From positions 186,001 through 250,000 of the forward strand of contig NZ_VAWF01000001.1 in the NCBI RefSeq assembly GCF_005869845.1: a stretch of DNA of 64,000 nucleotides, written 5' to 3'. Positions 1 through 64,000 of this stretch are shown here, one piece after another. Origin of the DNA: Fodinibius saliphilus (GTDB lineage Bacteria > Bacteroidota > Rhodothermia > Balneolales > Balneolaceae). The first letter of the stretch is position 1, and each line of letters opens with the position of its first letter. The translations under genes and the position numbers were made by a program. The notes beneath the pieces were generated by a model. The model saw only the letters and a program-made list of their open reading frames with translations. It was not told the origin of the DNA and did not search any database.

Positions 1-944
1 GCTCTAAAGTGAGTACCGTTGCCCACTGTACGGATAAAAAGCATACCTGTAGCTGAATACGGTTCTTTGGCAAATACTTTTTTGGATCCATCCTCGACTC
101 GTCCCTGAGAAATGATACCCTCTGTATTTAAAGTAACATAATCATAATTATCTATATCCTGAACATGATTAACGAGTGAGAGTGAACCTTCAAAGCCAGA
201 TAAGTCGAGATAGTAATCGACTTGTACATTTTGAAAGCTACTTTTTTCTACAAGAAAGTTTGGTTTTTCACCGCTTGTTAACTTCAGCATATAGTTCTCA
301 CTGTCCGAAACCATGAAAGGGTTAAGGTCTGAGGGCGTACCTTCCAGCCACTGGAAATGAGAAAGCAATGTACTTACGCCTTTTGAGCCCATTTCCCAGC
401 TCCAGCTTCCAGTGTCTTTTTGGATGAAAGTAGATTTACCCTTACTAAGACTATCTGTATAGGCGGAAGCAGATTCTTTCTGTTGGATTAGCTGTCCTGT
501 CCCCACACCATAACCAAAAACCATTTTTGCCCCTTGATCGCCTGTTTTGTAGAGAAAAAAGATGCCCGGCAGTACGGTAATAAAAGCGATAATCCGTATT
601 ATCTTTTGATTCATCAGCTTGAGATAGTGAAAAAGTATACGCAGAAACAAGTAGGCACCTAAAAACCACATGGTCCACCAAGCCCAGTCGGCATGATTGT
701 TCAACACCGTTTGTGAATCTGCGGGTATAAAAACACTGTCGGCTGCGATATTACCAGAATAATAAGCTGCAATTACAGATAGGATGCCAATACCATACAG
801 TATTGTTGATTTCATTTCATCCCACCAATCGTTGGATAGTAAAAAGCTCATAATATTCATTAATACAGCCAGTAGGATGATGCCGATCGGCAGGTGAACA
901 ATAAGAGGATGAATATTTGGGGCCCATTCGGGAATTAAGCTCAT
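1..944 (-). CDS. DUF2231-type membrane protein, 3' end cut off by window edge
   Basis: The frame opens at ATG 942-944 and stays open to the left edge, so about 314 residues are visible and the C-terminus is missing. The start, MSLIPEWAPNIHPLIVHLPI, is the typical opening of DUF2231 predicted membrane proteins (HPLIVHLPIG). At least four hydrophobic helices occupy the first 140 residues. The rest is a soluble region rich in Ser, Gly and Thr with no motif I recognise. It lies 78 bases downstream of copB in the same direction, so it is probably the third gene of the copper operon. DUF2231 proteins often sit beside copper and cytochrome genes, but their function is not known. The family call comes from the N-terminal motif only. 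Confidence 0.75.
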   Translation of the reverse strand, partial: MSLIPEWAPNIHPLIVHLPIGIILLAVLMNIMSFLLSNDWWDEMKSTILYGIGILSVIAAYYSGNIAADSVFIPADSQTVLNNHADWAWWTMWFLGAYLFLRILFHYLKLMNQKIIRIIAFITVLPGIFFLYKTGDQGAKMVFGYGVGTGQLIQQKESASAYTDSLSKGKSTFIQKDTGSWSWEMGSKGVSTLLSHFQWLEGTPSDLNPFMVSDSENYMLKLTSGEKPNFLVEKSSFQNVQVDYYLDLSGFEGSLSLVNHVQDIDNYDYVTLNTEGIISQGRVEDGSKKVFAKEPYSATGMLFIRTVGNGTHFR

Positions 945-1022
945 GATACTAAGTTATTTTATTTTTATGCGTTTTCCTCACGGTATAAATCGTATTCATC
1001 AAGGGTATAATAACTAGAAAGT

Positions 1023-1793
1023 TTAAAACCACATACGCAGACCGCCTAGCAGGCTTAGGCTGCTAGGGTCGTTGTACATATCGGCTGTTTTTCCGAACTT
1101 ACGTTCCCAATTGACGCCGATATATGGAGCAAATTCCCGTTCTATCTCATATCGTAATCGAAAGCCTAACTCAATATCATTAATGCCAGAGCCAATGCCA
1201 TATTCTGGGACATCCTGGAAGGCTACGGATGTTTCAATGAGCGGTTGCCCGATGAGTCGTTGAGTGATTGGCAGATCGTACTCGGCTTCAAAGGAAGCAG
1301 AGATATCACCTTTCTCGCTAATAAACAGCCCCCCGTCTACCTCAAAAAAGTATGGTGCCATGCCTTGAAAACCAATAACGGCAAAACCGCGCGACAGGTT
1401 TTCATTGCCTTCATAGATTAGGTCATATCGTATGCCTGCCTGCAGATCAAAGTAGCGCGATATTGCCCTGCTGTACAGTCCCTGGAATTCTAGTTCGGTT
1501 TCATCGTGGGTAGTAACGATTTCTCCGTCAGATTTAAACCAAAACTTATGTAGATCTTTACCTATATAGCCTTGAACTTCCCACATAACGGGGTTAGGGC
1601 CCGGCATACTTTGGTATTCAAGTTTATCAGCTATGATATAAGTATACGTTTTGTTATCCATCAGCAGATCATTGCTGAATTCCGGGGCCTTTTGGGCTAC
1701 AGCTGTATTATTGCTCATAAACAATATCATTAGAAATACAGCAGAAAGAAATTTACTTAGTTGTCGCATTATAGTAACTCTTCTCGGTTTCAT
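1023..1793 (-). CDS. copB: Copper resistance protein B (CopB/PcoB), outer-membrane beta-barrel
   Basis: 256 residues with a signal peptide ending near NNTAVAQ. After it comes a CopB-family barrel: repeated amphipathic strands, the sequence LEFQGLYSRAISRYFDLQAG, and a final strand ending in Phe (GGLRMWF), as expected for an outer-membrane protein. The long His/Met-rich N-terminal stretch found in Pseudomonas CopB is absent, so this is a short version of the family. An in-frame ATG at 1769 (MRQLSKFLSAVF) gives a tidier signal peptide and may be the real start. CopB works with CopA in periplasmic and outer-membrane copper sequestration. The gene follows copA after 33 bases and is almost certainly co-transcribed with it. 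Confidence 0.9.
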   Translation of the reverse strand: MKPRRVTIMRQLSKFLSAVFLMILFMSNNTAVAQKAPEFSNDLLMDNKTYTYIIADKLEYQSMPGPNPVMWEVQGYIGKDLHKFWFKSDGEIVTTHDETELEFQGLYSRAISRYFDLQAGIRYDLIYEGNENLSRGFAVIGFQGMAPYFFEVDGGLFISEKGDISASFEAEYDLPITQRLIGQPLIETSVAFQDVPEYGIGSGINDIELGFRLRYEIEREFAPYIGVNWERKFGKTADMYNDPSSLSLLGGLRMWF

Positions 1794-1826
1794 AATTGGG
1801 TTAAAAACTATTGCTGACTGCCAGTA

Positions 1827-3605
1827 TTAGTAGATACTTCCATTTTCGTCGCTTACTTGAACAACACGGAACATTCCCATCTCCATGTGATAGAGAATAT
1901 GGCAGTGGAATGCCCATCTTCCTTTATCACGGGGAGTAATTAGGGCCGATATTCGCTGAGCAGGTTGTACCAGCAGGGTATGTTTTCGGGGATTGTATTG
2001 TCCGTTGCCGTTTTCCAGCTCCATCCACATACCGTGTAGATGAATAGGATGTTCCATCATAGTGTCGTTAACAAGAGTAAGTCGCAGCCGCTCGTTATGT
2101 TTGAAATCGATGGGCCCTTCAACCTCATGAAACTGTTTGCCGTCAAACGACCACATATAACGTTCCATATTTCCGGTCAGATGTAACTCTACTTCTCGTT
2201 CAGCATCACGTTCATCAATATTGGGATTCAGGCTTTTTAGGTCGTTATAGACCAGTACATCCCTTCCGTCATTACCAAGACCAATGCCGGGCTCATGGAG
2301 TCTATCGAATTGGTTTTGAGCAATAGCAGCGGCGCCAATACCGTGTCCATCGGGACCGTGTTTGACTGGTGGTTTCGGATTATCCATCTTCATTTTCATT
2401 GCACCACCGTCCATATTCATATGGTTATGGCCGCTATCCATCTTCATATCCATGTCGCCCATATCCATGTCCATACCCATATCTTTCATACTGCGTGTAG
2501 GGCGGGGACGTAGCTCAGGAACAGGAGCTTCCATGCCTTCTTTGGGTGCAAGTGTTCCACGGGCATAACCGCTGCGGTCGAGCGATTCCGCAAAAATGGT
2601 ATATGCTTGATTGTCATCGGGTTCAACAATAACATCATAGGTTTCTGCAATACCGATGCGAAATTCATCAATAGGGACCGGCTTTATGTTTTGTCCGTCG
2701 GCTTGTACCACAGTCATTTTGACTCCTGGAATACGAACATCAAAGATGGAGCCGGCCGAGGCGTTGATAAACCGAAGCCGCACTTTTTCTCCTTTTTTGA
2801 ACAGGGCATTCCAGTTTGATTGCGGTCCGCGGCCGTTCAACAGGTAGGTATACATAGCGCCGGTCGTATCCGCAAGGTCGGTAGCGCTCATGCCCATTTT
2901 CCCAAATGAAAGATAATCTTTTAGAGCATTTCCCATTCCTTTTTTCTTGGCATCTTTAAAAAACTCGCCAAGCGTTCGTTTTTGATAATTATAATACCCT
3001 TCAGATTTCTTAAGATTTGCCAGTACTCTGTAAGGGTTTTCAAAGGTCCAGTCAGAGAGTACAATCGGATAATCGCGATCATATTCAACAGGATCTTCAC
3101 CAGCAGGATCAATAATAAGTGGCCCGTAATGCCCCAGCTGTTCTTGAAGTCCTGAGTGACTGTGATACCAATACGTACCATTCTGTTTTACTGGGTAGCG
3201 GTACTCAAAAGTTGAATCGGGTGCAATACCATCGAAACTTACTCCGGGTACGCCATCCATCTGGAAGGGTAGGATAATACCATGCCAGTGTATCGATGTC
3301 TCTTCATCGAGTTCATTTTTCACTCGTAACAATACATCTTCCCCTTCTTTTAGACGAATGATAGGACCGGGTACGGTACCGTTGATGCCAATAGCTTCCC
3401 CTTCTTTTCCATCGATAACCTTCGACATTTTACCAATAGTTAGGTCAACTACGTTATCGGGACCTTGGGGAGTGAGAATATCTCTGTCCTCAAGGTTTGC
3501 AAAAGCATAAGTGGGTAATACAGTGCTAAGACCAGCCATTGCCGCCATCGAAGCAGTATAGCGTAGAAAAGTGCGTCGACTAATAGTATTTGAATCGTCG
3601 TTCAT
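1827..3605 (-). CDS. copA: Copper resistance multicopper oxidase CopA/PcoA, Tat-exported
   Basis: 592 residues. The N-terminus carries a twin-arginine signal (ISRRTFLR, residues 8-15) followed by a hydrophobic stretch, so the protein is exported folded with copper loaded. All multicopper-oxidase ligand motifs are visible: HWHG near 106, HSHSG near 148, HPIHLHG in the last domain and the HCHxxxHxxxM block near the C-terminus. Between the second and third cupredoxin domains, at about 365-415, lies a Met/Asp/His-rich segment (MGMDMDMGDMDMKMD) of the kind thought to bind Cu(I) in CopA/CueO proteins. The family oxidises Cu(I) and binds excess copper in the periplasm. It is first in the copA-copB-DUF2231 operon and divergent from copRS, its likely regulators. 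Confidence 0.95.
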   Translation of the reverse strand: MNDDSNTISRRTFLRYTASMAAMAGLSTVLPTYAFANLEDRDILTPQGPDNVVDLTIGKMSKVIDGKEGEAIGINGTVPGPIIRLKEGEDVLLRVKNELDEETSIHWHGIILPFQMDGVPGVSFDGIAPDSTFEYRYPVKQNGTYWYHSHSGLQEQLGHYGPLIIDPAGEDPVEYDRDYPIVLSDWTFENPYRVLANLKKSEGYYNYQKRTLGEFFKDAKKKGMGNALKDYLSFGKMGMSATDLADTTGAMYTYLLNGRGPQSNWNALFKKGEKVRLRFINASAGSIFDVRIPGVKMTVVQADGQNIKPVPIDEFRIGIAETYDVIVEPDDNQAYTIFAESLDRSGYARGTLAPKEGMEAPVPELRPRPTRSMKDMGMDMDMGDMDMKMDSGHNHMNMDGGAMKMKMDNPKPPVKHGPDGHGIGAAAIAQNQFDRLHEPGIGLGNDGRDVLVYNDLKSLNPNIDERDAEREVELHLTGNMERYMWSFDGKQFHEVEGPIDFKHNERLRLTLVNDTMMEHPIHLHGMWMELENGNGQYNPRKHTLLVQPAQRISALITPRDKGRWAFHCHILYHMEMGMFRVVQVSDENGSIY

Positions 3606-3768
3606 GACAATTTCTTTTTTAAATTACTCAGTGTAATGATACGAATAGTTATAACTAATATATTACAAGTTGTAAAAGAGAAGTCCGTGCCTACGGTTCT
3701 CAAAAGTAGTGAGCTAAATCAGTTTTGCATGCATAAATTTGTGAATCAATCATAACATATGAAATGAA

Positions 3769-3786
3769 CCTTAAAGCTAGCTTAAA
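3769..3786 (+). promoter_or_regulatory. Candidate CopR operator, copy 1
   Basis: CCTTAAAGCTAGCTTAAA. The half-site CTTAAA occurs twice in the same orientation, 11 bases apart, which is the helical-turn spacing typical of OmpR/PhoB-family sites. It lies 164 bases upstream of copA. It shares the longer pattern CCTTAAAG-NN-AGCTTAAATAT with the copy upstream of the Met-rich gene at 13355. Binding by CopR is inferred from position and form. Confidence 0.6.
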
Positions 3787-3841
3787 TATGCAGCTCTGAA
3801 TATAATTTAATATTTAAATAGTTTTTTAAGGTAAAGATAAA

Positions 3842-3859
3842 CCTTAAATGAAGCTTAAA
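3842..3859 (+). promoter_or_regulatory. Candidate CopR operator, copy 2
   Basis: CCTTAAATGAAGCTTAAA, the same 18-base pattern as copy 1 with only the three-base spacer and the following A/G differing. It ends 63 bases before the copR ATG, a position suited to autoregulation of copRS. Its left half also forms one arm of the inverted repeat at 3826-3847. Confidence 0.6.
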
Positions 3860-3922
3860 ACATCTTTGGAAATTGTCTCTTATTTTAGTGAAGAAGTAAA
3901 AAGATACTCATAGCCTATTTGC

Positions 3923-4645
3923 ATGTGGATTTTATTAGTTGAAGATGAAAAACAGTTAGCTAACTCTGTAAAAAGAGGTCTTGAGGAAGAGGGGCATGTG
4001 GTGGAAGTGATGCACGACGGGGAGGAGGCTGAACTGCAGGGCATGGTCAATAATTATGATGTCGTTATTCTGGACTGGCGTCTTCCCAACCGTGATGGTA
4101 AACAGATATTGAAGCATTGGCGTAAAGAAGAACGAAACTTTCCGGTTCTTATGTTGACGGCTCTTGGTGATTTGGATTATAAAGTTATGGGGCTGGATGC
4201 AGGTGCGGACGATTATATGAGCAAACCCTTTTCATTTGAGGAGTTATTAGCACGGATTAGGGCTTTGGGAAGACGGTCTGGGGATCTAAATGTCACAGGA
4301 AAGGTTACAGCGGGCCCCATTGAACTAGATTCTCGTAAACACTGGGTTAAGGTATGTGGTATTAAACGGTCGCTGCGACCCAAAGAGTTTATATTATTAG
4401 AACTATTACTTAAAGATCCAGAAACAGTATTTTCAAAAACACAACTTGCCGAGCGTGTTTGGGGATCTCCATATTATGTTAGTGATAATACGATCGAAGC
4501 AACGGTTTCTACTTTACGACAGAAATTATCGGAGTCTCTTAAGGAGTGTGAAGAGATCTCCTTTGAACAAGTTCCAAAAGTCATTGAGACAATTCGGGGA
4601 GCTGGCTACCGGTTGAATAGTGATATCATTAATATCAAAGAATGA
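3923..4645 (+). CDS. copR: OmpR/PhoB-family response regulator, CopR/CusR-like
   Basis: 240 residues. The receiver domain (1-115) has the acidic pocket EDE at 7-9, phospho-acceptor Asp51 (ILDWRLP), Thr79 (MLTA) and Lys101 (SKPF). The winged-helix DNA-binding domain (about 130-232) includes the recognition-helix region (SDNTIEATVSTLRQKL) and the C-terminal hairpin GAGYRL. The start ATG is the first in the frame after the divergent promoter region. Its position next to copA and ahead of a membrane sensor kinase suggests it switches on the copper operon. Copper as the signal is inferred from context only. Its likely DNA target is the direct-repeat motif at 3769, 3842 and 13355. Confidence 0.9.
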   Translation: MWILLVEDEKQLANSVKRGLEEEGHVVEVMHDGEEAELQGMVNNYDVVILDWRLPNRDGKQILKHWRKEERNFPVLMLTALGDLDYKVMGLDAGADDYMSKPFSFEELLARIRALGRRSGDLNVTGKVTAGPIELDSRKHWVKVCGIKRSLRPKEFILLELLLKDPETVFSKTQLAERVWGSPYYVSDNTIEATVSTLRQKLSESLKECEEISFEQVPKVIETIRGAGYRLNSDIINIKE

Positions 4646-6077
4646 GATCGTGGGAAAAGTATCCTCTTTTTTAAATCGTCTTTCAATATCCAAAAGGCTG
4701 GCTTTCTGGTATGGAGCGAGTCTTTTTGTAATGCTCAGCGTATTCGGCTATTTCTTATATGATTCATTTCATGATTCCATACACCATAACTACGATCGGC
4801 ACCTTCGCTTTGAGGCCGAACAGTTGCTTCCGTTTATAGAAACCGGAGATACCCTTTCGATGGATATAACAGGTTATAGCAGAAATGAGGCCTTAAAAAG
4901 TGGTATTGAGTATGGAACCTATGTACGCTTGTATGATGAAAGTGGTGAGTTAATATATCGCAGCCCTAACTTTTCTAAGATCAACGAGCCGCTAAAAACT
5001 TCGATTCCGAAGATAGCTGGAGAGCATTCGGTTAGTACTGAATGGCAGTCTATGCCAGCCCGAACACTATTTTATCCTATAGAAAACGACAATGGTACAT
5101 TTTGTGGTTGGCTGGAAGTTACGGGATTTGAATGGACCCTTCATGAAGAGCTCAGCAGGTTTAGGAAGTACTTATTCGTTTTGATAGCACTAAGTGTGAT
5201 ATTTTCGATTATTGGTGGCTATTTGCTTTCCCGTCGTGCTTTATCTCCGGTTAGCTCTATTATCAACACGGCGAAGTCTATTACTGCAACAGATTTGGAT
5301 AAGCGTATACCTGTGAACTACCAGGTGAAAGATGAGCTCACGGACCTTGCTGATACATTTAACATTATGCTGGATCGCCTACAGAAGGGGTTTGAACGCG
5401 AGAAACGATTTACTGCGGATGCAGCCCATGAACTTATGACTCCACTTTCATCTATCCGCAGTGACGCTGAAATTATGTTAAGGAAATCCCGATCACAACA
5501 AGAGTATGAACAGACGTTAGAGCGGGTCTTGGATGAGGTGAAACGAATGAGTGGGATGGTTGATCTGCTGTTACAGCTTTCAAGAATAGATTCGGAACAA
5601 CATGTTGAAGATGGAGCGGTGAATGTAAGTCGTATTGCGGAGGGCGCAGTCCAAGCCTATCAATCCCATGCCGATGGAATGGATATCACATTGGAAACAC
5701 AGATTGATCCAGGCTTAATTGTAAATGCTCATGGAGGTTATATTGAGAAAGTAATTCATAATCTATTAGAAAATGCGTTAAAATATACCCCAGAGGGTGG
5801 AACCATAAATATGCAGGTAAAACGATCAGGTGGTGAAGCAGTGATTCGTATAAAAGATACGGGAATCGGTTTTGATGAAGATACTAAACAACATCTTTTT
5901 GAACGTTTTTATCGTGCAAATGAAGCAGCAGTTCAAGAGCAGAAGGGTAGTGGGTTGGGTCTTTCCCTTTGCAAAGCAATTGTAGAGCTATATGGAGGAG
6001 AAATTAGTGCCTATAGCAAGGGCATAGAGAAGGGAAGTGCATTTGTAGTTAAATTGCCGCTTTCGGAGACAAATTAA
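4620..6077 (+). CDS. copS: Membrane sensor histidine kinase, CopS/CusS-like
   Basis: 485 residues from a GTG at 4620 that overlaps copR by 26 bases. Another GTG at 4650, five bases past the copR stop, would also fit, because the conserved part begins near LSISKRLAFWYG. Order: first membrane helix about 28-47, periplasmic sensor loop about 48-183, second helix about 184-203, HAMP about 204-258, HisKA with phospho-accepting His270 (AAHELMTPLSSIR), then a HATPase_c domain with N box (HNLLENALKYTP), DTGIGF and GSGLGL. It should phosphorylate CopR in response to a periplasmic signal, presumably copper. The last 150 bases of the gene recur in decayed form at 10908. Confidence 0.9.
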   Translation: MISLISKNEIVGKVSSFLNRLSISKRLAFWYGASLFVMLSVFGYFLYDSFHDSIHHNYDRHLRFEAEQLLPFIETGDTLSMDITGYSRNEALKSGIEYGTYVRLYDESGELIYRSPNFSKINEPLKTSIPKIAGEHSVSTEWQSMPARTLFYPIENDNGTFCGWLEVTGFEWTLHEELSRFRKYLFVLIALSVIFSIIGGYLLSRRALSPVSSIINTAKSITATDLDKRIPVNYQVKDELTDLADTFNIMLDRLQKGFEREKRFTADAAHELMTPLSSIRSDAEIMLRKSRSQQEYEQTLERVLDEVKRMSGMVDLLLQLSRIDSEQHVEDGAVNVSRIAEGAVQAYQSHADGMDITLETQIDPGLIVNAHGGYIEKVIHNLLENALKYTPEGGTINMQVKRSGGEAVIRIKDTGIGFDEDTKQHLFERFYRANEAAVQEQKGSGLGLSLCKAIVELYGGEISAYSKGIEKGSAFVVKLPLSETN

Positions 6078-6093
6078 AAGATCTTTTTGGGAA
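5925..6093 (+). repeat. Direct repeat, intact unit (copS 3' end plus flank)
   Basis: This stretch, from GCAGCAGTTCAAGAG in copS to just past its stop codon, recurs in degenerate form at 10908-11085 in the same orientation. The best-kept block is TTGTAGAGCTATATGGAGGA, found in both. The two units bracket the MscS-ATPase gene pair. Confidence 0.85.
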
Positions 6094-6650
6094 GCTGCCG
6101 GAGATACAAAATTATGATGAAAAGAAGTCAATTAGAGTCAGGTTTAAGGTGCTCTTGAAGCGAATAGCGAGCCTATTCAACGAATAAGAACTCAAAGCCT
6201 GGTTCAAGGCTTTTTTTGCAGTAGATTAAGTTGATGCTGTCCTTAAAAATCCTAGTAATACAGAATGGTTGTCCAATTACTATTCGACCTTCCCACAAAG
6301 GGTTTCCTTTGGCTTTGTAGTTCCTTTTTTGAACGGCTCATTGCCCATATCTGAAGGATTAAAGTTGGTGCCTAAAGGTTAGAGCACAACATTCTCGGTA
6401 AAAGTTTCATTGCTATAGTTTTCGTGTCTAATATTTTATCCATGGACTTATCGGCATTAATAAGCAGCTTTATAATTATCCCTTGGCGATGAAATGTCTG
6501 CTGAAAAGGTTAATGAAGTATGCTAATTGATATGATCATTAATCGCCATTTCATTATCAATTTCTATACCCCTACAACTTGCCAAGAATAGTATTGATAA
6601 TATTTTAAATAAGGTGAGTTGCAAATTTATTAAATTTCAGCTTACAGGAA
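6078..6650. other. Intergenic stretch after copS, with a short coding-like frame
   Basis: 573 bases between copS and the convergent mscS-type gene. A terminator-like hairpin sits at 6194-6217. A plus-strand frame open from 6230 to the stop at 6380-6382 reads like protein (for example STFPQRVSFGFVVPFLNGSL) but has no ATG, and I do not recognise it. It may be a remnant of a lost gene. I see nothing in 6383-6650. Confidence 0.4.
6194..6217 (+). terminator. Rho-independent terminator of copRS
   Basis: AAAGCC-TGGTTCAA-GGCTTT followed by a run of T (to 6217), about 120 bases after the copS stop. It has a six-pair stem and a T tract on the plus strand. Confidence 0.6.
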
Positions 6651-7673
6651 TTACGATTTATCAATGTGTTTTTGATTGGGAATCATATCGTGTTTTTTTA
6701 GTTCACTTAAAATCAATTCTGTCATATCACTTTTAAAAGGGAATTCGTACCTAATATCAAGAACATAGGCTTTTACCCGAAGTTTAAGCACGAAATTTTG
6801 CTCGTGTACTTCATTCAATGCAATAATTGCTATAGGCTTTTGTAAATAGACATAACGTGATGAAACAGCAGCTCGGTAAGCAATTCGTTTGGCCTCATCT
6901 ACATCTACATCCATTGGAAGAAAAATTTCTGCCACCACCTGACAGTCTAAAGCACTGGAATTTGTATTAGATACGGCCTTGTTCATCAATTCGCTGTTGG
7001 GGATGGTTACTAAGGAATCATCGGGAGTAACAATTCGGCTTGACCGCAATCCAATTGAAACCACTTCACCATAATGTTCCGCGACCTCAATCTTATCTCC
7101 AACCTGAAATGGCCGATCCATTATGATAATAAATCCGCCAAAAATATTTTTTAGGATATCCTGTGCAGCAAATCCGACGGCTATACCCACCGAGGCTAAC
7201 ACCGTGATAATAGTACTCATAGGAGGATTAATGATACCAGCAATGATGACATAAATCGAAAACGTCCAAATAACAAGGCGTACAACTGGTACCATCCGCT
7301 TGATTCCCAGCCGATAACTGGTGAACCGTTCTGACAGGTTTTCGAGCACTACCACAATAAATCGGTTAAGAAAGTAGGTAAGTATTAAGGCAATGATAAT
7401 TGCCAGTACAACGCCAACAGAAATAAGATTTTCAATCTCTGATAGGGATTGACTGGTACCTTGATCAACAGGAGCTAAATTAGCAGTCGTATCGATGCGG
7501 GCGGTGTCAATATTTACAGTATCCGCCTGGATTATATCAATCTGACTAGAGCCAATTATAACGGTTGTGTCGGTCTGCTGTGATACGGTGTCTTGTAGGG
7601 CAGAAAGAGCCTCGCTATGAGATCCCAAAAGGAAAGTGATCGCAAGCAGTAATAGTTTGATTAATTTGTGCAT
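6651..7673 (-). CDS. MscS-family mechanosensitive ion channel
   Basis: 340 residues. A cleavable-looking signal peptide (1-22) is followed by a Thr/Asp-rich periplasmic linker to about 75. Three membrane helices come next: about 83-105, 128-149 and the pore-lining helix about 154-186 (VGIAVGFAAQDILKNIFGGF). The MscS beta domain follows, with the family motif FQVGDKIEVAEHYGEVVSIG, then the alpha/beta C-terminal domain. Channels of this family open on membrane tension and release solutes. Here the gene begins 7 bases after the end of the large ATPase at 7681 and must be read from the same transcript. That is an unusual partnership, and it suggests the ATPase gates or regulates the channel (inference). 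Confidence 0.9.
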   Translation of the reverse strand: MHKLIKLLLLAITFLLGSHSEALSALQDTVSQQTDTTVIIGSSQIDIIQADTVNIDTARIDTTANLAPVDQGTSQSLSEIENLISVGVVLAIIIALILTYFLNRFIVVVLENLSERFTSYRLGIKRMVPVVRLVIWTFSIYVIIAGIINPPMSTIITVLASVGIAVGFAAQDILKNIFGGFIIIMDRPFQVGDKIEVAEHYGEVVSIGLRSSRIVTPDDSLVTIPNSELMNKAVSNTNSSALDCQVVAEIFLPMDVDVDEAKRIAYRAAVSSRYVYLQKPIAIIALNEVHEQNFVLKLRVKAYVLDIRYEFPFKSDMTELILSELKKHDMIPNQKHIDKS

Positions 7674-7680
7674 CCAGTTA

Positions 7681-10623
7681 TTACCCCAAGTGAATTATGT
7701 TGCGTTCTTTAAGCACTCGAATTATCTGTCGGTACATTAAGTGATTAATAGTGAAGGACCCATTTTTTTCGATCAACATGCCCCGTGACCTCAACCGATT
7801 TAGCAATAACCTGCTTTCTTCGAGTTTTACATTGAGTACCATGGCTAACTCGCTGTCAGATAACGTATCGTGTAGTACAAACGCTGCCAATGCAAATAAT
7901 ACCTGAGGATTTAGATCCTCAATCATCTCTACTGATGTTACCTCAAGCGGCTGTATATAAAAATAATTCTCGTCAAATTCCCGAATCGAACGAATCCAAA
8001 ATATCATTGCAATTGAGGGATTCCCCTCAGCCAATCTTGTCAGTTTTTCAAAATATTCCTCCTTCAAATGCTCTTGGACCTCATGTTCTTGTCCCTTGAT
8101 TTTACGATAGGTACGCGACTGCATTATTTGATCGTCCGGCTCAAAGTGTAGCGAATAACCGCTGGCCTGATGCCTGCTTAAAATGATCTGTTCAATCTGC
8201 TCTTCATTTAGAGAATCACTTTTACTGATATGAGAAAAGTATTCGCTGATCTGTAAAATCTTATCCAAAAACGACCAGGCGTACCTGGAACAACTAACCA
8301 TCCAGAAAATATTTTCTCTGGTTTCTGAAATTAAGTACGCTAACTTCTCGATAGCTTTAAAGCCATTAATATCACGGATAAAGCAATTTTGTATGGATTC
8401 AATAACAACCACTTTCCGGTTATCTGATTCTTTAATCGTTGCCACCAGCTCTTCGATTGTTTGCGGGGATTCAACCTTTAGCACTGCTGCTATCTTACTT
8501 AATAGCTGATCTTCTTCCCAAATAGTTTTTACAAACTCAACGGTTTCAACCTGCTCTTCACCGAGTTCTGAATCAACTACTAAACTCAAAAATGATGATT
8601 TGCCACTTCCCTTTTCACCAACCACGGAAAAATTCGTGGGGAACTGATTTTTCCATTGTTCATACGATCTTCTAAAAGTCATGGTTGATTCTTGTGCAGG
8701 CTTAAAAAATTGCTTGTCCGCAAGTGATTTAAAATCAAAAAGTCGCCGATATATATAAGGCAACTCCTTCATTTTACTATCGGTTTCAGAAAGATATGTA
8801 GCTATATCTGCACGCTTAGATGCCTGAATTGTTGACGTTTTAAATCCTAACGCAACTTTTATATCAGCACCATACTTTTTCGCTTTTTTCCAAATAAAAC
8901 GGCTCCATAGCATCAGCTGATCTTGTATGCTTGCCCAGCGTGAATCCAGAACGGCATGCCAGTCATTGGTTTTTTCTTTTACCGCATATTTGGCGTTTAG
9001 TCGTTGCAGTTGCTTAGAATCTCCCTCGTGAAGCAGAGCTAATAAAGAAGAGAAGAACTTTTCACTTCCCTTATCAATTGCATTATTAATCTGTTCCCAT
9101 TTTTTCCCCGCCTGCTCATTGAGTTCCAGAACCTTCGATAGAATACGCTGTAATGCTTCACGCACCACTTTTGTAGGATCCTCTTTTTCAGCTACCTCTT
9201 CATCGCGAGCTTCAAGTGCCGATTCAAAGTTGACTGAGATTATTTTCTTTATCTCAATAATCTCGCTCAAATTTTGAGATAGAAATTCTTCCTGCTGCTG
9301 ATTGGACGGTTGTAAGGGCTTCATAAATAACTCCCTGAGAGCCCGAACAACCAATTGGCGCCATTCTACTTCTTCCTGATTTACAGTCGGGGGATTTTTA
9401 TCAAGCTGGGTCCCGAAAACGAGTTGTACTTCCTGTGGAGATTGCCCCACCTTTAGTAGTAGATCCTCAAACAGGTGCTCTGTTTTATCTTCCAAAATTT
9501 GTTTATCCAGCAGCTTCTGTATGGGCTGTATTAGTCGCTCTTCCACAAAACCAGCAAGGTTTTCATGCAAAGTTTTCAATTCATCCAGCGTAGCTCTCTG
9601 GCCAATCTTCTCGATAGAAATTTCAAGATCTGTTAAGAATTCCTGTAGCGGTTTTTTTAGTGATTGTTGGAATATATCCTCAAATGATACCTTGAACTCT
9701 TCAATCTCCTTTTCAATTTCAGAACGCAGTTTTAAAAATTGTACCACATCCTTAGTCCGTTCAAAAAAGAGCCGTTGTACAAACTGCCATTGCTCCTTTT
9801 GGCTCTTAAAACGGTTACGTATATATTCCTCTTTAACTTGAAGCCTGTTATCATCAAAAAATTTACTACGCCATTCCAGTGTTCCCACCTTCTCAACATC
9901 TCGAACTATTTGAGTATGCTTGCTGCTGATTACTTGCTTTACCTTTTTCAGCAGGTCCTTTTTTTCCTCTTCCAGTCTGTTCTTTTGATCTGATACAAAA
10001 GTAGGGATATCAAACTCTTTCTGCACTTCTCGCTCTTGAACCAACAGTTCCTCAATATCCCTAATCAGATTTAGCTGTATGCGCTGAAGTGTATGTCCCC
10101 ATTCCAATACTGATTCATTATCCAACAAAGGATAGCTCACCACTTTATTTAAAGGGATCTCTTGCTCCCATTTGGGATATGCTTTTTTGTTACCTCCGAA
10201 AATATTTTTTTGTGATTGAACGGCCCTAAAACCAAGCTTAGCAACACTTCGGAAAGTGCTTTTGCTTCTTTTTCCTATTGCTACCCAAACAGAATCTTGC
10301 TGTTGGACTATGAACCGTTCTTCATTTTGTTTCCAAACTTCTTTATTGGGAAACGTTTTACTAATTTTATTAACAGCTGATAGATATGTCCCTAATAGAT
10401 TCTCACTTTCTTTATCTGTTATCGTACCTTCAATATTATTTAAAATCTGCGGGAGTCCCTGTGTTATAATATTTTCGGGCTCATATTTTTTTTCAATTGC
10501 CAAAAAGTATCTCAGAAGTTGCTCAAAGCTATTAAAGCGTGCTTCGATATGCTGGATTAGATCATCCTGCAGGTTACCCTCAATTTTTTTCTGTAGCTTA
10601 TCTTTAAATTCTTGACGATCCAA
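7681..10623 (-). CDS. Large coiled-coil protein with C-terminal P-loop ATPase and winged-helix-like end
   Basis: 980 residues; no named family recognised. Residues about 1-640 are mostly charged alpha-helix with long coiled-coil stretches (about 185-390 and 470-560) and no membrane helix or signal peptide. A P-loop domain follows: Walker A GEKGSGKSS at 669-677, then a Walker B-like strand VVVIES at 738-743 in which Glu replaces the usual Asp pair. A STAND/AAA-like helical part comes next, and the last 90 residues resemble a winged helix (DTLSDSELAMVLNVKLEESR). The start is TTG; upstream in frame there is only an ATT and then a stop, no ATG. It is the first gene of a two-gene unit with the MscS channel. 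A regulatory or sensing NTPase acting on the channel is a reasonable guess, not a demonstrated role. Confidence 0.7.
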   Translation of the reverse strand: MDRQEFKDKLQKKIEGNLQDDLIQHIEARFNSFEQLLRYFLAIEKKYEPENIITQGLPQILNNIEGTITDKESENLLGTYLSAVNKISKTFPNKEVWKQNEERFIVQQQDSVWVAIGKRSKSTFRSVAKLGFRAVQSQKNIFGGNKKAYPKWEQEIPLNKVVSYPLLDNESVLEWGHTLQRIQLNLIRDIEELLVQEREVQKEFDIPTFVSDQKNRLEEEKKDLLKKVKQVISSKHTQIVRDVEKVGTLEWRSKFFDDNRLQVKEEYIRNRFKSQKEQWQFVQRLFFERTKDVVQFLKLRSEIEKEIEEFKVSFEDIFQQSLKKPLQEFLTDLEISIEKIGQRATLDELKTLHENLAGFVEERLIQPIQKLLDKQILEDKTEHLFEDLLLKVGQSPQEVQLVFGTQLDKNPPTVNQEEVEWRQLVVRALRELFMKPLQPSNQQQEEFLSQNLSEIIEIKKIISVNFESALEARDEEVAEKEDPTKVVREALQRILSKVLELNEQAGKKWEQINNAIDKGSEKFFSSLLALLHEGDSKQLQRLNAKYAVKEKTNDWHAVLDSRWASIQDQLMLWSRFIWKKAKKYGADIKVALGFKTSTIQASKRADIATYLSETDSKMKELPYIYRRLFDFKSLADKQFFKPAQESTMTFRRSYEQWKNQFPTNFSVVGEKGSGKSSFLSLVVDSELGEEQVETVEFVKTIWEEDQLLSKIAAVLKVESPQTIEELVATIKESDNRKVVVIESIQNCFIRDINGFKAIEKLAYLISETRENIFWMVSCSRYAWSFLDKILQISEYFSHISKSDSLNEEQIEQIILSRHQASGYSLHFEPDDQIMQSRTYRKIKGQEHEVQEHLKEEYFEKLTRLAEGNPSIAMIFWIRSIREFDENYFYIQPLEVTSVEMIEDLNPQVLFALAAFVLHDTLSDSELAMVLNVKLEESRLLLNRLRSRGMLIEKNGSFTINHLMYRQIIRVLKERNIIHLG

Positions 10624-10907
10624 TAGAATTACTTTCGTTAATTTTATTTTCTATAATTTGATCAAAATATGATGAAATACAAATTTTACGTACCGTTACT
10701 TACTGCGGATCATGGTAGTAATCCCTTTTTTTCTTGAATAAAGATTAGGCAATTCCGATCAATGTACTCTTCAGTACAATAATGAAACCTGGGCATGATT
10801 GATCCCATTTAACATATTTGCATTTTCCTTTAAAATGCGGTCGTTTTTGATCATTGTTGGTAATCTGTTTCTTTTTAGTAGCAGTTTTTCTCATCCCAAC
10901 ACAATTT
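10624..10907. other. Upstream region of the ATPase-MscS unit
   Basis: 284 bases between the ATPase start and the copS relic. They must hold the leftward promoter of the two-gene unit. I see no clear operator and no copy of the CopR-type motif, so the pair is probably not under copper control. Confidence 0.4.
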
Positions 10908-11085
10908 GCAGCAGTAGTTCAAGAGTAACAGGGTAGTGGCTTGGCTTTCTCTTTGTAAAGAAATTGTAGAGCTATATGGAGGAAAAATTAGAGCCTATAG
11001 CAAGGGCATAGGGAAGGAAAGAACATTTGTTAGTTGAACTGCCGCTATTGGAGGCAGCCTGAAAAGACATTCCACGTTTTGGGAA
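10908..11085 (+). pseudogene. Decayed copy of the copS 3' end
   Basis: Aligns over its whole length with 5925-6093: GCAGCAG, CAAGAG, GGGTAGTGG, TTGTAGAGCTATATGGAGGA, GCCTATAGCAAGGGCATAG and TGCCGCT are shared in order. It has a 3-base insertion, an in-frame TAA, a 2-base deletion near 10940 and an extra T near 11030, so it cannot encode the kinase C-terminus. Similarity runs a little beyond the stop codon into flank. It marks either an old duplication of the copS end or the far border of an inserted segment carrying the MscS and ATPase genes. Confidence 0.85.
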
Positions 11086-11107
11086 AGAACAATGTTTTGT
11101 TGCCTTT

Positions 11108-11743
11108 TTAGTTAGCTGGCTTCACTGCTTCAATTCTTTTAAAAATACCCCCAGCTGTTAACTCTATAACTTGGTTAATATGCCATCCGGCTTTTTTTAC
11201 GTTATCAACGGTGTTACGAGCAACATGGACCCCAACTAAATAGTGAATAAAAGGATCAAGAAAATCCATCAATGGACCCAGTAGCTGGTTGTCAGATCGC
11301 GTATGTTCGATCAGGTGAAGTTTTCCGCCAGCTTTTGTTACCCGTAGTGCTTCTTTTAATCCCTGCACGGGGTTGGGTACCGAGCAGAAGACAAAAGTAG
11401 CAACGATGTCGTCAAAGTAGTTATCCGGAAGGGTCAATTGTTGGGCATCCATTTGCTGAAGAGATGCTTGGCTTTTCATATTAGCAGGTAAGAGATCTTT
11501 TGCTCTTTTAAGCATGCCCGGAGACAGATCAATAGCGGTAATTTCTTTCTCCGGCGGATAGTAGGCGATGTTTTTCCCGGTACCCACTCCAATTTCTAAA
11601 ATATTGGAACCATCAATGTCATTCCAAAGTTGGGGTCGCCATTTCTTATACCAAAGTTGTTCTATCGGCCACTCCATAAAATCATACAGCGGAGCAATAA
11701 CATTATACCGGCTTTGGGTGTGATTACTAGTTCCGGTCTTCAT
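11108..11743 (-). CDS. Class I SAM-dependent methyltransferase, UbiE/COQ5-like
   Basis: 211 residues, a single Rossmann-type methyltransferase domain. Motif I is ILEIGVGTGKN, the acidic residue after strand 2 is in ITAIDLSPGML, motif II is near DDIVATFVFCSV, and motif III is KAGGKLHLIEH. The length and the GxGTGKN form match small UbiE-related or phospholipid N-methyltransferases; the substrate cannot be read from sequence. It starts 10 bases after the end of the cytochrome c lipoprotein gene, so the two form one leftward unit. Methyltransferases of this kind often travel with metal-resistance genes in this group, but a direct role in copper handling is unproven. Confidence 0.8.
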   Translation of the reverse strand: MKTGTSNHTQSRYNVIAPLYDFMEWPIEQLWYKKWRPQLWNDIDGSNILEIGVGTGKNIAYYPPEKEITAIDLSPGMLKRAKDLLPANMKSQASLQQMDAQQLTLPDNYFDDIVATFVFCSVPNPVQGLKEALRVTKAGGKLHLIEHTRSDNQLLGPLMDFLDPFIHYLVGVHVARNTVDNVKKAGWHINQVIELTAGGIFKRIEAVKPAN

Positions 11744-11753
11744 AATTTAAAAG

Positions 11754-12674
11754 CTACTTTGTCATTAATTCATCTGGACTCCAAGGATGACTGCGGTTTG
11801 AATATTTTTTGTCAATAGTTAGAACATCTTGCTGTGTAATTTTTGAAAGATTATCGTCACTTTTTTTACGTAAAAAATTGAGGATAGCGGCAATTTCGGC
11901 CCCGCTAAGCCGTGCTTTAAAAGAGGGCATAACTCCGTCGTAGTGTTTGCCTTGTACTTCAACCTCTCCCCGTACTCCATGTAATACGATACGAATAGGG
12001 ATTGATTTTTCTGCTGTTATCCACTTGGAATTGATTACCGGAGGGTAAACCTTTTCGATGCCCTGACCGTTTTCTCCATGGCAAGAAGCACAATCGCGCA
12101 CATAAAAGCGGTTACCGTTAAGCTTGGATGGTTTGCTCTGGGCACTGAATGGTATATCGGTAGGTTGGTTTAGTCCCGGTACCATATCTTGCATGCGTTT
12201 GAAATGATCTGCCATTTTTTTATTCATCAGTGCCAACTCTTCCTGTCCATATTGTTGATGCAATTTCTGCATTTGGCTGTACATATCCCTCATCTGCTGA
12301 TACCATTCTCCAGCCCTGTGATTTTCCATATGCATGCGCATATGGCCCATCTGCATTTTTTGATCGTGTATTTTTCTTTGCTGGTGGGTAGCCATCATAC
12401 GTTGGTGGTTGGTCCCCATCCGGCGATGCATTTTCTGAGTCTGAAGTGATAAGTGACGGATATTAGGAGGCAGGGTATCGTTGTGGGCAGCATATTTATC
12501 CATCAACTGTTGGTGTTGGGCAGATATGGTTTCAAAGATATCAGTTAATTGTTTCTGCTCATCCTTGCTCATCTGGTTTGTTGTGTCCGAACCACAGGAT
12601 GAAAGTAATAAAACCATTATCATGAAAAAGGGCAGTGTGTATAATGTTGAACGCTTAGTTATAGGTAAATTCAT
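11754..12674 (-). CDS. Cytochrome c lipoprotein with Met/His-rich N-terminal domain
   Basis: Start taken at ATG 12672-12674 (MNLPITKRSTLY); a TTG seven codons upstream is less likely. A lipoprotein signal ends in VLLLSSCGS, so the mature protein is probably membrane-anchored on the periplasmic side. The first part (about 25-165) is helical and very rich in Met, His and Gln (HDQKMQMGHMRMHME). The second half is a class I cytochrome c domain with haem motif CASCHGENGQG and a downstream axial Met candidate (GVMPSFKARLSGAEI). The combination suggests a periplasmic electron carrier fused to a copper-binding module, for example for Cu(I)/Cu(II) redox buffering (inference). Its partner gene is the methyltransferase downstream. 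Confidence 0.85.
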   Translation of the reverse strand: MNLPITKRSTLYTLPFFMIMVLLLSSCGSDTTNQMSKDEQKQLTDIFETISAQHQQLMDKYAAHNDTLPPNIRHLSLQTQKMHRRMGTNHQRMMATHQQRKIHDQKMQMGHMRMHMENHRAGEWYQQMRDMYSQMQKLHQQYGQEELALMNKKMADHFKRMQDMVPGLNQPTDIPFSAQSKPSKLNGNRFYVRDCASCHGENGQGIEKVYPPVINSKWITAEKSIPIRIVLHGVRGEVEVQGKHYDGVMPSFKARLSGAEIAAILNFLRKKSDDNLSKITQQDVLTIDKKYSNRSHPWSPDELMTK

Positions 12675-12829
12675 AAAAAATATATATGTGTACAATTACT
12701 GCTTTATATTCTTTTTATTTTCTATGTCACCGTTTGGCAAACTCTTTTGGCATTTCACACTACAACGTTATCTGCCTAATGTCTAACTACGTTATTAAGA
12801 TTGAGGAATCATTCAAAAATAATTGAATT

Positions 12830-13285
12830 TTATTGGCGATTTTTTTTGCCATTCATCATCCCTTTTTGATGCATCATATTTTCTTTCATCATCATCTGTA
12901 TGCACATTTTATGCATGGGCATCATTTCACGCATTTTTTTGTTGCCCATCATATTCTCCATATTGTTGCCTTGCATCATTGATTGCATCATCTGCATGTG
13001 GGTTTCCATGCGTTTTTTCATTTCGGGATTATCCATCATCATCTTTTTCATATTAGCCATACCCATAGTACTGTCCATATTCATCGAACGCATCATATGC
13101 CGCATCATCTGTTGACGCATTTGAGGATGCTGGGCCATATGGGTCATTATCATTGTGCGCATGGTGGAGTCCTCCATCATTTGCATCATCTGCTGTTTCT
13201 TCATCGGCATTTTATCTTGTTGCTGGGCAGTAGTGGTTGCTACCACAAATAGAATAGCGATACATGTGAGGATAAATTGTTTCAT
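12830..13285 (-). CDS. Secreted methionine-rich protein, candidate periplasmic copper binder
   Basis: 151 residues with a clear signal peptide (MKQFILTCIAILFVVATTTA). About 46 of the 151 residues are Met, mostly as MM or MxxM pairs among His, Gln, Asn and Lys, with one Cys near the end. No globular domain is visible. Met-rich clusters of this type bind Cu(I) in CopC, CusF and PcoE-like proteins, which makes copper sequestration the obvious proposal. A copy of the candidate CopR motif lies 70 bases upstream, supporting copper induction. It is not homologous to a named family as far as I can tell, and low complexity would make database matches unreliable. Confidence 0.8.
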   Translation of the reverse strand: MKQFILTCIAILFVVATTTAQQQDKMPMKKQQMMQMMEDSTMRTMIMTHMAQHPQMRQQMMRHMMRSMNMDSTMGMANMKKMMMDNPEMKKRMETHMQMMQSMMQGNNMENMMGNKKMREMMPMHKMCIQMMMKENMMHQKGMMNGKKNRQ

Positions 13286-13769
13286 GATAAATACCTATTT
13301 GGTTTTATTTATGAAAAGTGTATTTGTCGCTTCCTCTGTAATGTACAAAGAGCGCCTTAAAGTAAGCTTAAATATTCATAAGCATTTGTGGGTGATTACA
13401 TTATCGGTGATGAGGGGGGTTAGAGATAGCCTTACGAATTTTAGAAGCTTATCACTGACTGGAGAAAAGTAATATTATTAGCTGCTATATACTGCTTCAG
13501 TGTTTTAGAAATGCCGAGAGATAAACGGTCTTTTAGCATTTATAATGGGTTTAAATGCTTTTTGGGTTTTTGACAATGGAGAACTTTTCCCATTCCGCAT
13601 AACTTATGTATATATATCAACTGGGCATCGGGTAGCTGTTCCCCAACGTTGGAAAGGGTACGAAGAGTCAGATGAAATTCGGATTGAAAATACCCAAGAG
13701 CTTCTTTGATAGAAGAAAAAAGTTGAATATAGTATGCGGCTCTTCCTTTGAAAGAGTAGATAGAAAAAT
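13286..13769. other. Intergenic stretch with the third CopR-type site and a doubtful small ORF
   Basis: Upstream region of the Met-rich gene. Apart from the operator at 13355-13372, a minus-strand frame of 77 codons (13540-13773, MNFSIYSFKGRAAYYIQ...) has protein-like composition. Its ATG, however, lies inside the terminator hairpin of the preceding gene and it has no ribosome site. I regard it as possible but unsupported. Confidence 0.35.
13355..13372 (+). promoter_or_regulatory. Candidate CopR operator, copy 3
   Basis: CCTTAAAGTAAGCTTAAA, followed by TAT as in copy 1. It lies 70 bases before the start of the leftward Met-rich gene, in the same orientation relative to that gene as copy 1 has to copA. 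This links the Met-rich gene to the copper regulon. Confidence 0.6.
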
Positions 13770-13804
13770 TCATGGAGGCCTGAATTTAGTTCAGGCCTCA
13801 TGAA
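13770..13804 (-). terminator. Rho-independent terminator of the secreted-protein gene
   Basis: On the minus strand ATTCATG-AGGCCTGAA-CTAAA-TTCAGGCCT-(C)CATGAAT is followed by TTTT. It is a long, nearly perfect hairpin about 30 bases after the stop of the gene at 13831. Confidence 0.8.
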
Positions 13805-13830
13805 TTATTTTATTAATAGTTATGCATCGT

Positions 13831-14580
13831 TTATTCCATTTGGGTACCCAGCTCCGGGCGGTGCATTCGTAAAGTCTCATCAATGGATTCTATTGACATG
13901 ATACTGTCATCAAACCATACATCCCAACTTTGTTTTCCATGTTGATCCTCATATCTAGAACGGAAGTTTCCTTGTTCATCAAAGTCAGCTAATCCATTTT
14001 TAAGACCTCCCACAATGGCGATTTGGTCGGGATTATCAAACCATCTCGTATATACATTGTAGTTATTTGTGTAGTCTTCACTTTCTTTGTTGGTTTCGTG
14101 CCAATCTTCCAACGTTCTCCAGAAACGGGCAAATTCTCCAGGTTTAATAGATAGAACTGTAACGATAGATTTTTCTATCTCCCCTTCAATAGGATTCAGC
14201 TCAAACTTGGGTATTCTTCGCCAATATTGAGGCTCTGATATCTTCTCACAAAGTGGTAGTACCTCCTCTAACCAATGTTTGTCGTGGTCCTGGCTGGTTT
14301 CTCTGGCTTCCCACTCCGTCCAAGTATGTGGCCCCATAACTACTCCATAATAACCAGCGAATTTTCCCGTCATGTGGTAAGAAACAAAAACGGGATAGTC
14401 GCTGTGGTATTTATTATTATGCTCTTTTAAAGCATCTTCAAATACCTGTATTTTATCAATTTGAGGCTTTAAAAAATCTACAATGTAGATCTCATTTTTT
14501 TGTTTTTCCTCTTCTTGTCCTAAAGCAGTTGATGTAAGTAGTATTACAAAAACCCCTAACAATATACCTAACCTTTTCAT
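13831..14580 (-). CDS. Secreted protein of unknown function, probably two ferredoxin-like (dimeric alpha/beta barrel) repeats
   Basis: 249 residues from ATG 14578-14580. This start is chosen over the ATG four codons upstream because GGAGGG lies five bases before it (14585-14590), one of the few strong ribosome sites in the window. Signal peptide MKRLGILLGVFVILLTSTALG, then a soluble acidic protein rich in Trp and Tyr. Two halves look alike in layout: each opens with a strand (EIYIVDFLKP; SIVTVLSIKP), then a helix ending in a W-rich turn, then a strand with YxV or IxIVGG. This suggests a duplicated stress-barrel or NIPSNAP-like fold. There is no catalytic motif. It stands alone with its own terminator. 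Confidence 0.7.
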   Translation of the reverse strand: MKRLGILLGVFVILLTSTALGQEEEKQKNEIYIVDFLKPQIDKIQVFEDALKEHNNKYHSDYPVFVSYHMTGKFAGYYGVVMGPHTWTEWEARETSQDHDKHWLEEVLPLCEKISEPQYWRRIPKFELNPIEGEIEKSIVTVLSIKPGEFARFWRTLEDWHETNKESEDYTNNYNVYTRWFDNPDQIAIVGGLKNGLADFDEQGNFRSRYEDQHGKQSWDVWFDDSIMSIESIDETLRMHRPELGTQME

Positions 14581-14876
14581 AGCTCCCTCCATTATTTATT
14601 GATAAGTAAATATAAAACAACATGTTAGGAGTTTACTAATAATTCTTAATATTAAAAAGAGATCCCATGTTTATTTTGTAATAAAAAATTGGCTTTGGGG
14701 GCTCTAGCTGTCATAAAGATGGCAGTTTTCTAGTTAGAGGACATCTTCGCAAAAACTCTCTGAGCCCTTCATCCGAAAACTGGATGGAATCATGATAAAA
14801 TACGTTTAAATATTAATTACAGTATAAATAGTGTTTAATTAATATTTATTATCATGCATATTACTAGAGTAGGATG

Positions 14877-15233
14877 TTAGAACGTCACTATTTGATATCC
14901 ATCAGCAATGAAATTTCGCAAACTTGGGTGCTGATCATATTCATCGAGGAGATCAATATCTGTTTTTTTAATCTCTTTGAAGACTTCAAAAGCTTTTGCA
15001 CAAAAACGACAGGCTCCATGTATGTTAGCTTTTACAGCTTTGTATAATGGATGAGCATCGTGGTTTTCATCTTCAAGCTCGGGGATCCATTCGGTTCCAG
15101 CTCCGTCAAATATAAGTTTCACTTCTTCATTATGGTCTTGAAGCTCCTTAGTTAGTTCCAGGGCATTGACGACGCGACCAAGTGATTCATGAGAATCTGT
15201 TCCTGCCAGTACTACTACAGCTACTTTTATCAT
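14877..15233 (-). CDS. DsrE/DsrF-like family protein
   Basis: 118 residues. It has the DsrE-like alpha/beta layout: opening strand MIKVAVVVLAG, the middle block EEVKLIFDGAGTEWIPEL, then GACRFCAKAFEVFK and the closing strand GYQIVTF. A CRFC pair near residue 76 is the only cysteine motif. DsrE-fold proteins take part in sulfur relay, but many small members are of unknown role. It lies 159 bases downstream of the CopD-like gene, so it may be independently transcribed. The 284 bases after it (14593-14876) hold nothing I can name. Confidence 0.8.
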   Translation of the reverse strand: MIKVAVVVLAGTDSHESLGRVVNALELTKELQDHNEEVKLIFDGAGTEWIPELEDENHDAHPLYKAVKANIHGACRFCAKAFEVFKEIKKTDIDLLDEYDQHPSLRNFIADGYQIVTF

Positions 15234-15392
15234 ATTATTATGCTTTTTTCCTATTTTACTTCATACTCTTGACAACAAAGCAATCGTTTTTCTTACGATA
15301 TTATACTGTGCTGAGCTAATTAGTACCTAATAAAGGCAGAGCATCATACCGGGATGAGTAGGCGCAAGATAGATTGAGCAGAAGCTACTATA

Positions 15393-15884
15393 TTATCCCC
15401 GCAGCAGTCGCATGGCGTAATACAAAATTGTCAGACCAAGAACTAAGTTTAGGCGTCCCAACCAGCTTGATAGTTTACGCATCTTTTGTGTTTTATTGTT
15501 TTTGGGATCACTGTCCATAAGTTCTACCGCCTTGGGACCGGCATAGAAATCGTGGATTCCACTGACAATAAGTATGAGTGCAAAAATGTGTAGCTTGATA
15601 AACAGGTATCCTCCAAAAACATTCGTCCAAAAAGAAGGATCCAAGAGCTGACTTACTGTATGCCCACGGGTTAGTAAATTGGTGATGCCCGTGATGATTA
15701 GTACTAAAAATAAAGCCCATGAGATGCGGCTGAATTTTTTACCAACTACCGCAAAGAAGGCTCCTTTTTTATTCTTTAATAATGGTTTTCTGCTAACAGG
15801 AACCAATACACCAGCCGTAAATAGCATGCCGCCAATCCAAAAAATTGCTGAAATAATATGGATGTAAACCGATAAGTAGTACAT
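15393..15884 (-). CDS. CopD-like membrane protein
   Basis: 163 residues with four membrane helices: about 1-22, 50-70, 88-112 and 143-160. The first helix carries HIISAIFWIGGMLF, resembling the CopD/PF05425 and related DUF families, with a further conserved-looking His in KLHIFALILIVSGIHDFYAG. The histidines could ligate haem or copper. It is half the size of full PcoD/CopD. It follows osmC after 35 bases and is the last gene of the ferredoxin-DUF59-NnrS-like-osmC operon. The context is either copper uptake or a b-type haem protein; the sequence does not decide. Confidence 0.7.
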   Translation of the reverse strand: MYYLSVYIHIISAIFWIGGMLFTAGVLVPVSRKPLLKNKKGAFFAVVGKKFSRISWALFLVLIITGITNLLTRGHTVSQLLDPSFWTNVFGGYLFIKLHIFALILIVSGIHDFYAGPKAVELMDSDPKNNKTQKMRKLSSWLGRLNLVLGLTILYYAMRLLRG

Positions 15885-15919
15885 GATATCGTAGTTAGGC
15901 TAGCAGTTCAGGAGTTTAA

Positions 15920-16348
15920 TTATAGCAGTTCTGCTTCAAGAGATATATCAGTAACGGAAAGAGCTTTTGAAACCGGGCACTCGGCCTTTGCCCCTTCGGC
16001 ATATTTAAGAAATTCTGTAATATCAATATTCGGCACATCCGCTGTGCATTGTAGTTTAATTGCTGAAATTGCAGCTCCATTATTGGTAACTTCAAAAATA
16101 ACCTCTGCTTTAGTGTTAACCTTTTTAGGATTATAGTTTGCCTTGGCAAGGGTATCGGAGAGAGCCATGGAATAGCAACCGGCGTGTGCTGCAGCGATAA
16201 GTTCTTCAGGATTCGAACCTAGTCCATCTTCAAATTGTGAGGCATACGAATAGTTTTCGTTAAAAGTCGTCCCATTAACAATTTTCATTGAACCTTCTCC
16301 ATCTTGAAAATTGCCATTCCATTGGGCTTCTGATTTTCTTACAGGCAT
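15920..16348 (-). CDS. osmC: OsmC-type peroxiredoxin
   Basis: 142 residues, the full length for OsmC. Both redox cysteines are in their usual places: AHAGCYSMAL (about 58) and AECPVSKAL (about 124). The start MPVRKSEAQWNG and the block GLGSNPEELIAAAHAGC are typical. OsmC reduces organic hydroperoxides with lipoyl-type or thiol donors in the cytoplasm. Its place in an operon with iron-sulfur and membrane proteins points to defence against reactive oxygen or nitrogen species. Confidence 0.93.
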   Translation of the reverse strand: MPVRKSEAQWNGNFQDGEGSMKIVNGTTFNENYSYASQFEDGLGSNPEELIAAAHAGCYSMALSDTLAKANYNPKKVNTKAEVIFEVTNNGAAISAIKLQCTADVPNIDITEFLKYAEGAKAECPVSKALSVTDISLEAELL

Positions 16349-16382
16349 TGTAGAAAAAAAATAGTTTTGAATTTAAAATTGA

Positions 16383-17486
16383 CTAATGATTTCTATTGGG
16401 AAACGGTTTTTTTGTTTTAATAAATAGCTGAAATACTACTCCTCCCAAGAAAAGAATAATTGCCAGCACATTACCGTAACTGCCGATCTTTCGTAACGAA
16501 GGGAGCATCGCAAAATCGCCAATAATGCGTAGTGCCAAGAAGGCGTGTAATAAGATAAGGGGGAAGTAAAAATAATTATGATAAGGGACAAGCCGTCCCG
16601 AGAGCGATGGAATAATAACCGAAGCGTGAGCAAAAATCATACTAAAAATAAAGCCCACGAATATCATATGCAGCAGGCCATCATAAAAAGGACCGGCGGT
16701 TAAAAAGCCCTGCCACAAGCCAAATAGGCCCGTTATAATCAGCCAACTGTATCCCGACAGTAAACTGATAGCGCTGTAGCGTGTCCATTCTACAGATTTA
16801 ATCGTACGTTTAGCAATATCATATTTAAAAAGCCATAAGGCGATAGCAATAAGCAGAACTGAACTGATGCGCCAGCCCAGAGGACGGGTAAAATGAACCA
16901 GAACCAGCGATGCAATCCATAAAATGTTTAGTGCAGTAAAGAAGTGTTGGGCTCGTTTTGGGGGACGCATAATTCGATTTAGTTCCAGCCGTTCGCCAAA
17001 GATGGTAAGCATCGGGAAGGCAGCCCACCAACCTACAAGCTCATAGATATGCCATCCCCAGAGATACAGCAGGTTTCCAGTCAGCAGGCTAAGTGCTCCG
17101 AGGGCCATAATGAGGTGATAGACTTTAGGCTGGAGAAAATAGAGATAAGTCATAACTCCGGCCAATCCCAGCGCCCCCATAACCATCAACCATTGAGCTG
17201 TTTCTGCATGACCTATTAATCCAAAAATTGTTGACGCAGCCATTAGTATCGGGGCTACATATGCCCATTTTTTTTCAAGGGCTGCTGCCCGTTCAAGCCC
17301 AATTAAGGTCCCAAGAAAACCATTAATCATTAGGGGGCCATGGGAGAGGGGAGATATCGATTGGGTAGATAAATGGTGGAATATGCCAAGGCGAAGGAGT
17401 CCTGCATAAAGTCCCGTTAACAAGCCAAAAGCAGCAAAGGCAAGTAGTCCAATTAGAATGTATGTGGGAGTTCTGGAGGAGCTCAT
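16383..17486 (-). CDS. Polytopic membrane protein, NnrS-like
   Basis: 367 residues with about 11 hydrophobic helices and almost no soluble loops. Features that recall NnrS-type haem/copper membrane proteins are the early SPLSHGPLMINGFLGTLIGLERA, where His-Gly-x-x-M in a helix begins the core, and later histidines in HMIFVGFIFSMIFAHASVII and YHNYFYFPLILLHAF. NnrS is associated with nitric-oxide stress and contains haem and copper; the identity here is by layout and context only. It lies 42 bases after the DUF59 gene and 34 before osmC. Confidence 0.6.
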   Translation of the reverse strand: MSSSRTPTYILIGLLAFAAFGLLTGLYAGLLRLGIFHHLSTQSISPLSHGPLMINGFLGTLIGLERAAALEKKWAYVAPILMAASTIFGLIGHAETAQWLMVMGALGLAGVMTYLYFLQPKVYHLIMALGALSLLTGNLLYLWGWHIYELVGWWAAFPMLTIFGERLELNRIMRPPKRAQHFFTALNILWIASLVLVHFTRPLGWRISSVLLIAIALWLFKYDIAKRTIKSVEWTRYSAISLLSGYSWLIITGLFGLWQGFLTAGPFYDGLLHMIFVGFIFSMIFAHASVIIPSLSGRLVPYHNYFYFPLILLHAFLALRIIGDFAMLPSLRKIGSYGNVLAIILFLGGVVFQLFIKTKKPFPNRNH

Positions 17487-17528
17487 TATTATCTAATTAA
17501 TTAGGGATAATAGGGGACAAGATTGCCA

Positions 17529-17861
17529 TCAACTATCGTTCACCTGTGGTGGGGGATGCCCGAAAAAATCAACACCATTTTCGATCATCTCTACCGACCA
17601 TTCCGGTTCCCAGACAAGACGAGCTTCATAATTTTCAAAAGTATCTACAGTGGCTAATGCCGCCTCGATCTGCTGCTGTAGGTACCGTCGCATAGGGCAA
17701 CCCGGTGTAGTAGCAGTATATTCAACAACCAATGTTCCGTCTTCGGCAAAAATGTTATAAACCAGGCCCAAATCCACAATATTGACACCCAGCTCCGGGT
17801 CAATCACCTCTCTGAGTTGTTGAACAATGTTGCCTCGGTCTATGGAGTAGAAAGTTAGCAT
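17529..17861 (-). CDS. DUF59/MIP18-family iron-sulfur assembly-type protein
   Basis: 110 residues. The MIP18 core is plain: REVIDPELGVNIVDLGLVYN, then VEYTATTPGCPMRRYLQQQI with the single conserved Cys, then VRLVWEP-like EARLVWEPEWS. Relatives (SufT, PaaD, CIAO2) help load iron-sulfur clusters. The second gene of the operon, 53 bases after the 7Fe ferredoxin, it may mature or repair that ferredoxin or a client oxidoreductase. The Pro-rich C-terminus (GHPPPQVND) is usual for small versions in denitrification-associated clusters. Confidence 0.85.
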   Translation of the reverse strand: MLTFYSIDRGNIVQQLREVIDPELGVNIVDLGLVYNIFAEDGTLVVEYTATTPGCPMRRYLQQQIEAALATVDTFENYEARLVWEPEWSVEMIENGVDFFGHPPPQVNDS

Positions 17862-17914
17862 GTTAAAAATTTAATCATTTCTATTCGTAAAAGTTGTAAC
17901 AGGTCGTATGAAAA

Positions 17915-18271
17915 CTAATCAACAGCTACCGCATCATCCCAGCTCTTAATTAATGCATCTCGTTTGTTGTCACGATCGCTCCAGGCATCAACCTCGGGCA
18001 GGGGATCTTTTTCCTGGTTGATGATGTGGTCGGCCCAAGCCTCTGAGAGCTGTTCATTCAGGTCAATATACCCTTCCCATTCCAAGGGGACCTCATCATC
18101 GGGATAAATAGCCTCTTCGGGACATTCTGCCACACAGGCATCACAGTCGATGCATTCAAAAGGGTCAATGACTAGAAAGTTTGGCCCTTCCCGAAAGGCA
18201 TCCACCGGACAGACAGCCGCACAGTTAGTATGTTTGCATTGGACACAGGGTTCGGTAACAACATAAGCCAT
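17915..18271 (-). CDS. fdxA: 7Fe ferredoxin (FdxA type), [3Fe-4S][4Fe-4S]
   Basis: 118 residues. The N-terminal cluster motif is EPCVQCKHTNCAAVCPVDAF and the second is CIDCDACVAECPEEAI, followed by YPDDEVP. This is the hallmark pattern of FdxA/Azotobacter ferredoxin I. The tail of about 40 residues beyond the clusters is also typical. It is a low-potential electron carrier in the cytoplasm. First gene of the leftward operon; its start faces the RIC-like gene across 164 bases, which likely hold a shared control region. Confidence 0.93.
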   Translation of the reverse strand: MAYVVTEPCVQCKHTNCAAVCPVDAFREGPNFLVIDPFECIDCDACVAECPEEAIYPDDEVPLEWEGYIDLNEQLSEAWADHIINQEKDPLPEVDAWSDRDNKRDALIKSWDDAVAVD

Positions 18272-18435
18272 TTTGCTAAAAAATCAGTTTTTTTGGTGAT
18301 TCTATCCAAATGTAGGAGTCCCCAAATTTAATATCAACCATAAAAACGGTTTTAACCTTTTTTATTGATTCGTCTAAAAATCATCAATATCTTAAGTATG
18401 GATTGAAACAAATAATCACTTTGACATTTTTTATT

Positions 18436-19179
18436 ATGAATACTAATCAATCCTGTGCCGGGTTAACACCGGAAGCTACTATTGCAGAAATAACAAATTC
18501 GAACAAGCAAGCTGCCGAACTTTTGGCTTCAATAGGGCTATCGTTAACCAAACATGAGGAAGAAACATTACGCTCTGTTTGTGAGAAACAGCAGTGGTGC
18601 GAAGTTGAAGTATTAGAGTGGATGAAAAATCACCGTGCTATGAGAAATCGTCAACAACTACCAGTACCGGGTGAAGAGGAATCCCTAAAAAAGTGGAAAT
18701 CCTATATGGAAAATAGTTTTATCAGCCCTTGTACAGCGGTAATGGAAGAACTTGGAGAAGATTTTCCCCAAGTTTATCAAAAACATATTGATGAATATCC
18801 TTGGCTCAAAGAGGTAAAAGAAGCTTTTTTATCCTTCTCAGAAACAATCAAGCTGTATCATACATTTCAGGAAAAGAAGTTTATGCCCCTTGCTATACGT
18901 TTAGATGAAGGCCGAAAAGCAAATATCAGCCATGGTATCGTGCGTCAACTTCAACGATCTTTTTCTATCCTTGCTAAAGATCGTGATCGGTTGCAACATC
19001 TGATGAATAGTCTCCGCAGGCAGGGACAGCAGTTTCAAAATCCTGATGATGCCAGCACATTATTGAAGATGCAAAATAAAAATTTTAAAATTTTGTTCGG
19101 TAACATTGAGAAACAGTTTTCCTTTGAAAAAGATCAGCTGATACCGCGTATCAAAAGTGAAATTAAAGCAAAGCAGTAG
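18436..19179 (+). CDS. Divergent RIC/ScdA/YtfE-like protein (hemerythrin-like)
   Basis: 247 residues from ATG 18436 (MNTNQSCAGL); a TTG at 18403 is a poorer start. The N-terminal 60 residues follow the ScdA_N/DUF542 layout (TIAEITNSNKQAAELLASIG ... TLRSVC), but the usual Cys-Cys after the glycine is replaced by SLTK. The rest is all-helical with scattered hemerythrin-like positions: KHIDEYPWL, YHTFQEKKFMPL and SHGIVRQLQRSF. RIC proteins restore iron-sulfur clusters damaged by NO. The ligand set looks incomplete, so a di-iron site is uncertain. It is followed after 39 bases by the SufR-like regulator. Confidence 0.65.
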   Translation: MNTNQSCAGLTPEATIAEITNSNKQAAELLASIGLSLTKHEEETLRSVCEKQQWCEVEVLEWMKNHRAMRNRQQLPVPGEEESLKKWKSYMENSFISPCTAVMEELGEDFPQVYQKHIDEYPWLKEVKEAFLSFSETIKLYHTFQEKKFMPLAIRLDEGRKANISHGIVRQLQRSFSILAKDRDRLQHLMNSLRRQGQQFQNPDDASTLLKMQNKNFKILFGNIEKQFSFEKDQLIPRIKSEIKAKQ

Positions 19180-19218
19180 GTCCTAACCTCTAAAAATAAC
19201 ATTTTAACAATAACTGCT

Positions 19219-19848
19219 ATGGTTTCTGGTTCAAAAAAAGAAATAATTGACTTAGTAAAGCGAAAGGGAACACTCTCCATTGATGAGGCAGTAAGCCAGA
19301 TTGAACTGGCCAAAACAACCCTTCGCGAACACTTCCTGCAGCTCGAAAGCGATGGCTATGTAGAACGCGAATATGTACGCTCCGGACCGGGTCGCCCCAG
19401 CTTACATTATCAGCTCACTCCCAAAGGCAACAGCTTGTTTCCATCCTCCGAATCGGTATTAATTCGTGATATCATTAAATACCTGAAAGACAACGGCAAT
19501 GAAGAGGTCGTTGAAGATTTTTTTGAGGAGTTTTGGCAGAAACGGTTTGATACAGCCAGGGACCGCATGGATCAATCGTCGGCCGGTGATATGGAGTCGA
19601 AACTACAAGTGTTAATGGCAATGCTTGAAGAGGAGGGTTTTATGCCGGAGTTTGATCTTGATACCCAAGAAGGGAAAGTTGAGATCAAAGAGTGTAACTG
19701 TCCCTTTAGTGAAGTTATTAAAGAAACACGATTGCCTTGCCAGCTCGAAGAGATGTTTTACAAAAAGCTGTTCAATGAAGCGGCAGAGCGCACCACTTTT
19801 ATTGCCGAAGGTGATCATGCTTGCACCTACGATATTTCTATTGATTAA
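19219..19848 (+). CDS. SufR-like HTH regulator with a C-terminal cysteine cluster
   Basis: 209 residues. A winged-helix domain at 1-80 (LAKTTLREHFLQLESDGYVE, then RSGPGRPSLHYQLT) is of the COG2345 type. The effector domain holds four cysteines: Cys159, Cys161, Cys174 and Cys202, in the arrangement CNCPF ... LPC ... HAC that resembles cluster-binding sites in SufR relatives. It probably senses cluster state, NO or redox and controls this locus or its divergent neighbour. Placed between the RIC-like and DUF2249 genes in the same direction. Confidence 0.8.
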   Translation: MVSGSKKEIIDLVKRKGTLSIDEAVSQIELAKTTLREHFLQLESDGYVEREYVRSGPGRPSLHYQLTPKGNSLFPSSESVLIRDIIKYLKDNGNEEVVEDFFEEFWQKRFDTARDRMDQSSAGDMESKLQVLMAMLEEEGFMPEFDLDTQEGKVEIKECNCPFSEVIKETRLPCQLEEMFYKKLFNEAAERTTFIAEGDHACTYDISID

Positions 19849-19986
19849 ACTTCGCAATAAGCGTGAAAATGTGGGGAATAAAACTTTTAGTAATAATAAG
19901 ATAAAATAGTATTAAATACGATAGTAGGTATAGCCTGTAAATGAACGTTAAAACTAAGTTTGGATTAGACCTGCTCAAATATCAAA

Positions 19987-20742
19987 ATGAACAATGTTAT
20001 GCTACAAACAGAAGAACTAGACGTGCGATCACTCATTCCCATTAAACGACATGAAAAGCTGTTGAAGCTATTTAAAGAGTTGCCCGTCGGAGAGAGCTTT
20101 GTATTTATCAACGATCATGATCCCAAGCCGTTATACTATGAATTTCGTTCCATTTATGGGGATGTCGTCGGATGGGAATACTTGCAACGTGACCCCGAAG
20201 AGTGGAAAGTGAGGGTAACGCGAACACAGTCCTCGGAGGCCCGCGATACCGAAGGTGTTTCAACCCTGTTGGATCTACGTAAGGCAGATGATAAAGAAGG
20301 AAAGTATGCGGTATTCCATCGCTACAGTATGATGCTGAAAGGAGACACTATGGAGATTATTGCTGATAAAGATCCAGAAGTGATCCGAAAGATATTTAAG
20401 AATAAATTTGAGGGTGAATATGACTGGAGCTACCAAAAGGATCTGCCCGGAGAATATGTAGTTCACGTTACTAAGCGGGAAGAAAGTGACAGTACGGCCG
20501 GGGATATTACCGTCGTCAATAAATTTGATGTGCGCCCACACCCGCCTGCAAAACGTCACGACTTGGTATTTGATGCTTTTGATGAGCTAAAGCCGGGCGA
20601 AGCTTTTGTGTTTATTAATGATCATGATCCCAAACCGCTGTACTATCAACTTGAGGCTGAAAGTGAGGATCCCTTTAAGTGGGAATATCTTTCTACCATG
20701 CCCAAAGAGTGGACGGTAAAAGTGATGAAAACAGAAGAGTAA
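19987..20742 (+). CDS. Protein with repeated DUF2249 modules
   Basis: 251 residues. Two near-identical modules open and close the protein: FVFINDHDPKPLYY occurs at 38-51 and again at 207-220, each followed by a WEYL block and W(K/T)V(R/K)V. The middle (about 100-165) has the same rhythm (MEIIADKDP, YDWSYQKDLPGEYVVHVTK) and may be a third, diverged copy. DUF2249 domains occur next to hemerythrins, nitrite/NO genes and cytochromes; their biochemistry is not established. The 138 bases upstream probably carry its own promoter. Confidence 0.85.
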   Translation: MNNVMLQTEELDVRSLIPIKRHEKLLKLFKELPVGESFVFINDHDPKPLYYEFRSIYGDVVGWEYLQRDPEEWKVRVTRTQSSEARDTEGVSTLLDLRKADDKEGKYAVFHRYSMMLKGDTMEIIADKDPEVIRKIFKNKFEGEYDWSYQKDLPGEYVVHVTKREESDSTAGDITVVNKFDVRPHPPAKRHDLVFDAFDELKPGEAFVFINDHDPKPLYYQLEAESEDPFKWEYLSTMPKEWTVKVMKTEE

Positions 20743-20785
20743 GCTAGATTTTAAAACAAAATTAAGATACAGTTAATAAGTATTT

Positions 20786-21874
20786 ATGAGTGATTTTTAT
20801 GCAGTAGTATTTGGTGCGGGGATCTGTGGTACCGCCATAGCTAATGAGTTAAATAAAGCTGGAAAAAAGGTGTTGCTGATTGATCCCCATGTATCTGAGG
20901 ATGCTCCCGGTCCACCGGCTGGGTTGGTAAATCCGGCTACGGGTATGCGTGCTAAGCTGTGCTGGAATGCTAAGGACTGCTATGAAGCATTACGCAATCA
21001 GATAGAAACACTAATGGACTATTCGGGCCGTGATGATCTGGTATCTGACAGTGGGGTGCTTCGTCCGGCAATTAACGAAAAGCTGGCTAAAAATTTTAAG
21101 AAGGCACTGGATAAATACGAGTGGCCCGAAGGCTGGGTACGTTGGATGGAGGAAGAAGAGATCGAGGAACTTAATCCCCAAATAGCATCCAATCTTGGGG
21201 GACTTTACCTGGAATGTGGCTATACCGTCTATGTAGATAACTATTTGAATACTTATCGAACGTATCTGCGCGAGCAGGGTGTAGCATGTAGATACGAGGA
21301 GGCCGATTATCAGTATGACGGTTCCGCAGGGCAGTTTATGATACAGATAGGGGATGATGAACGTACGGCAGAGCACGTGGTTGTTGCGGCAGGTTACCGT
21401 ACGCCTGAATTCAAGGAGTGGGCAGGTCTACCGTTGGAAGGGGTAAAAGGACAAATCGTGCAGTTCGAGGCTGAAGAGGATCTGAAGTGGGGACATGCGG
21501 TTTCTGCCAAAGGCTATTGTATGCGACGTGGCAAGCGAAAGCTGATTGTCGGTTCCACCTATGAGCACCATTTTGATTCACTGGAAACCACGGAGGAAGC
21601 CTATAAGCGTATTGCCGGTAAACTGGATATTATGTTTGAAGATGTTTCTTCGAAGGTTACAAAGCAGGTACAGATGGCCGGAGTCCGCGTAACAACTCCG
21701 AACCGACTACCGGTGATCGGGCGTCATCCTAATAATGATAAGATGTGCATCTATACCGGCATGAACTCCAAGGGATTACTGTATTCACATTATGGGGCTT
21801 CACTTTTGACGGATCATCTTGTTGATGGAAAAGAGATTCCTGAGGAACTGGATGTTCATCGGTTTGAAGGGTAG
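20786..21874 (+). CDS. FAD-dependent oxidoreductase, DAO/glycine-oxidase superfamily
   Basis: 362 residues. The N-terminal dinucleotide fold has GAGICGTAIANELNKAGK and the acidic LIDPH. The GLVNPATGMRAK block is like that of MnmC and ThiO relatives, as is the C-terminal GVRVTTPNRLPVIGRHP then GMNSKGLLYSHY. Family members oxidise amines or amino acids with FAD. MnmC2-type tRNA modification is one option, because the LVNPxxG motif is shared, but the partner methyltransferase domain is absent. It starts 43 bases after the DUF2249 gene; functional link unknown. Confidence 0.8.
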   Translation: MSDFYAVVFGAGICGTAIANELNKAGKKVLLIDPHVSEDAPGPPAGLVNPATGMRAKLCWNAKDCYEALRNQIETLMDYSGRDDLVSDSGVLRPAINEKLAKNFKKALDKYEWPEGWVRWMEEEEIEELNPQIASNLGGLYLECGYTVYVDNYLNTYRTYLREQGVACRYEEADYQYDGSAGQFMIQIGDDERTAEHVVVAAGYRTPEFKEWAGLPLEGVKGQIVQFEAEEDLKWGHAVSAKGYCMRRGKRKLIVGSTYEHHFDSLETTEEAYKRIAGKLDIMFEDVSSKVTKQVQMAGVRVTTPNRLPVIGRHPNNDKMCIYTGMNSKGLLYSHYGASLLTDHLVDGKEIPEELDVHRFEG

Positions 21875-22221
21875 GACAAGGCAGTTTACTGAAACCGGTG
21901 TTCGGATTGAAAGCGTGGCCAATACCAAGGGATGTTAGCTATGGTTGATCGTTGATTATCCCTCATAATCTTTTTTCGAAGAGGGGAAAGTTGATATGTA
22001 TGCCGTTCTTGCAGATCAACTTTTTTAAGATCTGTGGATGAAAACTCATTTTCTGTTTAACACCATAGCAGGAATTATCCGGATAAAAATTAATTACAAA
22101 TATTTAATATAAAAGACTCCTAAATATTTTATATTTGGCTTCTCAGGAAACTGCAATAATAAACATTTACAAAGGATAACAGCTTTTGCTCATGCGCATA
22201 TCTACCACATCTGAGAAGACT
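21875..22221. other. Intergenic stretch before the U32 gene
   Basis: No gene, repeat or hairpin that I can support. It is AT-rich toward the right, as expected for a promoter. Confidence 0.4.
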
Positions 22222-23463
22222 ATGGAAACCCGATATCCCGAAATAATGGCTCCGGCGGGCAGCTGGGCATCGCTCCGTGCGGCCCTGCAGGGGGGAGCTG
22301 ATTCGATCTATTTTGGCATCGAACAGCTCAATATGCGAGCAAGAGCCTCAAATAATTTTACACTCGAAGACCTGCCGGAAATCGCCTCTCTCACCAAGGA
22401 ACAAGGGGTAAAAACGTATTTAACACTGAATACTGTGCTCTATGATCACGATCTTCCGCTAATGCGTCGTATTGTAGATGGGGCCAAAGAGGCGGGAATT
22501 ACCGCTATTATCGCAGCTGATCAATCGGCCATATCATATGCTTACAAGCAAGATGTAGAAGTACATATTTCAACGCAGGCGAATATCTCGAATATTGAGA
22601 TGGTAGAGTTTTACAGCCACTTTGCAGATGTAATGGTGCTGGCCCGTGAGTTGAGCCTGGGACAGGTTCAAAACATTGTAGAAGGTATTGAAGAACGGCA
22701 GATTATTGGTCCCTCGGGAGAATTGGTAGAGATTGAGGTCTTTGCCCACGGCGCGCTTTGTATGGCAGTTTCGGGTAAATGTTATCTAAGCTTGCATGCT
22801 TATAATTCATCGGCCAACAGGGGGGCGTGCAAGCAAAATTGTCGTCATTCGTACAGAGTAACCAGTGATGATGGCAACGAGCTGGAAATTGATAATGAGT
22901 ATATCATGTCTCCCAAGGATCTGTGCACTATCGATTTTTTAGATCAGCTGCTGGGTGCCGGTATACAAGTATTGAAGTTAGAAGGACGTGGGCGTTCACC
23001 GGAATATGTTAAAACGGTAACCCGATGCTATCGCGAAGCGGCACGAGCGGTGGTAAATGATGAATACACGCCGGAAAAGGTGGATCGCTGGATACAGGAT
23101 CTTCGAGACGTATATAATCGTGGTTTCTGGAATGGCTACTACTTGGGACAACGCCTCGGTGAGTGGAGTAAAGTCCATGGTTCTGCGGCTGAAAAAGAGA
23201 AAACTTTTATTGGCAAAGTGTTGCACTATTACCCCAAGGCAGAAGTGGCCCATGTCCGGATAAAAACCAAAGAGCTAAGCCTAGATGATGATATCCTGAT
23301 CATCGGGAAGAAAACCGGGGTAGCTGAACCGAATATTAAATCAATATGGGTGGATGATCAGCCGGTTGAAAAAACGGTGCAGGGACAAGAATGTACCCTG
23401 AAAATTGATGCAGAGGTGCGTGAAGGAGATAAAGTGTATCTCTGGGAGGATCGGGACCAATGA
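22222..23463 (+). CDS. U32 family protein, TrhP/RlhA-like RNA hydroxylation factor
   Basis: About 414 residues. Start placed at ATG 22222 (METRYPEIMAPAGSW), since family members begin a few residues before PEIMAPAG; ATG 22192 is the alternative. The fold shows the PEIMAPAGSWASLRAALQGG start and four cysteines in the usual places: HGALCMAVSGKCYLS and RGACKQNCRHSY, a likely [4Fe-4S] site. The C-terminal part is a beta domain ending in VYLWEDRD. Relatives use prephenate and iron-sulfur chemistry to hydroxylate tRNA or rRNA bases; older annotations call them peptidases. It shares ATGA with the ferredoxin gene behind it, which probably supplies electrons. Confidence 0.85.
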   Translation: METRYPEIMAPAGSWASLRAALQGGADSIYFGIEQLNMRARASNNFTLEDLPEIASLTKEQGVKTYLTLNTVLYDHDLPLMRRIVDGAKEAGITAIIAADQSAISYAYKQDVEVHISTQANISNIEMVEFYSHFADVMVLARELSLGQVQNIVEGIEERQIIGPSGELVEIEVFAHGALCMAVSGKCYLSLHAYNSSANRGACKQNCRHSYRVTSDDGNELEIDNEYIMSPKDLCTIDFLDQLLGAGIQVLKLEGRGRSPEYVKTVTRCYREAARAVVNDEYTPEKVDRWIQDLRDVYNRGFWNGYYLGQRLGEWSKVHGSAAEKEKTFIGKVLHYYPKAEVAHVRIKTKELSLDDDILIIGKKTGVAEPNIKSIWVDDQPVEKTVQGQECTLKIDAEVREGDKVYLWEDRDQ

Positions 23464-23678
23464 AAATTACATTCTTCAGATCAAAATGTATTGGCTGTAA
23501 TTACTGCGTAGAAGCCTGGCCGGAACGCTGGCAGATGTCGAAACGCGATGGCAAATGTGTACTTATTGGCGGTAAGAAAAAAGGGCAGGTATACCGGGCC
23601 GATGTGGGTGAATATGAACGAAAATACAATCAGCGAGCGGCCGAAGCCTGCCCGGTAGACATTATCCGTATAGATTAG
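23460..23678 (+). CDS. Small single-cluster ferredoxin linked to the U32 protein
   Basis: 72 residues. The cluster ligands are CIGCNYC at 10-16 and the distant Cys of EACPVDII near 64, the pattern of one [4Fe-4S] cluster. The fourth Cys of the usual CxxCxxCxxxCP is replaced by Trp-Pro (EAWPERW), as in many single-cluster ferredoxins. Start and stop codons overlap with the U32 gene, so translation is coupled. Its role is probably to reduce the U32 cluster (inference from the overlap). Confidence 0.85.
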   Translation: MKITFFRSKCIGCNYCVEAWPERWQMSKRDGKCVLIGGKKKGQVYRADVGEYERKYNQRAAEACPVDIIRID

Positions 23679-24172
23679 CTGATCAATAGGTTAGTCAAGT
23701 AGTTTTGTAAATAGCCAGAAAGCCTCTATTTGTTGCGGTTAATTTACGATGAGCGTTGTTATTTGCCCTTCTTTGGTGAGGGTTCTATGCTTCAAGCTAT
23801 AAAAAGTTCCTGCTTAGCGATACCCTGCATAATCTAGGGTGAAGAGACTTAGAATATACCGATGAAAAGGTAGAACGATTAATCTGATAGCTAAGCATCA
23901 ATGGTGTTAAAGATGTGTTTGAGGCTGTACCAAATAATTAATGAAGGTATCTATTCTCTAAATAACTAAGGAGTGATCAATCTCTTGCAGATAGCAGTCG
24001 GTAACGGTTCCAAGAGGGATTGTAGATACTTATTCCATCCTTAAGACCTATCTTCTGTAATCTTGGGAGCCCTCTGCCCATTGGTAAAAGGGCGGGAGGA
24101 TTGGCCGGTTACTTCTTCTAATATCCACATTATTTATGTATTCAGATTTATATTGAGTTTTATACAGTCACA
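23679..24172. other. Gene-free stretch
   Basis: 494 bases between convergent genes. Short frames have many stops. No clear terminator, repeat or RNA structure; it may be decayed sequence. Confidence 0.4.
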
Positions 24173-25576
24173 TCATGTCGTTACTGCATTTTTTATAATC
24201 GCTTCATTTCCCAGTTGTTCCGTTATCTGTTTGAGGGATCTGTTACTAGCTGCATAGAACTTATTATGTGATTTACTTTCAAGAATATGATTCGCTAACG
24301 ATTCGACACGTTTCTGGGCAGAATCGATTTCTTTAAGTAGCTCCTTGAAAGTGGTGGAAAAGCCGTTTGCGGATTTTTTGAGTCGTGCAATTTCAATTTT
24401 GCCGGTATTATGCACAAACCGAAGCACTTTTAAGAATCGCTCGATATCTTGTACGTCATGATCCAATTCGTTCAGATAAGAGGGAACCTGTTTAAGGGAG
24501 TGATTAGTTTTGGTAACATAAGGAAGGAAAGAATCCTGGAGTAATGAAACGATGTCTTGGGGTGAAAGCTCAGAGAATGAATATGAGTTAGTATCCGAGC
24601 TATAAACTTCATTCGCATAATAGTTCGTTGTTTCTGTCATCAGTTTAGATGAAATAATATCAAACGAAAGACGATTTAATAGATCTTGAAGTTGAGATAT
24701 AGTCACTTGCATATGCTCTAAAAAGTCTTCCCCTTTAACAGCTTGTTCTCCCATCTTTTGGGCAACAACAGAGAGTGAGATATCATCTTGATCCAACCGG
24801 GAGGAACCTATCTGAGCATTGATAGATAATAGGAAAATGGTTCGGGCTAGTTCCAGAATGAAGCCTGAATTTTCATTAAGGGTAGTCTGTAAGCTTTTTA
24901 GATTATCCAGATGTTTGAAAAGCTTGTAAAGCAGGTCATTGAGTTCAAGCATTTGCTTAGGTATGGTACTGTTTTGGTAGGTCGACCGAAATTCATTTTT
25001 GTCCAGATGGTTTTGCCTGTTTTTCATCTCAGCCTCAAGGGCACTCCACATGAAGCTTTCATAGCTTTCAAAACCAAGGTCATCAATTTTTTGTAATAAA
25101 AACTCTTCAGCCTGCTGCATGGCCGTTTTCTTGTCGGTCTTTTTCTCTTGTTGTTTTTCGTATAGTAAAGTTTGGTCATACAATGCCTGGACAGTAGTAA
25201 ACATGACGCTGCCCGGTTTTAGTCGTATCGAGAGGTATCCCTCCTCGCAGGGGAATGCAAGGGCCATGACCCAATAATATGAGCCATCCTTGGCAAGGTT
25301 TTTGACATAAGCGGCAACGGGTTTATCATTTAATAAAAAGTTCCAAAATATATTAAAGACGGCCCGGGGCATATCGGGATGACGAATCAGTTTATGCAGC
25401 ACACCGATTAACTCTTCTTCCTCATACCCGCTGATACGTATAAAAACATCGTTGGCAAAGGTGATATGCGATTTTTTATCCGTTATGGAAAAGAATAGCT
25501 CGTGATATTCAAACGGACGTTCTTTATTGGTTGGAGTAGGTTGCTTAAAATCTTTAATCCTTTTAAGAGCTGCCAT
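24173..25576 (-). CDS. Soluble Aer-like PAS protein with degenerate chemoreceptor-type helices
   Basis: 467 residues, no membrane helix. The PAS domain (about 20-125) matches the Aer type: ITFANDVFIRISGYEEEELIG, then LIRHPDMPRAVFNIFW and KDGSYYWVMALAFP, so FAD binding and redox or oxygen sensing are plausible. The remaining 330 residues are helical. A block FLLSINAQIGSSRLDQDDIS...VVAQKMGEQA recalls the methyl-accepting hairpin (LLALNAAIEAARA...FAVVADEVR) but is degenerate. No CheA, CheW or flagellar gene is nearby. It could be an atypical energy sensor that signals through another partner. Confidence 0.75.
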   Translation of the reverse strand: MAALKRIKDFKQPTPTNKERPFEYHELFFSITDKKSHITFANDVFIRISGYEEEELIGVLHKLIRHPDMPRAVFNIFWNFLLNDKPVAAYVKNLAKDGSYYWVMALAFPCEEGYLSIRLKPGSVMFTTVQALYDQTLLYEKQQEKKTDKKTAMQQAEEFLLQKIDDLGFESYESFMWSALEAEMKNRQNHLDKNEFRSTYQNSTIPKQMLELNDLLYKLFKHLDNLKSLQTTLNENSGFILELARTIFLLSINAQIGSSRLDQDDISLSVVAQKMGEQAVKGEDFLEHMQVTISQLQDLLNRLSFDIISSKLMTETTNYYANEVYSSDTNSYSFSELSPQDIVSLLQDSFLPYVTKTNHSLKQVPSYLNELDHDVQDIERFLKVLRFVHNTGKIEIARLKKSANGFSTTFKELLKEIDSAQKRVESLANHILESKSHNKFYAASNRSLKQITEQLGNEAIIKNAVTT

Positions 25577-25822
25577 AAAATATCATGTTTAATAATTAAT
25601 ATAATGACAGGGGAAGAATAATCAATAATTCTTAAATAGAGAGAAGATATTTTTAATAATTATGCCATTATTGTTGACTAACACCCATACTTATATCTTA
25701 TACCTAATAATTACATCCCCTTTTTTTTAACCGCTTAAATAACCTGGTATTACATAGTTTATCGGGATAAGAATGTAAGGCTTAAGATATATTAGAGAAT
25801 CCTAAAGTTTAGGAAATGCAAA

Positions 25823-26860
25823 TTAATGGGTGTTTTCCAAGTGCTCTTTTCGGCGGCGGTGGGCTTTCAAATATCGTTCGTCTTCAGCGTAGGTCGTGGG
25901 ATATACTTTGGGTACTGGTTGGGGTTGCATATTCTCATCAACATTCACGAAGGTAAACACACAGGTGTTTGAAAGAGCCTTGGTCACTTTATCGAGGCTG
26001 GTACGCTCAATGTTAATCTCTATGCTGATGGATGTATTGCCAGTATAGACGATACGGCTGGTAAAATCGAGTTTGTCACCAATACGAATAGGTTGTAAAA
26101 AATTGATGCGGTTAACGCGTACAAAGACCGGACGGTGGGGAGCAATCTCCTCGGCATGCATGAGGGCCAGCTCAAAAGCCCGTCGTATTACATAGCCCCC
26201 AAAAATTTTCTTGGGCACATTTTCATGATCAGGATACATCCGCTCCATATTACTTTTTACCAAGTTGCCGGCCAGCATACCATCAAATTTTTTTTCTTCC
26301 TGTGCATGATGTAATTGACGCAGAAGCTGGAACTCATCCTTACTGGGGGGGTCCTGCAGGGCATCCATCTGTTCTTTGTAAGCTTGGCGTCGCTCAATAG
26401 CGGCGTTGTAACGTTCCTTTTCTATGGGGCTTTCGTATTCCAAAGGAGGGATAGGCAGACTTTCGGCATTATTGCCTTCACCAATACGGCTAACCATAGT
26501 AAAATAACAAGAGGCCAGTGAGTGTTCCGCATTTTTATCCTGATCAACCCGGATTCCTACCTCCATAGAGGTGCGACCTACATAATTAATTCTGGCACGC
26601 ATATATACATCTTTCGTTATTTCTGCCGGGACATGAAGTGCAATATCATCTACAGCAGCAGTGACAACTCGAGCTTTGGGTTCATACTGGTGTACATAGT
26701 GTAATGCAATATCCTCAGCCAGCTTATCAAGTTTCTCCAGTAATCGTCCCCATCGCATATTCCCAACAATATCTTGGTCTACAATCATAAACCTGCGACG
26801 AAGTTTTAGATCGGTACTGAAGGGAAGGGTACGTTTGATAGAGGTATCAATGGGGCGCAT
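25823..26860 (-). CDS. Double-hotdog acyl-CoA thioesterase
   Basis: 345 residues with two hotdog domains separated by a charged helical linker (about 150-200). Domain 1 has RRRFMIVDQDIVGNMRWGRL and domain 2 has PKKIFGGYVIRRAFELALMHAEE, the GG-helix typical of the fold, then RVNRINFLQPIRIGDKLDFTS. The arrangement resembles ACOT9/BFIT-type thioesterases, which hydrolyse acyl-CoA to free acid and CoA. It is a single gene. Confidence 0.85.
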   Translation of the reverse strand: MRPIDTSIKRTLPFSTDLKLRRRFMIVDQDIVGNMRWGRLLEKLDKLAEDIALHYVHQYEPKARVVTAAVDDIALHVPAEITKDVYMRARINYVGRTSMEVGIRVDQDKNAEHSLASCYFTMVSRIGEGNNAESLPIPPLEYESPIEKERYNAAIERRQAYKEQMDALQDPPSKDEFQLLRQLHHAQEEKKFDGMLAGNLVKSNMERMYPDHENVPKKIFGGYVIRRAFELALMHAEEIAPHRPVFVRVNRINFLQPIRIGDKLDFTSRIVYTGNTSISIEINIERTSLDKVTKALSNTCVFTFVNVDENMQPQPVPKVYPTTYAEDERYLKAHRRRKEHLENTH

Positions 26861-27120
26861 AATGGGGGAATTTTTAATAGTTCAAATAAGATGAAAAATA
26901 GCAATTTGTAACCAGATTGAAAGATAAAATATTCCAATTTTGATAAGCTGCTTTAGCATATTTCAGACGCCGAAAATAGTAGCAGCCAGAAGGTTATCTT
27001 TGTTTTGGCTTGTAAAAGAATCTCAGAGGGGTATCCCCAAAACAGTAGGGGTTTCCGTTGCTTGGGCAGTTTCTTATTATTGAAGCAATCAAATAACTTA
27101 CCCTAAAAATTATCGATTTT

Positions 27121-27549
27121 ATGTATACAGGATTTTTGCATTTACATTCCGGGCTGGCTTACCTTGTTCTGGCAATTTTAGTCGTAGTTTTTCTTTATGT
27201 ACTTATCAACTTTCTAAATAAGAAGCCTTTTACTGAGACCGTGCGTAAAAGTGCACTTGTCGGTCTTATTGCAGCACACATCCAGCTTTTGGTAGGCTTG
27301 GTACTTTATTTTATATCTCCCAATGGACTTTCTAACTTTTCGGGCGAAGCGATGGGGGATTCAATGGCTAGGTTATTAATGTTGGAGCATCCCTTAATGA
27401 TGATACTGGGTATTGCTTTAATAACTATTGGATATTCCAAGTCGAAGAAGGCTACCGAAGATACAGCAAGCTATAAGAAAGTGCTCATCTTTTATGGCCT
27501 TGGTCTACTGTTTGTCTTATCTCGTATTCCATGGTCTACGTGGTTCTAA
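27121..27549 (+). CDS. Small four-helix membrane protein of unknown function
   Basis: 142 residues with four hydrophobic helices: about 5-30, 42-64, 82-102 and 118-136. Histidines lie at or near helix ends (GFLHLHSGLAY, GLIAAHIQLLVG, LLMLEHPLMMILG), which could bind haem as in b561-like proteins. Similar proteins are common in Bacteroidota-type genomes and are unnamed. It has its own upstream region of 260 bases and is monocistronic. Confidence 0.7.
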   Translation: MYTGFLHLHSGLAYLVLAILVVVFLYVLINFLNKKPFTETVRKSALVGLIAAHIQLLVGLVLYFISPNGLSNFSGEAMGDSMARLLMLEHPLMMILGIALITIGYSKSKKATEDTASYKKVLIFYGLGLLFVLSRIPWSTWF

Positions 27550-27762
27550 ATATATATATTCCTTAGCGACTGAGGTATCATAATGGTATCTCAGTTGAGG
27601 GATTATGTTCTTTAGTCGTATTATCAAGCAGTAGTGTACCTTTCTCCTTTTATAATCGTATGAGTTATCTAATCCTTAATTCGCATTAATAGTTAAGTCT
27701 TTTATATTAATCACACTTTAAGGGTGGGAATTTATAAATCTAAACGAACTGATATTGGTATT

Positions 27763-28125
27763 ATGAAATATTCGATAGATGAACGGTATAATTGTGTAGT
27801 AATTGAGTTTAGTGGAAATTTAAGAGGAGGCCCGGATGCCAATAAGTTTAATGAAGATCTTCATGAATTGATTGACGAGGGAAAAAAAGAAATTGTTGCA
27901 GATCTCAGTAGCGTTAAGTTCATGAACTCTTCAGGGCTTGGTATCTTAATTGGCGGTATGACTACCATGCGAAATGCAGGAGGAGATCTTAGAATTGCCG
28001 GTGCAAATCAACGGATTGAGAGTCTGCTCATGATTACCAAGTTGATAACAGTGTTTAAAAGTTATCGAACTGTTGAAGAGGCTGTTGAATCTTACCAAGA
28101 AGAGGAAGTAAGAGAGGAGGAATAG
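27763..28125 (+). CDS. STAS-domain anti-anti-sigma factor
   Basis: 120 residues from ATG 27763 (MKYSIDERYNCVVIEFSGNL); the GTG at 27724 would add 13 poorly fitting residues. The STAS signature is clear: GPDANKFNEDLHELIDEG, then ADLSSVKFMNSSGLGILI with the serine that partner kinases phosphorylate. The acidic tail (YQEEEVREEE) is of low complexity. It should bind an RsbW/SpoIIAB-like anti-sigma kinase, but none is in the window. Confidence 0.88.
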   Translation: MKYSIDERYNCVVIEFSGNLRGGPDANKFNEDLHELIDEGKKEIVADLSSVKFMNSSGLGILIGGMTTMRNAGGDLRIAGANQRIESLLMITKLITVFKSYRTVEEAVESYQEEEVREEE

Positions 28126-28299
28126 GATTAAGATGTACAGAGCTGATAAGTAAGTTTGGCCTCAATATTTAACATTTTCCCCTTGGCATCTCAAATTGTT
28201 GGAAGGAACAAATAATTACTTTCAACTCAATATTATTTTGTCCAAATTTAGGGGAATCATTTTTAGATTTAGAAAATATTAGTAACAAACACATTTTTT

Positions 28300-28620
28300 A
28301 TGACACAGGAAGAAATCAATAAAGGAAGCCGGCTGATAGAAGGTATCATGGGTAGTACCATAAAAATTAAGCAGGATGATGTAAAAGATATCCCACTGGC
28401 GTTTCTACAGCCAGAAGATATGAAATTTCACGCATCCTGGAAGTGGCTTATGCCTGTGGTTGTTAAAATTGAAAATGATATGGGGCACACTGTCATTATT
28501 AAGGGCACTTCATGTGAAGTGATAACCGATGAAGGTACCTCATATAGTGCAGAAGAGGATACAAAATTAGAAGCAGTATGGCAGGCGATCGTAAATTTCC
28601 TTGATGCCGAACATAGTTAA
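28300..28620 (+). CDS. Conserved-looking hypothetical protein
   Basis: 106 residues, soluble and acidic. It begins MTQEEINKGSRLIEGIMG and has an alternating strand pattern (KFHASWKWLMPVVVKIEN, VIIKGTSCEVI) and a C-terminal helix (KLEAVWQAIVNFLDAE). No motif assigns a function. A good terminator follows at 28647, which supports it as a real transcribed gene. Confidence 0.7.
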   Translation: MTQEEINKGSRLIEGIMGSTIKIKQDDVKDIPLAFLQPEDMKFHASWKWLMPVVVKIENDMGHTVIIKGTSCEVITDEGTSYSAEEDTKLEAVWQAIVNFLDAEHS

Positions 28621-28646
28621 TTAAACAGCCTTTTAAATATTATTAT

Positions 28647-28680
28647 AAAGCGACTTGGAAAAATCCAGGTCGCTTTTTTT
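28647..28680 (+). terminator. Rho-independent terminator
   Basis: AAAGCGACTTGG-AAAAAT-CCAGGTCGCTTT followed by T: a 12-pair stem with one G-T pair, 27 bases after the stop at 28620. Confidence 0.88.
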
Positions 28681-28719
28681 ATGGGTAAATACAAGGTTTC
28701 TAAAAAAGCGGAAATAAAA

Positions 28720-28751
28720 AAAGGGATGTTTCCTTAAAGAAACATCCCTTT
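28720..28751 (-). terminator. Rho-independent terminator of the H1-like gene
   Basis: AAAGGGATGTTTC and GAAACATCCCTTT form a perfect 13-pair stem with a 6-base loop. A T-rich tract follows on the minus strand, 22 bases past the stop codon. Confidence 0.9.
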
Positions 28752-28772
28752 TGTGAAAAACTCTTAGGGTTG

Positions 28773-28955
28773 TTAAACCTTCCCAGTATTTTTCCACTCT
28801 TGGATTTCCATACGGATTTCCTGTGCTTTTTTCTTCATTGCCTGAAGAGTTTTACGTGCACGGGTACCCGCAGCTTTATTTCCTTTGTCGTAAAACTTAT
28901 TAATGTCTGGTTCTAGCTGATCTAACAATTCGCTCATTTCATCGAATCGGCTCAT
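28773..28955 (-). CDS. Histone H1-like (Hc1-type) small basic protein
   Basis: 60 residues, helical and lysine-rich in its second half. The block DKGNKAAGTRARKTLQAMKK followed by AQEIRMEIQEWKN is the standard form of the short histone H1-like proteins of the Bacteroidota/FCB group. They bind DNA and are thought to help organise the nucleoid. GGAG lies 8 bases upstream of the ATG, a clear ribosome site. The strong own terminator suggests high expression. Confidence 0.9.
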   Translation of the reverse strand: MSRFDEMSELLDQLEPDINKFYDKGNKAAGTRARKTLQAMKKKAQEIRMEIQEWKNTGKV

Positions 28956-29149
28956 TATATAACTCCGTTTGATTAATATTTGAGATTTAAAAAACTTTTT
29001 TCGATGCGCTGTCTTTTAACATCGAATGGTCGAATCTATGTATATGGAAGTGCCGTGTCAAGTAAAAAAAGCCCTTTTTAACATATTAGGTAGGTTTTTC
29101 CTGTTTTGGATGTGTATTTTTACATTTCCATACTAATTAGCTCTCAATT

Positions 29150-29815
29150 TTACAAAGAGCTTTTTATAGCAATGCTGTGGCTTAATTTCGGTAATTGGTT
29201 GAAATCTCGTGCTGAAGTAAGCCGCACAGATTGCTCAAAATTTGAAAATTCATCCGGAATCCGTTTTTCTCGGAAGTCATCTTCCATTGTATTCCACTGA
29301 ATTTGTTCGGGTGTTGCCTCATTGGTAAATATTTCAGCCTCATCATCTTTTGAAAATAGAAACAGCTCATCGACTTTCAATTCTTCTCCTAAAAAAGAAA
29401 TCAGTCTTGGTAGTTCAACGACAGTGGAACTTTCTGTTTCAATATTATAAACAAGTGTTGAAAGTAATAATACCGATTGTTCGGGTAGGGAATTTAAAAA
29501 GGAATGATCCAGTGAAAGCTTATCCTCTTTCAGAGTTATCATCTTTCGTTGACTGGGATTTATCCCTACCGTTGAGACGCCTTGGTCGGCAAAAAGGGCA
29601 ACCAGCCTATTATTGAGATCTTTGACACTACGAACTTTGGCTTCTTTGCTCATAACGCCTGTTTGAATAATACGCTGAGTATATTCACTGTCGCCGTGTA
29701 CAATAATAGAGCGCAGTTTTTTTTCACCCTGTTGTTGGGATAGGGAACGGGCCAATGAGGTTAGAAAAACACCGTTGTCAAGGTGATCGTAATCAAGTGC
29801 TGCGAGATACTGCAT
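29150..29815 (-). CDS. Amino-acid-kinase-fold-like protein, role unknown
   Basis: 221 residues. Part of the sequence follows the acetylglutamate/isopentenyl-phosphate kinase pattern: SIIVHGDSEYTQRI (compare IVHGGG), VKDLNNRLVALFADQGVSTV and VDELFLFSKDDEAEIF (compare LLTDVDGV). The N-terminal glycine-rich phosphate loop is weak and the protein is shorter than the family, so activity is doubtful. It is the third gene after the GH3 and cytidine deaminase genes, 22 bases behind the latter, probably one operon. Confidence 0.5.
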   Translation of the reverse strand: MQYLAALDYDHLDNGVFLTSLARSLSQQQGEKKLRSIIVHGDSEYTQRIIQTGVMSKEAKVRSVKDLNNRLVALFADQGVSTVGINPSQRKMITLKEDKLSLDHSFLNSLPEQSVLLLSTLVYNIETESSTVVELPRLISFLGEELKVDELFLFSKDDEAEIFTNEATPEQIQWNTMEDDFREKRIPDEFSNFEQSVRLTSARDFNQLPKLSHSIAIKSSL

Positions 29816-29837
29816 GAAAATATAGAGTTAAAGAAAG

Positions 29838-30545
29838 TTATCGATTGCTAAGTGTTGATGATCGAAAGCTATGTGGCAAAAGATCTTGCCCGAAATGAAC
29901 TGATTTTGAGTTATCGGCATGATGAAGATAGACCTGTTTTTGAGGCATGTGCTCTATAATTACCTGTCGACATGATCCGCAGGGACTGCTAAATTCACCG
30001 TCTCGTGTGTGGATGTGGAGTCGGTTAAGGTTCTGAGCCCCATAGGAAAGCGCTTTGCCTATAGCAACGCGTTCGGCACACAATCCCATACTCCAACTAC
30101 TGCATTCGATGTTAACTCCGCTAAAAAAGCCTATTTCCGTTTCCAAGATTGCTGCTACCGGGAAGTCCGATTCGCCCACCACTGCTTTAGCCAGAAGTTT
30201 TTGTAACGTTTTTTCTATGGGTGTATGCTCTTGGAGCACTATATTTGGAAAGCGGACATCAGTCCATTTGTTTTGTTCTTGGGTAGTAACAGCAACATCG
30301 AATTCTTCTTCCCAGAAAGAAAGCAGTGTCTTCTCAGTATTTGGAGCCCACACTTTCTCGGGCGTCTCGCCTTCACTGATACAGCAAAACAGGGCATTTT
30401 GTATTGCACTGATACTTAGGGGATACGATATATTTTCTATACGGCATCCCGGGTAATAACGGCCAGTTGTACTTTTGGCAACAGCAATATTCGGGTTGTC
30501 AGAGTAAGGAACGTACGAATGTGCAGTTAGATCAGAAATATTCAT
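29838..30545 (-). CDS. cdd: Two-domain cytidine deaminase, catalytic domain at the C-terminus
   Basis: 235 residues. The C-terminal half is the catalytic domain: SGVNIECSSWSMGLCAERVA with Cys156 and catalytic Glu158, then SPCGSCRQ with Cys189 and Cys192 as zinc ligands. The N-terminal half repeats the fold (SYVPYSDNPNIAVA, YYPGCRIENISYPLSISAIQ), but Cys-Ala-Glu is replaced, so it is a pseudo-domain. In E. coli Cdd the order is reversed, with catalysis in the N-terminal domain. It deaminates (deoxy)cytidine to (deoxy)uridine in pyrimidine salvage. Its ATG overlaps the GH3 stop codon by one base (TAATG). Confidence 0.9.
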   Translation of the reverse strand: MNISDLTAHSYVPYSDNPNIAVAKSTTGRYYPGCRIENISYPLSISAIQNALFCCISEGETPEKVWAPNTEKTLLSFWEEEFDVAVTTQEQNKWTDVRFPNIVLQEHTPIEKTLQKLLAKAVVGESDFPVAAILETEIGFFSGVNIECSSWSMGLCAERVAIGKALSYGAQNLNRLHIHTRDGEFSSPCGSCRQVIIEHMPQKQVYLHHADNSKSVHFGQDLLPHSFRSSTLSNR

Positions 30546-33508
30546 TATTCAATAATTGATGATACTACCGCGTCGGCTACACGGGCTCTGATTTCGCTAA
30601 TGTTTTTGCCAAATGAGCGGTGCGGATAGGTACGATTTGTTAAGATGATGATGGCCAAATTTCTTTCGGGATCAATCCAGTAACTGGTTCCGGTAAAGCC
30701 GGTATGGCCAAACGTTTTATCACTGGTCAGCGATCCTGCTGTACTAAAACCGTTGCTTTTGCGATCGAACCCATACCCGCGATTCAAATGGGATGATTGT
30801 CGGCTTGTATATGTGTTAATGGTCTCAGATTTTAGATACTCTTTTCCTGCATATGAGCCCCCATTGAGTAACATCTGGCAATATATTGCTAGGTCACTGG
30901 CCGTGGAAAAGAGCCCGGCATGTCCGGCAACACCTTCCAGGTAATAAGCACGTTCATCATGCACTTCACCCTTCATTGTCTTCATACGATAGGTCGTATC
31001 GATTTCTGTGGGTGGAATTCGTTTATTGACCCAATGGTTGTATCGTTTGGGATTAAAGAAGGTGCTGTTCATCCCTAAGGGATAATAGAGTTTCTTTTGC
31101 ACATATTTATTGAGTGGCATCCCTGTTACTTCTTCAACGATCTCTCCGAGCAGGATAAAACCGAGATCGCTATACTCATATTTGGTACCCGTATTATAAA
31201 CAAGGGGTTCATTCTTAACGGCTTCGATAATTCTTGATTCTGATTTTAAAGAATCAATATAAACCCGAAAGGCGGGCAAGCCTGAATTATGGAGCAGTAA
31301 GTTTCGAATTGTAATATTTTTTTTCTGACCTTTTGTAAACTCCGGAATGTAATTTCCAACCTTGTCATCAATAGAAATAATGCCTTCTTCCACCAACTTC
31401 ATAATAGCCGGTGTTGTTGCTGTCACTTTCGTTAGCGAGGCCAGGTCATAAATCGCATCTTCTTTGACAGGAGTTAGTTTCTTGTAAGTTTGGTAGCCAA
31501 AACCTTCCTGGTAGGCAATAACTCCATTCTTAACAACAGTAATCACACCGCCGGGAAAGGTCGAGTCGAATATAGCCTCATTCATTATCGTTTCCAGTTG
31601 TTGTAGAGAATCTCGGGATAGCTCCACTACTTCCGGAGCATCTGCTCGCAGGGTCGTTTGGGGCAGGGTGAGGCCGTGGTTGATTTCATACATACCTGGT
31701 ATTTTAATGGGTAATCGTCCATTGATCTCAGAACCTCCAAAAAGTGCAGGTACCGCACTTTTAACCTGTCCTCTATTTGCTGACCATGCCATAAGTTGTG
31801 CATCTGTTTCGGGCAAGTCTTGTACGATATAGGGATTGCCAAAGGCAACAAGTACTGATGGCGTATCTTTATAAAGTTTCTTTAAAAAAGTGAGATGCTC
31901 TTTACTTAGCTGTACCTTTTCTGCCGAGCGTACATAAATAAATGACCCTATAATCAGCAGGTCGGCTTCTTTGGCATCTTGCAGCATCTCCGACATTTCG
32001 GCTTCACTGGTTCTTTTATCAAGCACATGAGAGCTAACATCTGGATGGTAATCTTTGATTTGCGAAACCAAGCCGTCGCCGGCACTTCCTGATTCATCGT
32101 CAGCTACAGATACGACCGTTACTTTTGGATATTTGGCTGCCCTGAGTGGTAAAATATCGTTCTTATTTTTAAGCAATGTGAGTGATTTTCGACTGATTTC
32201 TTCAGCAATGAGTTCATGATCACGGTTACTTATTTTACTGCTAAGGCTATTGATATCGATCTGTCTTTTTTCAAATAGGCCATGCTTTTTCTTCCAGCGC
32301 AGTAGTTTTCGAACAGATCTATCAATGCGAGACTCTTGTAACTTCCCTTTATGGACGGCAGTTTTAACTTCATTAATGGCTGTTAGTTCATCTGGACTTA
32401 GCAGCATCATATCTACACCAGCATTGAGAGCTTTAATGACAGCTTCTCCGGGAGAGAAATGACTGGCTATCCCCTTCATCTCAAGACCATCGGTGACAAC
32501 CATACCCCTAAACCGCAGACTGTCTATGAGAATCTGATTAAGAACAGTAGAGTCCATTGTGGCAGGTAAGTTTTTTTGTGTACTTACGTTGGGGAAAGAG
32601 ATATGCGCACTCATGATACTATTGATTCCTTCGCCTACAGCAGAACGAAAGGGCAGGAGTTCGACCGAGTCAAGGCGTGCAAAATCAGAGGTTATAACGG
32701 GCAGTGAAAGATGAGAATCCGTATCGGTATCTCCATGGCCGGGAAAGTGTTTGGCTGTAGAAACAATCCCTTCGGACTGTACACCTTGAACAAATCGATC
32801 TCCATACTTTGCTACGGTGTCAGGATCACCGGAAAAAGAACGAACATTAATGACTGGATTATTGGGATTATTATTAACATCGAGAACAGGGGCAAAAATT
32901 TGGTTTACACCTAATGCTTTTGCCTCTTGGGCCGTGACCTTACCCATCCAGTAGGCATAGTCGGTATTCTGTGTAGCGGCTACAGCCATGGCCGGTGGAA
33001 ATCGCGTAGCTCCATCAACACGCATAGCAGCCCCATATTCCATATCTTGGGTAATCCATAGGGGAATTTTACTCCTCCTTTGTAACTTGTTAGTGAGTAT
33101 AGTTTGCCCATATATATCACCATTGAAGAATATCACTCCTCCGATATGGTGGTCCCGAATCTGGCGAATTAATCGTTTGTAACTAGCATCATCATCATTT
33201 TTGAAATAACCGTAGGCACGAACGAAGAATAGTTGTCCGATTTTTTCTTCCAGGCTGAGGGTTTGGAGCAGTGAGTCGACCTTGATATTGTTAGCCGATA
33301 ATATATTTCTAGACGGTATTTCTGTTGTATCCGATTTTTTAAAAGAGTTAATATTAGTAAGCACACTGGGTTGTTCAACAGAGGACTTTCTATCGGTTTT
33401 GGCAGTGGTTTGTTGGCTGTGGGAGCAGCTTTGGGTGGATAGAAAGGCTACAATCAGAATGATAATAGTATTGTATAGGTGCTGCTGCTTTTTTGATATA
33501 CAGGACAT
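30545..33508 (-). CDS. GH3 beta-N-acetylhexosaminidase fused to a class C beta-lactamase-type serine hydrolase
   Basis: 987 residues. An N-terminal hydrophobic segment has Cys28 (FLSTQSCSH), possibly a lipoprotein site though the lipobox is not classical. The GH3 domain (about 75-410) has the NagZ-type KHFPGHGDTDTDSH at 253-266 and nucleophile Asp340 in MVVTDGLEMKGI. A GH3 C-terminal-like part (about 440-610) follows. Then comes a beta-lactamase/transpeptidase domain (about 630-985) with Ser691-x-x-Lys694 (LASLTKV), YSDLG and HTGFTG. The fusion is widespread in the FCB group and probably processes cell-wall muropeptides. It heads the operon with cdd. Confidence 0.92.
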   Translation of the reverse strand: MSCISKKQQHLYNTIIILIVAFLSTQSCSHSQQTTAKTDRKSSVEQPSVLTNINSFKKSDTTEIPSRNILSANNIKVDSLLQTLSLEEKIGQLFFVRAYGYFKNDDDASYKRLIRQIRDHHIGGVIFFNGDIYGQTILTNKLQRRSKIPLWITQDMEYGAAMRVDGATRFPPAMAVAATQNTDYAYWMGKVTAQEAKALGVNQIFAPVLDVNNNPNNPVINVRSFSGDPDTVAKYGDRFVQGVQSEGIVSTAKHFPGHGDTDTDSHLSLPVITSDFARLDSVELLPFRSAVGEGINSIMSAHISFPNVSTQKNLPATMDSTVLNQILIDSLRFRGMVVTDGLEMKGIASHFSPGEAVIKALNAGVDMMLLSPDELTAINEVKTAVHKGKLQESRIDRSVRKLLRWKKKHGLFEKRQIDINSLSSKISNRDHELIAEEISRKSLTLLKNKNDILPLRAAKYPKVTVVSVADDESGSAGDGLVSQIKDYHPDVSSHVLDKRTSEAEMSEMLQDAKEADLLIIGSFIYVRSAEKVQLSKEHLTFLKKLYKDTPSVLVAFGNPYIVQDLPETDAQLMAWSANRGQVKSAVPALFGGSEINGRLPIKIPGMYEINHGLTLPQTTLRADAPEVVELSRDSLQQLETIMNEAIFDSTFPGGVITVVKNGVIAYQEGFGYQTYKKLTPVKEDAIYDLASLTKVTATTPAIMKLVEEGIISIDDKVGNYIPEFTKGQKKNITIRNLLLHNSGLPAFRVYIDSLKSESRIIEAVKNEPLVYNTGTKYEYSDLGFILLGEIVEEVTGMPLNKYVQKKLYYPLGMNSTFFNPKRYNHWVNKRIPPTEIDTTYRMKTMKGEVHDERAYYLEGVAGHAGLFSTASDLAIYCQMLLNGGSYAGKEYLKSETINTYTSRQSSHLNRGYGFDRKSNGFSTAGSLTSDKTFGHTGFTGTSYWIDPERNLAIIILTNRTYPHRSFGKNISEIRARVADAVVSSIIE

Positions 33509-33603
33509 GAGTCGTTCGAACCTAAATAGTTTTATTATAAAAGTGGATGCAACATAGTTGAATGTATAAAGTGAATCAATACCAGAGCGGTTTACTTTTT
33601 AGA

Positions 33604-36051
33604 TCATTGGTTAGTGGGCATCAGTTTCATGGTTTTATATTGACTTTCTTTGAGCATGGTACTGTCTTGGTATAAAAATTTATACTGTCCATTTAGCCAA
33701 CTATCGGTTTGATCACCATAGTATTGGGATAAGGGGTTTTCCGATTGTCCGCTTGGTAGGATAGAGAAGGTCCGAGTCATATCAGATAGGTCGACTACCC
33801 GGCGAATAGAGGGACCTAATATCATTTCAAAAGGATCATTCCAGCTATATTCGCCATTGTTGATGGTCATATCATGGCCGTAAACGGCATGAGGGCCGGA
33901 ACTAAAAAGGTTGTTGACAATAAGTTTAAGGGAGGTGGAAGCATTAGGTGATTCGGCGGCACGTCCAAATAATGGGGGCTCCAATGTGATGGTATGCAGC
34001 TGTTCCCAACGCCACTCAAAAGGTTCTTCGCCAAACTCACCTTTTAGATATTGAACGGCTTGGCTCATGCTTTTGGTTATTATCTGATCAGCTGTTTCTG
34101 TGGTATCCGGTGTATTTATATTATCAAAAAATGGACTTTGGTTATTCAGCAAATAAAGAATAGAACGTTCGGGCAGTGCAGAAAATTTAATAAAGTTTTT
34201 ATAGATCGCGGTTGTCATCTCATCCTCATAAATATTTCTACTTAAACGCAGCAAAAAGACATCCATTATCGAAGCAGCAGTTTCTGAGGGCCCATACGAA
34301 TAGTCCCAGTTTTCGAGATATGAGATAACGGTGGTAAAGTCATACTCCTTACTATTTTTTAAAATGGGAAGAATGATTTGGGTAATGTCACGGGCATACA
34401 GAGAGTAAGAGTCATTTTGCATCTGTTGAAATGCTTCTGCCGATAATGAAATATCTTGGTTCAAATATTGCCGAATACGGTCATATCGTGCATCAGGTTC
34501 CCAGTAGATCGATAAGTAATAAGGATACTCTTCACCTACAGGGGGGTTGTTGGCATTGGCAACCCATCCTCGTTCAGGATTGATCTGTGAAGGCATTTCG
34601 TTATAGGGGACAAATCCTTGCCAATCTTGAGAAGGTTTCCATCCTTTACGTAAAAGTAGTGGGCTTTCATTACGGATCGGGATGTTAGCTGAGGCAATGC
34701 GTGCAATATTACCGGCTGTATCAGCATAAATAAAATGTTGACCGGGCACTTTGAAATTTTGTGCTCCCTGTTGAAATTCCTCAAAATTTGTTGCCCAGTT
34801 CATTGTAAGGAGTGCTCCAATTTCATTGGTGATCTCCTGACCTGTCCAGCGCATCGTAATAACGCGGTCATCGATATATTTTTGTTCAGGAAAGACCTTT
34901 GAGACCACGGGACCATGTTGTGTGAGGCGGCGTGTAAAGAGCGTATCATCCTCGTTTTTAACTTTCATTACTTCTTTCTGAAGCTCAAAATTTTTGTACA
35001 CGGGCTCCCCGGCCAGTGAATCAAGTAGGTATTGATTGGGATTTTGGGGATGTATAGCTTCTTGAAAGAAGTCGGTGTCATCCAGCATAATATTGGTTAA
35101 AGACCAGGAAAGGTGGTCGTTTTGACCTAGTACAACTATCGGGGCACCCGGCAGGGTTGCACCTGATAAGTTTTGGTCGTTAACATTCAGGTGGGCTTCA
35201 TACCATTTTCCCGGCATATTAAGTCCCAGATGTGGATCACCGGCCAGAAGAGGATAGTCCGTTGCCGATTTTTTTGCACTTACCGCCCATGCATTACTAC
35301 CTACAGAGCTACCCTCGGTGCCCATGAGTTGATTGAGCTGTTCATTTTTTTGTACGAGAGGTATCAGGGCTTTGGCCCACTGGTGAGAACTATTAAGAGA
35401 GCTATGTTGTGCAGTTAAATTTTTGTTTGGGAGTAGATCTGAAAATTTTTGAGGGTCCAGGTGTTGAGCCAAATAGGCATAGGTAAGCTCTGATTTCCAT
35501 GCAAGGTTTAACTCCCAGGCCATTAACCTTGCCAATGCAATTGAATGGGTAACAGTCCATTTTATGGGAGACATATCTACCAGGGTAAATTGTATGGGTA
35601 AGCTTTTAGGGTGTGTTTTTACGTAGTTATTTACCCCATCGGCATATGCTTGTAGCAGTTGTCGGGTTGAATCGGCCAGTGTTGATTCGATTCTTTGGGC
35701 AATACGCCAGAAGCCGATAGTGCGCTGTAACTTATCATATTCTAAAAGATCCTTACCCAGAAATTCAGCAAATCGACCTTCAGCGGCCATCTGGGATACG
35801 GTCATCTGCCAAAGGCGATCTTGTGCATGGGCATAGCCCAGACTGTAGTAAAGATCGTGCTTGTTATCAGCATAGATATGAGGAACACCATGCGAATCCC
35901 AATGGATGTTAACTTCTTCCCGGAGGGTGGGTTGCTCAATAGAGGTTTGATAGTCGGGCAGTGGGCGGTAGAAGGTCCAGTATACGGCAATACCACTAAT
36001 TCCCGTTATGAGAATTATAATGAAAAGAAGCGCACGAAAAAGTGTTTTCAT
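33604..36051 (-). CDS. Penicillin acylase family N-terminal nucleophile hydrolase
   Basis: 815 residues with a signal anchor at 1-25. The A-chain region has EEVNIHWDSHGVPHIYADN and SLGYAHAQDRLWQM. The autocleavage site is GSNAWAVS, with Ser252 becoming the N-terminal nucleophile of the B chain. Further family landmarks are GDPHLGLNMPGKWYEAHL and LSWSLTNIMLDDTDFF. Relatives hydrolyse amide bonds of beta-lactams, acyl-homoserine lactones or cyclic lipopeptides; which one applies here cannot be read. Exported to the periplasm. Transcribed alone. Confidence 0.92.
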   Translation of the reverse strand: MKTLFRALLFIIILITGISGIAVYWTFYRPLPDYQTSIEQPTLREEVNIHWDSHGVPHIYADNKHDLYYSLGYAHAQDRLWQMTVSQMAAEGRFAEFLGKDLLEYDKLQRTIGFWRIAQRIESTLADSTRQLLQAYADGVNNYVKTHPKSLPIQFTLVDMSPIKWTVTHSIALARLMAWELNLAWKSELTYAYLAQHLDPQKFSDLLPNKNLTAQHSSLNSSHQWAKALIPLVQKNEQLNQLMGTEGSSVGSNAWAVSAKKSATDYPLLAGDPHLGLNMPGKWYEAHLNVNDQNLSGATLPGAPIVVLGQNDHLSWSLTNIMLDDTDFFQEAIHPQNPNQYLLDSLAGEPVYKNFELQKEVMKVKNEDDTLFTRRLTQHGPVVSKVFPEQKYIDDRVITMRWTGQEITNEIGALLTMNWATNFEEFQQGAQNFKVPGQHFIYADTAGNIARIASANIPIRNESPLLLRKGWKPSQDWQGFVPYNEMPSQINPERGWVANANNPPVGEEYPYYLSIYWEPDARYDRIRQYLNQDISLSAEAFQQMQNDSYSLYARDITQIILPILKNSKEYDFTTVISYLENWDYSYGPSETAASIMDVFLLRLSRNIYEDEMTTAIYKNFIKFSALPERSILYLLNNQSPFFDNINTPDTTETADQIITKSMSQAVQYLKGEFGEEPFEWRWEQLHTITLEPPLFGRAAESPNASTSLKLIVNNLFSSGPHAVYGHDMTINNGEYSWNDPFEMILGPSIRRVVDLSDMTRTFSILPSGQSENPLSQYYGDQTDSWLNGQYKFLYQDSTMLKESQYKTMKLMPTNQ

Positions 36052-36258
36052 AGTTGCTGATATTGTTGATAGTCACCCAAGAATGTAGCAAACATAGTAA
36101 TTAATCTATAGGGGATATAATAGCTTTTCAGAGGGTTGCAGTTTTAGGAGGAAAGAGAGCTAAAAATGTTGTCGTTCTTAACATTGAAAATGCCACAGAA
36201 TTTCTATACTCTCCTATAGCAAAAGAACAAGATTAAATCGTAACGAACTTGATAATTT

Positions 36259-37110
36259 ATGGATATTAAAAAAGTAGCAGTTATTGGTGGCGGTACCATG
36301 GGTAACGGTATCTGCCATGTATTCGCCATGAATGGCACTTCTGTTAATCTAATAGAAATGAACCAGGAATTAGCAGATAAAGCGTTGGCAACGATTGAGA
36401 AGAACCTGGATCGAATGGTCAAAAAAGAGAAGATCGATTCAGCACAGAAAGTAGAGACCCTTGAGAATATAGAAACACATACCAATACGGTCGAGGGTGT
36501 TAAGGATGTAGATTTAGTTGTAGAAGCAGTTCCTGAAAACTTTGAGCTCAAAAAGAAGGTATTTGGTGATGTAGATAAAGCAGCACCTGATCAGGCCATT
36601 CTTGCCTCAAATACATCATCCATTTCGATTACAAAACTGGCTACAACAACTTCACGTCCCGAGCAATTTATTGGAATGCACTTTTTTAATCCGGTGCCGG
36701 TCATGAAGTTGGTTGAGATTGTGCGAGGACTCGATACCAACCAGGAAACAGTTGATACCATTGAAGAAACTGCAAAGCTGTTAAATAAAAATCCCGTAGA
36801 AGTAGCTGACTATCCCGGCTTTGTATCGAATCGTGTGCTGATGCCTATGATTAATGAAGCTATTTATTGTGTATACGAAGGTGTCGCTGAGCCTGAAGAC
36901 GTTGATTCTGTGATGAAGCTGGGGATGGCACACCCCATGGGGCCACTTCGTTTGGCTGACTTTATCGGCTTGGATGTTTGCCTTGATATCCTGAATGTGT
37001 TGTATGAAGGATTTAAAGATCCCAAATACCGTCCTTGCCCATTACTGGTTAAGATGGTTGATGCCGGCAAACTGGGTGATAAGACGGGTGAAGGTTTTTA
37101 TGAGCACTAG
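36259..37110 (+). CDS. 3-hydroxyacyl-CoA (3-hydroxybutyryl-CoA) dehydrogenase
   Basis: 283 residues, standard for the stand-alone enzyme. The NAD fold opens with VAVIGGGTMGNGICHVFAMN. Landmarks are ILASNTSSISITKLA, then the catalytic His in GMHFFNPVPVMKLVEIV and Asn in YPGFVSNRVLMPMINEA. The C-terminal helical domain ends KTGEGFYEH. It oxidises 3-hydroxyacyl-CoA with NAD+ in beta-oxidation or butyrate metabolism. A single gene with its own terminator; no thiolase or crotonase beside it. Confidence 0.93.
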   Translation: MDIKKVAVIGGGTMGNGICHVFAMNGTSVNLIEMNQELADKALATIEKNLDRMVKKEKIDSAQKVETLENIETHTNTVEGVKDVDLVVEAVPENFELKKKVFGDVDKAAPDQAILASNTSSISITKLATTTSRPEQFIGMHFFNPVPVMKLVEIVRGLDTNQETVDTIEETAKLLNKNPVEVADYPGFVSNRVLMPMINEAIYCVYEGVAEPEDVDSVMKLGMAHPMGPLRLADFIGLDVCLDILNVLYEGFKDPKYRPCPLLVKMVDAGKLGDKTGEGFYEH

Positions 37111-37140
37111 TTTTATTCTCCAGTGGATTTATTGAATATG

Positions 37141-37172
37141 ACCCTCGAACAGTAATATGTTCGGGGGTTTTG
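37141..37172 (+). terminator. Rho-independent terminator
   Basis: ACCCTCGAACA-gtaata-TGTTCGGGGGT followed by TTTTG, 30 bases after the dehydrogenase stop. The stem has about 11 pairs with one G-T. Confidence 0.82.
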
Positions 37173-37225
37173 TTATATCTGGCAGGGTATTGCTTTGTGC
37201 TGACTTGTTGAAATAGGTCGTAGTA

Positions 37226-37546
37226 TTACCAAAATCGCCAATAGCTGATATATGATTTGAGGTGGTCCACAAAGGGTTTCCCTTGGAACCAACCAACGAT
37301 AAAACATAGTGCCAAAAAGGTATAAATGAGTACTGTAGTTACCTCACTGAATATAGTTGCGAATGAGTGTATTCCAGCCAAGAGGTATACTCCTCCAATG
37401 CCAATACCCGGAAACATCCAAAATGCTATAATATTGATGAGAATAAAGCCAAGCACCAGTGCTGCAAGGGCATGAAACCCGCGTTCAGTGAGCGTTGGAG
37501 CTCGTTGATGTTCTGATTCGTCAATGTTTAAATTTCCTGTACTCAT
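37226..37546 (-). CDS. Small membrane protein of unknown function
   Basis: 106 residues. A polar N-terminal tail of about 22 is followed by two to three hydrophobic helices (about 25-48, 50-68 and 73-92) and an aromatic C-terminus (ISYWRFW). The glycine-rich loop WMFPGIGIGGVYLLAGIHS stands out. Looks like the DUF4870/DUF805 class of small integral proteins, but I cannot name a family. Single gene. Confidence 0.65.
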   Translation of the reverse strand: MSTGNLNIDESEHQRAPTLTERGFHALAALVLGFILINIIAFWMFPGIGIGGVYLLAGIHSFATIFSEVTTVLIYTFLALCFIVGWFQGKPFVDHLKSYISYWRFW

Positions 37547-37907
37547 TATGAAAACTTGATGGATGTTTATTACAAACTAAAAATAATTCGGTAAAATAAA
37601 ATGAGTGGAGGGAGGAAGGCCAAATGGGGATCCACTGTGTCCAACCCAAGCTGCAAACTTGAACAAGTAAGATTTAAAGTAACGCGTATGTCTCGCTCGG
37701 GCTAAAATTGTAGACTTATATTTCTTCATAGAAGGCTTAGAAGAAATAGGAAAAGGATTGCCTTGCCTATTTTACAGGAGGATAGAATAAGAGTAAAATT
37801 AGATTCGCAAAATAAGCTGTAAAAAGCTGTTGAACTGCTTCCATTTCTCTAAAATTCTTATTATTTCATGAGTTGTTCATCGAAATTGATATTTAATTAT
37901 ATCACCT
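37547..37907. other. Intergenic stretch with a hairpin at 37744-37772
   Basis: 361 bases between divergent genes. The hairpin AAATAGG-aa-AAGG-attg-CCTT-g-CCTATTT stands out and is followed by only one further T. It lies 136 bases before the dehydratase ATG and could be a leader structure or a leftover terminator. Nothing else identified. Confidence 0.4.
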
Positions 37908-38894
37908 ATGGAAACGATCCAGATACCGACACCTCGCCAGATTGAACAGGCCCGTGAAAAATTGGGGGATAAGGTCCGCCGAACGCCCGTTTGGCAGTGG
38001 AAAGGAGAGGTAGCTGAACGCCTATTAGGAAAGGGGACAAAGGCATTTCTGAAACTGGAACTTTTTCAATACGCCGGCAGCTTTAAACCGCGGGGAGCAC
38101 TGATGAATATGCTGGAGCTTTCAGACGAACAGCTTGAAAATGGTGTTACCGCGGTAAGTGCCGGAAACCATGCTATTGCCGTTGCTTATGCTGCACAATC
38201 GGTGGGTACTACTGCTAAAGTAGTGATGCCGAAAACGGCAAATCAATTCCGTATAGACCGATGTAAGTCACAGGGTGCTGTTGTAGAGCTCGTTGATGAT
38301 GTACACCTTGCATTTGAACGGGTTAAAGAGATCGAAAAGAAAGAGCAACGGACCTTTATTCATCCTTTTGAAGGAAAAGAAACAGCACTCGGTACGGCGA
38401 CGGTGGGTTTGGAGCTACAGCAGGAGTGTCCCAATCTGGATGCTGTGATTGTACCCATTGGTGGGGGTGGACTTTGTGCCGGAATTGCAGCGATTATAAA
38501 GCAAACCGTCGAAGATTGTGCTGTATACGGCGTAGAACCTGTTGGCGCTGACAGCATGAGTAAAAGCCTGGAAGCGGGAAAGCCCGTAGAAATCGATAAT
38601 GTGGATACGGTTGCTGCAAGTTTGGGTGCTCCGCATGCGGCACCATACAGCTTTGGATTATGTAAACGTTTTGTGGATGATGTGGTGACAATTACGGATC
38701 TAAAGATGGCGCAGATGATGCGGACGATGTTTGAGGAGTTAAAGCTGGCTGTTGAACCCGCCGGGGCTTCAGCATTAGCGGCGGCTACCGGTCCGCTCGC
38801 TGATAAGATCGAAGGCCAGAATGTCGGTATTATCGTATGTGGGACAAATATCGATACTCAAAGTTATCAGAGTATTCTTGATAGTACTAAATGA
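37908..38894 (+). CDS. Serine/threonine dehydratase, PLP fold type II
   Basis: 328 residues. The PLP lysine is in AGSFKPRGALMN (about 57), the phosphate-binding loop is PIGGGGLCAGIAA, and the Asn pocket is VSAGNHAIAVAYAA. The length without a C-terminal regulatory ACT domain matches catabolic dehydratases (TdcB) and serine racemases rather than biosynthetic IlvA. It deaminates threonine or serine to 2-oxobutyrate or pyruvate. The next gene downstream, a threonine aldolase, also uses threonine, so the pair suggests threonine breakdown. Confidence 0.9.
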   Translation: METIQIPTPRQIEQAREKLGDKVRRTPVWQWKGEVAERLLGKGTKAFLKLELFQYAGSFKPRGALMNMLELSDEQLENGVTAVSAGNHAIAVAYAAQSVGTTAKVVMPKTANQFRIDRCKSQGAVVELVDDVHLAFERVKEIEKKEQRTFIHPFEGKETALGTATVGLELQQECPNLDAVIVPIGGGGLCAGIAAIIKQTVEDCAVYGVEPVGADSMSKSLEAGKPVEIDNVDTVAASLGAPHAAPYSFGLCKRFVDDVVTITDLKMAQMMRTMFEELKLAVEPAGASALAAATGPLADKIEGQNVGIIVCGTNIDTQSYQSILDSTK

Positions 38895-39094
38895 TCTATT
38901 CCCAATATACCTCTTAAAGCATTCAGAAGTAATTTTCTGCTTTATTATCTTACTTAATTTTGGGTTTATGCAATGCCTCAAATTCTATCTGCATAAAGGA
39001 TAAAACTTTTTACTGCCGCCAAAGAGAGGGGGGGAATGAGTTAGAGCAGGGCTTAAGATTATTTGAAATAATTACCAGATAAAATATATCGATA

Positions 39095-40117
39095 ATGATT
39101 GACCTTAGAAGTGATACGGTAACAAAACCGACCTCGGAAATGCGCAAAGCCATGGCCGAGGCAGAGGTGGGCGATGATGTTTTTGGTGAAGACCCCACTG
39201 TTAATCGCCTGGAGCAAAAAGTAGCGTCATTATTTGGGTTCGAGGCCGCACTTTTCGTACCCAGTGGTACAATGGCAAATCAGCTGAGTATCAACGTACT
39301 TACTAAGCAGGGGGATGAAGTTTTGATCGATAAAACCGGACACATTTTTAATTATGAATCTACTGCTGCTGCTCACTTGTCTTCCGTACTATTGAAAACC
39401 CTGGAAGGGAAAAAGGGCAAACTTTCGGTAGACTTGCTTCAAAATAATGTAAGGGGCTCGCACGATTGGGATCCCAGGACAAAGGTGATTTCACTGGAGA
39501 ATACCACCAACAAGGGCGGTGGTTGTTGTTACAAGGAAGAAGAACTAAATAGAATCCGTGAATTTGCAGATAATAATGATCTCAAGATACACCTGGATGG
39601 TGCACGACTCTGGAATGCGATGACGGCTACAGGTACCGACCCTATCTTCTACAGCACCATTGCAGATACGCTATCCGTTTGTTTTAGTAAAGGGTTGGGA
39701 GCTCCAGTGGGTTCGATGGTTTTATCTTCGAAGGAAAATATTAAGAAAGCTCGCAGAATGCGAAAGATGTGGGGCGGCGGGATGCGTCAAATCGGAATCT
39801 TAGCTGCCGCCGCTGATCATGCTATAGAATACCATTATCCACTGTTGGAAGAGGACCATCAGCGTGCGAAGGAGCTTGCTCAAACAATTAGCAGTTGCAG
39901 TAAGCTTTCCATAGATATAGATTCAGTGGAGACCAATATCCTTATTTTTGATGTGAAGGAGGGCGATGCTGAATCAGTAATACCGCATTTAGAAGAAAAA
40001 GGAGTTCGTATTGTTCCTTTTGGTCCAAAAACGCTTCGGGCTACCTTCCATTTTCAAGTTATGGATGAGGATCTGGAAAAAGTGGAAGTAGCTTTTAAAG
40101 AGCTTTTTGATGAATAG
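39095..40117 (+). CDS. ltaE: Low-specificity L-threonine aldolase
   Basis: 340 residues. Begins [20 protein letters not shown], the family signature, with [15 protein letters not shown]. The PLP lysine is in [14 protein letters not shown], the aspartate in [12 protein letters not shown] and the arginine pair in [13 protein letters not shown]. It cleaves threonine or allo-threonine to glycine and acetaldehyde. It follows the dehydratase after 200 bases in the same direction, probably with its own promoter. The 3' end lies 16 bases from a convergent gene. Confidence 0.93.
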
Positions 40118-40133
40118 GAGTATTCGTACCAAG

Positions 40134-40589
40134 CTATTTAAGTTTATCATCATTGGAGTATGACTTCCAGAGTGGGTTATCTCGATCAACATATTCCATC
40201 TGCATGGTTTCAAATGCACCAAGCTCAAGTTTGATATAAGGGCTTATAGATTTTAGAAAATTCCAGAACCAACCATCTCCAACTTTATTCCTTATTTCCT
40301 CCCGGTAGGCTTCTACTGCTTGGTCGAGGTATATTTGTCCTTTAAATGGAGCTTGGTAATACTGGTTTTTTCTTGGCACTTCATGAGTACCCATCTGGGT
40401 AAGTGATCCGCCGGAGATGGAGCGATCAAAAGATTGATCTAGCATTTGAATACGAGATGAATTCGGGTCTTCCTTGATTTTGATTTGGGTTGTATCTGTT
40501 TCTTGGGCCATCCCAAGAGTGGTTGCCAATAGGGGTAATGAAACAATAACCAGTAAGATTGCAACAGTTTTCCTATTCAGTGAATACAA
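40134..40589 (-). CDS. Secreted protein of unknown function
   Basis: 151 residues from a TTG start; no ATG is available before the signal peptide (VAILLVIVSLPLLATTLGMA). The mature part is polar, with a Trp-rich block near 105 (GDGWFWNFLKSIS) and a closing charged tail. No family recognised. It ends 16 bases from the convergent threonine aldolase stop and starts 47 bases downstream of the aminotransferase stop, so it is probably the second gene of that transcript. Confidence 0.6.
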   Translation of the reverse strand: MYSLNRKTVAILLVIVSLPLLATTLGMAQETDTTQIKIKEDPNSSRIQMLDQSFDRSISGGSLTQMGTHEVPRKNQYYQAPFKGQIYLDQAVEAYREEIRNKVGDGWFWNFLKSISPYIKLELGAFETMQMEYVDRDNPLWKSYSNDDKLK

Positions 40590-40636
40590 GGCAATACCAG
40601 AATGGGTTAATTTTAAGTACTCTAACTAATTAACTT

Positions 40637-41830
40637 TTAGTTTATTTTATGAGAGGATATATTTTTTTTGATGGAGGCAATAAGTACCTCAGCCAGAGTG
40701 GTCAGATCTTCTGTACTGGTAGTCAGAGGGGGGACTAAGCGAATAATATTACCCTGTGTGCAGTTTGAGAGCACACCGAGATGCATCATCTCCTCCACAA
40801 CTTCCCGTCCATTAAAAGAGAGTTCAACGCCAATCATCAGGCCCTTGCCGCGAATATCAGTTACTTCCTGTATTCCGGTACTCAACTCAATAAGTAAATT
40901 CTTGAGAAAATCACCTTTTTGGGTAGCTTCTGCAGCTAGATTTTCATCTATCACGGTATTTAAAGCCGCAAGAGAAGCTGCGCAAGCCAACGGGTTCCCT
41001 CCATATGTACTGCCATGGTCGCCATAGTTCAGGGTCTTTGCTACTTCATTACTACAAACCATTGCCCCGATAGGGAACCCTCCTCCCATCGCTTTGGCCA
41101 AACCGATGATATCAGGTTGAAGGCCGTAATGCTCAAAACCAAACATTTTTCCTGTTCGGGCAATGCCGGTTTGTACTTCATCGACGATGAGCAGAGCATT
41201 ATGGCTATTGCAAAGTTGTTGTACTTTATCCATAAATGGTTGTGAGGCCACGTGGAGTCCTCCCGAGCCCTGTATGGATTCTATTACTACGCCCAGTGTT
41301 TGGTCATCAAAGGCATCTTCTAAGGCCTCTATATTGTTCATCGGAATCTCGGTAAACCCTTTTAAAAGTGGGTCATAGCCTTTAGAGTACTTATCCATAC
41401 CCATTGATACTGTTGCCATCGTTCGTCCGTGAAAAGCGTTACTTATGGTTATGAGGGGTCCTTTTTTTTGATGAGCACTTCCATATCGGCGGGCCGATTT
41501 AAGGCAAGCCTCCATAGCTTCCCCACCACTGTTACAGATAAAACCTCTATCAAGTCCTGAAAGTTCTGCAAGAAGTTCAAGTAGTTGGGCCTGGGGTTCG
41601 CTGTAATAGAAGTTGGAAATATGCATCAGCTTCTCAACCTGTTCCTGCACGGCTTTTACTACATTGGGATGGCAATGTCCCAAGCTATTAACTGCGATAC
41701 CGGCAAGGGCATCCAGATACTTATTGCCTTCATTATCCCAAAGGTGAGAACCCTTACCCTTAACTAAAGTAATAGGAAATCTATTGTAAACGGGAAGGTG
41801 ATACTTTTCAGTAATTTGTTGGTAGTCCAT
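40637..41830 (-). CDS. argD: Class III aminotransferase, acetylornithine aminotransferase-like
   Basis: 397 residues, full length. Core landmarks are GSHLWDNEGNKYLDALAGIA, GFICNSGGEAMEACLKSARR, LLIVDEVQTGIARTGKMFG and the PLP lysine in IIGLAKAMGGGFPIGAM. The size and the sequence after the start fit ArgD, which converts N-acetylornithine and 2-oxoglutarate to N-acetylglutamate semialdehyde and glutamate. Ornithine or succinyl-ornithine aminotransferase is a less likely alternative. No other arg gene is in view. Confidence 0.85.
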   Translation of the reverse strand: MDYQQITEKYHLPVYNRFPITLVKGKGSHLWDNEGNKYLDALAGIAVNSLGHCHPNVVKAVQEQVEKLMHISNFYYSEPQAQLLELLAELSGLDRGFICNSGGEAMEACLKSARRYGSAHQKKGPLITISNAFHGRTMATVSMGMDKYSKGYDPLLKGFTEIPMNNIEALEDAFDDQTLGVVIESIQGSGGLHVASQPFMDKVQQLCNSHNALLIVDEVQTGIARTGKMFGFEHYGLQPDIIGLAKAMGGGFPIGAMVCSNEVAKTLNYGDHGSTYGGNPLACAASLAALNTVIDENLAAEATQKGDFLKNLLIELSTGIQEVTDIRGKGLMIGVELSFNGREVVEEMMHLGVLSNCTQGNIIRLVPPLTTSTEDLTTLAEVLIASIKKNISSHKIN

Positions 41831-43185
41831 ATAAATAAACGTTGCCTACTCACATGATTATTAGCATGTGAACTTTTTGTTTTAATTGTAGCAATGGGTT
41901 TGGCTAAAGCTTTGACCAATAGTAATAAAAATTTAAGGGAAGTATGAAATTTTACTATTTGGGAGACTAACCATTAAAGCCAGTCATAAATAAAAGAGTA
42001 AAATTTGGGAACATTATAATGCTTGCATTATGACTGGTTAAGTAAATATTAGCAATAAGTTTTTTAGGCTATATTTTCTCCTCAGAATGATTGAGAATGG
42101 AAGATGTTAGAAGGGCATTTTACGGGTAATTCAGTGATTAATAAAGAAGGATAAAATTGATTTGATAAGTAGAAATAGAAAATGATTAAGAGCAGTCAAG
42201 TTCAGCCTTTTTTTAACCGATCCATGTCTGCTTTTCATAAAAAAAGGGGAGGGATAAAGCACTGGATTTGCTGGCATATTTCAACCTTCCAGTAGTACTA
42301 TTATTACTGTTTAGTAATTTCTATAAACAGTTAAAAGGGGAGGGAAGGAATATCAATATTGGATGGGAAACAGAGATTAGGAATGGTGTAAATTTATAGT
42401 ACTGATGATCGGCTTTTTAGTCTCTAAAAGTTAAGAGTAGATTTTCACAAATGAATGGGAAGATAACAGTTGGTAGAGTGGTAATCTTATAGATGTGGAA
42501 AGATAAAAAAAGGATGATTGGAGGATTTATTATTTCCTGGATGTTCAGTCAAAACAGGGGTGGTGTTGAACAAAAAAGGAAGGCTTAACAAGTTTTCGTT
42601 GCTATCTTGGCATTTTGTCAGTAACAATAGGCAATACCCCGATTGTTGGGCGTAAATATGGATAAATCATTGCGTAACAAGAACATACAGTTTCTAATGT
42701 TCAGATGGCAGGGGAGGATAGTCTGTATGGGTAATAAGAGCCGATATTTAAATCTGTCAATACTTATTTAATATGCTTGTTTTAGGGCTTAAAGTCATGG
42801 CAGGCAATGATTTGTAGTGGTCAATTATTTGGCGGTGTGAGTTGTATGTATGGGTTTATTTGTGCCGAACTTAAATAAATTAGGTAAGTGATAATGGTTT
42901 CTGTAAGTCGTAACATTAATTTCTGAATTAAAAATACGTAAGTATAATAAAAACAATGCTTTATAGTATTTATAAAATGCTTTGTTTTATATTAGTTCTA
43001 CTTGTGTGTACAGCCTAAATAATTAAGGTTAAACTTTTTTTCTTTAGATGAGACATTTTTTCATTGAAATTAAAATATATATAAAATCATGCATAGCAAT
43101 TATTTAAAAGAATTACATATAAAAAAAATAGGTATATGTTAAGCTTTTTAGGTAATTTTAGTATTTGAATTACGAAATAAGTCCA
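41831..43185. other. Long gene-free stretch, purine-rich on the plus strand
   Basis: About 1.36 kb with no frame longer than about 60 codons in any phase. The plus strand has many G/A runs, including two copies of AAAAGGGGAGGGA (near 42242 and 42333). There is an inverted-repeat pair at 41980-42037 and a hairpin ACTGTTTA-N10-TAAACAGT at 42306-42331. The right third is very AT-rich. No tRNA or rRNA signature holds up. It could be decayed genes, a long leader or an unrecognised RNA gene. Confidence 0.5.
41980..42037 (+). repeat. Overlapping inverted repeats that exclude each other
   Basis: CCAGTCATAA (41980-41989) pairs with TTATGACTGG (42028-42037). Inside lies the near-palindrome ATAATGC-TT-GCATTAT (42016-42031). 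The arms share bases, so only one of the two hairpins can form at a time, as in switching leaders. No gene follows directly. Confidence 0.6.
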
Positions 43186-43220
43186 AAAAAATAAAGGCTA
43201 CCGACTATAAATCGGTAGCC
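43186..43220 (-). terminator. Rho-independent terminator of tex
   Basis: GGCTACCGA-CTATAAA-TCGGTAGCC gives a perfect 9-pair stem (43196-43220). On the minus strand a T-rich run follows, 70 bases past the tex stop. Confidence 0.88.
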
Positions 43221-43289
43221 CTGAAAGAAAATTTTTGTATAGATATTTATCTAAGTTATTTCTTCAATTTACCCAAATATCAGAAGTTT

Positions 43290-45464
43290 CTAGTCAACAA
43301 GTGACAATCCGATACGTCCTCGTTCTAGGTCAAGTGATACAATGGTAAGCTTTAAGATATCTCCAACTGCTACTACATCGTGCGGGTCTTCAACTTTGTG
43401 ATTTGCCATTTTTGAGATGTGTAATAAGCCGTCTTGCTTCACTCCGATATCAACAAAAGCCCCAAAGTCGACAACGTTTCTAACAGTGCCTTCAAGTGTT
43501 TGTCCTTCACTCAAATCTTCCATCTTCATAACGTCGTCACGGAGTACTGGTTTTGGGAGAGATTCTCGAGGATCACGTCCTGGTTTCTGAAGATTTTCAA
43601 TGATCAATTCAAGGGTTGGAATTCCAACATTGATCTGCTCGGCAACTTCCTCTTTATTGATGTTTTTTAGTTTCTTAGAAATAGCTTCATTCTGTTCATT
43701 TAATTTATCGAGATCGATGTCAAAAAGGTTACAAAGTTTTTCTGTGGCATCGTAACTTTCCGGGTGAATTGCGGTGTTGTCTAGTGGGTTTTTGGATTCC
43801 GGAATTCTCATAAATCCGGCAGCCTGTTGAAAACGAAAATCACCTACACCCTTGATATTTTTTATTTCTTCACGATTTGTAAAAGTCCCTTCATCTTCAC
43901 GACGCTTTACGATGTTTTTTGCAACCCTTTTACTAAGTCCGGAGATATGAGAAAGCAATGGAGCACTTGCCGTATTGAGATTGATACCCACCTGGTTTAC
44001 GCAGCTCTCAACGACATCATCGAGTGATTGTGCCAGTTGGTTCTGGTTAACATCATGCTGGTATAATCCGACACCAATTGACTTGGGATCAATTTTTACC
44101 AGCTCGGCCAGTGGGTCAAGTACACGGCGTGCTATAGAGATATTTCCGCGTTGTGCTGCTTCCAGATCTGGAAACTCATCAGCTGCTATCTTAGAAGCAG
44201 AATAAACTGAGGCTCCCGCTTCATTCACAATCATATAGTTGAGTTCCTCCTCAGGATGTTTCTCCTTTCGCTTTTGTATGAAGTTGGCCACGATCTGTTC
44301 AGTTTCCCGGCTTGCGGTACCATTACCGATGGCAATAAGATTTACATTATATTTGTCGATATACCTCCGAAATACTTCCTCTGCTTCGGCTACCTTCTTT
44401 TGTGGAGGAGTAGGATAGGTTGTAGTACCCTCGAGGTATTTACCTGTTTCGTCTACTACCGCAACCTTACAACCTGAACGGTAGGCAGGGTCTATTCCCA
44501 TCACTACCTTGTGATCTAGCGGTGGTTGCATCAGTAGATTTGATAGGTTGGTTGCAAAAGTTTCTATGGCATGTTCATCCGCTTTATCTGTAAGCTTGTT
44601 ACGTAATTCTCGCTCCAGAGAAGGGAATAAAAGACGTTTGTATGCATCTTCTACTGCATCTTGTAGGTGAGGGACAAAGATGCTCATATTATTTTCAATT
44701 ACGATATCATCAATGTTTTCAAGAGTTACATCTTCCCAAAGTTCAACATCGACAAAGAGGATATTCTCACGCTCTCCTCTGTTTATAGCCAGAATCTGGT
44801 AAGGTTTTAAATACTTCGCCTTTTGAGAAAAGTCATAATAATCTTCAAAATTGGTACGATCTTCAACGGCAGGGTTTTTCTCGGTTTTAATAACGGCGTG
44901 CTCTTGAAAGATATCTCGAAGCTTTTCTCGGACTTCAGCAGACTCATTAATCCATTCGGCTACGATATCGAGAGCACCGTCCATGGCATCTTCTGCGGTT
45001 TGTACCTCTTTTTCTTCATCCACAAACTTGGTAGCGTGCTCCATTGGTTCACCATTTTCAATCTCTTGCTCCCAAATTCGTTCAGCAAGCGGCTCCAAGC
45101 CTTTCTCTTTAGCCATATCACCTTTGGTGCGTCGCTTCGGTTTATAGGGTAAGTATAGATCCTCAAGGGTATTGAGATCTGAACAGGCTTTAATTTTTTC
45201 TTCAAGCTCCTCGGTTAACTTATCCTGCTCATCAATAGTTTGAAGGATCGTCTTTTTTCGGTCATCAAGTGTGCGATGGAATTCCAGTTTGTCACGTACG
45301 CTACGGATCTGCTCTTCATCAAGTCCACCTGTTGCCTCTTGACGGTATCGGGCTAAAAAGGGTACAGTGGCACCGTCATCCAAAAAATCGGCTACGGATT
45401 TAACTTGTTTGGATTTAAGATCTAGTTCCGAAGCAATACTGCTAAAAATCTGTGATTCTGTCAT
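43290..45464 (-). CDS. tex: Tex family RNA-binding transcription accessory protein
   Basis: 724 residues, the expected size. The N-terminal Tex domain opens QVKSVADFLDDGATVPFLAR and contains TGGLDEEQIRSVRDKL. The YqgF/RNase H-like domain has VVMGIDPAYRSGCKVAVVD and LIAIGNGTASRETE. The helix-hairpin-helix part has SKRVAKNIVKRREDEGTFTN, and the S1 domain at the end has GTVRNVVDFGAFVDIGVKQD. Tex binds RNA and influences transcription. Single gene with its own terminator. Confidence 0.96.
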   Translation of the reverse strand: MTESQIFSSIASELDLKSKQVKSVADFLDDGATVPFLARYRQEATGGLDEEQIRSVRDKLEFHRTLDDRKKTILQTIDEQDKLTEELEEKIKACSDLNTLEDLYLPYKPKRRTKGDMAKEKGLEPLAERIWEQEIENGEPMEHATKFVDEEKEVQTAEDAMDGALDIVAEWINESAEVREKLRDIFQEHAVIKTEKNPAVEDRTNFEDYYDFSQKAKYLKPYQILAINRGERENILFVDVELWEDVTLENIDDIVIENNMSIFVPHLQDAVEDAYKRLLFPSLERELRNKLTDKADEHAIETFATNLSNLLMQPPLDHKVVMGIDPAYRSGCKVAVVDETGKYLEGTTTYPTPPQKKVAEAEEVFRRYIDKYNVNLIAIGNGTASRETEQIVANFIQKRKEKHPEEELNYMIVNEAGASVYSASKIAADEFPDLEAAQRGNISIARRVLDPLAELVKIDPKSIGVGLYQHDVNQNQLAQSLDDVVESCVNQVGINLNTASAPLLSHISGLSKRVAKNIVKRREDEGTFTNREEIKNIKGVGDFRFQQAAGFMRIPESKNPLDNTAIHPESYDATEKLCNLFDIDLDKLNEQNEAISKKLKNINKEEVAEQINVGIPTLELIIENLQKPGRDPRESLPKPVLRDDVMKMEDLSEGQTLEGTVRNVVDFGAFVDIGVKQDGLLHISKMANHKVEDPHDVVAVGDILKLTIVSLDLERGRIGLSLVD

Positions 45465-45659
45465 TCTAGAGATTGGAAGTTTGGGGTTTTTGGCTGGATA
45501 GGATAAGATAATTGAATATGCTATTCAGCCCTTCAGTAAATTCTTTTAGTCATTATATTTTTGTCAGCAATTAAAATACGCAATAATTATTCTGATTTCT
45601 GCATACTGACGGCTATATTTTGCATTCAGAAAATAATCACATAAAGCCAGTATGTACAC

Positions 45660-46436
45660 ATGAATTTTGATCTTAATTCCATTCATCAAGCAGCCATCGA
45701 GATTGCTAAAAACGGTGGAGAACATACTCTGAATTATTTTAATCATTCTTTTGAAATAGAGCGTAAATCTGATGATTCTCCAGTGACTGTTGCTGATCGG
45801 GAAGCGGAATCAATTATGAGAGAAAATATTGTCAATAAATTTCCTGATCACGGAATTGTTGGGGAGGAGCATGGCAAAGAAAATGAAGACAGTGCTGTAC
45901 AGTGGATTTTAGATCCTATCGACGGTACAAAATCATTTATCCATGGCGTGCCGCTTTATACTACGTTGATTGGAGTTGTAGTTGAGGAAGAACCGGTTGT
46001 GGGGGTAATTTATGCTCCTGCTTTAAATGAGCTTTGTGATGCAGCAAAGGGAGAAGGTGCTCGTCTTAATGGCAATGAGTGTAGGGTACGTAGTTGTGAG
46101 AATCTCTCGGAGGCCAGCTTTATGAGTACCGATGCTTATACGGCGGCTAAGTTTGGTTATGGGGATGCCTTTGATGAGTTCCTTCATAAAACGCGTATTC
46201 ACCGCACCTGGGGTGATGCATATGGGCATATGCTGGTAGCAACTGGTCGGGCCGATCTTATGTTTGATCCCATTTTAAATATTTGGGATGCAGCTCCTCT
46301 GTTGACAGTAATGAGAGAGGCTGGTGGGATCTTTTCTGACACGGCTGGAAATGAGACTATTCAATCTGGCAATGGTTTTTCTTGTAGTCGAGAGCTGCTG
46401 CCAGAAGTATTGGAGGTTTTTGAAAACAATAAATAA
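45660..46436 (+). CDS. hisN: HisN-type histidinol-phosphatase / inositol monophosphatase family
   Basis: 258 residues. Metal-binding motifs are VGEEHGKE (the GEE triad), WILDPIDGTKSFIHG and WDAAPLLTVMREAGG. The block HRTWGDAYGHMLVATGRADL is the form seen in HisN-type histidinol-phosphatases rather than in SuhB or CysQ, so the last step before histidinol is its likely reaction (Mg-dependent). Other his genes are not in the window, so the substrate rests on that motif alone. Confidence 0.8.
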   Translation: MNFDLNSIHQAAIEIAKNGGEHTLNYFNHSFEIERKSDDSPVTVADREAESIMRENIVNKFPDHGIVGEEHGKENEDSAVQWILDPIDGTKSFIHGVPLYTTLIGVVVEEEPVVGVIYAPALNELCDAAKGEGARLNGNECRVRSCENLSEASFMSTDAYTAAKFGYGDAFDEFLHKTRIHRTWGDAYGHMLVATGRADLMFDPILNIWDAAPLLTVMREAGGIFSDTAGNETIQSGNGFSCSRELLPEVLEVFENNK

Positions 46437-46773
46437 TATTTTGACTTGGTCCTGTTACAAATTGAAAAAGAGGAAAGTCAATCGATATTTTTAAACTTAT
46501 AACATTGTTATCGTTTGTTTGGAAACGAACAGAAATTGAAAGAAGTTTGCATAGGATTGGAAGGCCTTTTCTATTTTATAGCTCTTTTCGGATGCCCAAT
46601 GTATAATCGCATAATCGAGAAGTTTGTGCGATTATGGTGATGTGAATTTTGAGGGCCGTATACACTATTGGTTCACGCCTGATCACTTTTTATATGCAGA
46701 GATATTCCTTTTCATCATTGTTCTATTTTAAATGTTTTTCCTTTCGATTAGGACGAAAACAAATCAAGAATTT
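46437..46773. other. Intergenic stretch with a 9-base inverted repeat
   Basis: 337 bases between convergent genes. ATAATCGCA (46603-46611) pairs with TGCGATTAT (46627-46635) across a 15-base loop, with no T tract after it. Nothing else seen. Confidence 0.4.
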
Positions 46774-47397
46774 TTAAGCATCAGCAGGCGGCATAGTACC
46801 AAAAATGCGGTCCCAAAGGGTAGTCGATATGCCAAATGCTTTTTCAGGGTATTTGTAATGATGCAGAGAATGATGTCTGTATTGTGATTTGAGATATGAA
46901 GGAACAGGCGGCGTATGTGTAAGATAATGAATACGGGTATACAACAAGTAGCCTGTAACAAAACCGGGCATGAAGAGATATGCATAATCGCCCAAGAGAA
47001 ACAAGAATACCCCATATAGAATGCTTATGATCATAAGTCCGGGCACCGGAGGCATGATAATACGATCTTTATCCCTTGGGTACTCATGATGTATGCCATG
47101 AAAAGTATAAGCTAGTTTTGAGGCAATTTTTGAGTTGGGAAAATATTCATCGATATGGAATAGGTAACGGTGAGCAAAATACTCAAAAAAGGTCCAGAAA
47201 AAAATAGCTCCTATATATATGAGGGCACCAACCCAAAAAGAGTCAACAACCTGCATTTGCCATCCGATAACCAGTAGTATAAAAACTGCTAATGAATAAA
47301 TTAGAGCTGAGATATAAGGTGGAGACTTAGTTAAGGGCTCTAAAAATGAATTTTCGAAAATATGACCTTGGCCTTCTTCTTTTATTTCTTTGTGCAT
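46774..47397 (-). CDS. Fatty acid hydroxylase superfamily membrane protein (FA2H-like)
   Basis: 207 residues with four membrane helices. The di-iron histidine boxes are all present: HRYLFH at 76-81, HGIHHEYPRDKDR at 100-112, HYLTH, and HHSLHHYKYPEKAFG. The order and the HGIHHxxPxDxxR form match fatty acid 2-hydroxylases of sphingolipid metabolism. It would hydroxylate the alpha carbon of a lipid acyl chain in the inner membrane using O2. It follows the sulfotransferase gene after 62 bases in the same direction. Confidence 0.9.
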   Translation of the reverse strand: MHKEIKEEGQGHIFENSFLEPLTKSPPYISALIYSLAVFILLVIGWQMQVVDSFWVGALIYIGAIFFWTFFEYFAHRYLFHIDEYFPNSKIASKLAYTFHGIHHEYPRDKDRIIMPPVPGLMIISILYGVFLFLLGDYAYLFMPGFVTGYLLYTRIHYLTHTPPVPSYLKSQYRHHSLHHYKYPEKAFGISTTLWDRIFGTMPPADA

Positions 47398-47459
47398 AGC
47401 TTTATACTTTTTTCTTGTATCGTTACTTGATGAACATCCAAAAACAAAATTAAATTATT

Positions 47460-48599
47460 TCAAGTTTCTGAAAGACCAACATTTTTGGCCTTTTCACCAG
47501 CTTTCCTAATTGAATAATTCCAATAATCAAATGCAAATTTCCACTCTTTATTGATTTTTGTCAAGTCGCATTCTTCATAGTGATAATTAGATGATTTTCC
47601 TTTCTCCTTTTGGGTTAAAAATTCTTTAAAATGGGATTTAGCAGCATCAAAACCCGTAATATCAAGTTTCTCATAAACTGTTGATAACTCATTTACAGGA
47701 TCTTTGATAAAATGGTCAAATCGAATTTCAGTTAATTGTTTATGGGGGACTGCCTTTTTTTGTTCAATATAACATAGCATCAACTTTTTGTATACATCGA
47801 TGATGGCATTTTCTCTCTTTTCTTCACTGTATTTTTGTAGAGCAAGGTTGTCTAATAGCGTATCCCATAATTTTTTGCTCGAATAAAAAACATCATATGG
47901 GTTGCGATGAATAAAAATAAATTGTGCCTTGGGGTATAACTCTAGGAGTTTATCGATTCGGCAGCTATTAGCCGGGCTTTTCAAGATCAGTTGTTTTCCG
48001 TCATTTTCTAGGGATGTTTTTTTTATTAAATACCGGTAGTCATCTTTCCATTGCTGGATCTCCTGTTCTGTAGCAGTTTCAAAAAACAGGTATTTGTTAA
48101 AATAATGTTCGGCATCTTTGGGAAAAATGTGTCCCCAGTGTAAACTGGCAGGGGAGATCATAGTCGTTAGAGCAATCTCAATTTCACTGGGACTATCGAG
48201 CTCAAGATTTATAGACATGTTCTGAGCATCACGAATGAGATTGAGACTTGAGGGAATTTTGTTAACCAGTGATTTTAGAGCATGTTCTGAACTAATAAAA
48301 ATGTCTGGAAACACAACTTGAAATTTATTCATAAACCCAAACTGAGGGTCTTGGCTCAGTAGATATTGCAGAAAGCTAGTCCCACTGCGCCAATGCCCAA
48401 TAATAAAAATCGGATCTTTTTTTAGCCTATGTTCCTGAATTTCATTGGTATAACTGAGACGTTCATAAATTCGAAACGGTTCTTGAATAATAAGTTTTAG
48501 ATAAAAAACAGAAATTTTAGCAAAATTATCTGGAGAGAATGCATTATTTGCTTTTATTTGGCTGGTAAGATTTCGTACAGGATGTTCTCGTGCTTTCAT
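47460..48599 (-). CDS. PAPS-dependent sulfotransferase family protein
   Basis: 379 residues. The 5'-phosphosulfate loop is FIIGHWRSGTSFLQYLL (67-76 core), and the 3'-phosphate site is QFIFIHRNPYDVFYSSKKLW (Arg then Ser). The catalytic His candidate lies in SLHWGHIFPKDAEHY. This is a Sulfotransfer_3-type fold. It moves sulfate from PAPS to a hydroxyl or amine; the substrate is unknown. Because it adjoins a fatty acid 2-hydroxylase and an acyltransferase, a sulfated membrane lipid is the best guess. Confidence 0.88.
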   Translation of the reverse strand: MKAREHPVRNLTSQIKANNAFSPDNFAKISVFYLKLIIQEPFRIYERLSYTNEIQEHRLKKDPIFIIGHWRSGTSFLQYLLSQDPQFGFMNKFQVVFPDIFISSEHALKSLVNKIPSSLNLIRDAQNMSINLELDSPSEIEIALTTMISPASLHWGHIFPKDAEHYFNKYLFFETATEQEIQQWKDDYRYLIKKTSLENDGKQLILKSPANSCRIDKLLELYPKAQFIFIHRNPYDVFYSSKKLWDTLLDNLALQKYSEEKRENAIIDVYKKLMLCYIEQKKAVPHKQLTEIRFDHFIKDPVNELSTVYEKLDITGFDAAKSHFKEFLTQKEKGKSSNYHYEECDLTKINKEWKFAFDYWNYSIRKAGEKAKNVGLSET

Positions 48600-48768
48600 T
48601 GCAATGGATTATTATGTAATTCCATTTATTTTTTTCTGAACTAACAAAAAAATATTTTCTTATGAACTTGCCAACATCATTTTCGGAAAGCAGTAATTAA
48701 TGCAATATCATAAACAAAAAAAGATATACTACCGAATTGGGTATTGAATTTATAAAAATTGACTTCGA

Positions 48769-50124
48769 ATGAACGTTGATATCAGGGGATGGACTTTGAC
48801 GCACTGGTGGGTTCGTCCGGTTGTAAAAGTGTGGTTTGAGATCTATCACAAATCTGTTACGTATTCAGGAACCGAACATATTAATTGGGATAAACCCATT
48901 ATTTTTGCTCCATCCCACCAAAATGCATTTTCGGATGCCCTTTGCCTGATCTTACCAACCCAATACACTAATAATCGGTTTATATATCCCCTTATACGAG
49001 CTGATGCTTTTGGAACAAATAGAGTAATAGATTGGATCTTAACAGCTTTTCATATGCTGCCGGTGTATCGACCGAGAGACCAGGTAAACTTGAAGGAGCA
49101 GAATGAATCGGTCTTCGAAGATTGTTATGATATTTTGGCCAAAAACAGAAATCTACTCATCCACCCGGAGGGTAATTGTATTCCTAAAAAACAATTAAGA
49201 CGCTTTAAAAAGGGATTGGCCCGAATAGCATTGGGGGCAGAAGAGAGGCATGGATTTGAACTCGATGTGACGATAATACCGGTTGGGATTAATTATAGTA
49301 AGATAACGGAGGCCCGAAAAGGCATTCACGTGCAGTTTGGTGAACCTATTGCGGTAGATGAGTATGAGAAACAATACCGTCAGCATCAGGCATCGGCAAT
49401 CACAGAATTAATTCGGAGAGTAGAGCAAGGGGTACGGGAGGTAACCGTAGATATTGAGCCCGATAAATATGAGCTTGTTGAGCATATTGTCCAGCTGAAA
49501 AAACAAACAACCGATATATTGGCTAATGTAACAGCGTATGGACGTGAGGAAGTAGAGATAGAAAAAGAGACGGCAAAAGAAATTACTAATACTCTGACCA
49601 ATAGTCCCCAATTAGTAAATGTTGTAGAGGAGAATATAGAGCAACTTTATAGTGAACTGAACAAAGAGAAGTTGGATATTAATTCTTCACTCACAGAGAG
49701 ATATTCGATTGCTCGTCTATTTAGCGAGGGTATAGGATTTATTATTGCATTCCCGATCTTTTTATACGGGACTCTCAATAATATTGTCCCCTGGCAATTG
49801 GCTCATAAATTGACAGCTGCAATTGAAGAAAAGCAATTTATCAGTTCAGCTCGGATGCTTTTAGGACTTATTTTATTTCCTGTTTTTTATATTGGACAAG
49901 GAGCTCTTTGTTGGGAAATTACCGAAAGCGTTTGGTGGGCTATTGTATATTTACTCTCTCTCCCATTTTCTGGAGTGTTAAGTCTGAATTTGTATGAAAA
50001 GTGGAAGTGTTGGCAGCAGCAGTTACGACTTAAAAGCTGTCCAAAGGATGTAAAAGAAAAGATTACAGATCTAATTGCGAAGATCTGTAATCCTACTGAT
50101 GAAACGGTTATTGACGAATCATGA
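48769..50124 (+). CDS. Lysophospholipid/glycerol-3-phosphate acyltransferase-like membrane protein
   Basis: 451 residues. The PlsC-type domain (about 30-220) has the acceptor motif SHQNAFSDAL (His50, Asp56), RADAFGTNRVIDWIL, the glycerophosphate-binding block IHPEGNCIPKKQLRRFKKG and PVGINYS. A helical spacer (about 220-310) and three to four membrane helices to about 420 follow. It acylates a lysophospholipid or glycerol-phosphate at the inner membrane. Divergent from the sulfotransferase, 169 bases away. Its 3' end overlaps the convergent VOC gene by six bases. Confidence 0.88.
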   Translation: MNVDIRGWTLTHWWVRPVVKVWFEIYHKSVTYSGTEHINWDKPIIFAPSHQNAFSDALCLILPTQYTNNRFIYPLIRADAFGTNRVIDWILTAFHMLPVYRPRDQVNLKEQNESVFEDCYDILAKNRNLLIHPEGNCIPKKQLRRFKKGLARIALGAEERHGFELDVTIIPVGINYSKITEARKGIHVQFGEPIAVDEYEKQYRQHQASAITELIRRVEQGVREVTVDIEPDKYELVEHIVQLKKQTTDILANVTAYGREEVEIEKETAKEITNTLTNSPQLVNVVEENIEQLYSELNKEKLDINSSLTERYSIARLFSEGIGFIIAFPIFLYGTLNNIVPWQLAHKLTAAIEEKQFISSARMLLGLILFPVFYIGQGALCWEITESVWWAIVYLLSLPFSGVLSLNLYEKWKCWQQQLRLKSCPKDVKEKITDLIAKICNPTDETVIDES

Positions 50125-51177
50125 ACGGACTCTGCTCAATCGTAAAAACTGGAGCATCCATTTAGGAATGGGTTTCTCAGGTGCTTTATTTTGCACATCC
50201 ATATACCAGCCTACGCTTTCCCAGATAGGCAATTTATGAGTTTCAACAAATTCAATAAGGGTTCCGTCATGATCTTCAATATAGCTAAATCGTCCGGCAG
50301 CCTCTCCCATATCGAATGAGTTTTTACTATCTACAGTAAATTCAAATCCCTTTTCTTCACATTCTTTTTTTAATTGGTCCATCCCTTTGATATCAAAACA
50401 GAGGTGGATGAATCCAAGATCCCCCCAGTATCGATCCCTGAATATTTTGCGTGGTTCCCGATTTTGAACTTCTACAAGTTCTATTTTACTCGGACCTAAG
50501 AGTTGAGAAAATGACCCTTTCCGAGGTTTACCGTGACTTAATAGAACACGTCGCATTTCTTGGGACCCTCCGTCAAGGGAGGTAAGGTCCTCAAAAGAAC
50601 CGGTTTCATCATATTCTATCTGATCGTATTCGAGGATATCTCGATAAAGTTCTAAAGACTGTTCGATATCCGAAACACCAATCATACAACCGGCAATCCC
50701 CCCGGTATGATATTTTCCGTTCGAAAACCACGAATTACCGCTGACAATTTGAAAAATGAGTCCGTGTGGATCTTTAACAAAGAAATGATGAGAGCCGGCA
50801 GGGTCTTCTTTAATTTCGGTAACAATATTAACATCCTGCGACTGTAAAAAGTCAAATGTCGCCTTTACATCCTTGCATTTTATTCGTGTTCCATAAACCC
50901 CAAGGTCACCGACCTTAATTTCAAAAGGGGCCGGTTGGGGATCTCGGCTGGTATATTGCCAGACCTCCAGACCACCGCCGCCTTGTAAGTTCATGGCAAG
51001 GGTTGCTGAGCGACTTTGAACTTTATCGCCGGTATACTCGGTCATCAAATCAGCTTCGGCAGTATCCTGAAATACACAGATATCCATACCCAGATTCTTT
51101 CTATACCAATCAAATGCTTTTTCTTCATTGGGAGTACCAACACCAATCTGTTGGATACCACTAATAATTTTTTCCAT
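50119..51177 (-). CDS. VOC-superfamily protein with two glyoxalase-like domains
   Basis: 352 residues. Two vicinal-oxygen-chelate domains: first at about 5-145 (ISGIQQIGVGTPNEEKAFDW ... HHFFVKDPHGLIFQIV) and second at about 160-325 (GCMIGVSDIEQSLELYRDIL ... IEDHDGTLIEFVETH). Likely metal ligands are the HF, DPHG, LGFIHLCFD and IEFVE positions. The second domain has a recognisable His/Glu set. Dioxygenase, glyoxalase or epimerase activity are all possible. Convergent with the acyltransferase. Confidence 0.8.
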   Translation of the reverse strand: MEKIISGIQQIGVGTPNEEKAFDWYRKNLGMDICVFQDTAEADLMTEYTGDKVQSRSATLAMNLQGGGGLEVWQYTSRDPQPAPFEIKVGDLGVYGTRIKCKDVKATFDFLQSQDVNIVTEIKEDPAGSHHFFVKDPHGLIFQIVSGNSWFSNGKYHTGGIAGCMIGVSDIEQSLELYRDILEYDQIEYDETGSFEDLTSLDGGSQEMRRVLLSHGKPRKGSFSQLLGPSKIELVEVQNREPRKIFRDRYWGDLGFIHLCFDIKGMDQLKKECEEKGFEFTVDSKNSFDMGEAAGRFSYIEDHDGTLIEFVETHKLPIWESVGWYMDVQNKAPEKPIPKWMLQFLRLSRVRS

Positions 51178-51592
51178 AAACTGCTTGTGATTTGAAATGA
51201 AATTCTACTTTGCCAGAAAACCAAAACACTAGATATACCAAATGCAATGGGATATAGCGGCGAAGAAAAATAGATTCCTTAAATAATATAATATCTTGGA
51301 AGTATCTACAACTTTTCTGATTAGGTATATAGAGAGTTGAGAGCTCATTTTATGCGCTTTTACAATGCTGTGCTTTTTAATTGTGATAAAATAAGTTAAC
51401 TGGTACTTTCAACTTCGAAAATAATTACATAGTTCGTACAAAGGATTTTGCAAAACCTCAATCACTGACAGGACTGGTTGTATCATCATCCGTTTATTTT
51501 TGGTGAGGGGAATTAAACTCCATTGGAGCTATAGGTCGAAAGGGTTCCCAATCCTATTGCAAGAGAATATTTGAGAATAACTTCTAACCCTA
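51178..51592. other. Gene-free stretch before the exporter gene
   Basis: 415 bases. Divergent promoters for the VOC and MFS genes must lie here. No repeat, operator-like dyad or RNA structure was found. Confidence 0.4.
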
Positions 51593-53140
51593 ATGTCAAA
51601 AATTAGCAGTACACAAAAACGCTGGGCGCTTGCAGCTACAATTATTGGTTCAAGTATGGCCTTTATTAATGGATCCGTTGTAAACGTAGCATTACCGGCT
51701 ATCCAGCATGCCTTGGATGCCACTGTTGCCGATATGCAATGGGTTATTAGTATTTATACGTTCATATTAGGCACGTTAATTTTAACCGGAGGGTCGGCGG
51801 GTGATTACTATGGCAGAAAACGAGTATTCGGAACAGGCGTTTTTATTTTCCTTTTGACAACTATCTGGTGTGGACTGGCTCCCGACGTTTACCAGCTGAT
51901 AGTAGCAAGAGGAGGCCAAGCAATAGGTGGGGCACTGATGATTCCCGGGAGTTTAGCAATATTAACTGATCTGTATGAGAAGGAAAATCGCGGTAAGGCT
52001 ATTGGAACTTGGTCGGGATTTACCGCACTTGCTACTGCTGCCGGACCGTTATTGGGCGGGATATTAGTTGATCAGCTTTCTTGGCGGTTTATCTTTTTGA
52101 TTAGTGTGCCTATGGCAATTGCTGTACTTATCATTTTAGCTGTACGCATGCCCGAGAGTAAAACAGCAAACGAATCGGGCAAACCAGACTGGAAAGGAGC
52201 ATTACTTGCTACCTTAGGATTGGGACTAATTTGTTATGGCCTTATTGAAGCATCAAAGCTTGGTATTGATAATGCTGTAGTTTTATCAACTTTAGGAGTT
52301 GGGCTTTTGGTGTTCTGGTGTTTTGTATGGGTAGAAACAAATATCGAAGACCCGATGATGCCCCCTTCACTATTTCAGTCCAAAACTTTTACGGGGGCCA
52401 ATTTAGTAACGGTATGCTTCTATTTTTCGTTGGCAGGCGTATTCTTTCTTTTACCTTTTAACCTGATACAGGTGCAGGGGTATTCTGCAACAGCAGCTGG
52501 AGCTGCCTTTATACCGTTTCCATTATTGATTGGCGGATTATCTCGTTGGTCGGGAGGGTTAATTGTACGGTTTGGGGCACGTCCTTTATTGGTAGTGGGA
52601 CCTATTTTAAGCAGCCTCGGACTTTTATTGCTAGGGATTTACGGCACTGGTAGTAGCTATTGGTACAGCTTTTTCCCCGGTATCTTTTTCTTGGGGCTGG
52701 GAATGGCTATTAGTTTTGCACCGCTTAATACCACGGTTATGAGTTCGGTCGACCGATCCGATGCAGGTAAAGCATCTGGAGTTAATAAAGCAGTTTCACG
52801 TCTATCGGGGATGCTATCGGTTGCTCTTTTAGGAGCGTTAGCAATTACTATTTTTGGTCAGCAGCTTACCTCAGATATGAAACAAAAGAAGATTCCCAAT
52901 GAAATACAGCAAAAAATGAGGACTGAGATTCCAAATTTAGCCAAGGCTGATATTCCGAAAGAGGTTTCAGCAGAGGTTAATAAGGAGCTGAAAAAAGGCG
53001 TAAAAGATTCATTTTTGTATAGCTTTTCGATGATAATGTATATTGCTGCAGGGCTGGTTTTCATGGGAGCTTTTGTTTCTGCTGTGATGATACGTTTTAG
53101 GCCTTCCAGTACCGAATCATTACCTGATAAAGGGGGGTGA
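51593..53140 (+). CDS. MFS exporter, DHA2 (EmrB/QacA) family
   Basis: 515 residues with 14 hydrophobic helices. The family signatures are present: SSMAFINGSVVNVALPAI, DMQWVISIYTFILGTLILTG, GDYYGRKRVFG (motif A) and GTWSGFTALATAAGPLLGGI (motif C region). A charged periplasmic loop of about 60 residues (470-500, KKIPNEIQQKM) precedes the final helix. It exports drugs or lipophilic compounds using the proton gradient. No fusion protein (EmrA) or TetR gene is adjacent. Confidence 0.93.
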   Translation: MSKISSTQKRWALAATIIGSSMAFINGSVVNVALPAIQHALDATVADMQWVISIYTFILGTLILTGGSAGDYYGRKRVFGTGVFIFLLTTIWCGLAPDVYQLIVARGGQAIGGALMIPGSLAILTDLYEKENRGKAIGTWSGFTALATAAGPLLGGILVDQLSWRFIFLISVPMAIAVLIILAVRMPESKTANESGKPDWKGALLATLGLGLICYGLIEASKLGIDNAVVLSTLGVGLLVFWCFVWVETNIEDPMMPPSLFQSKTFTGANLVTVCFYFSLAGVFFLLPFNLIQVQGYSATAAGAAFIPFPLLIGGLSRWSGGLIVRFGARPLLVVGPILSSLGLLLLGIYGTGSSYWYSFFPGIFFLGLGMAISFAPLNTTVMSSVDRSDAGKASGVNKAVSRLSGMLSVALLGALAITIFGQQLTSDMKQKKIPNEIQQKMRTEIPNLAKADIPKEVSAEVNKELKKGVKDSFLYSFSMIMYIAAGLVFMGAFVSAVMIRFRPSSTESLPDKGG

Positions 53141-53144
53141 TAGT

Positions 53145-53169
53145 CCCAGCTAGTCTGATGCTAGCTGGG
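53145..53169. terminator. Hairpin between convergent genes
   Basis: CCCAGCTAG-TCTGATG-CTAGCTGGG, a perfect 9-pair stem five bases after the exporter stop and ten before the dehydrogenase stop. No T tract on either strand, so it may serve as a bidirectional stop only weakly. Confidence 0.6.
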
Positions 53170-53178
53170 AGATGGTAA

Positions 53179-54195
53179 TTAGTTTATATCAAGCACAACT
53201 CGAAATCGTGCTTCATTGTTAATCATGCGCTCATAGGCCTCATTTGCCTGTTGAAGGGGAAAGGTTTCAATTTTGGGAGTTATCTTTTTAAGTGCACTGA
53301 AGTCGAGGGTATCTTCAGATGCTTTGGGACTGCCACTGGGCCATCCGGTAATAGATTTTCGACCGGTAATAAGCTGCATAGGTGATACTTCTACAGGGTC
53401 TACAGTGGCCGCAACAATCATAAGCTGTCCGTTGCGAGCTAGCCCATTAACAATTTCGGTGATAGCCTTACTACTGGGAGCCGTAGCAAGAATTATATCC
53501 GCGCCACCAAGGGATTGCAGTTTCTCAACAGGATCAGTTGTTGTGGTGTCAATATAATGGTCGGCTCCCAATTCTTGGGCTAGTTCTTTTTTCTCTGTAC
53601 CACGAGAGAGAGCAACAACTTCACATCCAAAGTGTTGAGCATATTGGACTCCCAAATGACCAAGTCCGCCAATGCCCTGAACGGCAACGATATCACCGGC
53701 CTCAAGATTACTGTTGCGTAATGCATTGAAGGTTGTAATGCCGGCACAAAGCAAAGGAGCAGCTTTGGCCGAATCAAGACTTTTTGGGATGGAAGCAAGA
53801 GCACTTTCTGGAGCAGTCATATATTCGGCATAACCGCCATCAAAGTGGATGCCGGTAACCTGAGCATTTTCACAGTTAATGAAATCTCCGTTCCGGCAAG
53901 CTTCACATTGGAAGCAGTGTCCGCCGTGCCAGCCAACGCCTATCCGCTGCCCCTTATGCCAAGATGAAATATTGCTACCTGTTTCTTCAATAGTGCCTAT
54001 AACTTCGTGTCCCGGCACTCGCGGGTAATTGATACCTGGAAAAGTACCATCTTTTACAAAGGCATCGCTGTGGCAAATACCACAGGCCTGAACTTGTATT
54101 AAAACTTCATTTGCATCCGGGGAAGGTATCTCTTTTTCAACCTCAATAAAGTCGGATCCCGGCTCTGTTATTTGCATCGCTTTCATACTGCTCAT
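53179..54195 (-). CDS. Zinc-dependent alcohol dehydrogenase
   Basis: 338 residues. Catalytic zinc ligands are Cys in ACGICHSDAF and His/Glu in RVPGHEVIG. The structural zinc site is CFQCEACRNGDFINC. The cofactor fold has VQGIGGLGHLGVQYAQ. The GWHGGHC and GITTFNAL blocks fit the AdhA/AdhP group, which interconverts primary alcohols and aldehydes with NAD(P). Convergent with the exporter; no shared operon. Confidence 0.92.
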   Translation of the reverse strand: MSSMKAMQITEPGSDFIEVEKEIPSPDANEVLIQVQACGICHSDAFVKDGTFPGINYPRVPGHEVIGTIEETGSNISSWHKGQRIGVGWHGGHCFQCEACRNGDFINCENAQVTGIHFDGGYAEYMTAPESALASIPKSLDSAKAAPLLCAGITTFNALRNSNLEAGDIVAVQGIGGLGHLGVQYAQHFGCEVVALSRGTEKKELAQELGADHYIDTTTTDPVEKLQSLGGADIILATAPSSKAITEIVNGLARNGQLMIVAATVDPVEVSPMQLITGRKSITGWPSGSPKASEDTLDFSALKKITPKIETFPLQQANEAYERMINNEARFRVVLDIN

Positions 54196-54379
54196 AAAAA
54201 TAGTTTTAATTAATATTTGATCTCATTTCGATTAACAGATTTAATTGAGTAATCATTTACCAGTCGTGGAACAAAAATAATCAGTTGTGTTTATATTTAT
54301 TCGTAAGGACAAGTCTTCTTATATTCTTATGATTCAATAGCAATAAGTAACATTATTAAATCAATATTTGATCTTGCTC

Positions 54380-56728
54380 ATGCGCAAAACTGGTGTTTTA
54401 TTCCCATATTTTCGATTCATTATTATTTTGGCAACTGTATTCTTTTCTATTGGCATTCATCAACAAACCAATGCCCAATCATTTGATTATGATGCCTATC
54501 CCAAATTGGATTTTGACTTCATAACTCTAACATTGGATTTGGGTATACAACCGCAAAATTTGCGAATTGATGGGGCGGCAAAGTATACCATAGAAGCAAA
54601 TATCAGTGGGGCAGATACTCTAACATTATTAGCTTCTCATTTAGACATAAGTTCGGTTTCAGTAGATGAAGAATCGGCAGATTATTCCCTACATAACGAT
54701 TCTCTTTTTGTTCCGGTGGTTGATTCTACGGAGAAGGGGCAGCAATATACAGTGAATATACGATATTCGGGTAATCCTACATTTGGGTTACTAAAAAATC
54801 AGAATGGTACGGTTTGGACTTCAATGCTCCCCAAAACCCAGCGCCATTGGGTACCTGTTGTGGATCACCCCAATGTAGATTTCAAGACCAACTTTAATAT
54901 TGCAGTGCCTTCCGGTTTTCAACTTTGGGCTAGCGGTAAAAAGGTAAAAGAAGAAACCGTATCAGTAGATGTTATGCGATATCATTTCTCCTCAGGCACT
55001 AGCATACCGGCTTCAAGTCTTGCTTTTGCCATCGGTGATTTTAAACACGACTCTACAAAATATCGATCTAAAAAGATAAATATTGCTACTGAACAGCCAC
55101 TTACTGCAAGGGTGGAAACAGAGAACTTACTAGCAAAAGCCCAAAAATACCTAACTGAATTGTCGGATAGGTTACAGCTCAATTATCCTTATAACCAATT
55201 GAATATTATAGTGGCAGAAGATCATAATTGGGAATCAAAATCGTGGGGCGCGTCCACCGTATTTCTATATGAGAACAGGGGATCTCTAGAGATACAGTTA
55301 CTGCGGGGTATTATAGGACAGTGGTTTGGTGAATATCAGCGTGTGCAGCAGTGGGATGATGCCGATGCCTTAACACTTTACCAGACATTAATAGCAAATG
55401 AAATGGTAGAATCCTCACTAGAGTTAGATACCGCTGATAGCCCAGAGGATGTTCCTTTCACTGTATATGAAAATTATGGTACTAGTCGCTGGAATATGTG
55501 GCAAAGAGGGGTAGAAGGATGGCAAAATGCATCTGTTCGTTCATTTATCAAAACAGAAGCTCCCAATATATTAGCTAACCAAAAGGCTATTGTATCTTGG
55601 CAAAAGTATGCCGATGCATGGTATCAAGATATTGGACAACCTCTGTTTGAAAAGCCTAAACTAACAGTTAAAAAAGAAATGATGGATAAAAGTTCGCAAG
55701 ATTCCATCTTATATAGGGTTAGCTATGAACTGAATGAAGCAGAAGGTCAGTTGAAACTCCGATTTAAGGCAGAAAAGGGGAGCTATTCCGATCTTGTTAC
55801 GATCAATGCTTCAGAAATATATCCTAACAAAAACAAGTCATCGGAAGTTACCTTTACGGGCAATGAAGATACGATCGTACTTCAGGTAGAGCCAATGATT
55901 GGCACTATCCAACTGATCACTTCAGGCTATCCTAATTTAGTTTTAGATGAATATAAGCCTGCTTCTTTCCTTATATATGAACTTCGAAATGGAGAAACTG
56001 TAGATGAGCGTGCAGCCGCAGCAGGGAAGCTGGGCATCCATACCGATAATCCAGATCTCCAACTAGCAATTAAGGATTTCATGAAAAGAGATATCGAACC
56101 TAAAGTAGAGGCTGCTCTTCTTCGTTCTTTTGGTGATATTACCGATGGAGCTACAGGTACAGAACAAGTTTTCTTAGCTGCCTTGAAGAGTGAACATCAA
56201 GTTATTCGGGAAGCCGGATTGACAGCTCTACAAAATTTTAAAGGAAATACCTCTATCATTGACCGAGTAGAGAATATAGCCCAAAGGACTGATAACTTTG
56301 TGTTCTTTAAAAAAGCTGTCCAGGTATTAACGAGTTTGACATCCAAGGCTCAGTTTACTGGTTTTGCCGAGTCGGTAGTTCAACAAGATTCGGTCGGAAA
56401 AAGAGCTATATTTGTAATACAGGAATTAGCCAATATGGGAGCGATAAAAGAGGCTATTGAAAGAGCAGAGCTGTTTATTTCGAGAGACTATGATTATGAA
56501 ATTCGTATGCAGGCAATGCGCTGCCTTATACAGCATGACCATACCCCAAGCGACTGGCTTAGCAGGGCAAGTGAGTTATTAAAAGATCCTGATCCGCGTA
56601 TTCGGTTTCTGCTTGTTAAAGGATTAGAGAAAAATAGGAATAAAGAGATTACGGATTTCTTATCAGAATATATTCAGGACGAATATGATGCCAGGGTTTA
56701 TACGAAAATTGACCAGCTCTTACAGTAA
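54380..56728 (+). CDS. M1 aminopeptidase-like protein with a lost zinc site, plus HEAT-type repeats
   Basis: 782 residues from ATG 54380 (a TTG at 54368 is a poorer start). Signal peptide to NAQS. The N-terminal half follows the M1 plan (LTLTLDLGIQPQNLRIDGAA; RHWVPVVDHPNVDFKTNFNI). The exopeptidase GxMEN becomes WGASTV and HExxHQWFG becomes RGIIGQWFGE (about 309-318), and the downstream LNEGFA glutamate is absent, so catalysis looks impossible. The C-terminal third (about 540-782) holds HEAT-like helices (VFLAALKSEHQVIREAGLTA). It may bind peptides or act as a periplasmic scaffold. Monocistronic. Confidence 0.8.
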   Translation: MRKTGVLFPYFRFIIILATVFFSIGIHQQTNAQSFDYDAYPKLDFDFITLTLDLGIQPQNLRIDGAAKYTIEANISGADTLTLLASHLDISSVSVDEESADYSLHNDSLFVPVVDSTEKGQQYTVNIRYSGNPTFGLLKNQNGTVWTSMLPKTQRHWVPVVDHPNVDFKTNFNIAVPSGFQLWASGKKVKEETVSVDVMRYHFSSGTSIPASSLAFAIGDFKHDSTKYRSKKINIATEQPLTARVETENLLAKAQKYLTELSDRLQLNYPYNQLNIIVAEDHNWESKSWGASTVFLYENRGSLEIQLLRGIIGQWFGEYQRVQQWDDADALTLYQTLIANEMVESSLELDTADSPEDVPFTVYENYGTSRWNMWQRGVEGWQNASVRSFIKTEAPNILANQKAIVSWQKYADAWYQDIGQPLFEKPKLTVKKEMMDKSSQDSILYRVSYELNEAEGQLKLRFKAEKGSYSDLVTINASEIYPNKNKSSEVTFTGNEDTIVLQVEPMIGTIQLITSGYPNLVLDEYKPASFLIYELRNGETVDERAAAAGKLGIHTDNPDLQLAIKDFMKRDIEPKVEAALLRSFGDITDGATGTEQVFLAALKSEHQVIREAGLTALQNFKGNTSIIDRVENIAQRTDNFVFFKKAVQVLTSLTSKAQFTGFAESVVQQDSVGKRAIFVIQELANMGAIKEAIERAELFISRDYDYEIRMQAMRCLIQHDHTPSDWLSRASELLKDPDPRIRFLLVKGLEKNRNKEITDFLSEYIQDEYDARVYTKIDQLLQ

Positions 56729-56739
56729 GTAGAAATATT

Positions 56740-56780
56740 AAGAGTAATGTAATGAGCGGTATATTCCGCTCATTACTCTT
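56740..56780. terminator. Terminator hairpin between convergent genes
   Basis: AAGAGTAATG-(taatg)-AGCGG pairs with CCGCTCATTACTCTT: a 15-pair stem with a 5-base bulge and a 6-base loop. It sits between the M1-like gene and the ABC permease and can act in both directions. Confidence 0.75.
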
Positions 56781-56791
56781 ATTTGAAAAGT

Positions 56792-58096
56792 TTATCCTTC
56801 TCTAATCCATTTTATCAGCTCTTTGAAATTGGCACTTTTACCATAACTGAGTATTCCTACGCTATAAATTTTGGCACTTAACCACATCGTTCCGCCAAAT
56901 GTAGCAATCATCAGAACAATAGAGAGACCAATTTGCCATATGGGTACATCAGTAATGGCAATGCGAGTAATCATTACAATAGGGGTACAGAAGGGGATGA
57001 GCGATCCTACCACAGAAAGCATACCATCCGGGTTTTCCATGGTTTGAAACATAATCATATAGGCAGCCATAATTGGTACCATAATCGGTATCATATACTG
57101 TTGGGTATCTGTCTCTGAATCAACAGCTGAACCGATAGCAGCAAAAAGGGCACTGTAGATCAAATATCCTAAAAGGAAGAAGATAATAAAATAGATGATT
57201 AGTGAAGTCTCTATAGTGGGAATAGAAAATACAGAGGGGTCAATACCCTGTGAGGCTTGGGCCGCTTTTTGAGCCTCTGACATGCCACTCATCTCATCCA
57301 TTAAAAACATACCTGCAATAGGTCCGGCGGCTGCAGCCAGCCCTAATAATGAGGCTATCCAGAATGTCATTTGTGATAGTGCCAGAGCACCAATACCACA
57401 TAGCTTACCCAATAGCAGTTCAATAGGTTTAACTGAAGATGCAATTACCTCAATAATGCGATTTGTCTTTTCTTCAATAACACTGCGAGTTATGAGTCCG
57501 CCATAGCCGGTGATAGCACCAAAAATAATAACCCCCATTATGACTCCTACAATAGTCAGGAAGCCAGTATCATCTTCGGTTTCTTCGCCTTCTTGGGTAA
57601 GCTTTCGGGTTTCAAGAGTTACACTACTAGCATAGATCTCCTTTACATCTTCTGATACGTTAGCCCGATCCAGACGTTCATCCCTGATAACTTCACGAAG
57701 ATCAGACCGAATTGAAGACTGAAGCTTAAGACCGCCTGCCCCGCTGGATACAAATTCAGCATTTGCATCACCGGCTATATGGGCTTCATCAAGCAATAGG
57801 TAGCCATCGATCTTCTCGGCTTGTACCAGCGATCGCAAAGAATCTTCTGAAACATCATTAAAATTTTGGTATTGTTCTTCATCAAGACTATTAAGGCGTG
57901 AGTAGAGTACTTCAGTATTATCTTTTATGCCGATTGTTCGCTGAGTATCAGAATCCCAAACCGAGATTCCTATTACAATTCCAATAAAAGCCACCATCCC
58001 AAGGGGAATTAAAATGGTAGCAATAATAAATGCTTTTGAACGGATGCGGGTCATATATTCCCGCTTCAATACAAGTAGTATCTGTTGCAGACTCAT
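56792..58096 (-). CDS. ABC-2 type exporter permease, NatB-like
   Basis: 434 residues. First helix at about 17-43 (SKAFIIATILIPLGMVAFIG), then a periplasmic domain of about 130 residues, then five to six helices between about 180 and 420. The block GYGGLITRSVIEEKTNRIIEVIASSVKP is the signature of NatB/YhaP-type permeases (IxEEKxxRxxEvlxs). With the ATPase encoded upstream it forms an exporter; sodium or an unknown compound could be the substrate. It starts 3 bases after the ATPase stop. Confidence 0.9.
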   Translation of the reverse strand: MSLQQILLVLKREYMTRIRSKAFIIATILIPLGMVAFIGIVIGISVWDSDTQRTIGIKDNTEVLYSRLNSLDEEQYQNFNDVSEDSLRSLVQAEKIDGYLLLDEAHIAGDANAEFVSSGAGGLKLQSSIRSDLREVIRDERLDRANVSEDVKEIYASSVTLETRKLTQEGEETEDDTGFLTIVGVIMGVIIFGAITGYGGLITRSVIEEKTNRIIEVIASSVKPIELLLGKLCGIGALALSQMTFWIASLLGLAAAAGPIAGMFLMDEMSGMSEAQKAAQASQGIDPSVFSIPTIETSLIIYFIIFFLLGYLIYSALFAAIGSAVDSETDTQQYMIPIMVPIMAAYMIMFQTMENPDGMLSVVGSLIPFCTPIVMITRIAITDVPIWQIGLSIVLMIATFGGTMWLSAKIYSVGILSYGKSANFKELIKWIREG

Positions 58097-58099
58097 AGA

Positions 58100-59020
58100 T
58101 TAGACTAATTCTTTTTCATTAATATTATCTTCTCCGACAGTAGAGATGAAAATTTCGGTAAGAGAGGGTTCGACGCGTTCGAACTTATAGATTTCTGCAT
58201 GGTTCATTGCAGTTTTAAGTATATCCTGCATATGCTGTCCATTGAGTACGCGGATTTCTGCAAAATTAGTAGACCGATTATTGATGCGTACATTATCCAG
58301 TTTGTCTAAGAAACTATGGTCTCCTTCAAACTCAATATTGACAGTATTCTTTCCGAACTTCTGTTTGATATCGCGAAGATTACCATTAAGAACGGCTCTG
58401 CCATTATTGAAAAGGCAGATTTCGTCACACATCTGTTCTACTTGTTCCATGCGGTGGGTTGAAAAGAGTACCGTTTTCCCTTTTTCACGTAGTTCGATAA
58501 CAATCTCTTTGAGCATCTCACTGTTGATGGGGTCAAGTCCGCTAAAAGGTTCATCAAAGATATACAGATCTGGTTCATGGGCAATAGTAGCAATAAACTG
58601 TATCTTTTGAGACATCCCTTTGGATAGTTCTCCAACCTCTTTGTTGTACCAGTCAGAGGCTTCAAAGCGGTCAAGCCAGTATTTAGTGGCTTCTTTGGCT
58701 TTGCTGTAACTTAACCCTTTAAGCTGTGCCAGGTAGATAAGCTGTTCGCCCACCTTCATTTTTTTGTAGAGTCCTCGTTCTTCGGGCATATACCCAATCA
58801 TACTCTGTGTTTTGGGGCTTACCTCTTCACCATTTATGGTTACTGTGCCGCTATCGGCAATAAGAATGTGATTTATTATACGTATTGCAGTAGTTTTACC
58901 GGCTCCATTGGGTCCCAATAACCCAAATATACGGCCTTTGGGTACTTCAAAGCTCACATCCCGAACGGCCTGTGTATCCCCAAAAGATTTATTGATATTA
59001 CGTACTTCAATTACAGCCAT
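58100..59020 (-). CDS. ABC exporter ATP-binding protein, NatA-like
   Basis: 306 residues. Walker A GLLGPNGAGKTTAIRI, Q-loop MIGYMPEERGLYKKM, signature LSKGMSQKIQFI, Walker B DLYIFDEPFSGLDP and H-loop FSTHRMEQ. The C-terminal 80 residues (from NTVNIEFEG) form the extra domain of NatA-type ATPases with PSLTEIFISTVGE. It powers the permease encoded three bases downstream. A divergent promoter region of 161 bases separates it from glgA. Confidence 0.94.
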   Translation of the reverse strand: MAVIEVRNINKSFGDTQAVRDVSFEVPKGRIFGLLGPNGAGKTTAIRIINHILIADSGTVTINGEEVSPKTQSMIGYMPEERGLYKKMKVGEQLIYLAQLKGLSYSKAKEATKYWLDRFEASDWYNKEVGELSKGMSQKIQFIATIAHEPDLYIFDEPFSGLDPINSEMLKEIVIELREKGKTVLFSTHRMEQVEQMCDEICLFNNGRAVLNGNLRDIKQKFGKNTVNIEFEGDHSFLDKLDNVRINNRSTNFAEIRVLNGQHMQDILKTAMNHAEIYKFERVEPSLTEIFISTVGEDNINEKELV

Positions 59021-59181
59021 AGTTCTTTATTTAGTTATTTGATTCTCAAGTGAATAAATGAAAAAACTTTTTGATACAAATTTAAAGTTTTGATTAATTC
59101 AGCGTAACCTAGTGAACATACATTATTCTGCCAAAAAGATTTACCCATACGAAGTCCTTTAATAAGAGTTACGATATTATA

Positions 59182-60621
59182 ATGGAAGTGATTCATTTCA
59201 GTACAGAGTGTTACCCTGTTGCCAAGGTTGGTGGCCTGGCTGATGTTGTTGGGGCCCTGCCAAAATATTTATTAAAGCAAGATGTATCTGCTGCAGTAGT
59301 GATGCCAAAATATGGAAATAAATGGATTCGAAACCACGCTTTTGAGACAGTTTTTGAGGATACAACTCCACTGGGGGATTGGAAATTTGAATTTCGTATT
59401 CAGCGCCAGAAAGGGGATATTCTCGGGTTTCCGCTCTTTGTAGTAGATATTCCCAAACGCTTTGACCGGCCCGGTATCTATGCCGATCCCCATACCGGAA
59501 GTGGCTATGCTGATGATTTTGAGCGTTTTGCCAGTTTTCAGATTGCCATACTTGATTGGATTAATCAGATGCAACACAAACCAGACCTGCTGCATTGCCA
59601 TGATCACCATACCGGGTTAATACCTTTTATGCTTACACAGAGCTATCGCTATCGGGATATCAAGCATTTACCCACCGTATTGACGGTTCATAATGGAGAG
59701 TATCACGGTATTTTTGATAGGAAGAATGTGTATCAGCTCCCTGAATTTGATATGCAACATATTGGATTGGCTGATTGGGATGGGAAACTGAACTGTTTGG
59801 CAGCAGGCCTTAAAACCTGTTGGCAGATTACAACGGTATCAGAGTCTTACATGGATGAGCTCGCTCATAACAGTAATGGCTTGGAATGGTTATTTCGGAA
59901 TGAGAAACAGAAATCCCGGGGTATAATAAATGGGATTGATACTACGGTATGGGATCCCCAAACTGATCCCATGATTGCTCATCATTTTAGCAAAGAGGAT
60001 GTTACATCCGGCAAACAAAAGAACAAGGAAGTTCTTTGTGAGCAATTCAGTTTAGATCCCAATCGACCTACAATCTCATATATCGGACGTCTAGCTTATG
60101 AAAAGGGAGCAGATCTGTTGCCAGACTTATTTCGCGAATATTTAGAGGATTCCCAGTCGGTGAATTTTATTGTATTGGGAACCGGAAGCCGTGAGCTACA
60201 CAGGGAGTTTTCAAATATGAATGAACGTTTTGTAGGATACTTTGATGCAACACTGGACTTTAATGAACCATTGGCTCACCAAATATATGCCGGAAGTGAT
60301 TTTATGATCATGCCCTCTCGTGTAGAGCCTTGTGGGTTAAACCAGATGTATTCAATGCGTTACGGAACTATCCCAATTGTACGTAACATCGGGGGTCTTA
60401 AAGATACCGTAATTGATATTGGGGAACCCAACGGATATGGTCTTACGTTTTATGACTTCTTGCATGATGCGGCAAGTGAAGCTTTGCAACGAGCACTTGA
60501 TTTTTATCAGGACCAGAAAGAAATAAAGAATACTCGCAGGCGAATAATGAGTCTTGATTTTTCTTGGAAAGCTTCTGCCAAAGAGTATATTAAAATGTAT
60601 AATAAATTGACCGAAAAATAG
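59182..60621 (+). CDS. glgA: Glycogen synthase (ADP-glucose type)
   Basis: 479 residues, a GT5 enzyme. The N-terminal signature is CYPVAKVGGLADVVGALPKYL-like with the ADP-glucose-binding KVGG lysine. Further landmarks are TVLTVHNGEYHGIF, GIINGIDTTVWDP, ISYIGRLAYEKGADL and the C-terminal MIMPSRVEPCGLNQMYSMRY. It adds glucosyl units from ADP-glucose to alpha-1,4-glucan. It is the first gene of a glgA-glgC unit, 22 bases before glgC. Confidence 0.95.
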   Translation: MEVIHFSTECYPVAKVGGLADVVGALPKYLLKQDVSAAVVMPKYGNKWIRNHAFETVFEDTTPLGDWKFEFRIQRQKGDILGFPLFVVDIPKRFDRPGIYADPHTGSGYADDFERFASFQIAILDWINQMQHKPDLLHCHDHHTGLIPFMLTQSYRYRDIKHLPTVLTVHNGEYHGIFDRKNVYQLPEFDMQHIGLADWDGKLNCLAAGLKTCWQITTVSESYMDELAHNSNGLEWLFRNEKQKSRGIINGIDTTVWDPQTDPMIAHHFSKEDVTSGKQKNKEVLCEQFSLDPNRPTISYIGRLAYEKGADLLPDLFREYLEDSQSVNFIVLGTGSRELHREFSNMNERFVGYFDATLDFNEPLAHQIYAGSDFMIMPSRVEPCGLNQMYSMRYGTIPIVRNIGGLKDTVIDIGEPNGYGLTFYDFLHDAASEALQRALDFYQDQKEIKNTRRRIMSLDFSWKASAKEYIKMYNKLTEK

Positions 60622-60643
60622 CTAAGGACACAAAGAGTTATTT

Positions 60644-61915
60644 ATGCGTAGTAAAGCAATTGCAGTTATTTTAGGTGGTGGAAAAGGAACACGATTATTT
60701 CCACTCACTAAGCTTCGTTCAAAACCCGCAGTTCCGATAGCCGGTAAATATCGACTTGTAGATATTCCTATCTCAAACTGTCTAAATTCGGATATCCGGC
60801 GTATTTATGTACTTACCCAGTTCAATTCAGCCTCGTTAAATCGTCATATCAAAAATACTTATAATTTTGATGTTTTCAGTGATGGGTTTGTAGATATTCT
60901 TGCTGCTGAACAAACTCCCAAAAGTAAGACTTGGTACCAAGGTACCGCAGATGCGGTTCGCCAGTCAATTCATCACATGGAAAGCCACCGGCATGAGCAT
61001 GTGTTTGTACTTTCGGGTGATCAGCTTTACCAGATGGACTACCGTGATTTAATGGAGAAGCATGAACGTTTTGATGCAGATTTGACCGTAGCAACTATTC
61101 CCGTGGTAGCTGAAGATGCTACCGGCTTTGGGATTATGAGAACCAATAAACAGGGAGAGATTGAAAGCTTTGTAGAAAAGCCCGATACTGATGAGCTTGA
61201 TCAGTGGCAGTCTGATACTGAAGAAAAATTTAGCAAGGATGGTCGTGTGTACCTGGCTTCTATGGGAATCTATATCTTTAAAAAAGAGGCCCTGAATGAA
61301 CTATTAGATGAACATGAAGAGGCCACCGATTTTGGAAAAGAGATTATTCCACAGGCCATTAATAATAATTTTAAAGTGCAGAGTTTTGAATTTGATGGCT
61401 ACTGGACGGATATCGGAACTATTGAATCTTTTTTTGAAGCCAATCTTGATCTCACCGATGATCTGCCGAAATTTAATTTGTATGACAACGAAGATTTTAT
61501 CTATACGCATGCCCGTTTGCTCCCCGCATCAAAACTTTCGGGAACAACTTTTGATCACTCGGTACTTGCCGAGGGCTGTTTGATAGAAGCCAGCAGAATT
61601 GAGCGTTCTGTTATAGGTATACGGTCTCGCATTGGTAAAGGCACAACCATTGAGAATTCTATTATCATGGGTAACGACTATTTTCAGTCTCAAAGTGAGA
61701 TGGAAGAGAGTGAAAGGGAGCCTTCGGTAATGGGGATAGGGGAACGTTGCTTTATTAGTAATGCTATTATTGATAAAAATGTACGTATAGGCGATGATGT
61801 TCGTATTGCCGGAGGAGACCACTTGGAAGACGGGGAATACGAGCAATACCACGTTGTAGATGGTATTGTAATTGTTCCCAAAGGTGAAGCTATTCCTGCA
61901 GGTACTAAAATTTAA
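60644..61915 (+). CDS. glgC: Glucose-1-phosphate adenylyltransferase
   Basis: 423 residues. The nucleotide site is ILGGGKGTRLFPLTKLRSKPA. Other landmarks are YQGTADAVRQSIHHME, VFVLSGDQLYQMDY, GFGIMRTN, SFVEKPDTDEL and DGYWTDIGTIESFFEANLDL. The C-terminal part has the left-handed helix repeats of the family (IRSRIGKGTTIENSIIMGND). It makes ADP-glucose from glucose-1-phosphate and ATP, feeding GlgA. The arginine allosteric region at the N-terminus is kept. Confidence 0.96.
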   Translation: MRSKAIAVILGGGKGTRLFPLTKLRSKPAVPIAGKYRLVDIPISNCLNSDIRRIYVLTQFNSASLNRHIKNTYNFDVFSDGFVDILAAEQTPKSKTWYQGTADAVRQSIHHMESHRHEHVFVLSGDQLYQMDYRDLMEKHERFDADLTVATIPVVAEDATGFGIMRTNKQGEIESFVEKPDTDELDQWQSDTEEKFSKDGRVYLASMGIYIFKKEALNELLDEHEEATDFGKEIIPQAINNNFKVQSFEFDGYWTDIGTIESFFEANLDLTDDLPKFNLYDNEDFIYTHARLLPASKLSGTTFDHSVLAEGCLIEASRIERSVIGIRSRIGKGTTIENSIIMGNDYFQSQSEMEESEREPSVMGIGERCFISNAIIDKNVRIGDDVRIAGGDHLEDGEYEQYHVVDGIVIVPKGEAIPAGTKI

Positions 61916-62180
61916 AAAGGAAATGATATTATTCATTTAACCTTATATAAGCTGTACAAGAATACTGCCAATTTTCCTTCGAAGTTAGGTGTCACAAAGT
62001 AGCTTAATTAGGCTTGGTTCTGGTACAAGTTGAAAGCATATGCCAGTTGGGCTATTGAAAAAAATGTCAGCTAACAGCTCCCAAATATAAGTTCCAAGGG
62101 GTTTGTCTCTTGTTAAAAATAATAAGGCAGATATGAGGGCAGAGCCATCTCAGAGGGAGGTTTACTGCTTATAAAAGCCT

Positions 62181-62891
62181 CTATTCATCACTTTGTATTT
62201 CATTGAGTTTGCTCATTGCCCTTTCATTTAGATTATCGAACAGCTCTTTTGAGATATCCCCCACGGTGTACTTAAGATGTAGCCATACTACATAAGTCGC
62301 CATGACGTCCTCATAGCAGTAGTGTTCAATTTCAGCCAGTTTATCTTCTCGGAACATTTTGAGTACTTCATTCCCTTCACCGGTTTGTTTAAATGGAATA
62401 TCAATGAGATAGCCCAGGTGCTTCAGCTTGGGCCACGAGCTAGCCCCATAGTTGCTAAACTCATCAAGCAGATCCACATTATCGTTGCTGTAACGATATT
62501 TGATGTCGTAGTGATTGAGCCGTTTAGGCATCTGAAGTCCATGCTTAAGGGCTCTGTAGGTGAGCAGGGGTAGATCAAATCCGCGGCCGTTGTGATGAAC
62601 CAACCCAAAATCTTTGTATGTGCTCAGGGCGTCAAAAAGTTTGATCAATCCTTCTTTTTCATCGGTACCGTGCCAGCCTACTTTCTTTTTGGGAGCGCCA
62701 TTGTTTTCGATCCATAATCCAACCCAAGAGATCATATGGTGATACATGGGAGGCAAAAACCCTGAAGAATTACGGGCTAATTTTTCACTTGCCTGGATCA
62801 GAAGATCGTCATCATCCTTTTCGGGATCTTCAATTACATTACGAACAAATTCAAAATCGGGAATCGTTTCTACATCAAATACAAAAAACAT
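62181..62891 (-). CDS. PolB-type 3'-5' exonuclease
   Basis: 236 residues. DnaQ-like acidic motifs: FVFDVETIPDF (Exo I), VHHNGRGFDLPLLTYRAL (Exo II) and HYCYEDVMATYVVWL (Exo III, YxxxD form). The domain matches the stand-alone exonuclease family resembling the PolB proofreading domain. It would trim DNA or RNA 3' ends with two metal ions. It begins two bases after the asparaginase stop, so the two are one leftward operon. The 265 bases to glgC hold nothing certain. Confidence 0.88.
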   Translation of the reverse strand: MFFVFDVETIPDFEFVRNVIEDPEKDDDDLLIQASEKLARNSSGFLPPMYHHMISWVGLWIENNGAPKKKVGWHGTDEKEGLIKLFDALSTYKDFGLVHHNGRGFDLPLLTYRALKHGLQMPKRLNHYDIKYRYSNDNVDLLDEFSNYGASSWPKLKHLGYLIDIPFKQTGEGNEVLKMFREDKLAEIEHYCYEDVMATYVVWLHLKYTVGDISKELFDNLNERAMSKLNEIQSDE

Positions 62892-62893
62892 GG

Positions 62894-63892
62894 TTACTCC
62901 GTCAGTTCTCCAACTAAATTTTTATTAAATGCTGCAGCAAGATTGTCATTATCGGTATGTTTGGCAAGAAGATACATCAATTTTGTGAGCGTTGCTTCAG
63001 TCGTCATATCTTTAGCACTTAAGGCACCCATTTTGTCAGCTTTATTCCCACTTTCATAGTTACTCAGTTCTACTGCGTCATAGGCTGCTTGCGATCCAAT
63101 CACAAGAAGTATGTTATGATCGATACATTTTTTGAAAAAAGGTAGTAAACTTTGTTCTCCATGGATAGGGAAATTACCACTGCCAAATGCTTCAATCACC
63201 AACGCCCGAATTTTGGTTAAGTCGATCTGTTCCAGAAAAGAAGGGGCTAGGTTGGGATATATTTTTAGCAAGAAAAGGTCATCAGAGAAATTAGTTTCAA
63301 GCTGCAGGTTCTTTTGTGATGGCCGCACATAATCCGACATCTCAATATTAAGACCAATTTCTGCCAGTGGCGGAAAGTTTGGTGAGGCAAAAGCATCAAA
63401 ATCTCCAATACTTATTTTGGTAGCTCTGTTACCGCGATATACAAAATCATTAAAACAGATTGCAACTTCGGGCAGTGCCATTGTTGCCATCTCCACGGCG
63501 TTGACCAGGTTGCGGCGCGCATCACTGCGAATATTACTCATGGGAACCTGGCTACCGGTAAGAATAATGGGTTTATTAAGATCCTGAAGAGCAAAGGAGA
63601 GCGCTGACGCAGTATACGCCATGGTATCAGTGCCATGAAGAATTACAAATCCGTCATAGTTTGAATATTGGTCATAAATAAATTCAGCCAGCTGACCCCA
63701 ATGTTTTTTATTGATGTCAGAGCTGTCTTCAAAAAAGAGACGCTCAATATGAATTTCAGCAATCTCTGATAATTCAGGAATTGCCTGATACATCAGTTCA
63801 GCCCATTTTTCAGAATTAAGTTTGGGCTGTTGACCTTCGCTGATATCCATGGCAATGGTACCGCCGGTTTGAATGAGCAGGATTTTTTTCAT
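62894..63892 (-). CDS. ansA: L-asparaginase, type I-like
   Basis: 332 residues. Active-site motifs: LIQTGGTIAMDIS with the nucleophile Thr, and FVILHGTDTMAYTASALSF with the Thr-Asp pair. QVPMSNIRSDARRNLVNA is also typical. No signal peptide, which fits the cytoplasmic type I enzyme. It hydrolyses asparagine to aspartate and ammonia. The 108 bases to the right edge hold its promoter and nothing else I can see. Confidence 0.93.
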   Translation of the reverse strand: MKKILLIQTGGTIAMDISEGQQPKLNSEKWAELMYQAIPELSEIAEIHIERLFFEDSSDINKKHWGQLAEFIYDQYSNYDGFVILHGTDTMAYTASALSFALQDLNKPIILTGSQVPMSNIRSDARRNLVNAVEMATMALPEVAICFNDFVYRGNRATKISIGDFDAFASPNFPPLAEIGLNIEMSDYVRPSQKNLQLETNFSDDLFLLKIYPNLAPSFLEQIDLTKIRALVIEAFGSGNFPIHGEQSLLPFFKKCIDHNILLVIGSQAAYDAVELSNYESGNKADKMGALSAKDMTTEATLTKLMYLLAKHTDNDNLAAAFNKNLVGELTE

Positions 63893-64000
63893 TAAATAGG
63901 ATTATTTCTGGTTAAAACTCCTGCTAATGTTACCAAATTTATAACAAAGTATTGAGTTCAAACCTTTTTTTAGCTTACTTGTATAGACACTATCCAAAAG

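Follow-up and report, generated by a model that had tools for sequence, protein, structure and literature searches.

Does the gene for an MscS-type channel that directly follows the gene for a large ATPase form a functional unit with it, and what might such a unit do? The two genes lie in the window, by which we mean the whole 64,000-nucleotide stretch of the Fodinibius saliphilus genome analyzed here, and a first-pass annotation had singled them out as a candidate undescribed system. Both open reading frames were found on the reverse strand as claimed: a channel gene of 340 amino acids (6651–7673), identified by its reading frame and PF00924 and belonging to a dedicated partner subfamily, and a gene for a 980-residue coiled-coil P-loop ATPase with a STAND/AAA-like core and winged helix (7681–10623). 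Seven bases separate the ATPase stop from the MscS ATG, as had been noted. The ATPase gene begins with TTG, which alignment identifies as the first usable start, at the same aligned position, in most genus-mates. Comparison of the window with L001 indicates purifying selection on both the ATPase gene (dN/dS ~0.11) and the MscS gene (dN/dS ~0.10).

The ATPase begins with a helical/coiled-coil region (residues ~1–600; 8824–10623, reverse strand, as are all features of the pair). That this region forms long coiled coils was an earlier claim that survives in part, in that the helical N-terminal half is backed only by low-confidence models; these were built from the window and L001 sequences, and their overall pLDDT values for the ATPase, 44 and 40, are poor except in the winged helix. 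The region is also the least conserved part of the protein, and it is missing from homologues of 440–466 amino acids (genera g2 and g4). Sequence alignment places Walker A, GEKGSGKSS, at residues 669–677 (8593–8619), and GEKGSG, starting at G669, is invariant among the 20 Balneolaceae sequences of alignment A1. Walker B (residues 738–743, VVVIES; 8395–8412) is of the unusual Glu type first reported, with a single acid, E742, and no second catalytic acid; the window ATPase does not match the two-acid pattern hhhhD[D/E], whereas the remote members L082, L104, L158, L159, and L160 carry DD. Further on, Arg817 of an RHxxSGY motif (8173–8175) does not vary across the broad core alignment A4, and Gly867–Asn868 of an (A/S)EGN motif (8020–8025) occupies the GxP/sensor-like position of STAND proteins, before the winged helix. 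The C-terminal winged helix itself (residues ~897–975; 7699–7935) was modeled with pLDDT ~75–84 over most of its length, and the predicted structure resembles MarR/ArsR-type wHTH domains (Z ~10.9), in agreement with the winged-helix-like end proposed previously.

In family searches with the ATPase, no Pfam, NCBIfam, or PADLOC family scored above its cut-off. The best curated match, AAA_22, reached 18.6 bits against a cut-off of 27, and AAA_16 was likewise below threshold; nSTAND1 and nSTAND3 gave below-threshold matches in relatives, and among the relatives tested only those from Alphaproteobacteria passed the AAA_22 or AAA_16 cut-off. A PDB sequence search returned coiled-coil and P-loop background only. 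Given the lack of a curated STAND/AAA match above cut-off, we grade the ATPase as STAND-like and do not file it as a STAND member. Its P-loop, single-acid Walker B, (E)GN motif, and C-terminal winged helix are shared with STAND NTPases (nSTAND1/3, AAA_16, AAA_22; MalT/NLR-like switches), but its family has coiled-coil or transporter domains in place of repeat sensors. A further difference is that, in addition to the missing Walker B acid, alignments show the Walker A lysine to be replaced in several lineages, comprising a class-mate lineage and some lineages of the same phylum. These two features of the sequence make ATP turnover by the ATPase doubtful, and the loss of the lysine means that energy use cannot be general.

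The partner is a more conventional protein. PF00924 matches it far above the cut-off (E 1.5e-22; 79.9 bits versus 20.2), with the MscS beta domain at residues 172–238 (6960–7160), and three TM helices are predicted, of which TM3 (residues 158–180, VLASVGIAVGFAAQDILKNIFGG; 7134–7202) is a pore helix with the canonical Gly/Ala pattern. In these respects it resembles E. coli MscS, YnaI, and MscM/MscK. It differs in belonging to a subfamily with its own signature, FA(A/S)QDxL(K/R)NxFGG, whose members cluster apart from the other five MscS paralogues of the host genome. Membrane tension gates the known MscS-family members; we know of none with a dedicated ATPase.

Linkage of the two genes is conserved far beyond the window. 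A same-strand MscS gene adjoins the ATPase in 85 of the 92 loci that encode the ATPase core; five of the remaining seven are cut by contig ends, and the other two (L104 and L158) have a divergent MscS-like gene. Homologues lacking the channel, which would have spoken against the pairing, are thus not the rule. The expectation that an MscS gene always follows was borne out as to adjacency but not as to order, since MscS comes first in a class-mate lineage (14 loci, including L067), where the pair is nevertheless kept. The window genome has only 6 MscS-domain genes, yet MscS is adjacent at 85/92 ATPase loci; with the exceptions explained, we reject chance adjacency. The ATPase is mostly single-copy and occurs in 40 of 66 high-quality genomes of the family. 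The pair is also present in Alphaproteobacteria (Novosphingobium, Caulobacter) and in the haloarchaeon Salinirubellus, and distant relatives lie on four plasmid records, phyla other than that of the window having been sampled only via plasmids. Beside the ATPase in L159 and L160 is a small protein with 2–3 TM helices, for which MscS likeness could not be demonstrated. We found no description of such an ATPase-MscS pair in the open-access literature, and an eLife paper on NTPases in conflict systems does not mention MscS (PMC7159879). The pair is a real, widely conserved two-gene unit and apparently an undescribed one, as the first-pass annotation had suggested.

Clues to function come from relatives in which the ATPase is joined to cation transporters. 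Distant relatives carry an N-terminal Na_H_Exchanger domain (PF00999, E ~1e-19), and L069, L070, and L120 carry an N-terminal SLC12/KCC-type cotransporter (L069 versus PDB KCC4, E 7e-79). In these fused forms a membrane domain with ~10–13 predicted TM helices comes first, and the ATPase core makes up its tail. Elsewhere the transporters are encoded separately: one type of locus has TrkH and TrkA conserved downstream (6/6), TrkH adjoins L065 (the N-terminal membrane region of which matched no transporter family), and Na_H_Exchanger genes adjoin L104, L158, L159, and L160. Fusion goes together with the state of the channel, as the MscS pore helix is degenerate at each of the 10 loci where a membrane domain is fused and intact in all 75 unfused pairs. 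The transporter-linked lineages are few, perhaps 2–4 independent events by our own estimate, so this correlation counts few events. A fusion of the ATPase and MscS genes, suspected from reading frames of 1500–1700 amino acids, was discarded; the extra residues are transporter or other TM domains, and MscS is separate.

Since fusions and operons join the ATPase to Na+/H+ exchanger, SLC12/KCC, TrkH, and TrkA proteins, they point to ion or osmotic homeostasis rather than phage defense. Of the two roles originally suggested for the pair, stress response or anti-phage effector, it is the former that gained from the comparisons. An abortive-infection pair, in which a STAND-like NTPase senses infection and opens MscS as a membrane-permeabilizing effector, would fit the general resemblance of the architecture to known NTPase-effector pairs and the below-threshold nSTAND/AAA matches in relatives. 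However, PADLOC assigned neither window protein to any family, even with E values of up to 1 allowed, and gave only weak P-loop-type matches for relatives, the phage and viral collections searched contained no homologue, and its mostly single-copy occurrence in the family and the transporter fusions also argue against such a role. The pairs do not lie in defense islands, where it had been suggested they be sought: their neighbors in the window are copper resistance genes, and across Balneolales the pair is in stable synteny with amidase and peptidase genes. We therefore reject a defense system as very unlikely.

The amidase bears on another reading, in which the NTPase gates neither MscS nor the transporters but helps them to fold, insert, or reach their location, or links them to the cell wall. 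AAA-like proteins are often chaperones, and 49 searched loci have Amidase_3 next to the pair. But the amidase is seen only in the window's gene order, and in the window genome the link is lost, the pair having moved without it; moreover, fusion to one particular client transporter would hardly be expected of an assembly factor, and several lineages that keep the pair have lost the Walker A lysine. We consider this role unlikely. Rather improbable, too, is a membrane-tethered or membrane-responsive transcription regulator whose winged helix binds DNA while MscS reports tension. Its appeal lies in the MarR/ArsR-like wHTH and in STAND proteins such as MalT that are transcription factors; winged helices are, however, also standard in STAND/AAA proteins as a part that does not bind DNA, the core in fused forms trails a polytopic membrane domain, and the window MscS keeps a full pore helix that a mere sensor would not need.

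We favor a different role, namely that the pair is probably a STAND-like NTP-switch unit that controls an ion conduit in osmotic or ion homeostasis. Because the gene order of the window includes no linked transporter gene, this osmotic reading rests on homologues that are ~20–30% identical. The pair would be one unit of an ancient homeostasis module, in which an MscS-fold membrane protein has a dedicated regulator made of a coiled-coil input region, a nucleotide-binding P-loop core, and a winged helix. In the window form, the regulator most likely docks on the cytoplasmic face of its own putative MscS heptamer. A signal that reflects cell volume, ionic strength, or the energy state may then set its nucleotide state, by hydrolysis or by binding only, through the coiled-coil region, and that state would make MscS an actively regulated osmolyte or ion valve, not a purely tension-gated one. 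In relatives, where regulator and cation transporter form a single fused protein, the MscS protein that has lost its pore sequence could remain as a docking or tension-sensing subunit. More tentatively, the cross-domain family of such switches might serve as a general and exchangeable module that controls ion flux, gating pore-intact MscS in some lineages and controlling a fused Na+/H+ exchanger or KCC with a pore-less, tension-sensing MscS in others; if so, it would constitute an NTP-regulated mechano-osmotic signaling complex of a previously undescribed kind.

Textbooks present MscS channels as passive safety valves that open in response to membrane tension only. If such channels have a conserved partner of their own that binds nucleotides, many bacteria, and also some archaea, would regulate them actively. 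TrkH/TrkA and other K+ transport systems under nucleotide control likewise devote a cytosolic nucleotide-binding protein to an ion conduit, and TrkH and TrkA genes share an operon with the ATPase in relatives; in the window, by contrast, a STAND-like P-loop protein stands in place of an RCK ring, and the conduit is MscS. The SLC12 (KCC/NKCC) family recurs as the N-terminal domain of relatives, but there the C-terminal cytosolic part runs into the coiled-coil ATPase core and the partner is a pore-less MscS-like protein. These natural KCC-type and Na+/H+ transporter fusions with MscS pore loss offer a ready comparative series, which could test how cells couple tension in the membrane to nucleotide state and to the transport of cations, a long-standing gap in osmoregulation. 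In the window itself, the pair lies between remnants of its ancestral neighbors, which are outside the functional unit: a decayed 5′ fragment, with stops, of the downstream M49-peptidase gene (6298–6633, reverse strand) and a decayed 5′ fragment of the divergent upstream Amidase_3 gene (10809–10904, forward strand). With both flanks decayed, the ATPase and MscS genes between them are both intact.

Both reading frames proposed in the first-pass annotation were confirmed on the minus strand: an ATPase of 980 aa (7681–10623) and an MscS protein of 340 aa (6651–7673) that begins 7 bases past the ATPase stop. The features ascribed to the ATPase are likewise real, namely a P-loop (G669EKGSGKS), a Glu-type Walker B (VVVIES, with E742 as its single acid), and a C-terminal winged helix. 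The ATPase cleared none of the curated thresholds in Pfam, NCBIfam, or PADLOC; its top Pfam match, AAA_22, scored 18.6 bits against a cut-off of 27. The channel is a clear member of PF00924 (79.9 bits; cut-off 20.2) with an intact pore helix. The TTG start of the ATPase (10621–10623) is shared, at nearly the same place in the alignment, by most members of the genus (L001, L003–L006, L008, L009, and L011), and no ATG alternative lies near it in the window or in these genus-mates.

We examined 92 loci encoding the ATPase core. A same-strand MscS-domain gene directly adjoins the ATPase in 85; the contig ends short of the expected MscS position in five, and in two (L104 and L158) the neighboring protein is MscS-like but divergent (hhalign probability 96%). 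The two genes do not keep a fixed order, as MscS comes first in the class-mate lineage of 14 loci, a number that includes L067 although a long open frame obscures its gene order. The link has therefore outlived rearrangement. Queries with ATPase sequences only retrieved relatives on four plasmid records, from Novosphingobium (two), Caulobacter, and the haloarchaeon Salinirubellus, and MscS adjoins in all four. The window's genome encodes six MscS-domain genes. Partner MscS proteins of the searched phylum branch apart from the other five, and the window-type partner constitutes a dedicated subfamily; archaeal and alphaproteobacterial partners branch basally on the paralogue side, in a poorly resolved part of the tree. 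On the Caulobacter plasmid the ATPase is followed by two tandem MscS genes (L121, 5713–10135), the second of which groups with ordinary MscS paralogues.

The pair is flanked by decayed 5′ pieces of an M49-peptidase gene (6298–6633) and an Amidase_3 gene (10809–10904). Elsewhere in the same genome (contig C1, positions 1595052–1598186, near 1.595 Mb) the amidase and peptidase genes stand intact, side by side, with the pair absent. The segment was therefore relocated as a unit, or duplicated with later loss of the original, together with fragments of both neighbors. Since the move these fragments have decayed while both pair genes remain open and constrained, which supports the ATPase and MscS being one functional unit independent of their former neighbors. 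Against the closest named relative, an uncultured Aliifodinibius MAG of the Balneolaceae (L001, 76% identity), dN/dS is approximately 0.11 (ATPase) and 0.10 (MscS). Among 92 family genomes, 47 encode the ATPase (40 of the 66 of high quality); a profile search detected it in 73 of 395 genomes sampled from across the phylum.

Across the broad ATPase family, the most constant elements are the P-loop glycines, Arg817 (RHxxSG), an (E)GN motif, and the winged helix. The coiled-coil N-terminal part is the least conserved region, and it is absent from homologues of 440–466 aa in two genera and from a 331-aa archaeal homologue; the minimal unit is therefore the ATPase core plus MscS. Walker B has no second acid in the window's group, and class-mate and some same-phylum lineages carry another residue (M, R, N, A, T) in place of the Walker A lysine. 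Because of these two features, the ATPase is more likely a nucleotide-binding switch than a motor. Whole lineages (L066–L068, L071, L073, L074, L075–L078, L095–L099, and L101) have lost the lysine, to these and other residues, with the MscS pairing retained, and their proteins are apparently catalysis-poor nucleotide switches.

Gene contexts in relatives are mostly those of cation transport. Six ATPases of approximately 1500 aa carry a Na+/H+-exchanger domain in their N-terminal 500 residues, assigned by PF00999 in L062, L092, and L093 (E ~1e-19, above cut-off) and through homology to L062 in L063, L064, and L094. Their operon runs membrane protein, exchanger/ATPase fusion, MscS, TrkH, TrkA, with the flanking genes kept in 6/6 loci. 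Three others of approximately 1700 aa (L069, L070, and L120) begin with an SLC12 cation-chloride cotransporter (PF00324, E ~1e-48; KCC4 in the PDB, E 7e-79 for L069). In these bacterial proteins an SLC12/KCC-type cotransporter is continued by a coiled-coil ATPase at the C terminus, and a small pore-less MscS-like gene adjoins. In L065, whose N-terminal region of about ten TM helices matches no recognized family, TrkH is adjacent. A separate Na+/H+ exchanger gene lies within the ATPase operon in L104 and L158–L160; in L159 and L160 the operon comprises an AI-2E-family transporter, the ATPase-core protein, a 187–202 aa protein, and the exchanger. The 187–202 aa protein has two to three TM helices and occupies the expected MscS position, with no detectable MscS similarity.

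We counted Gly, Ala, and Ser at seven pore-helix columns of every partner MscS. These small residues fill five or six of the columns in each of the 75 unfused pairs (six in the window, VLASVGIAVGFAAQDILKNIFGG), and only two to four in the 10/10 loci with a membrane-domain fusion, as in the degenerate helix of L069 (LSVVTITLIALIAWFWFRDFIAG). Thus, where a transporter is fused, MscS keeps its fold while the sequence of its channel has degenerated. Most simply, the ATPase would act on an ion conduit, the conduit would have been swapped during evolution, and MscS may have a second role, docking or tension sensing, lasting beyond pore loss. Because independent events are few, the pattern is a strong hint, not proof.

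The cation-transport fusions and operons decided the functional reading, and we consider it reasonably probable that the pair belongs to the osmotic or ion-regulation class of explanation. Its likeliest mode, held with less confidence than the class itself, is a STAND-like NTP switch that would bind its own MscS heptamer and tune osmolyte or ion release through it. The architecture, the linkage, the partner subfamily, the transporter fusions and operons, the pore decay, and the selective constraint are demonstrated, whereas contact between the proteins, gating, the cue sensed, and whether ATP is hydrolyzed are parts that we infer. Rival readings make the pair a transcription regulator or an assembly factor. 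Nothing supports the anti-phage effector suggested initially: the pair has no PADLOC match and no homologue in the searched phage and viral collections, and its neighbors in the window are copper-resistance genes, not defence genes. In 49 Balneolales loci the pair has an Amidase_3 gene upstream, often with an M49 peptidase downstream, which marks a stable chromosomal site rather than a defence island; a defence system was rejected on these grounds.

Pfam, NCBIfam, PADLOC, and the open-access literature searched yielded no described family or paper on the pair. Both folds are already known; a dedicated STAND-like MscS partner common to KCC and Na+/H+ transporters appears undescribed. We class the pair within nucleotide-regulated ion transport, a known kind, leaving open a categorically new reading. 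In the window its surroundings (1023–6077 and 11754–13285) are copper/metal-resistance genes, including CopB, a multicopper oxidase, a response regulator, a histidine kinase, and cytochrome c. Among them, a 151-aa protein (12830–13285) with no match in Pfam is very Met-rich.
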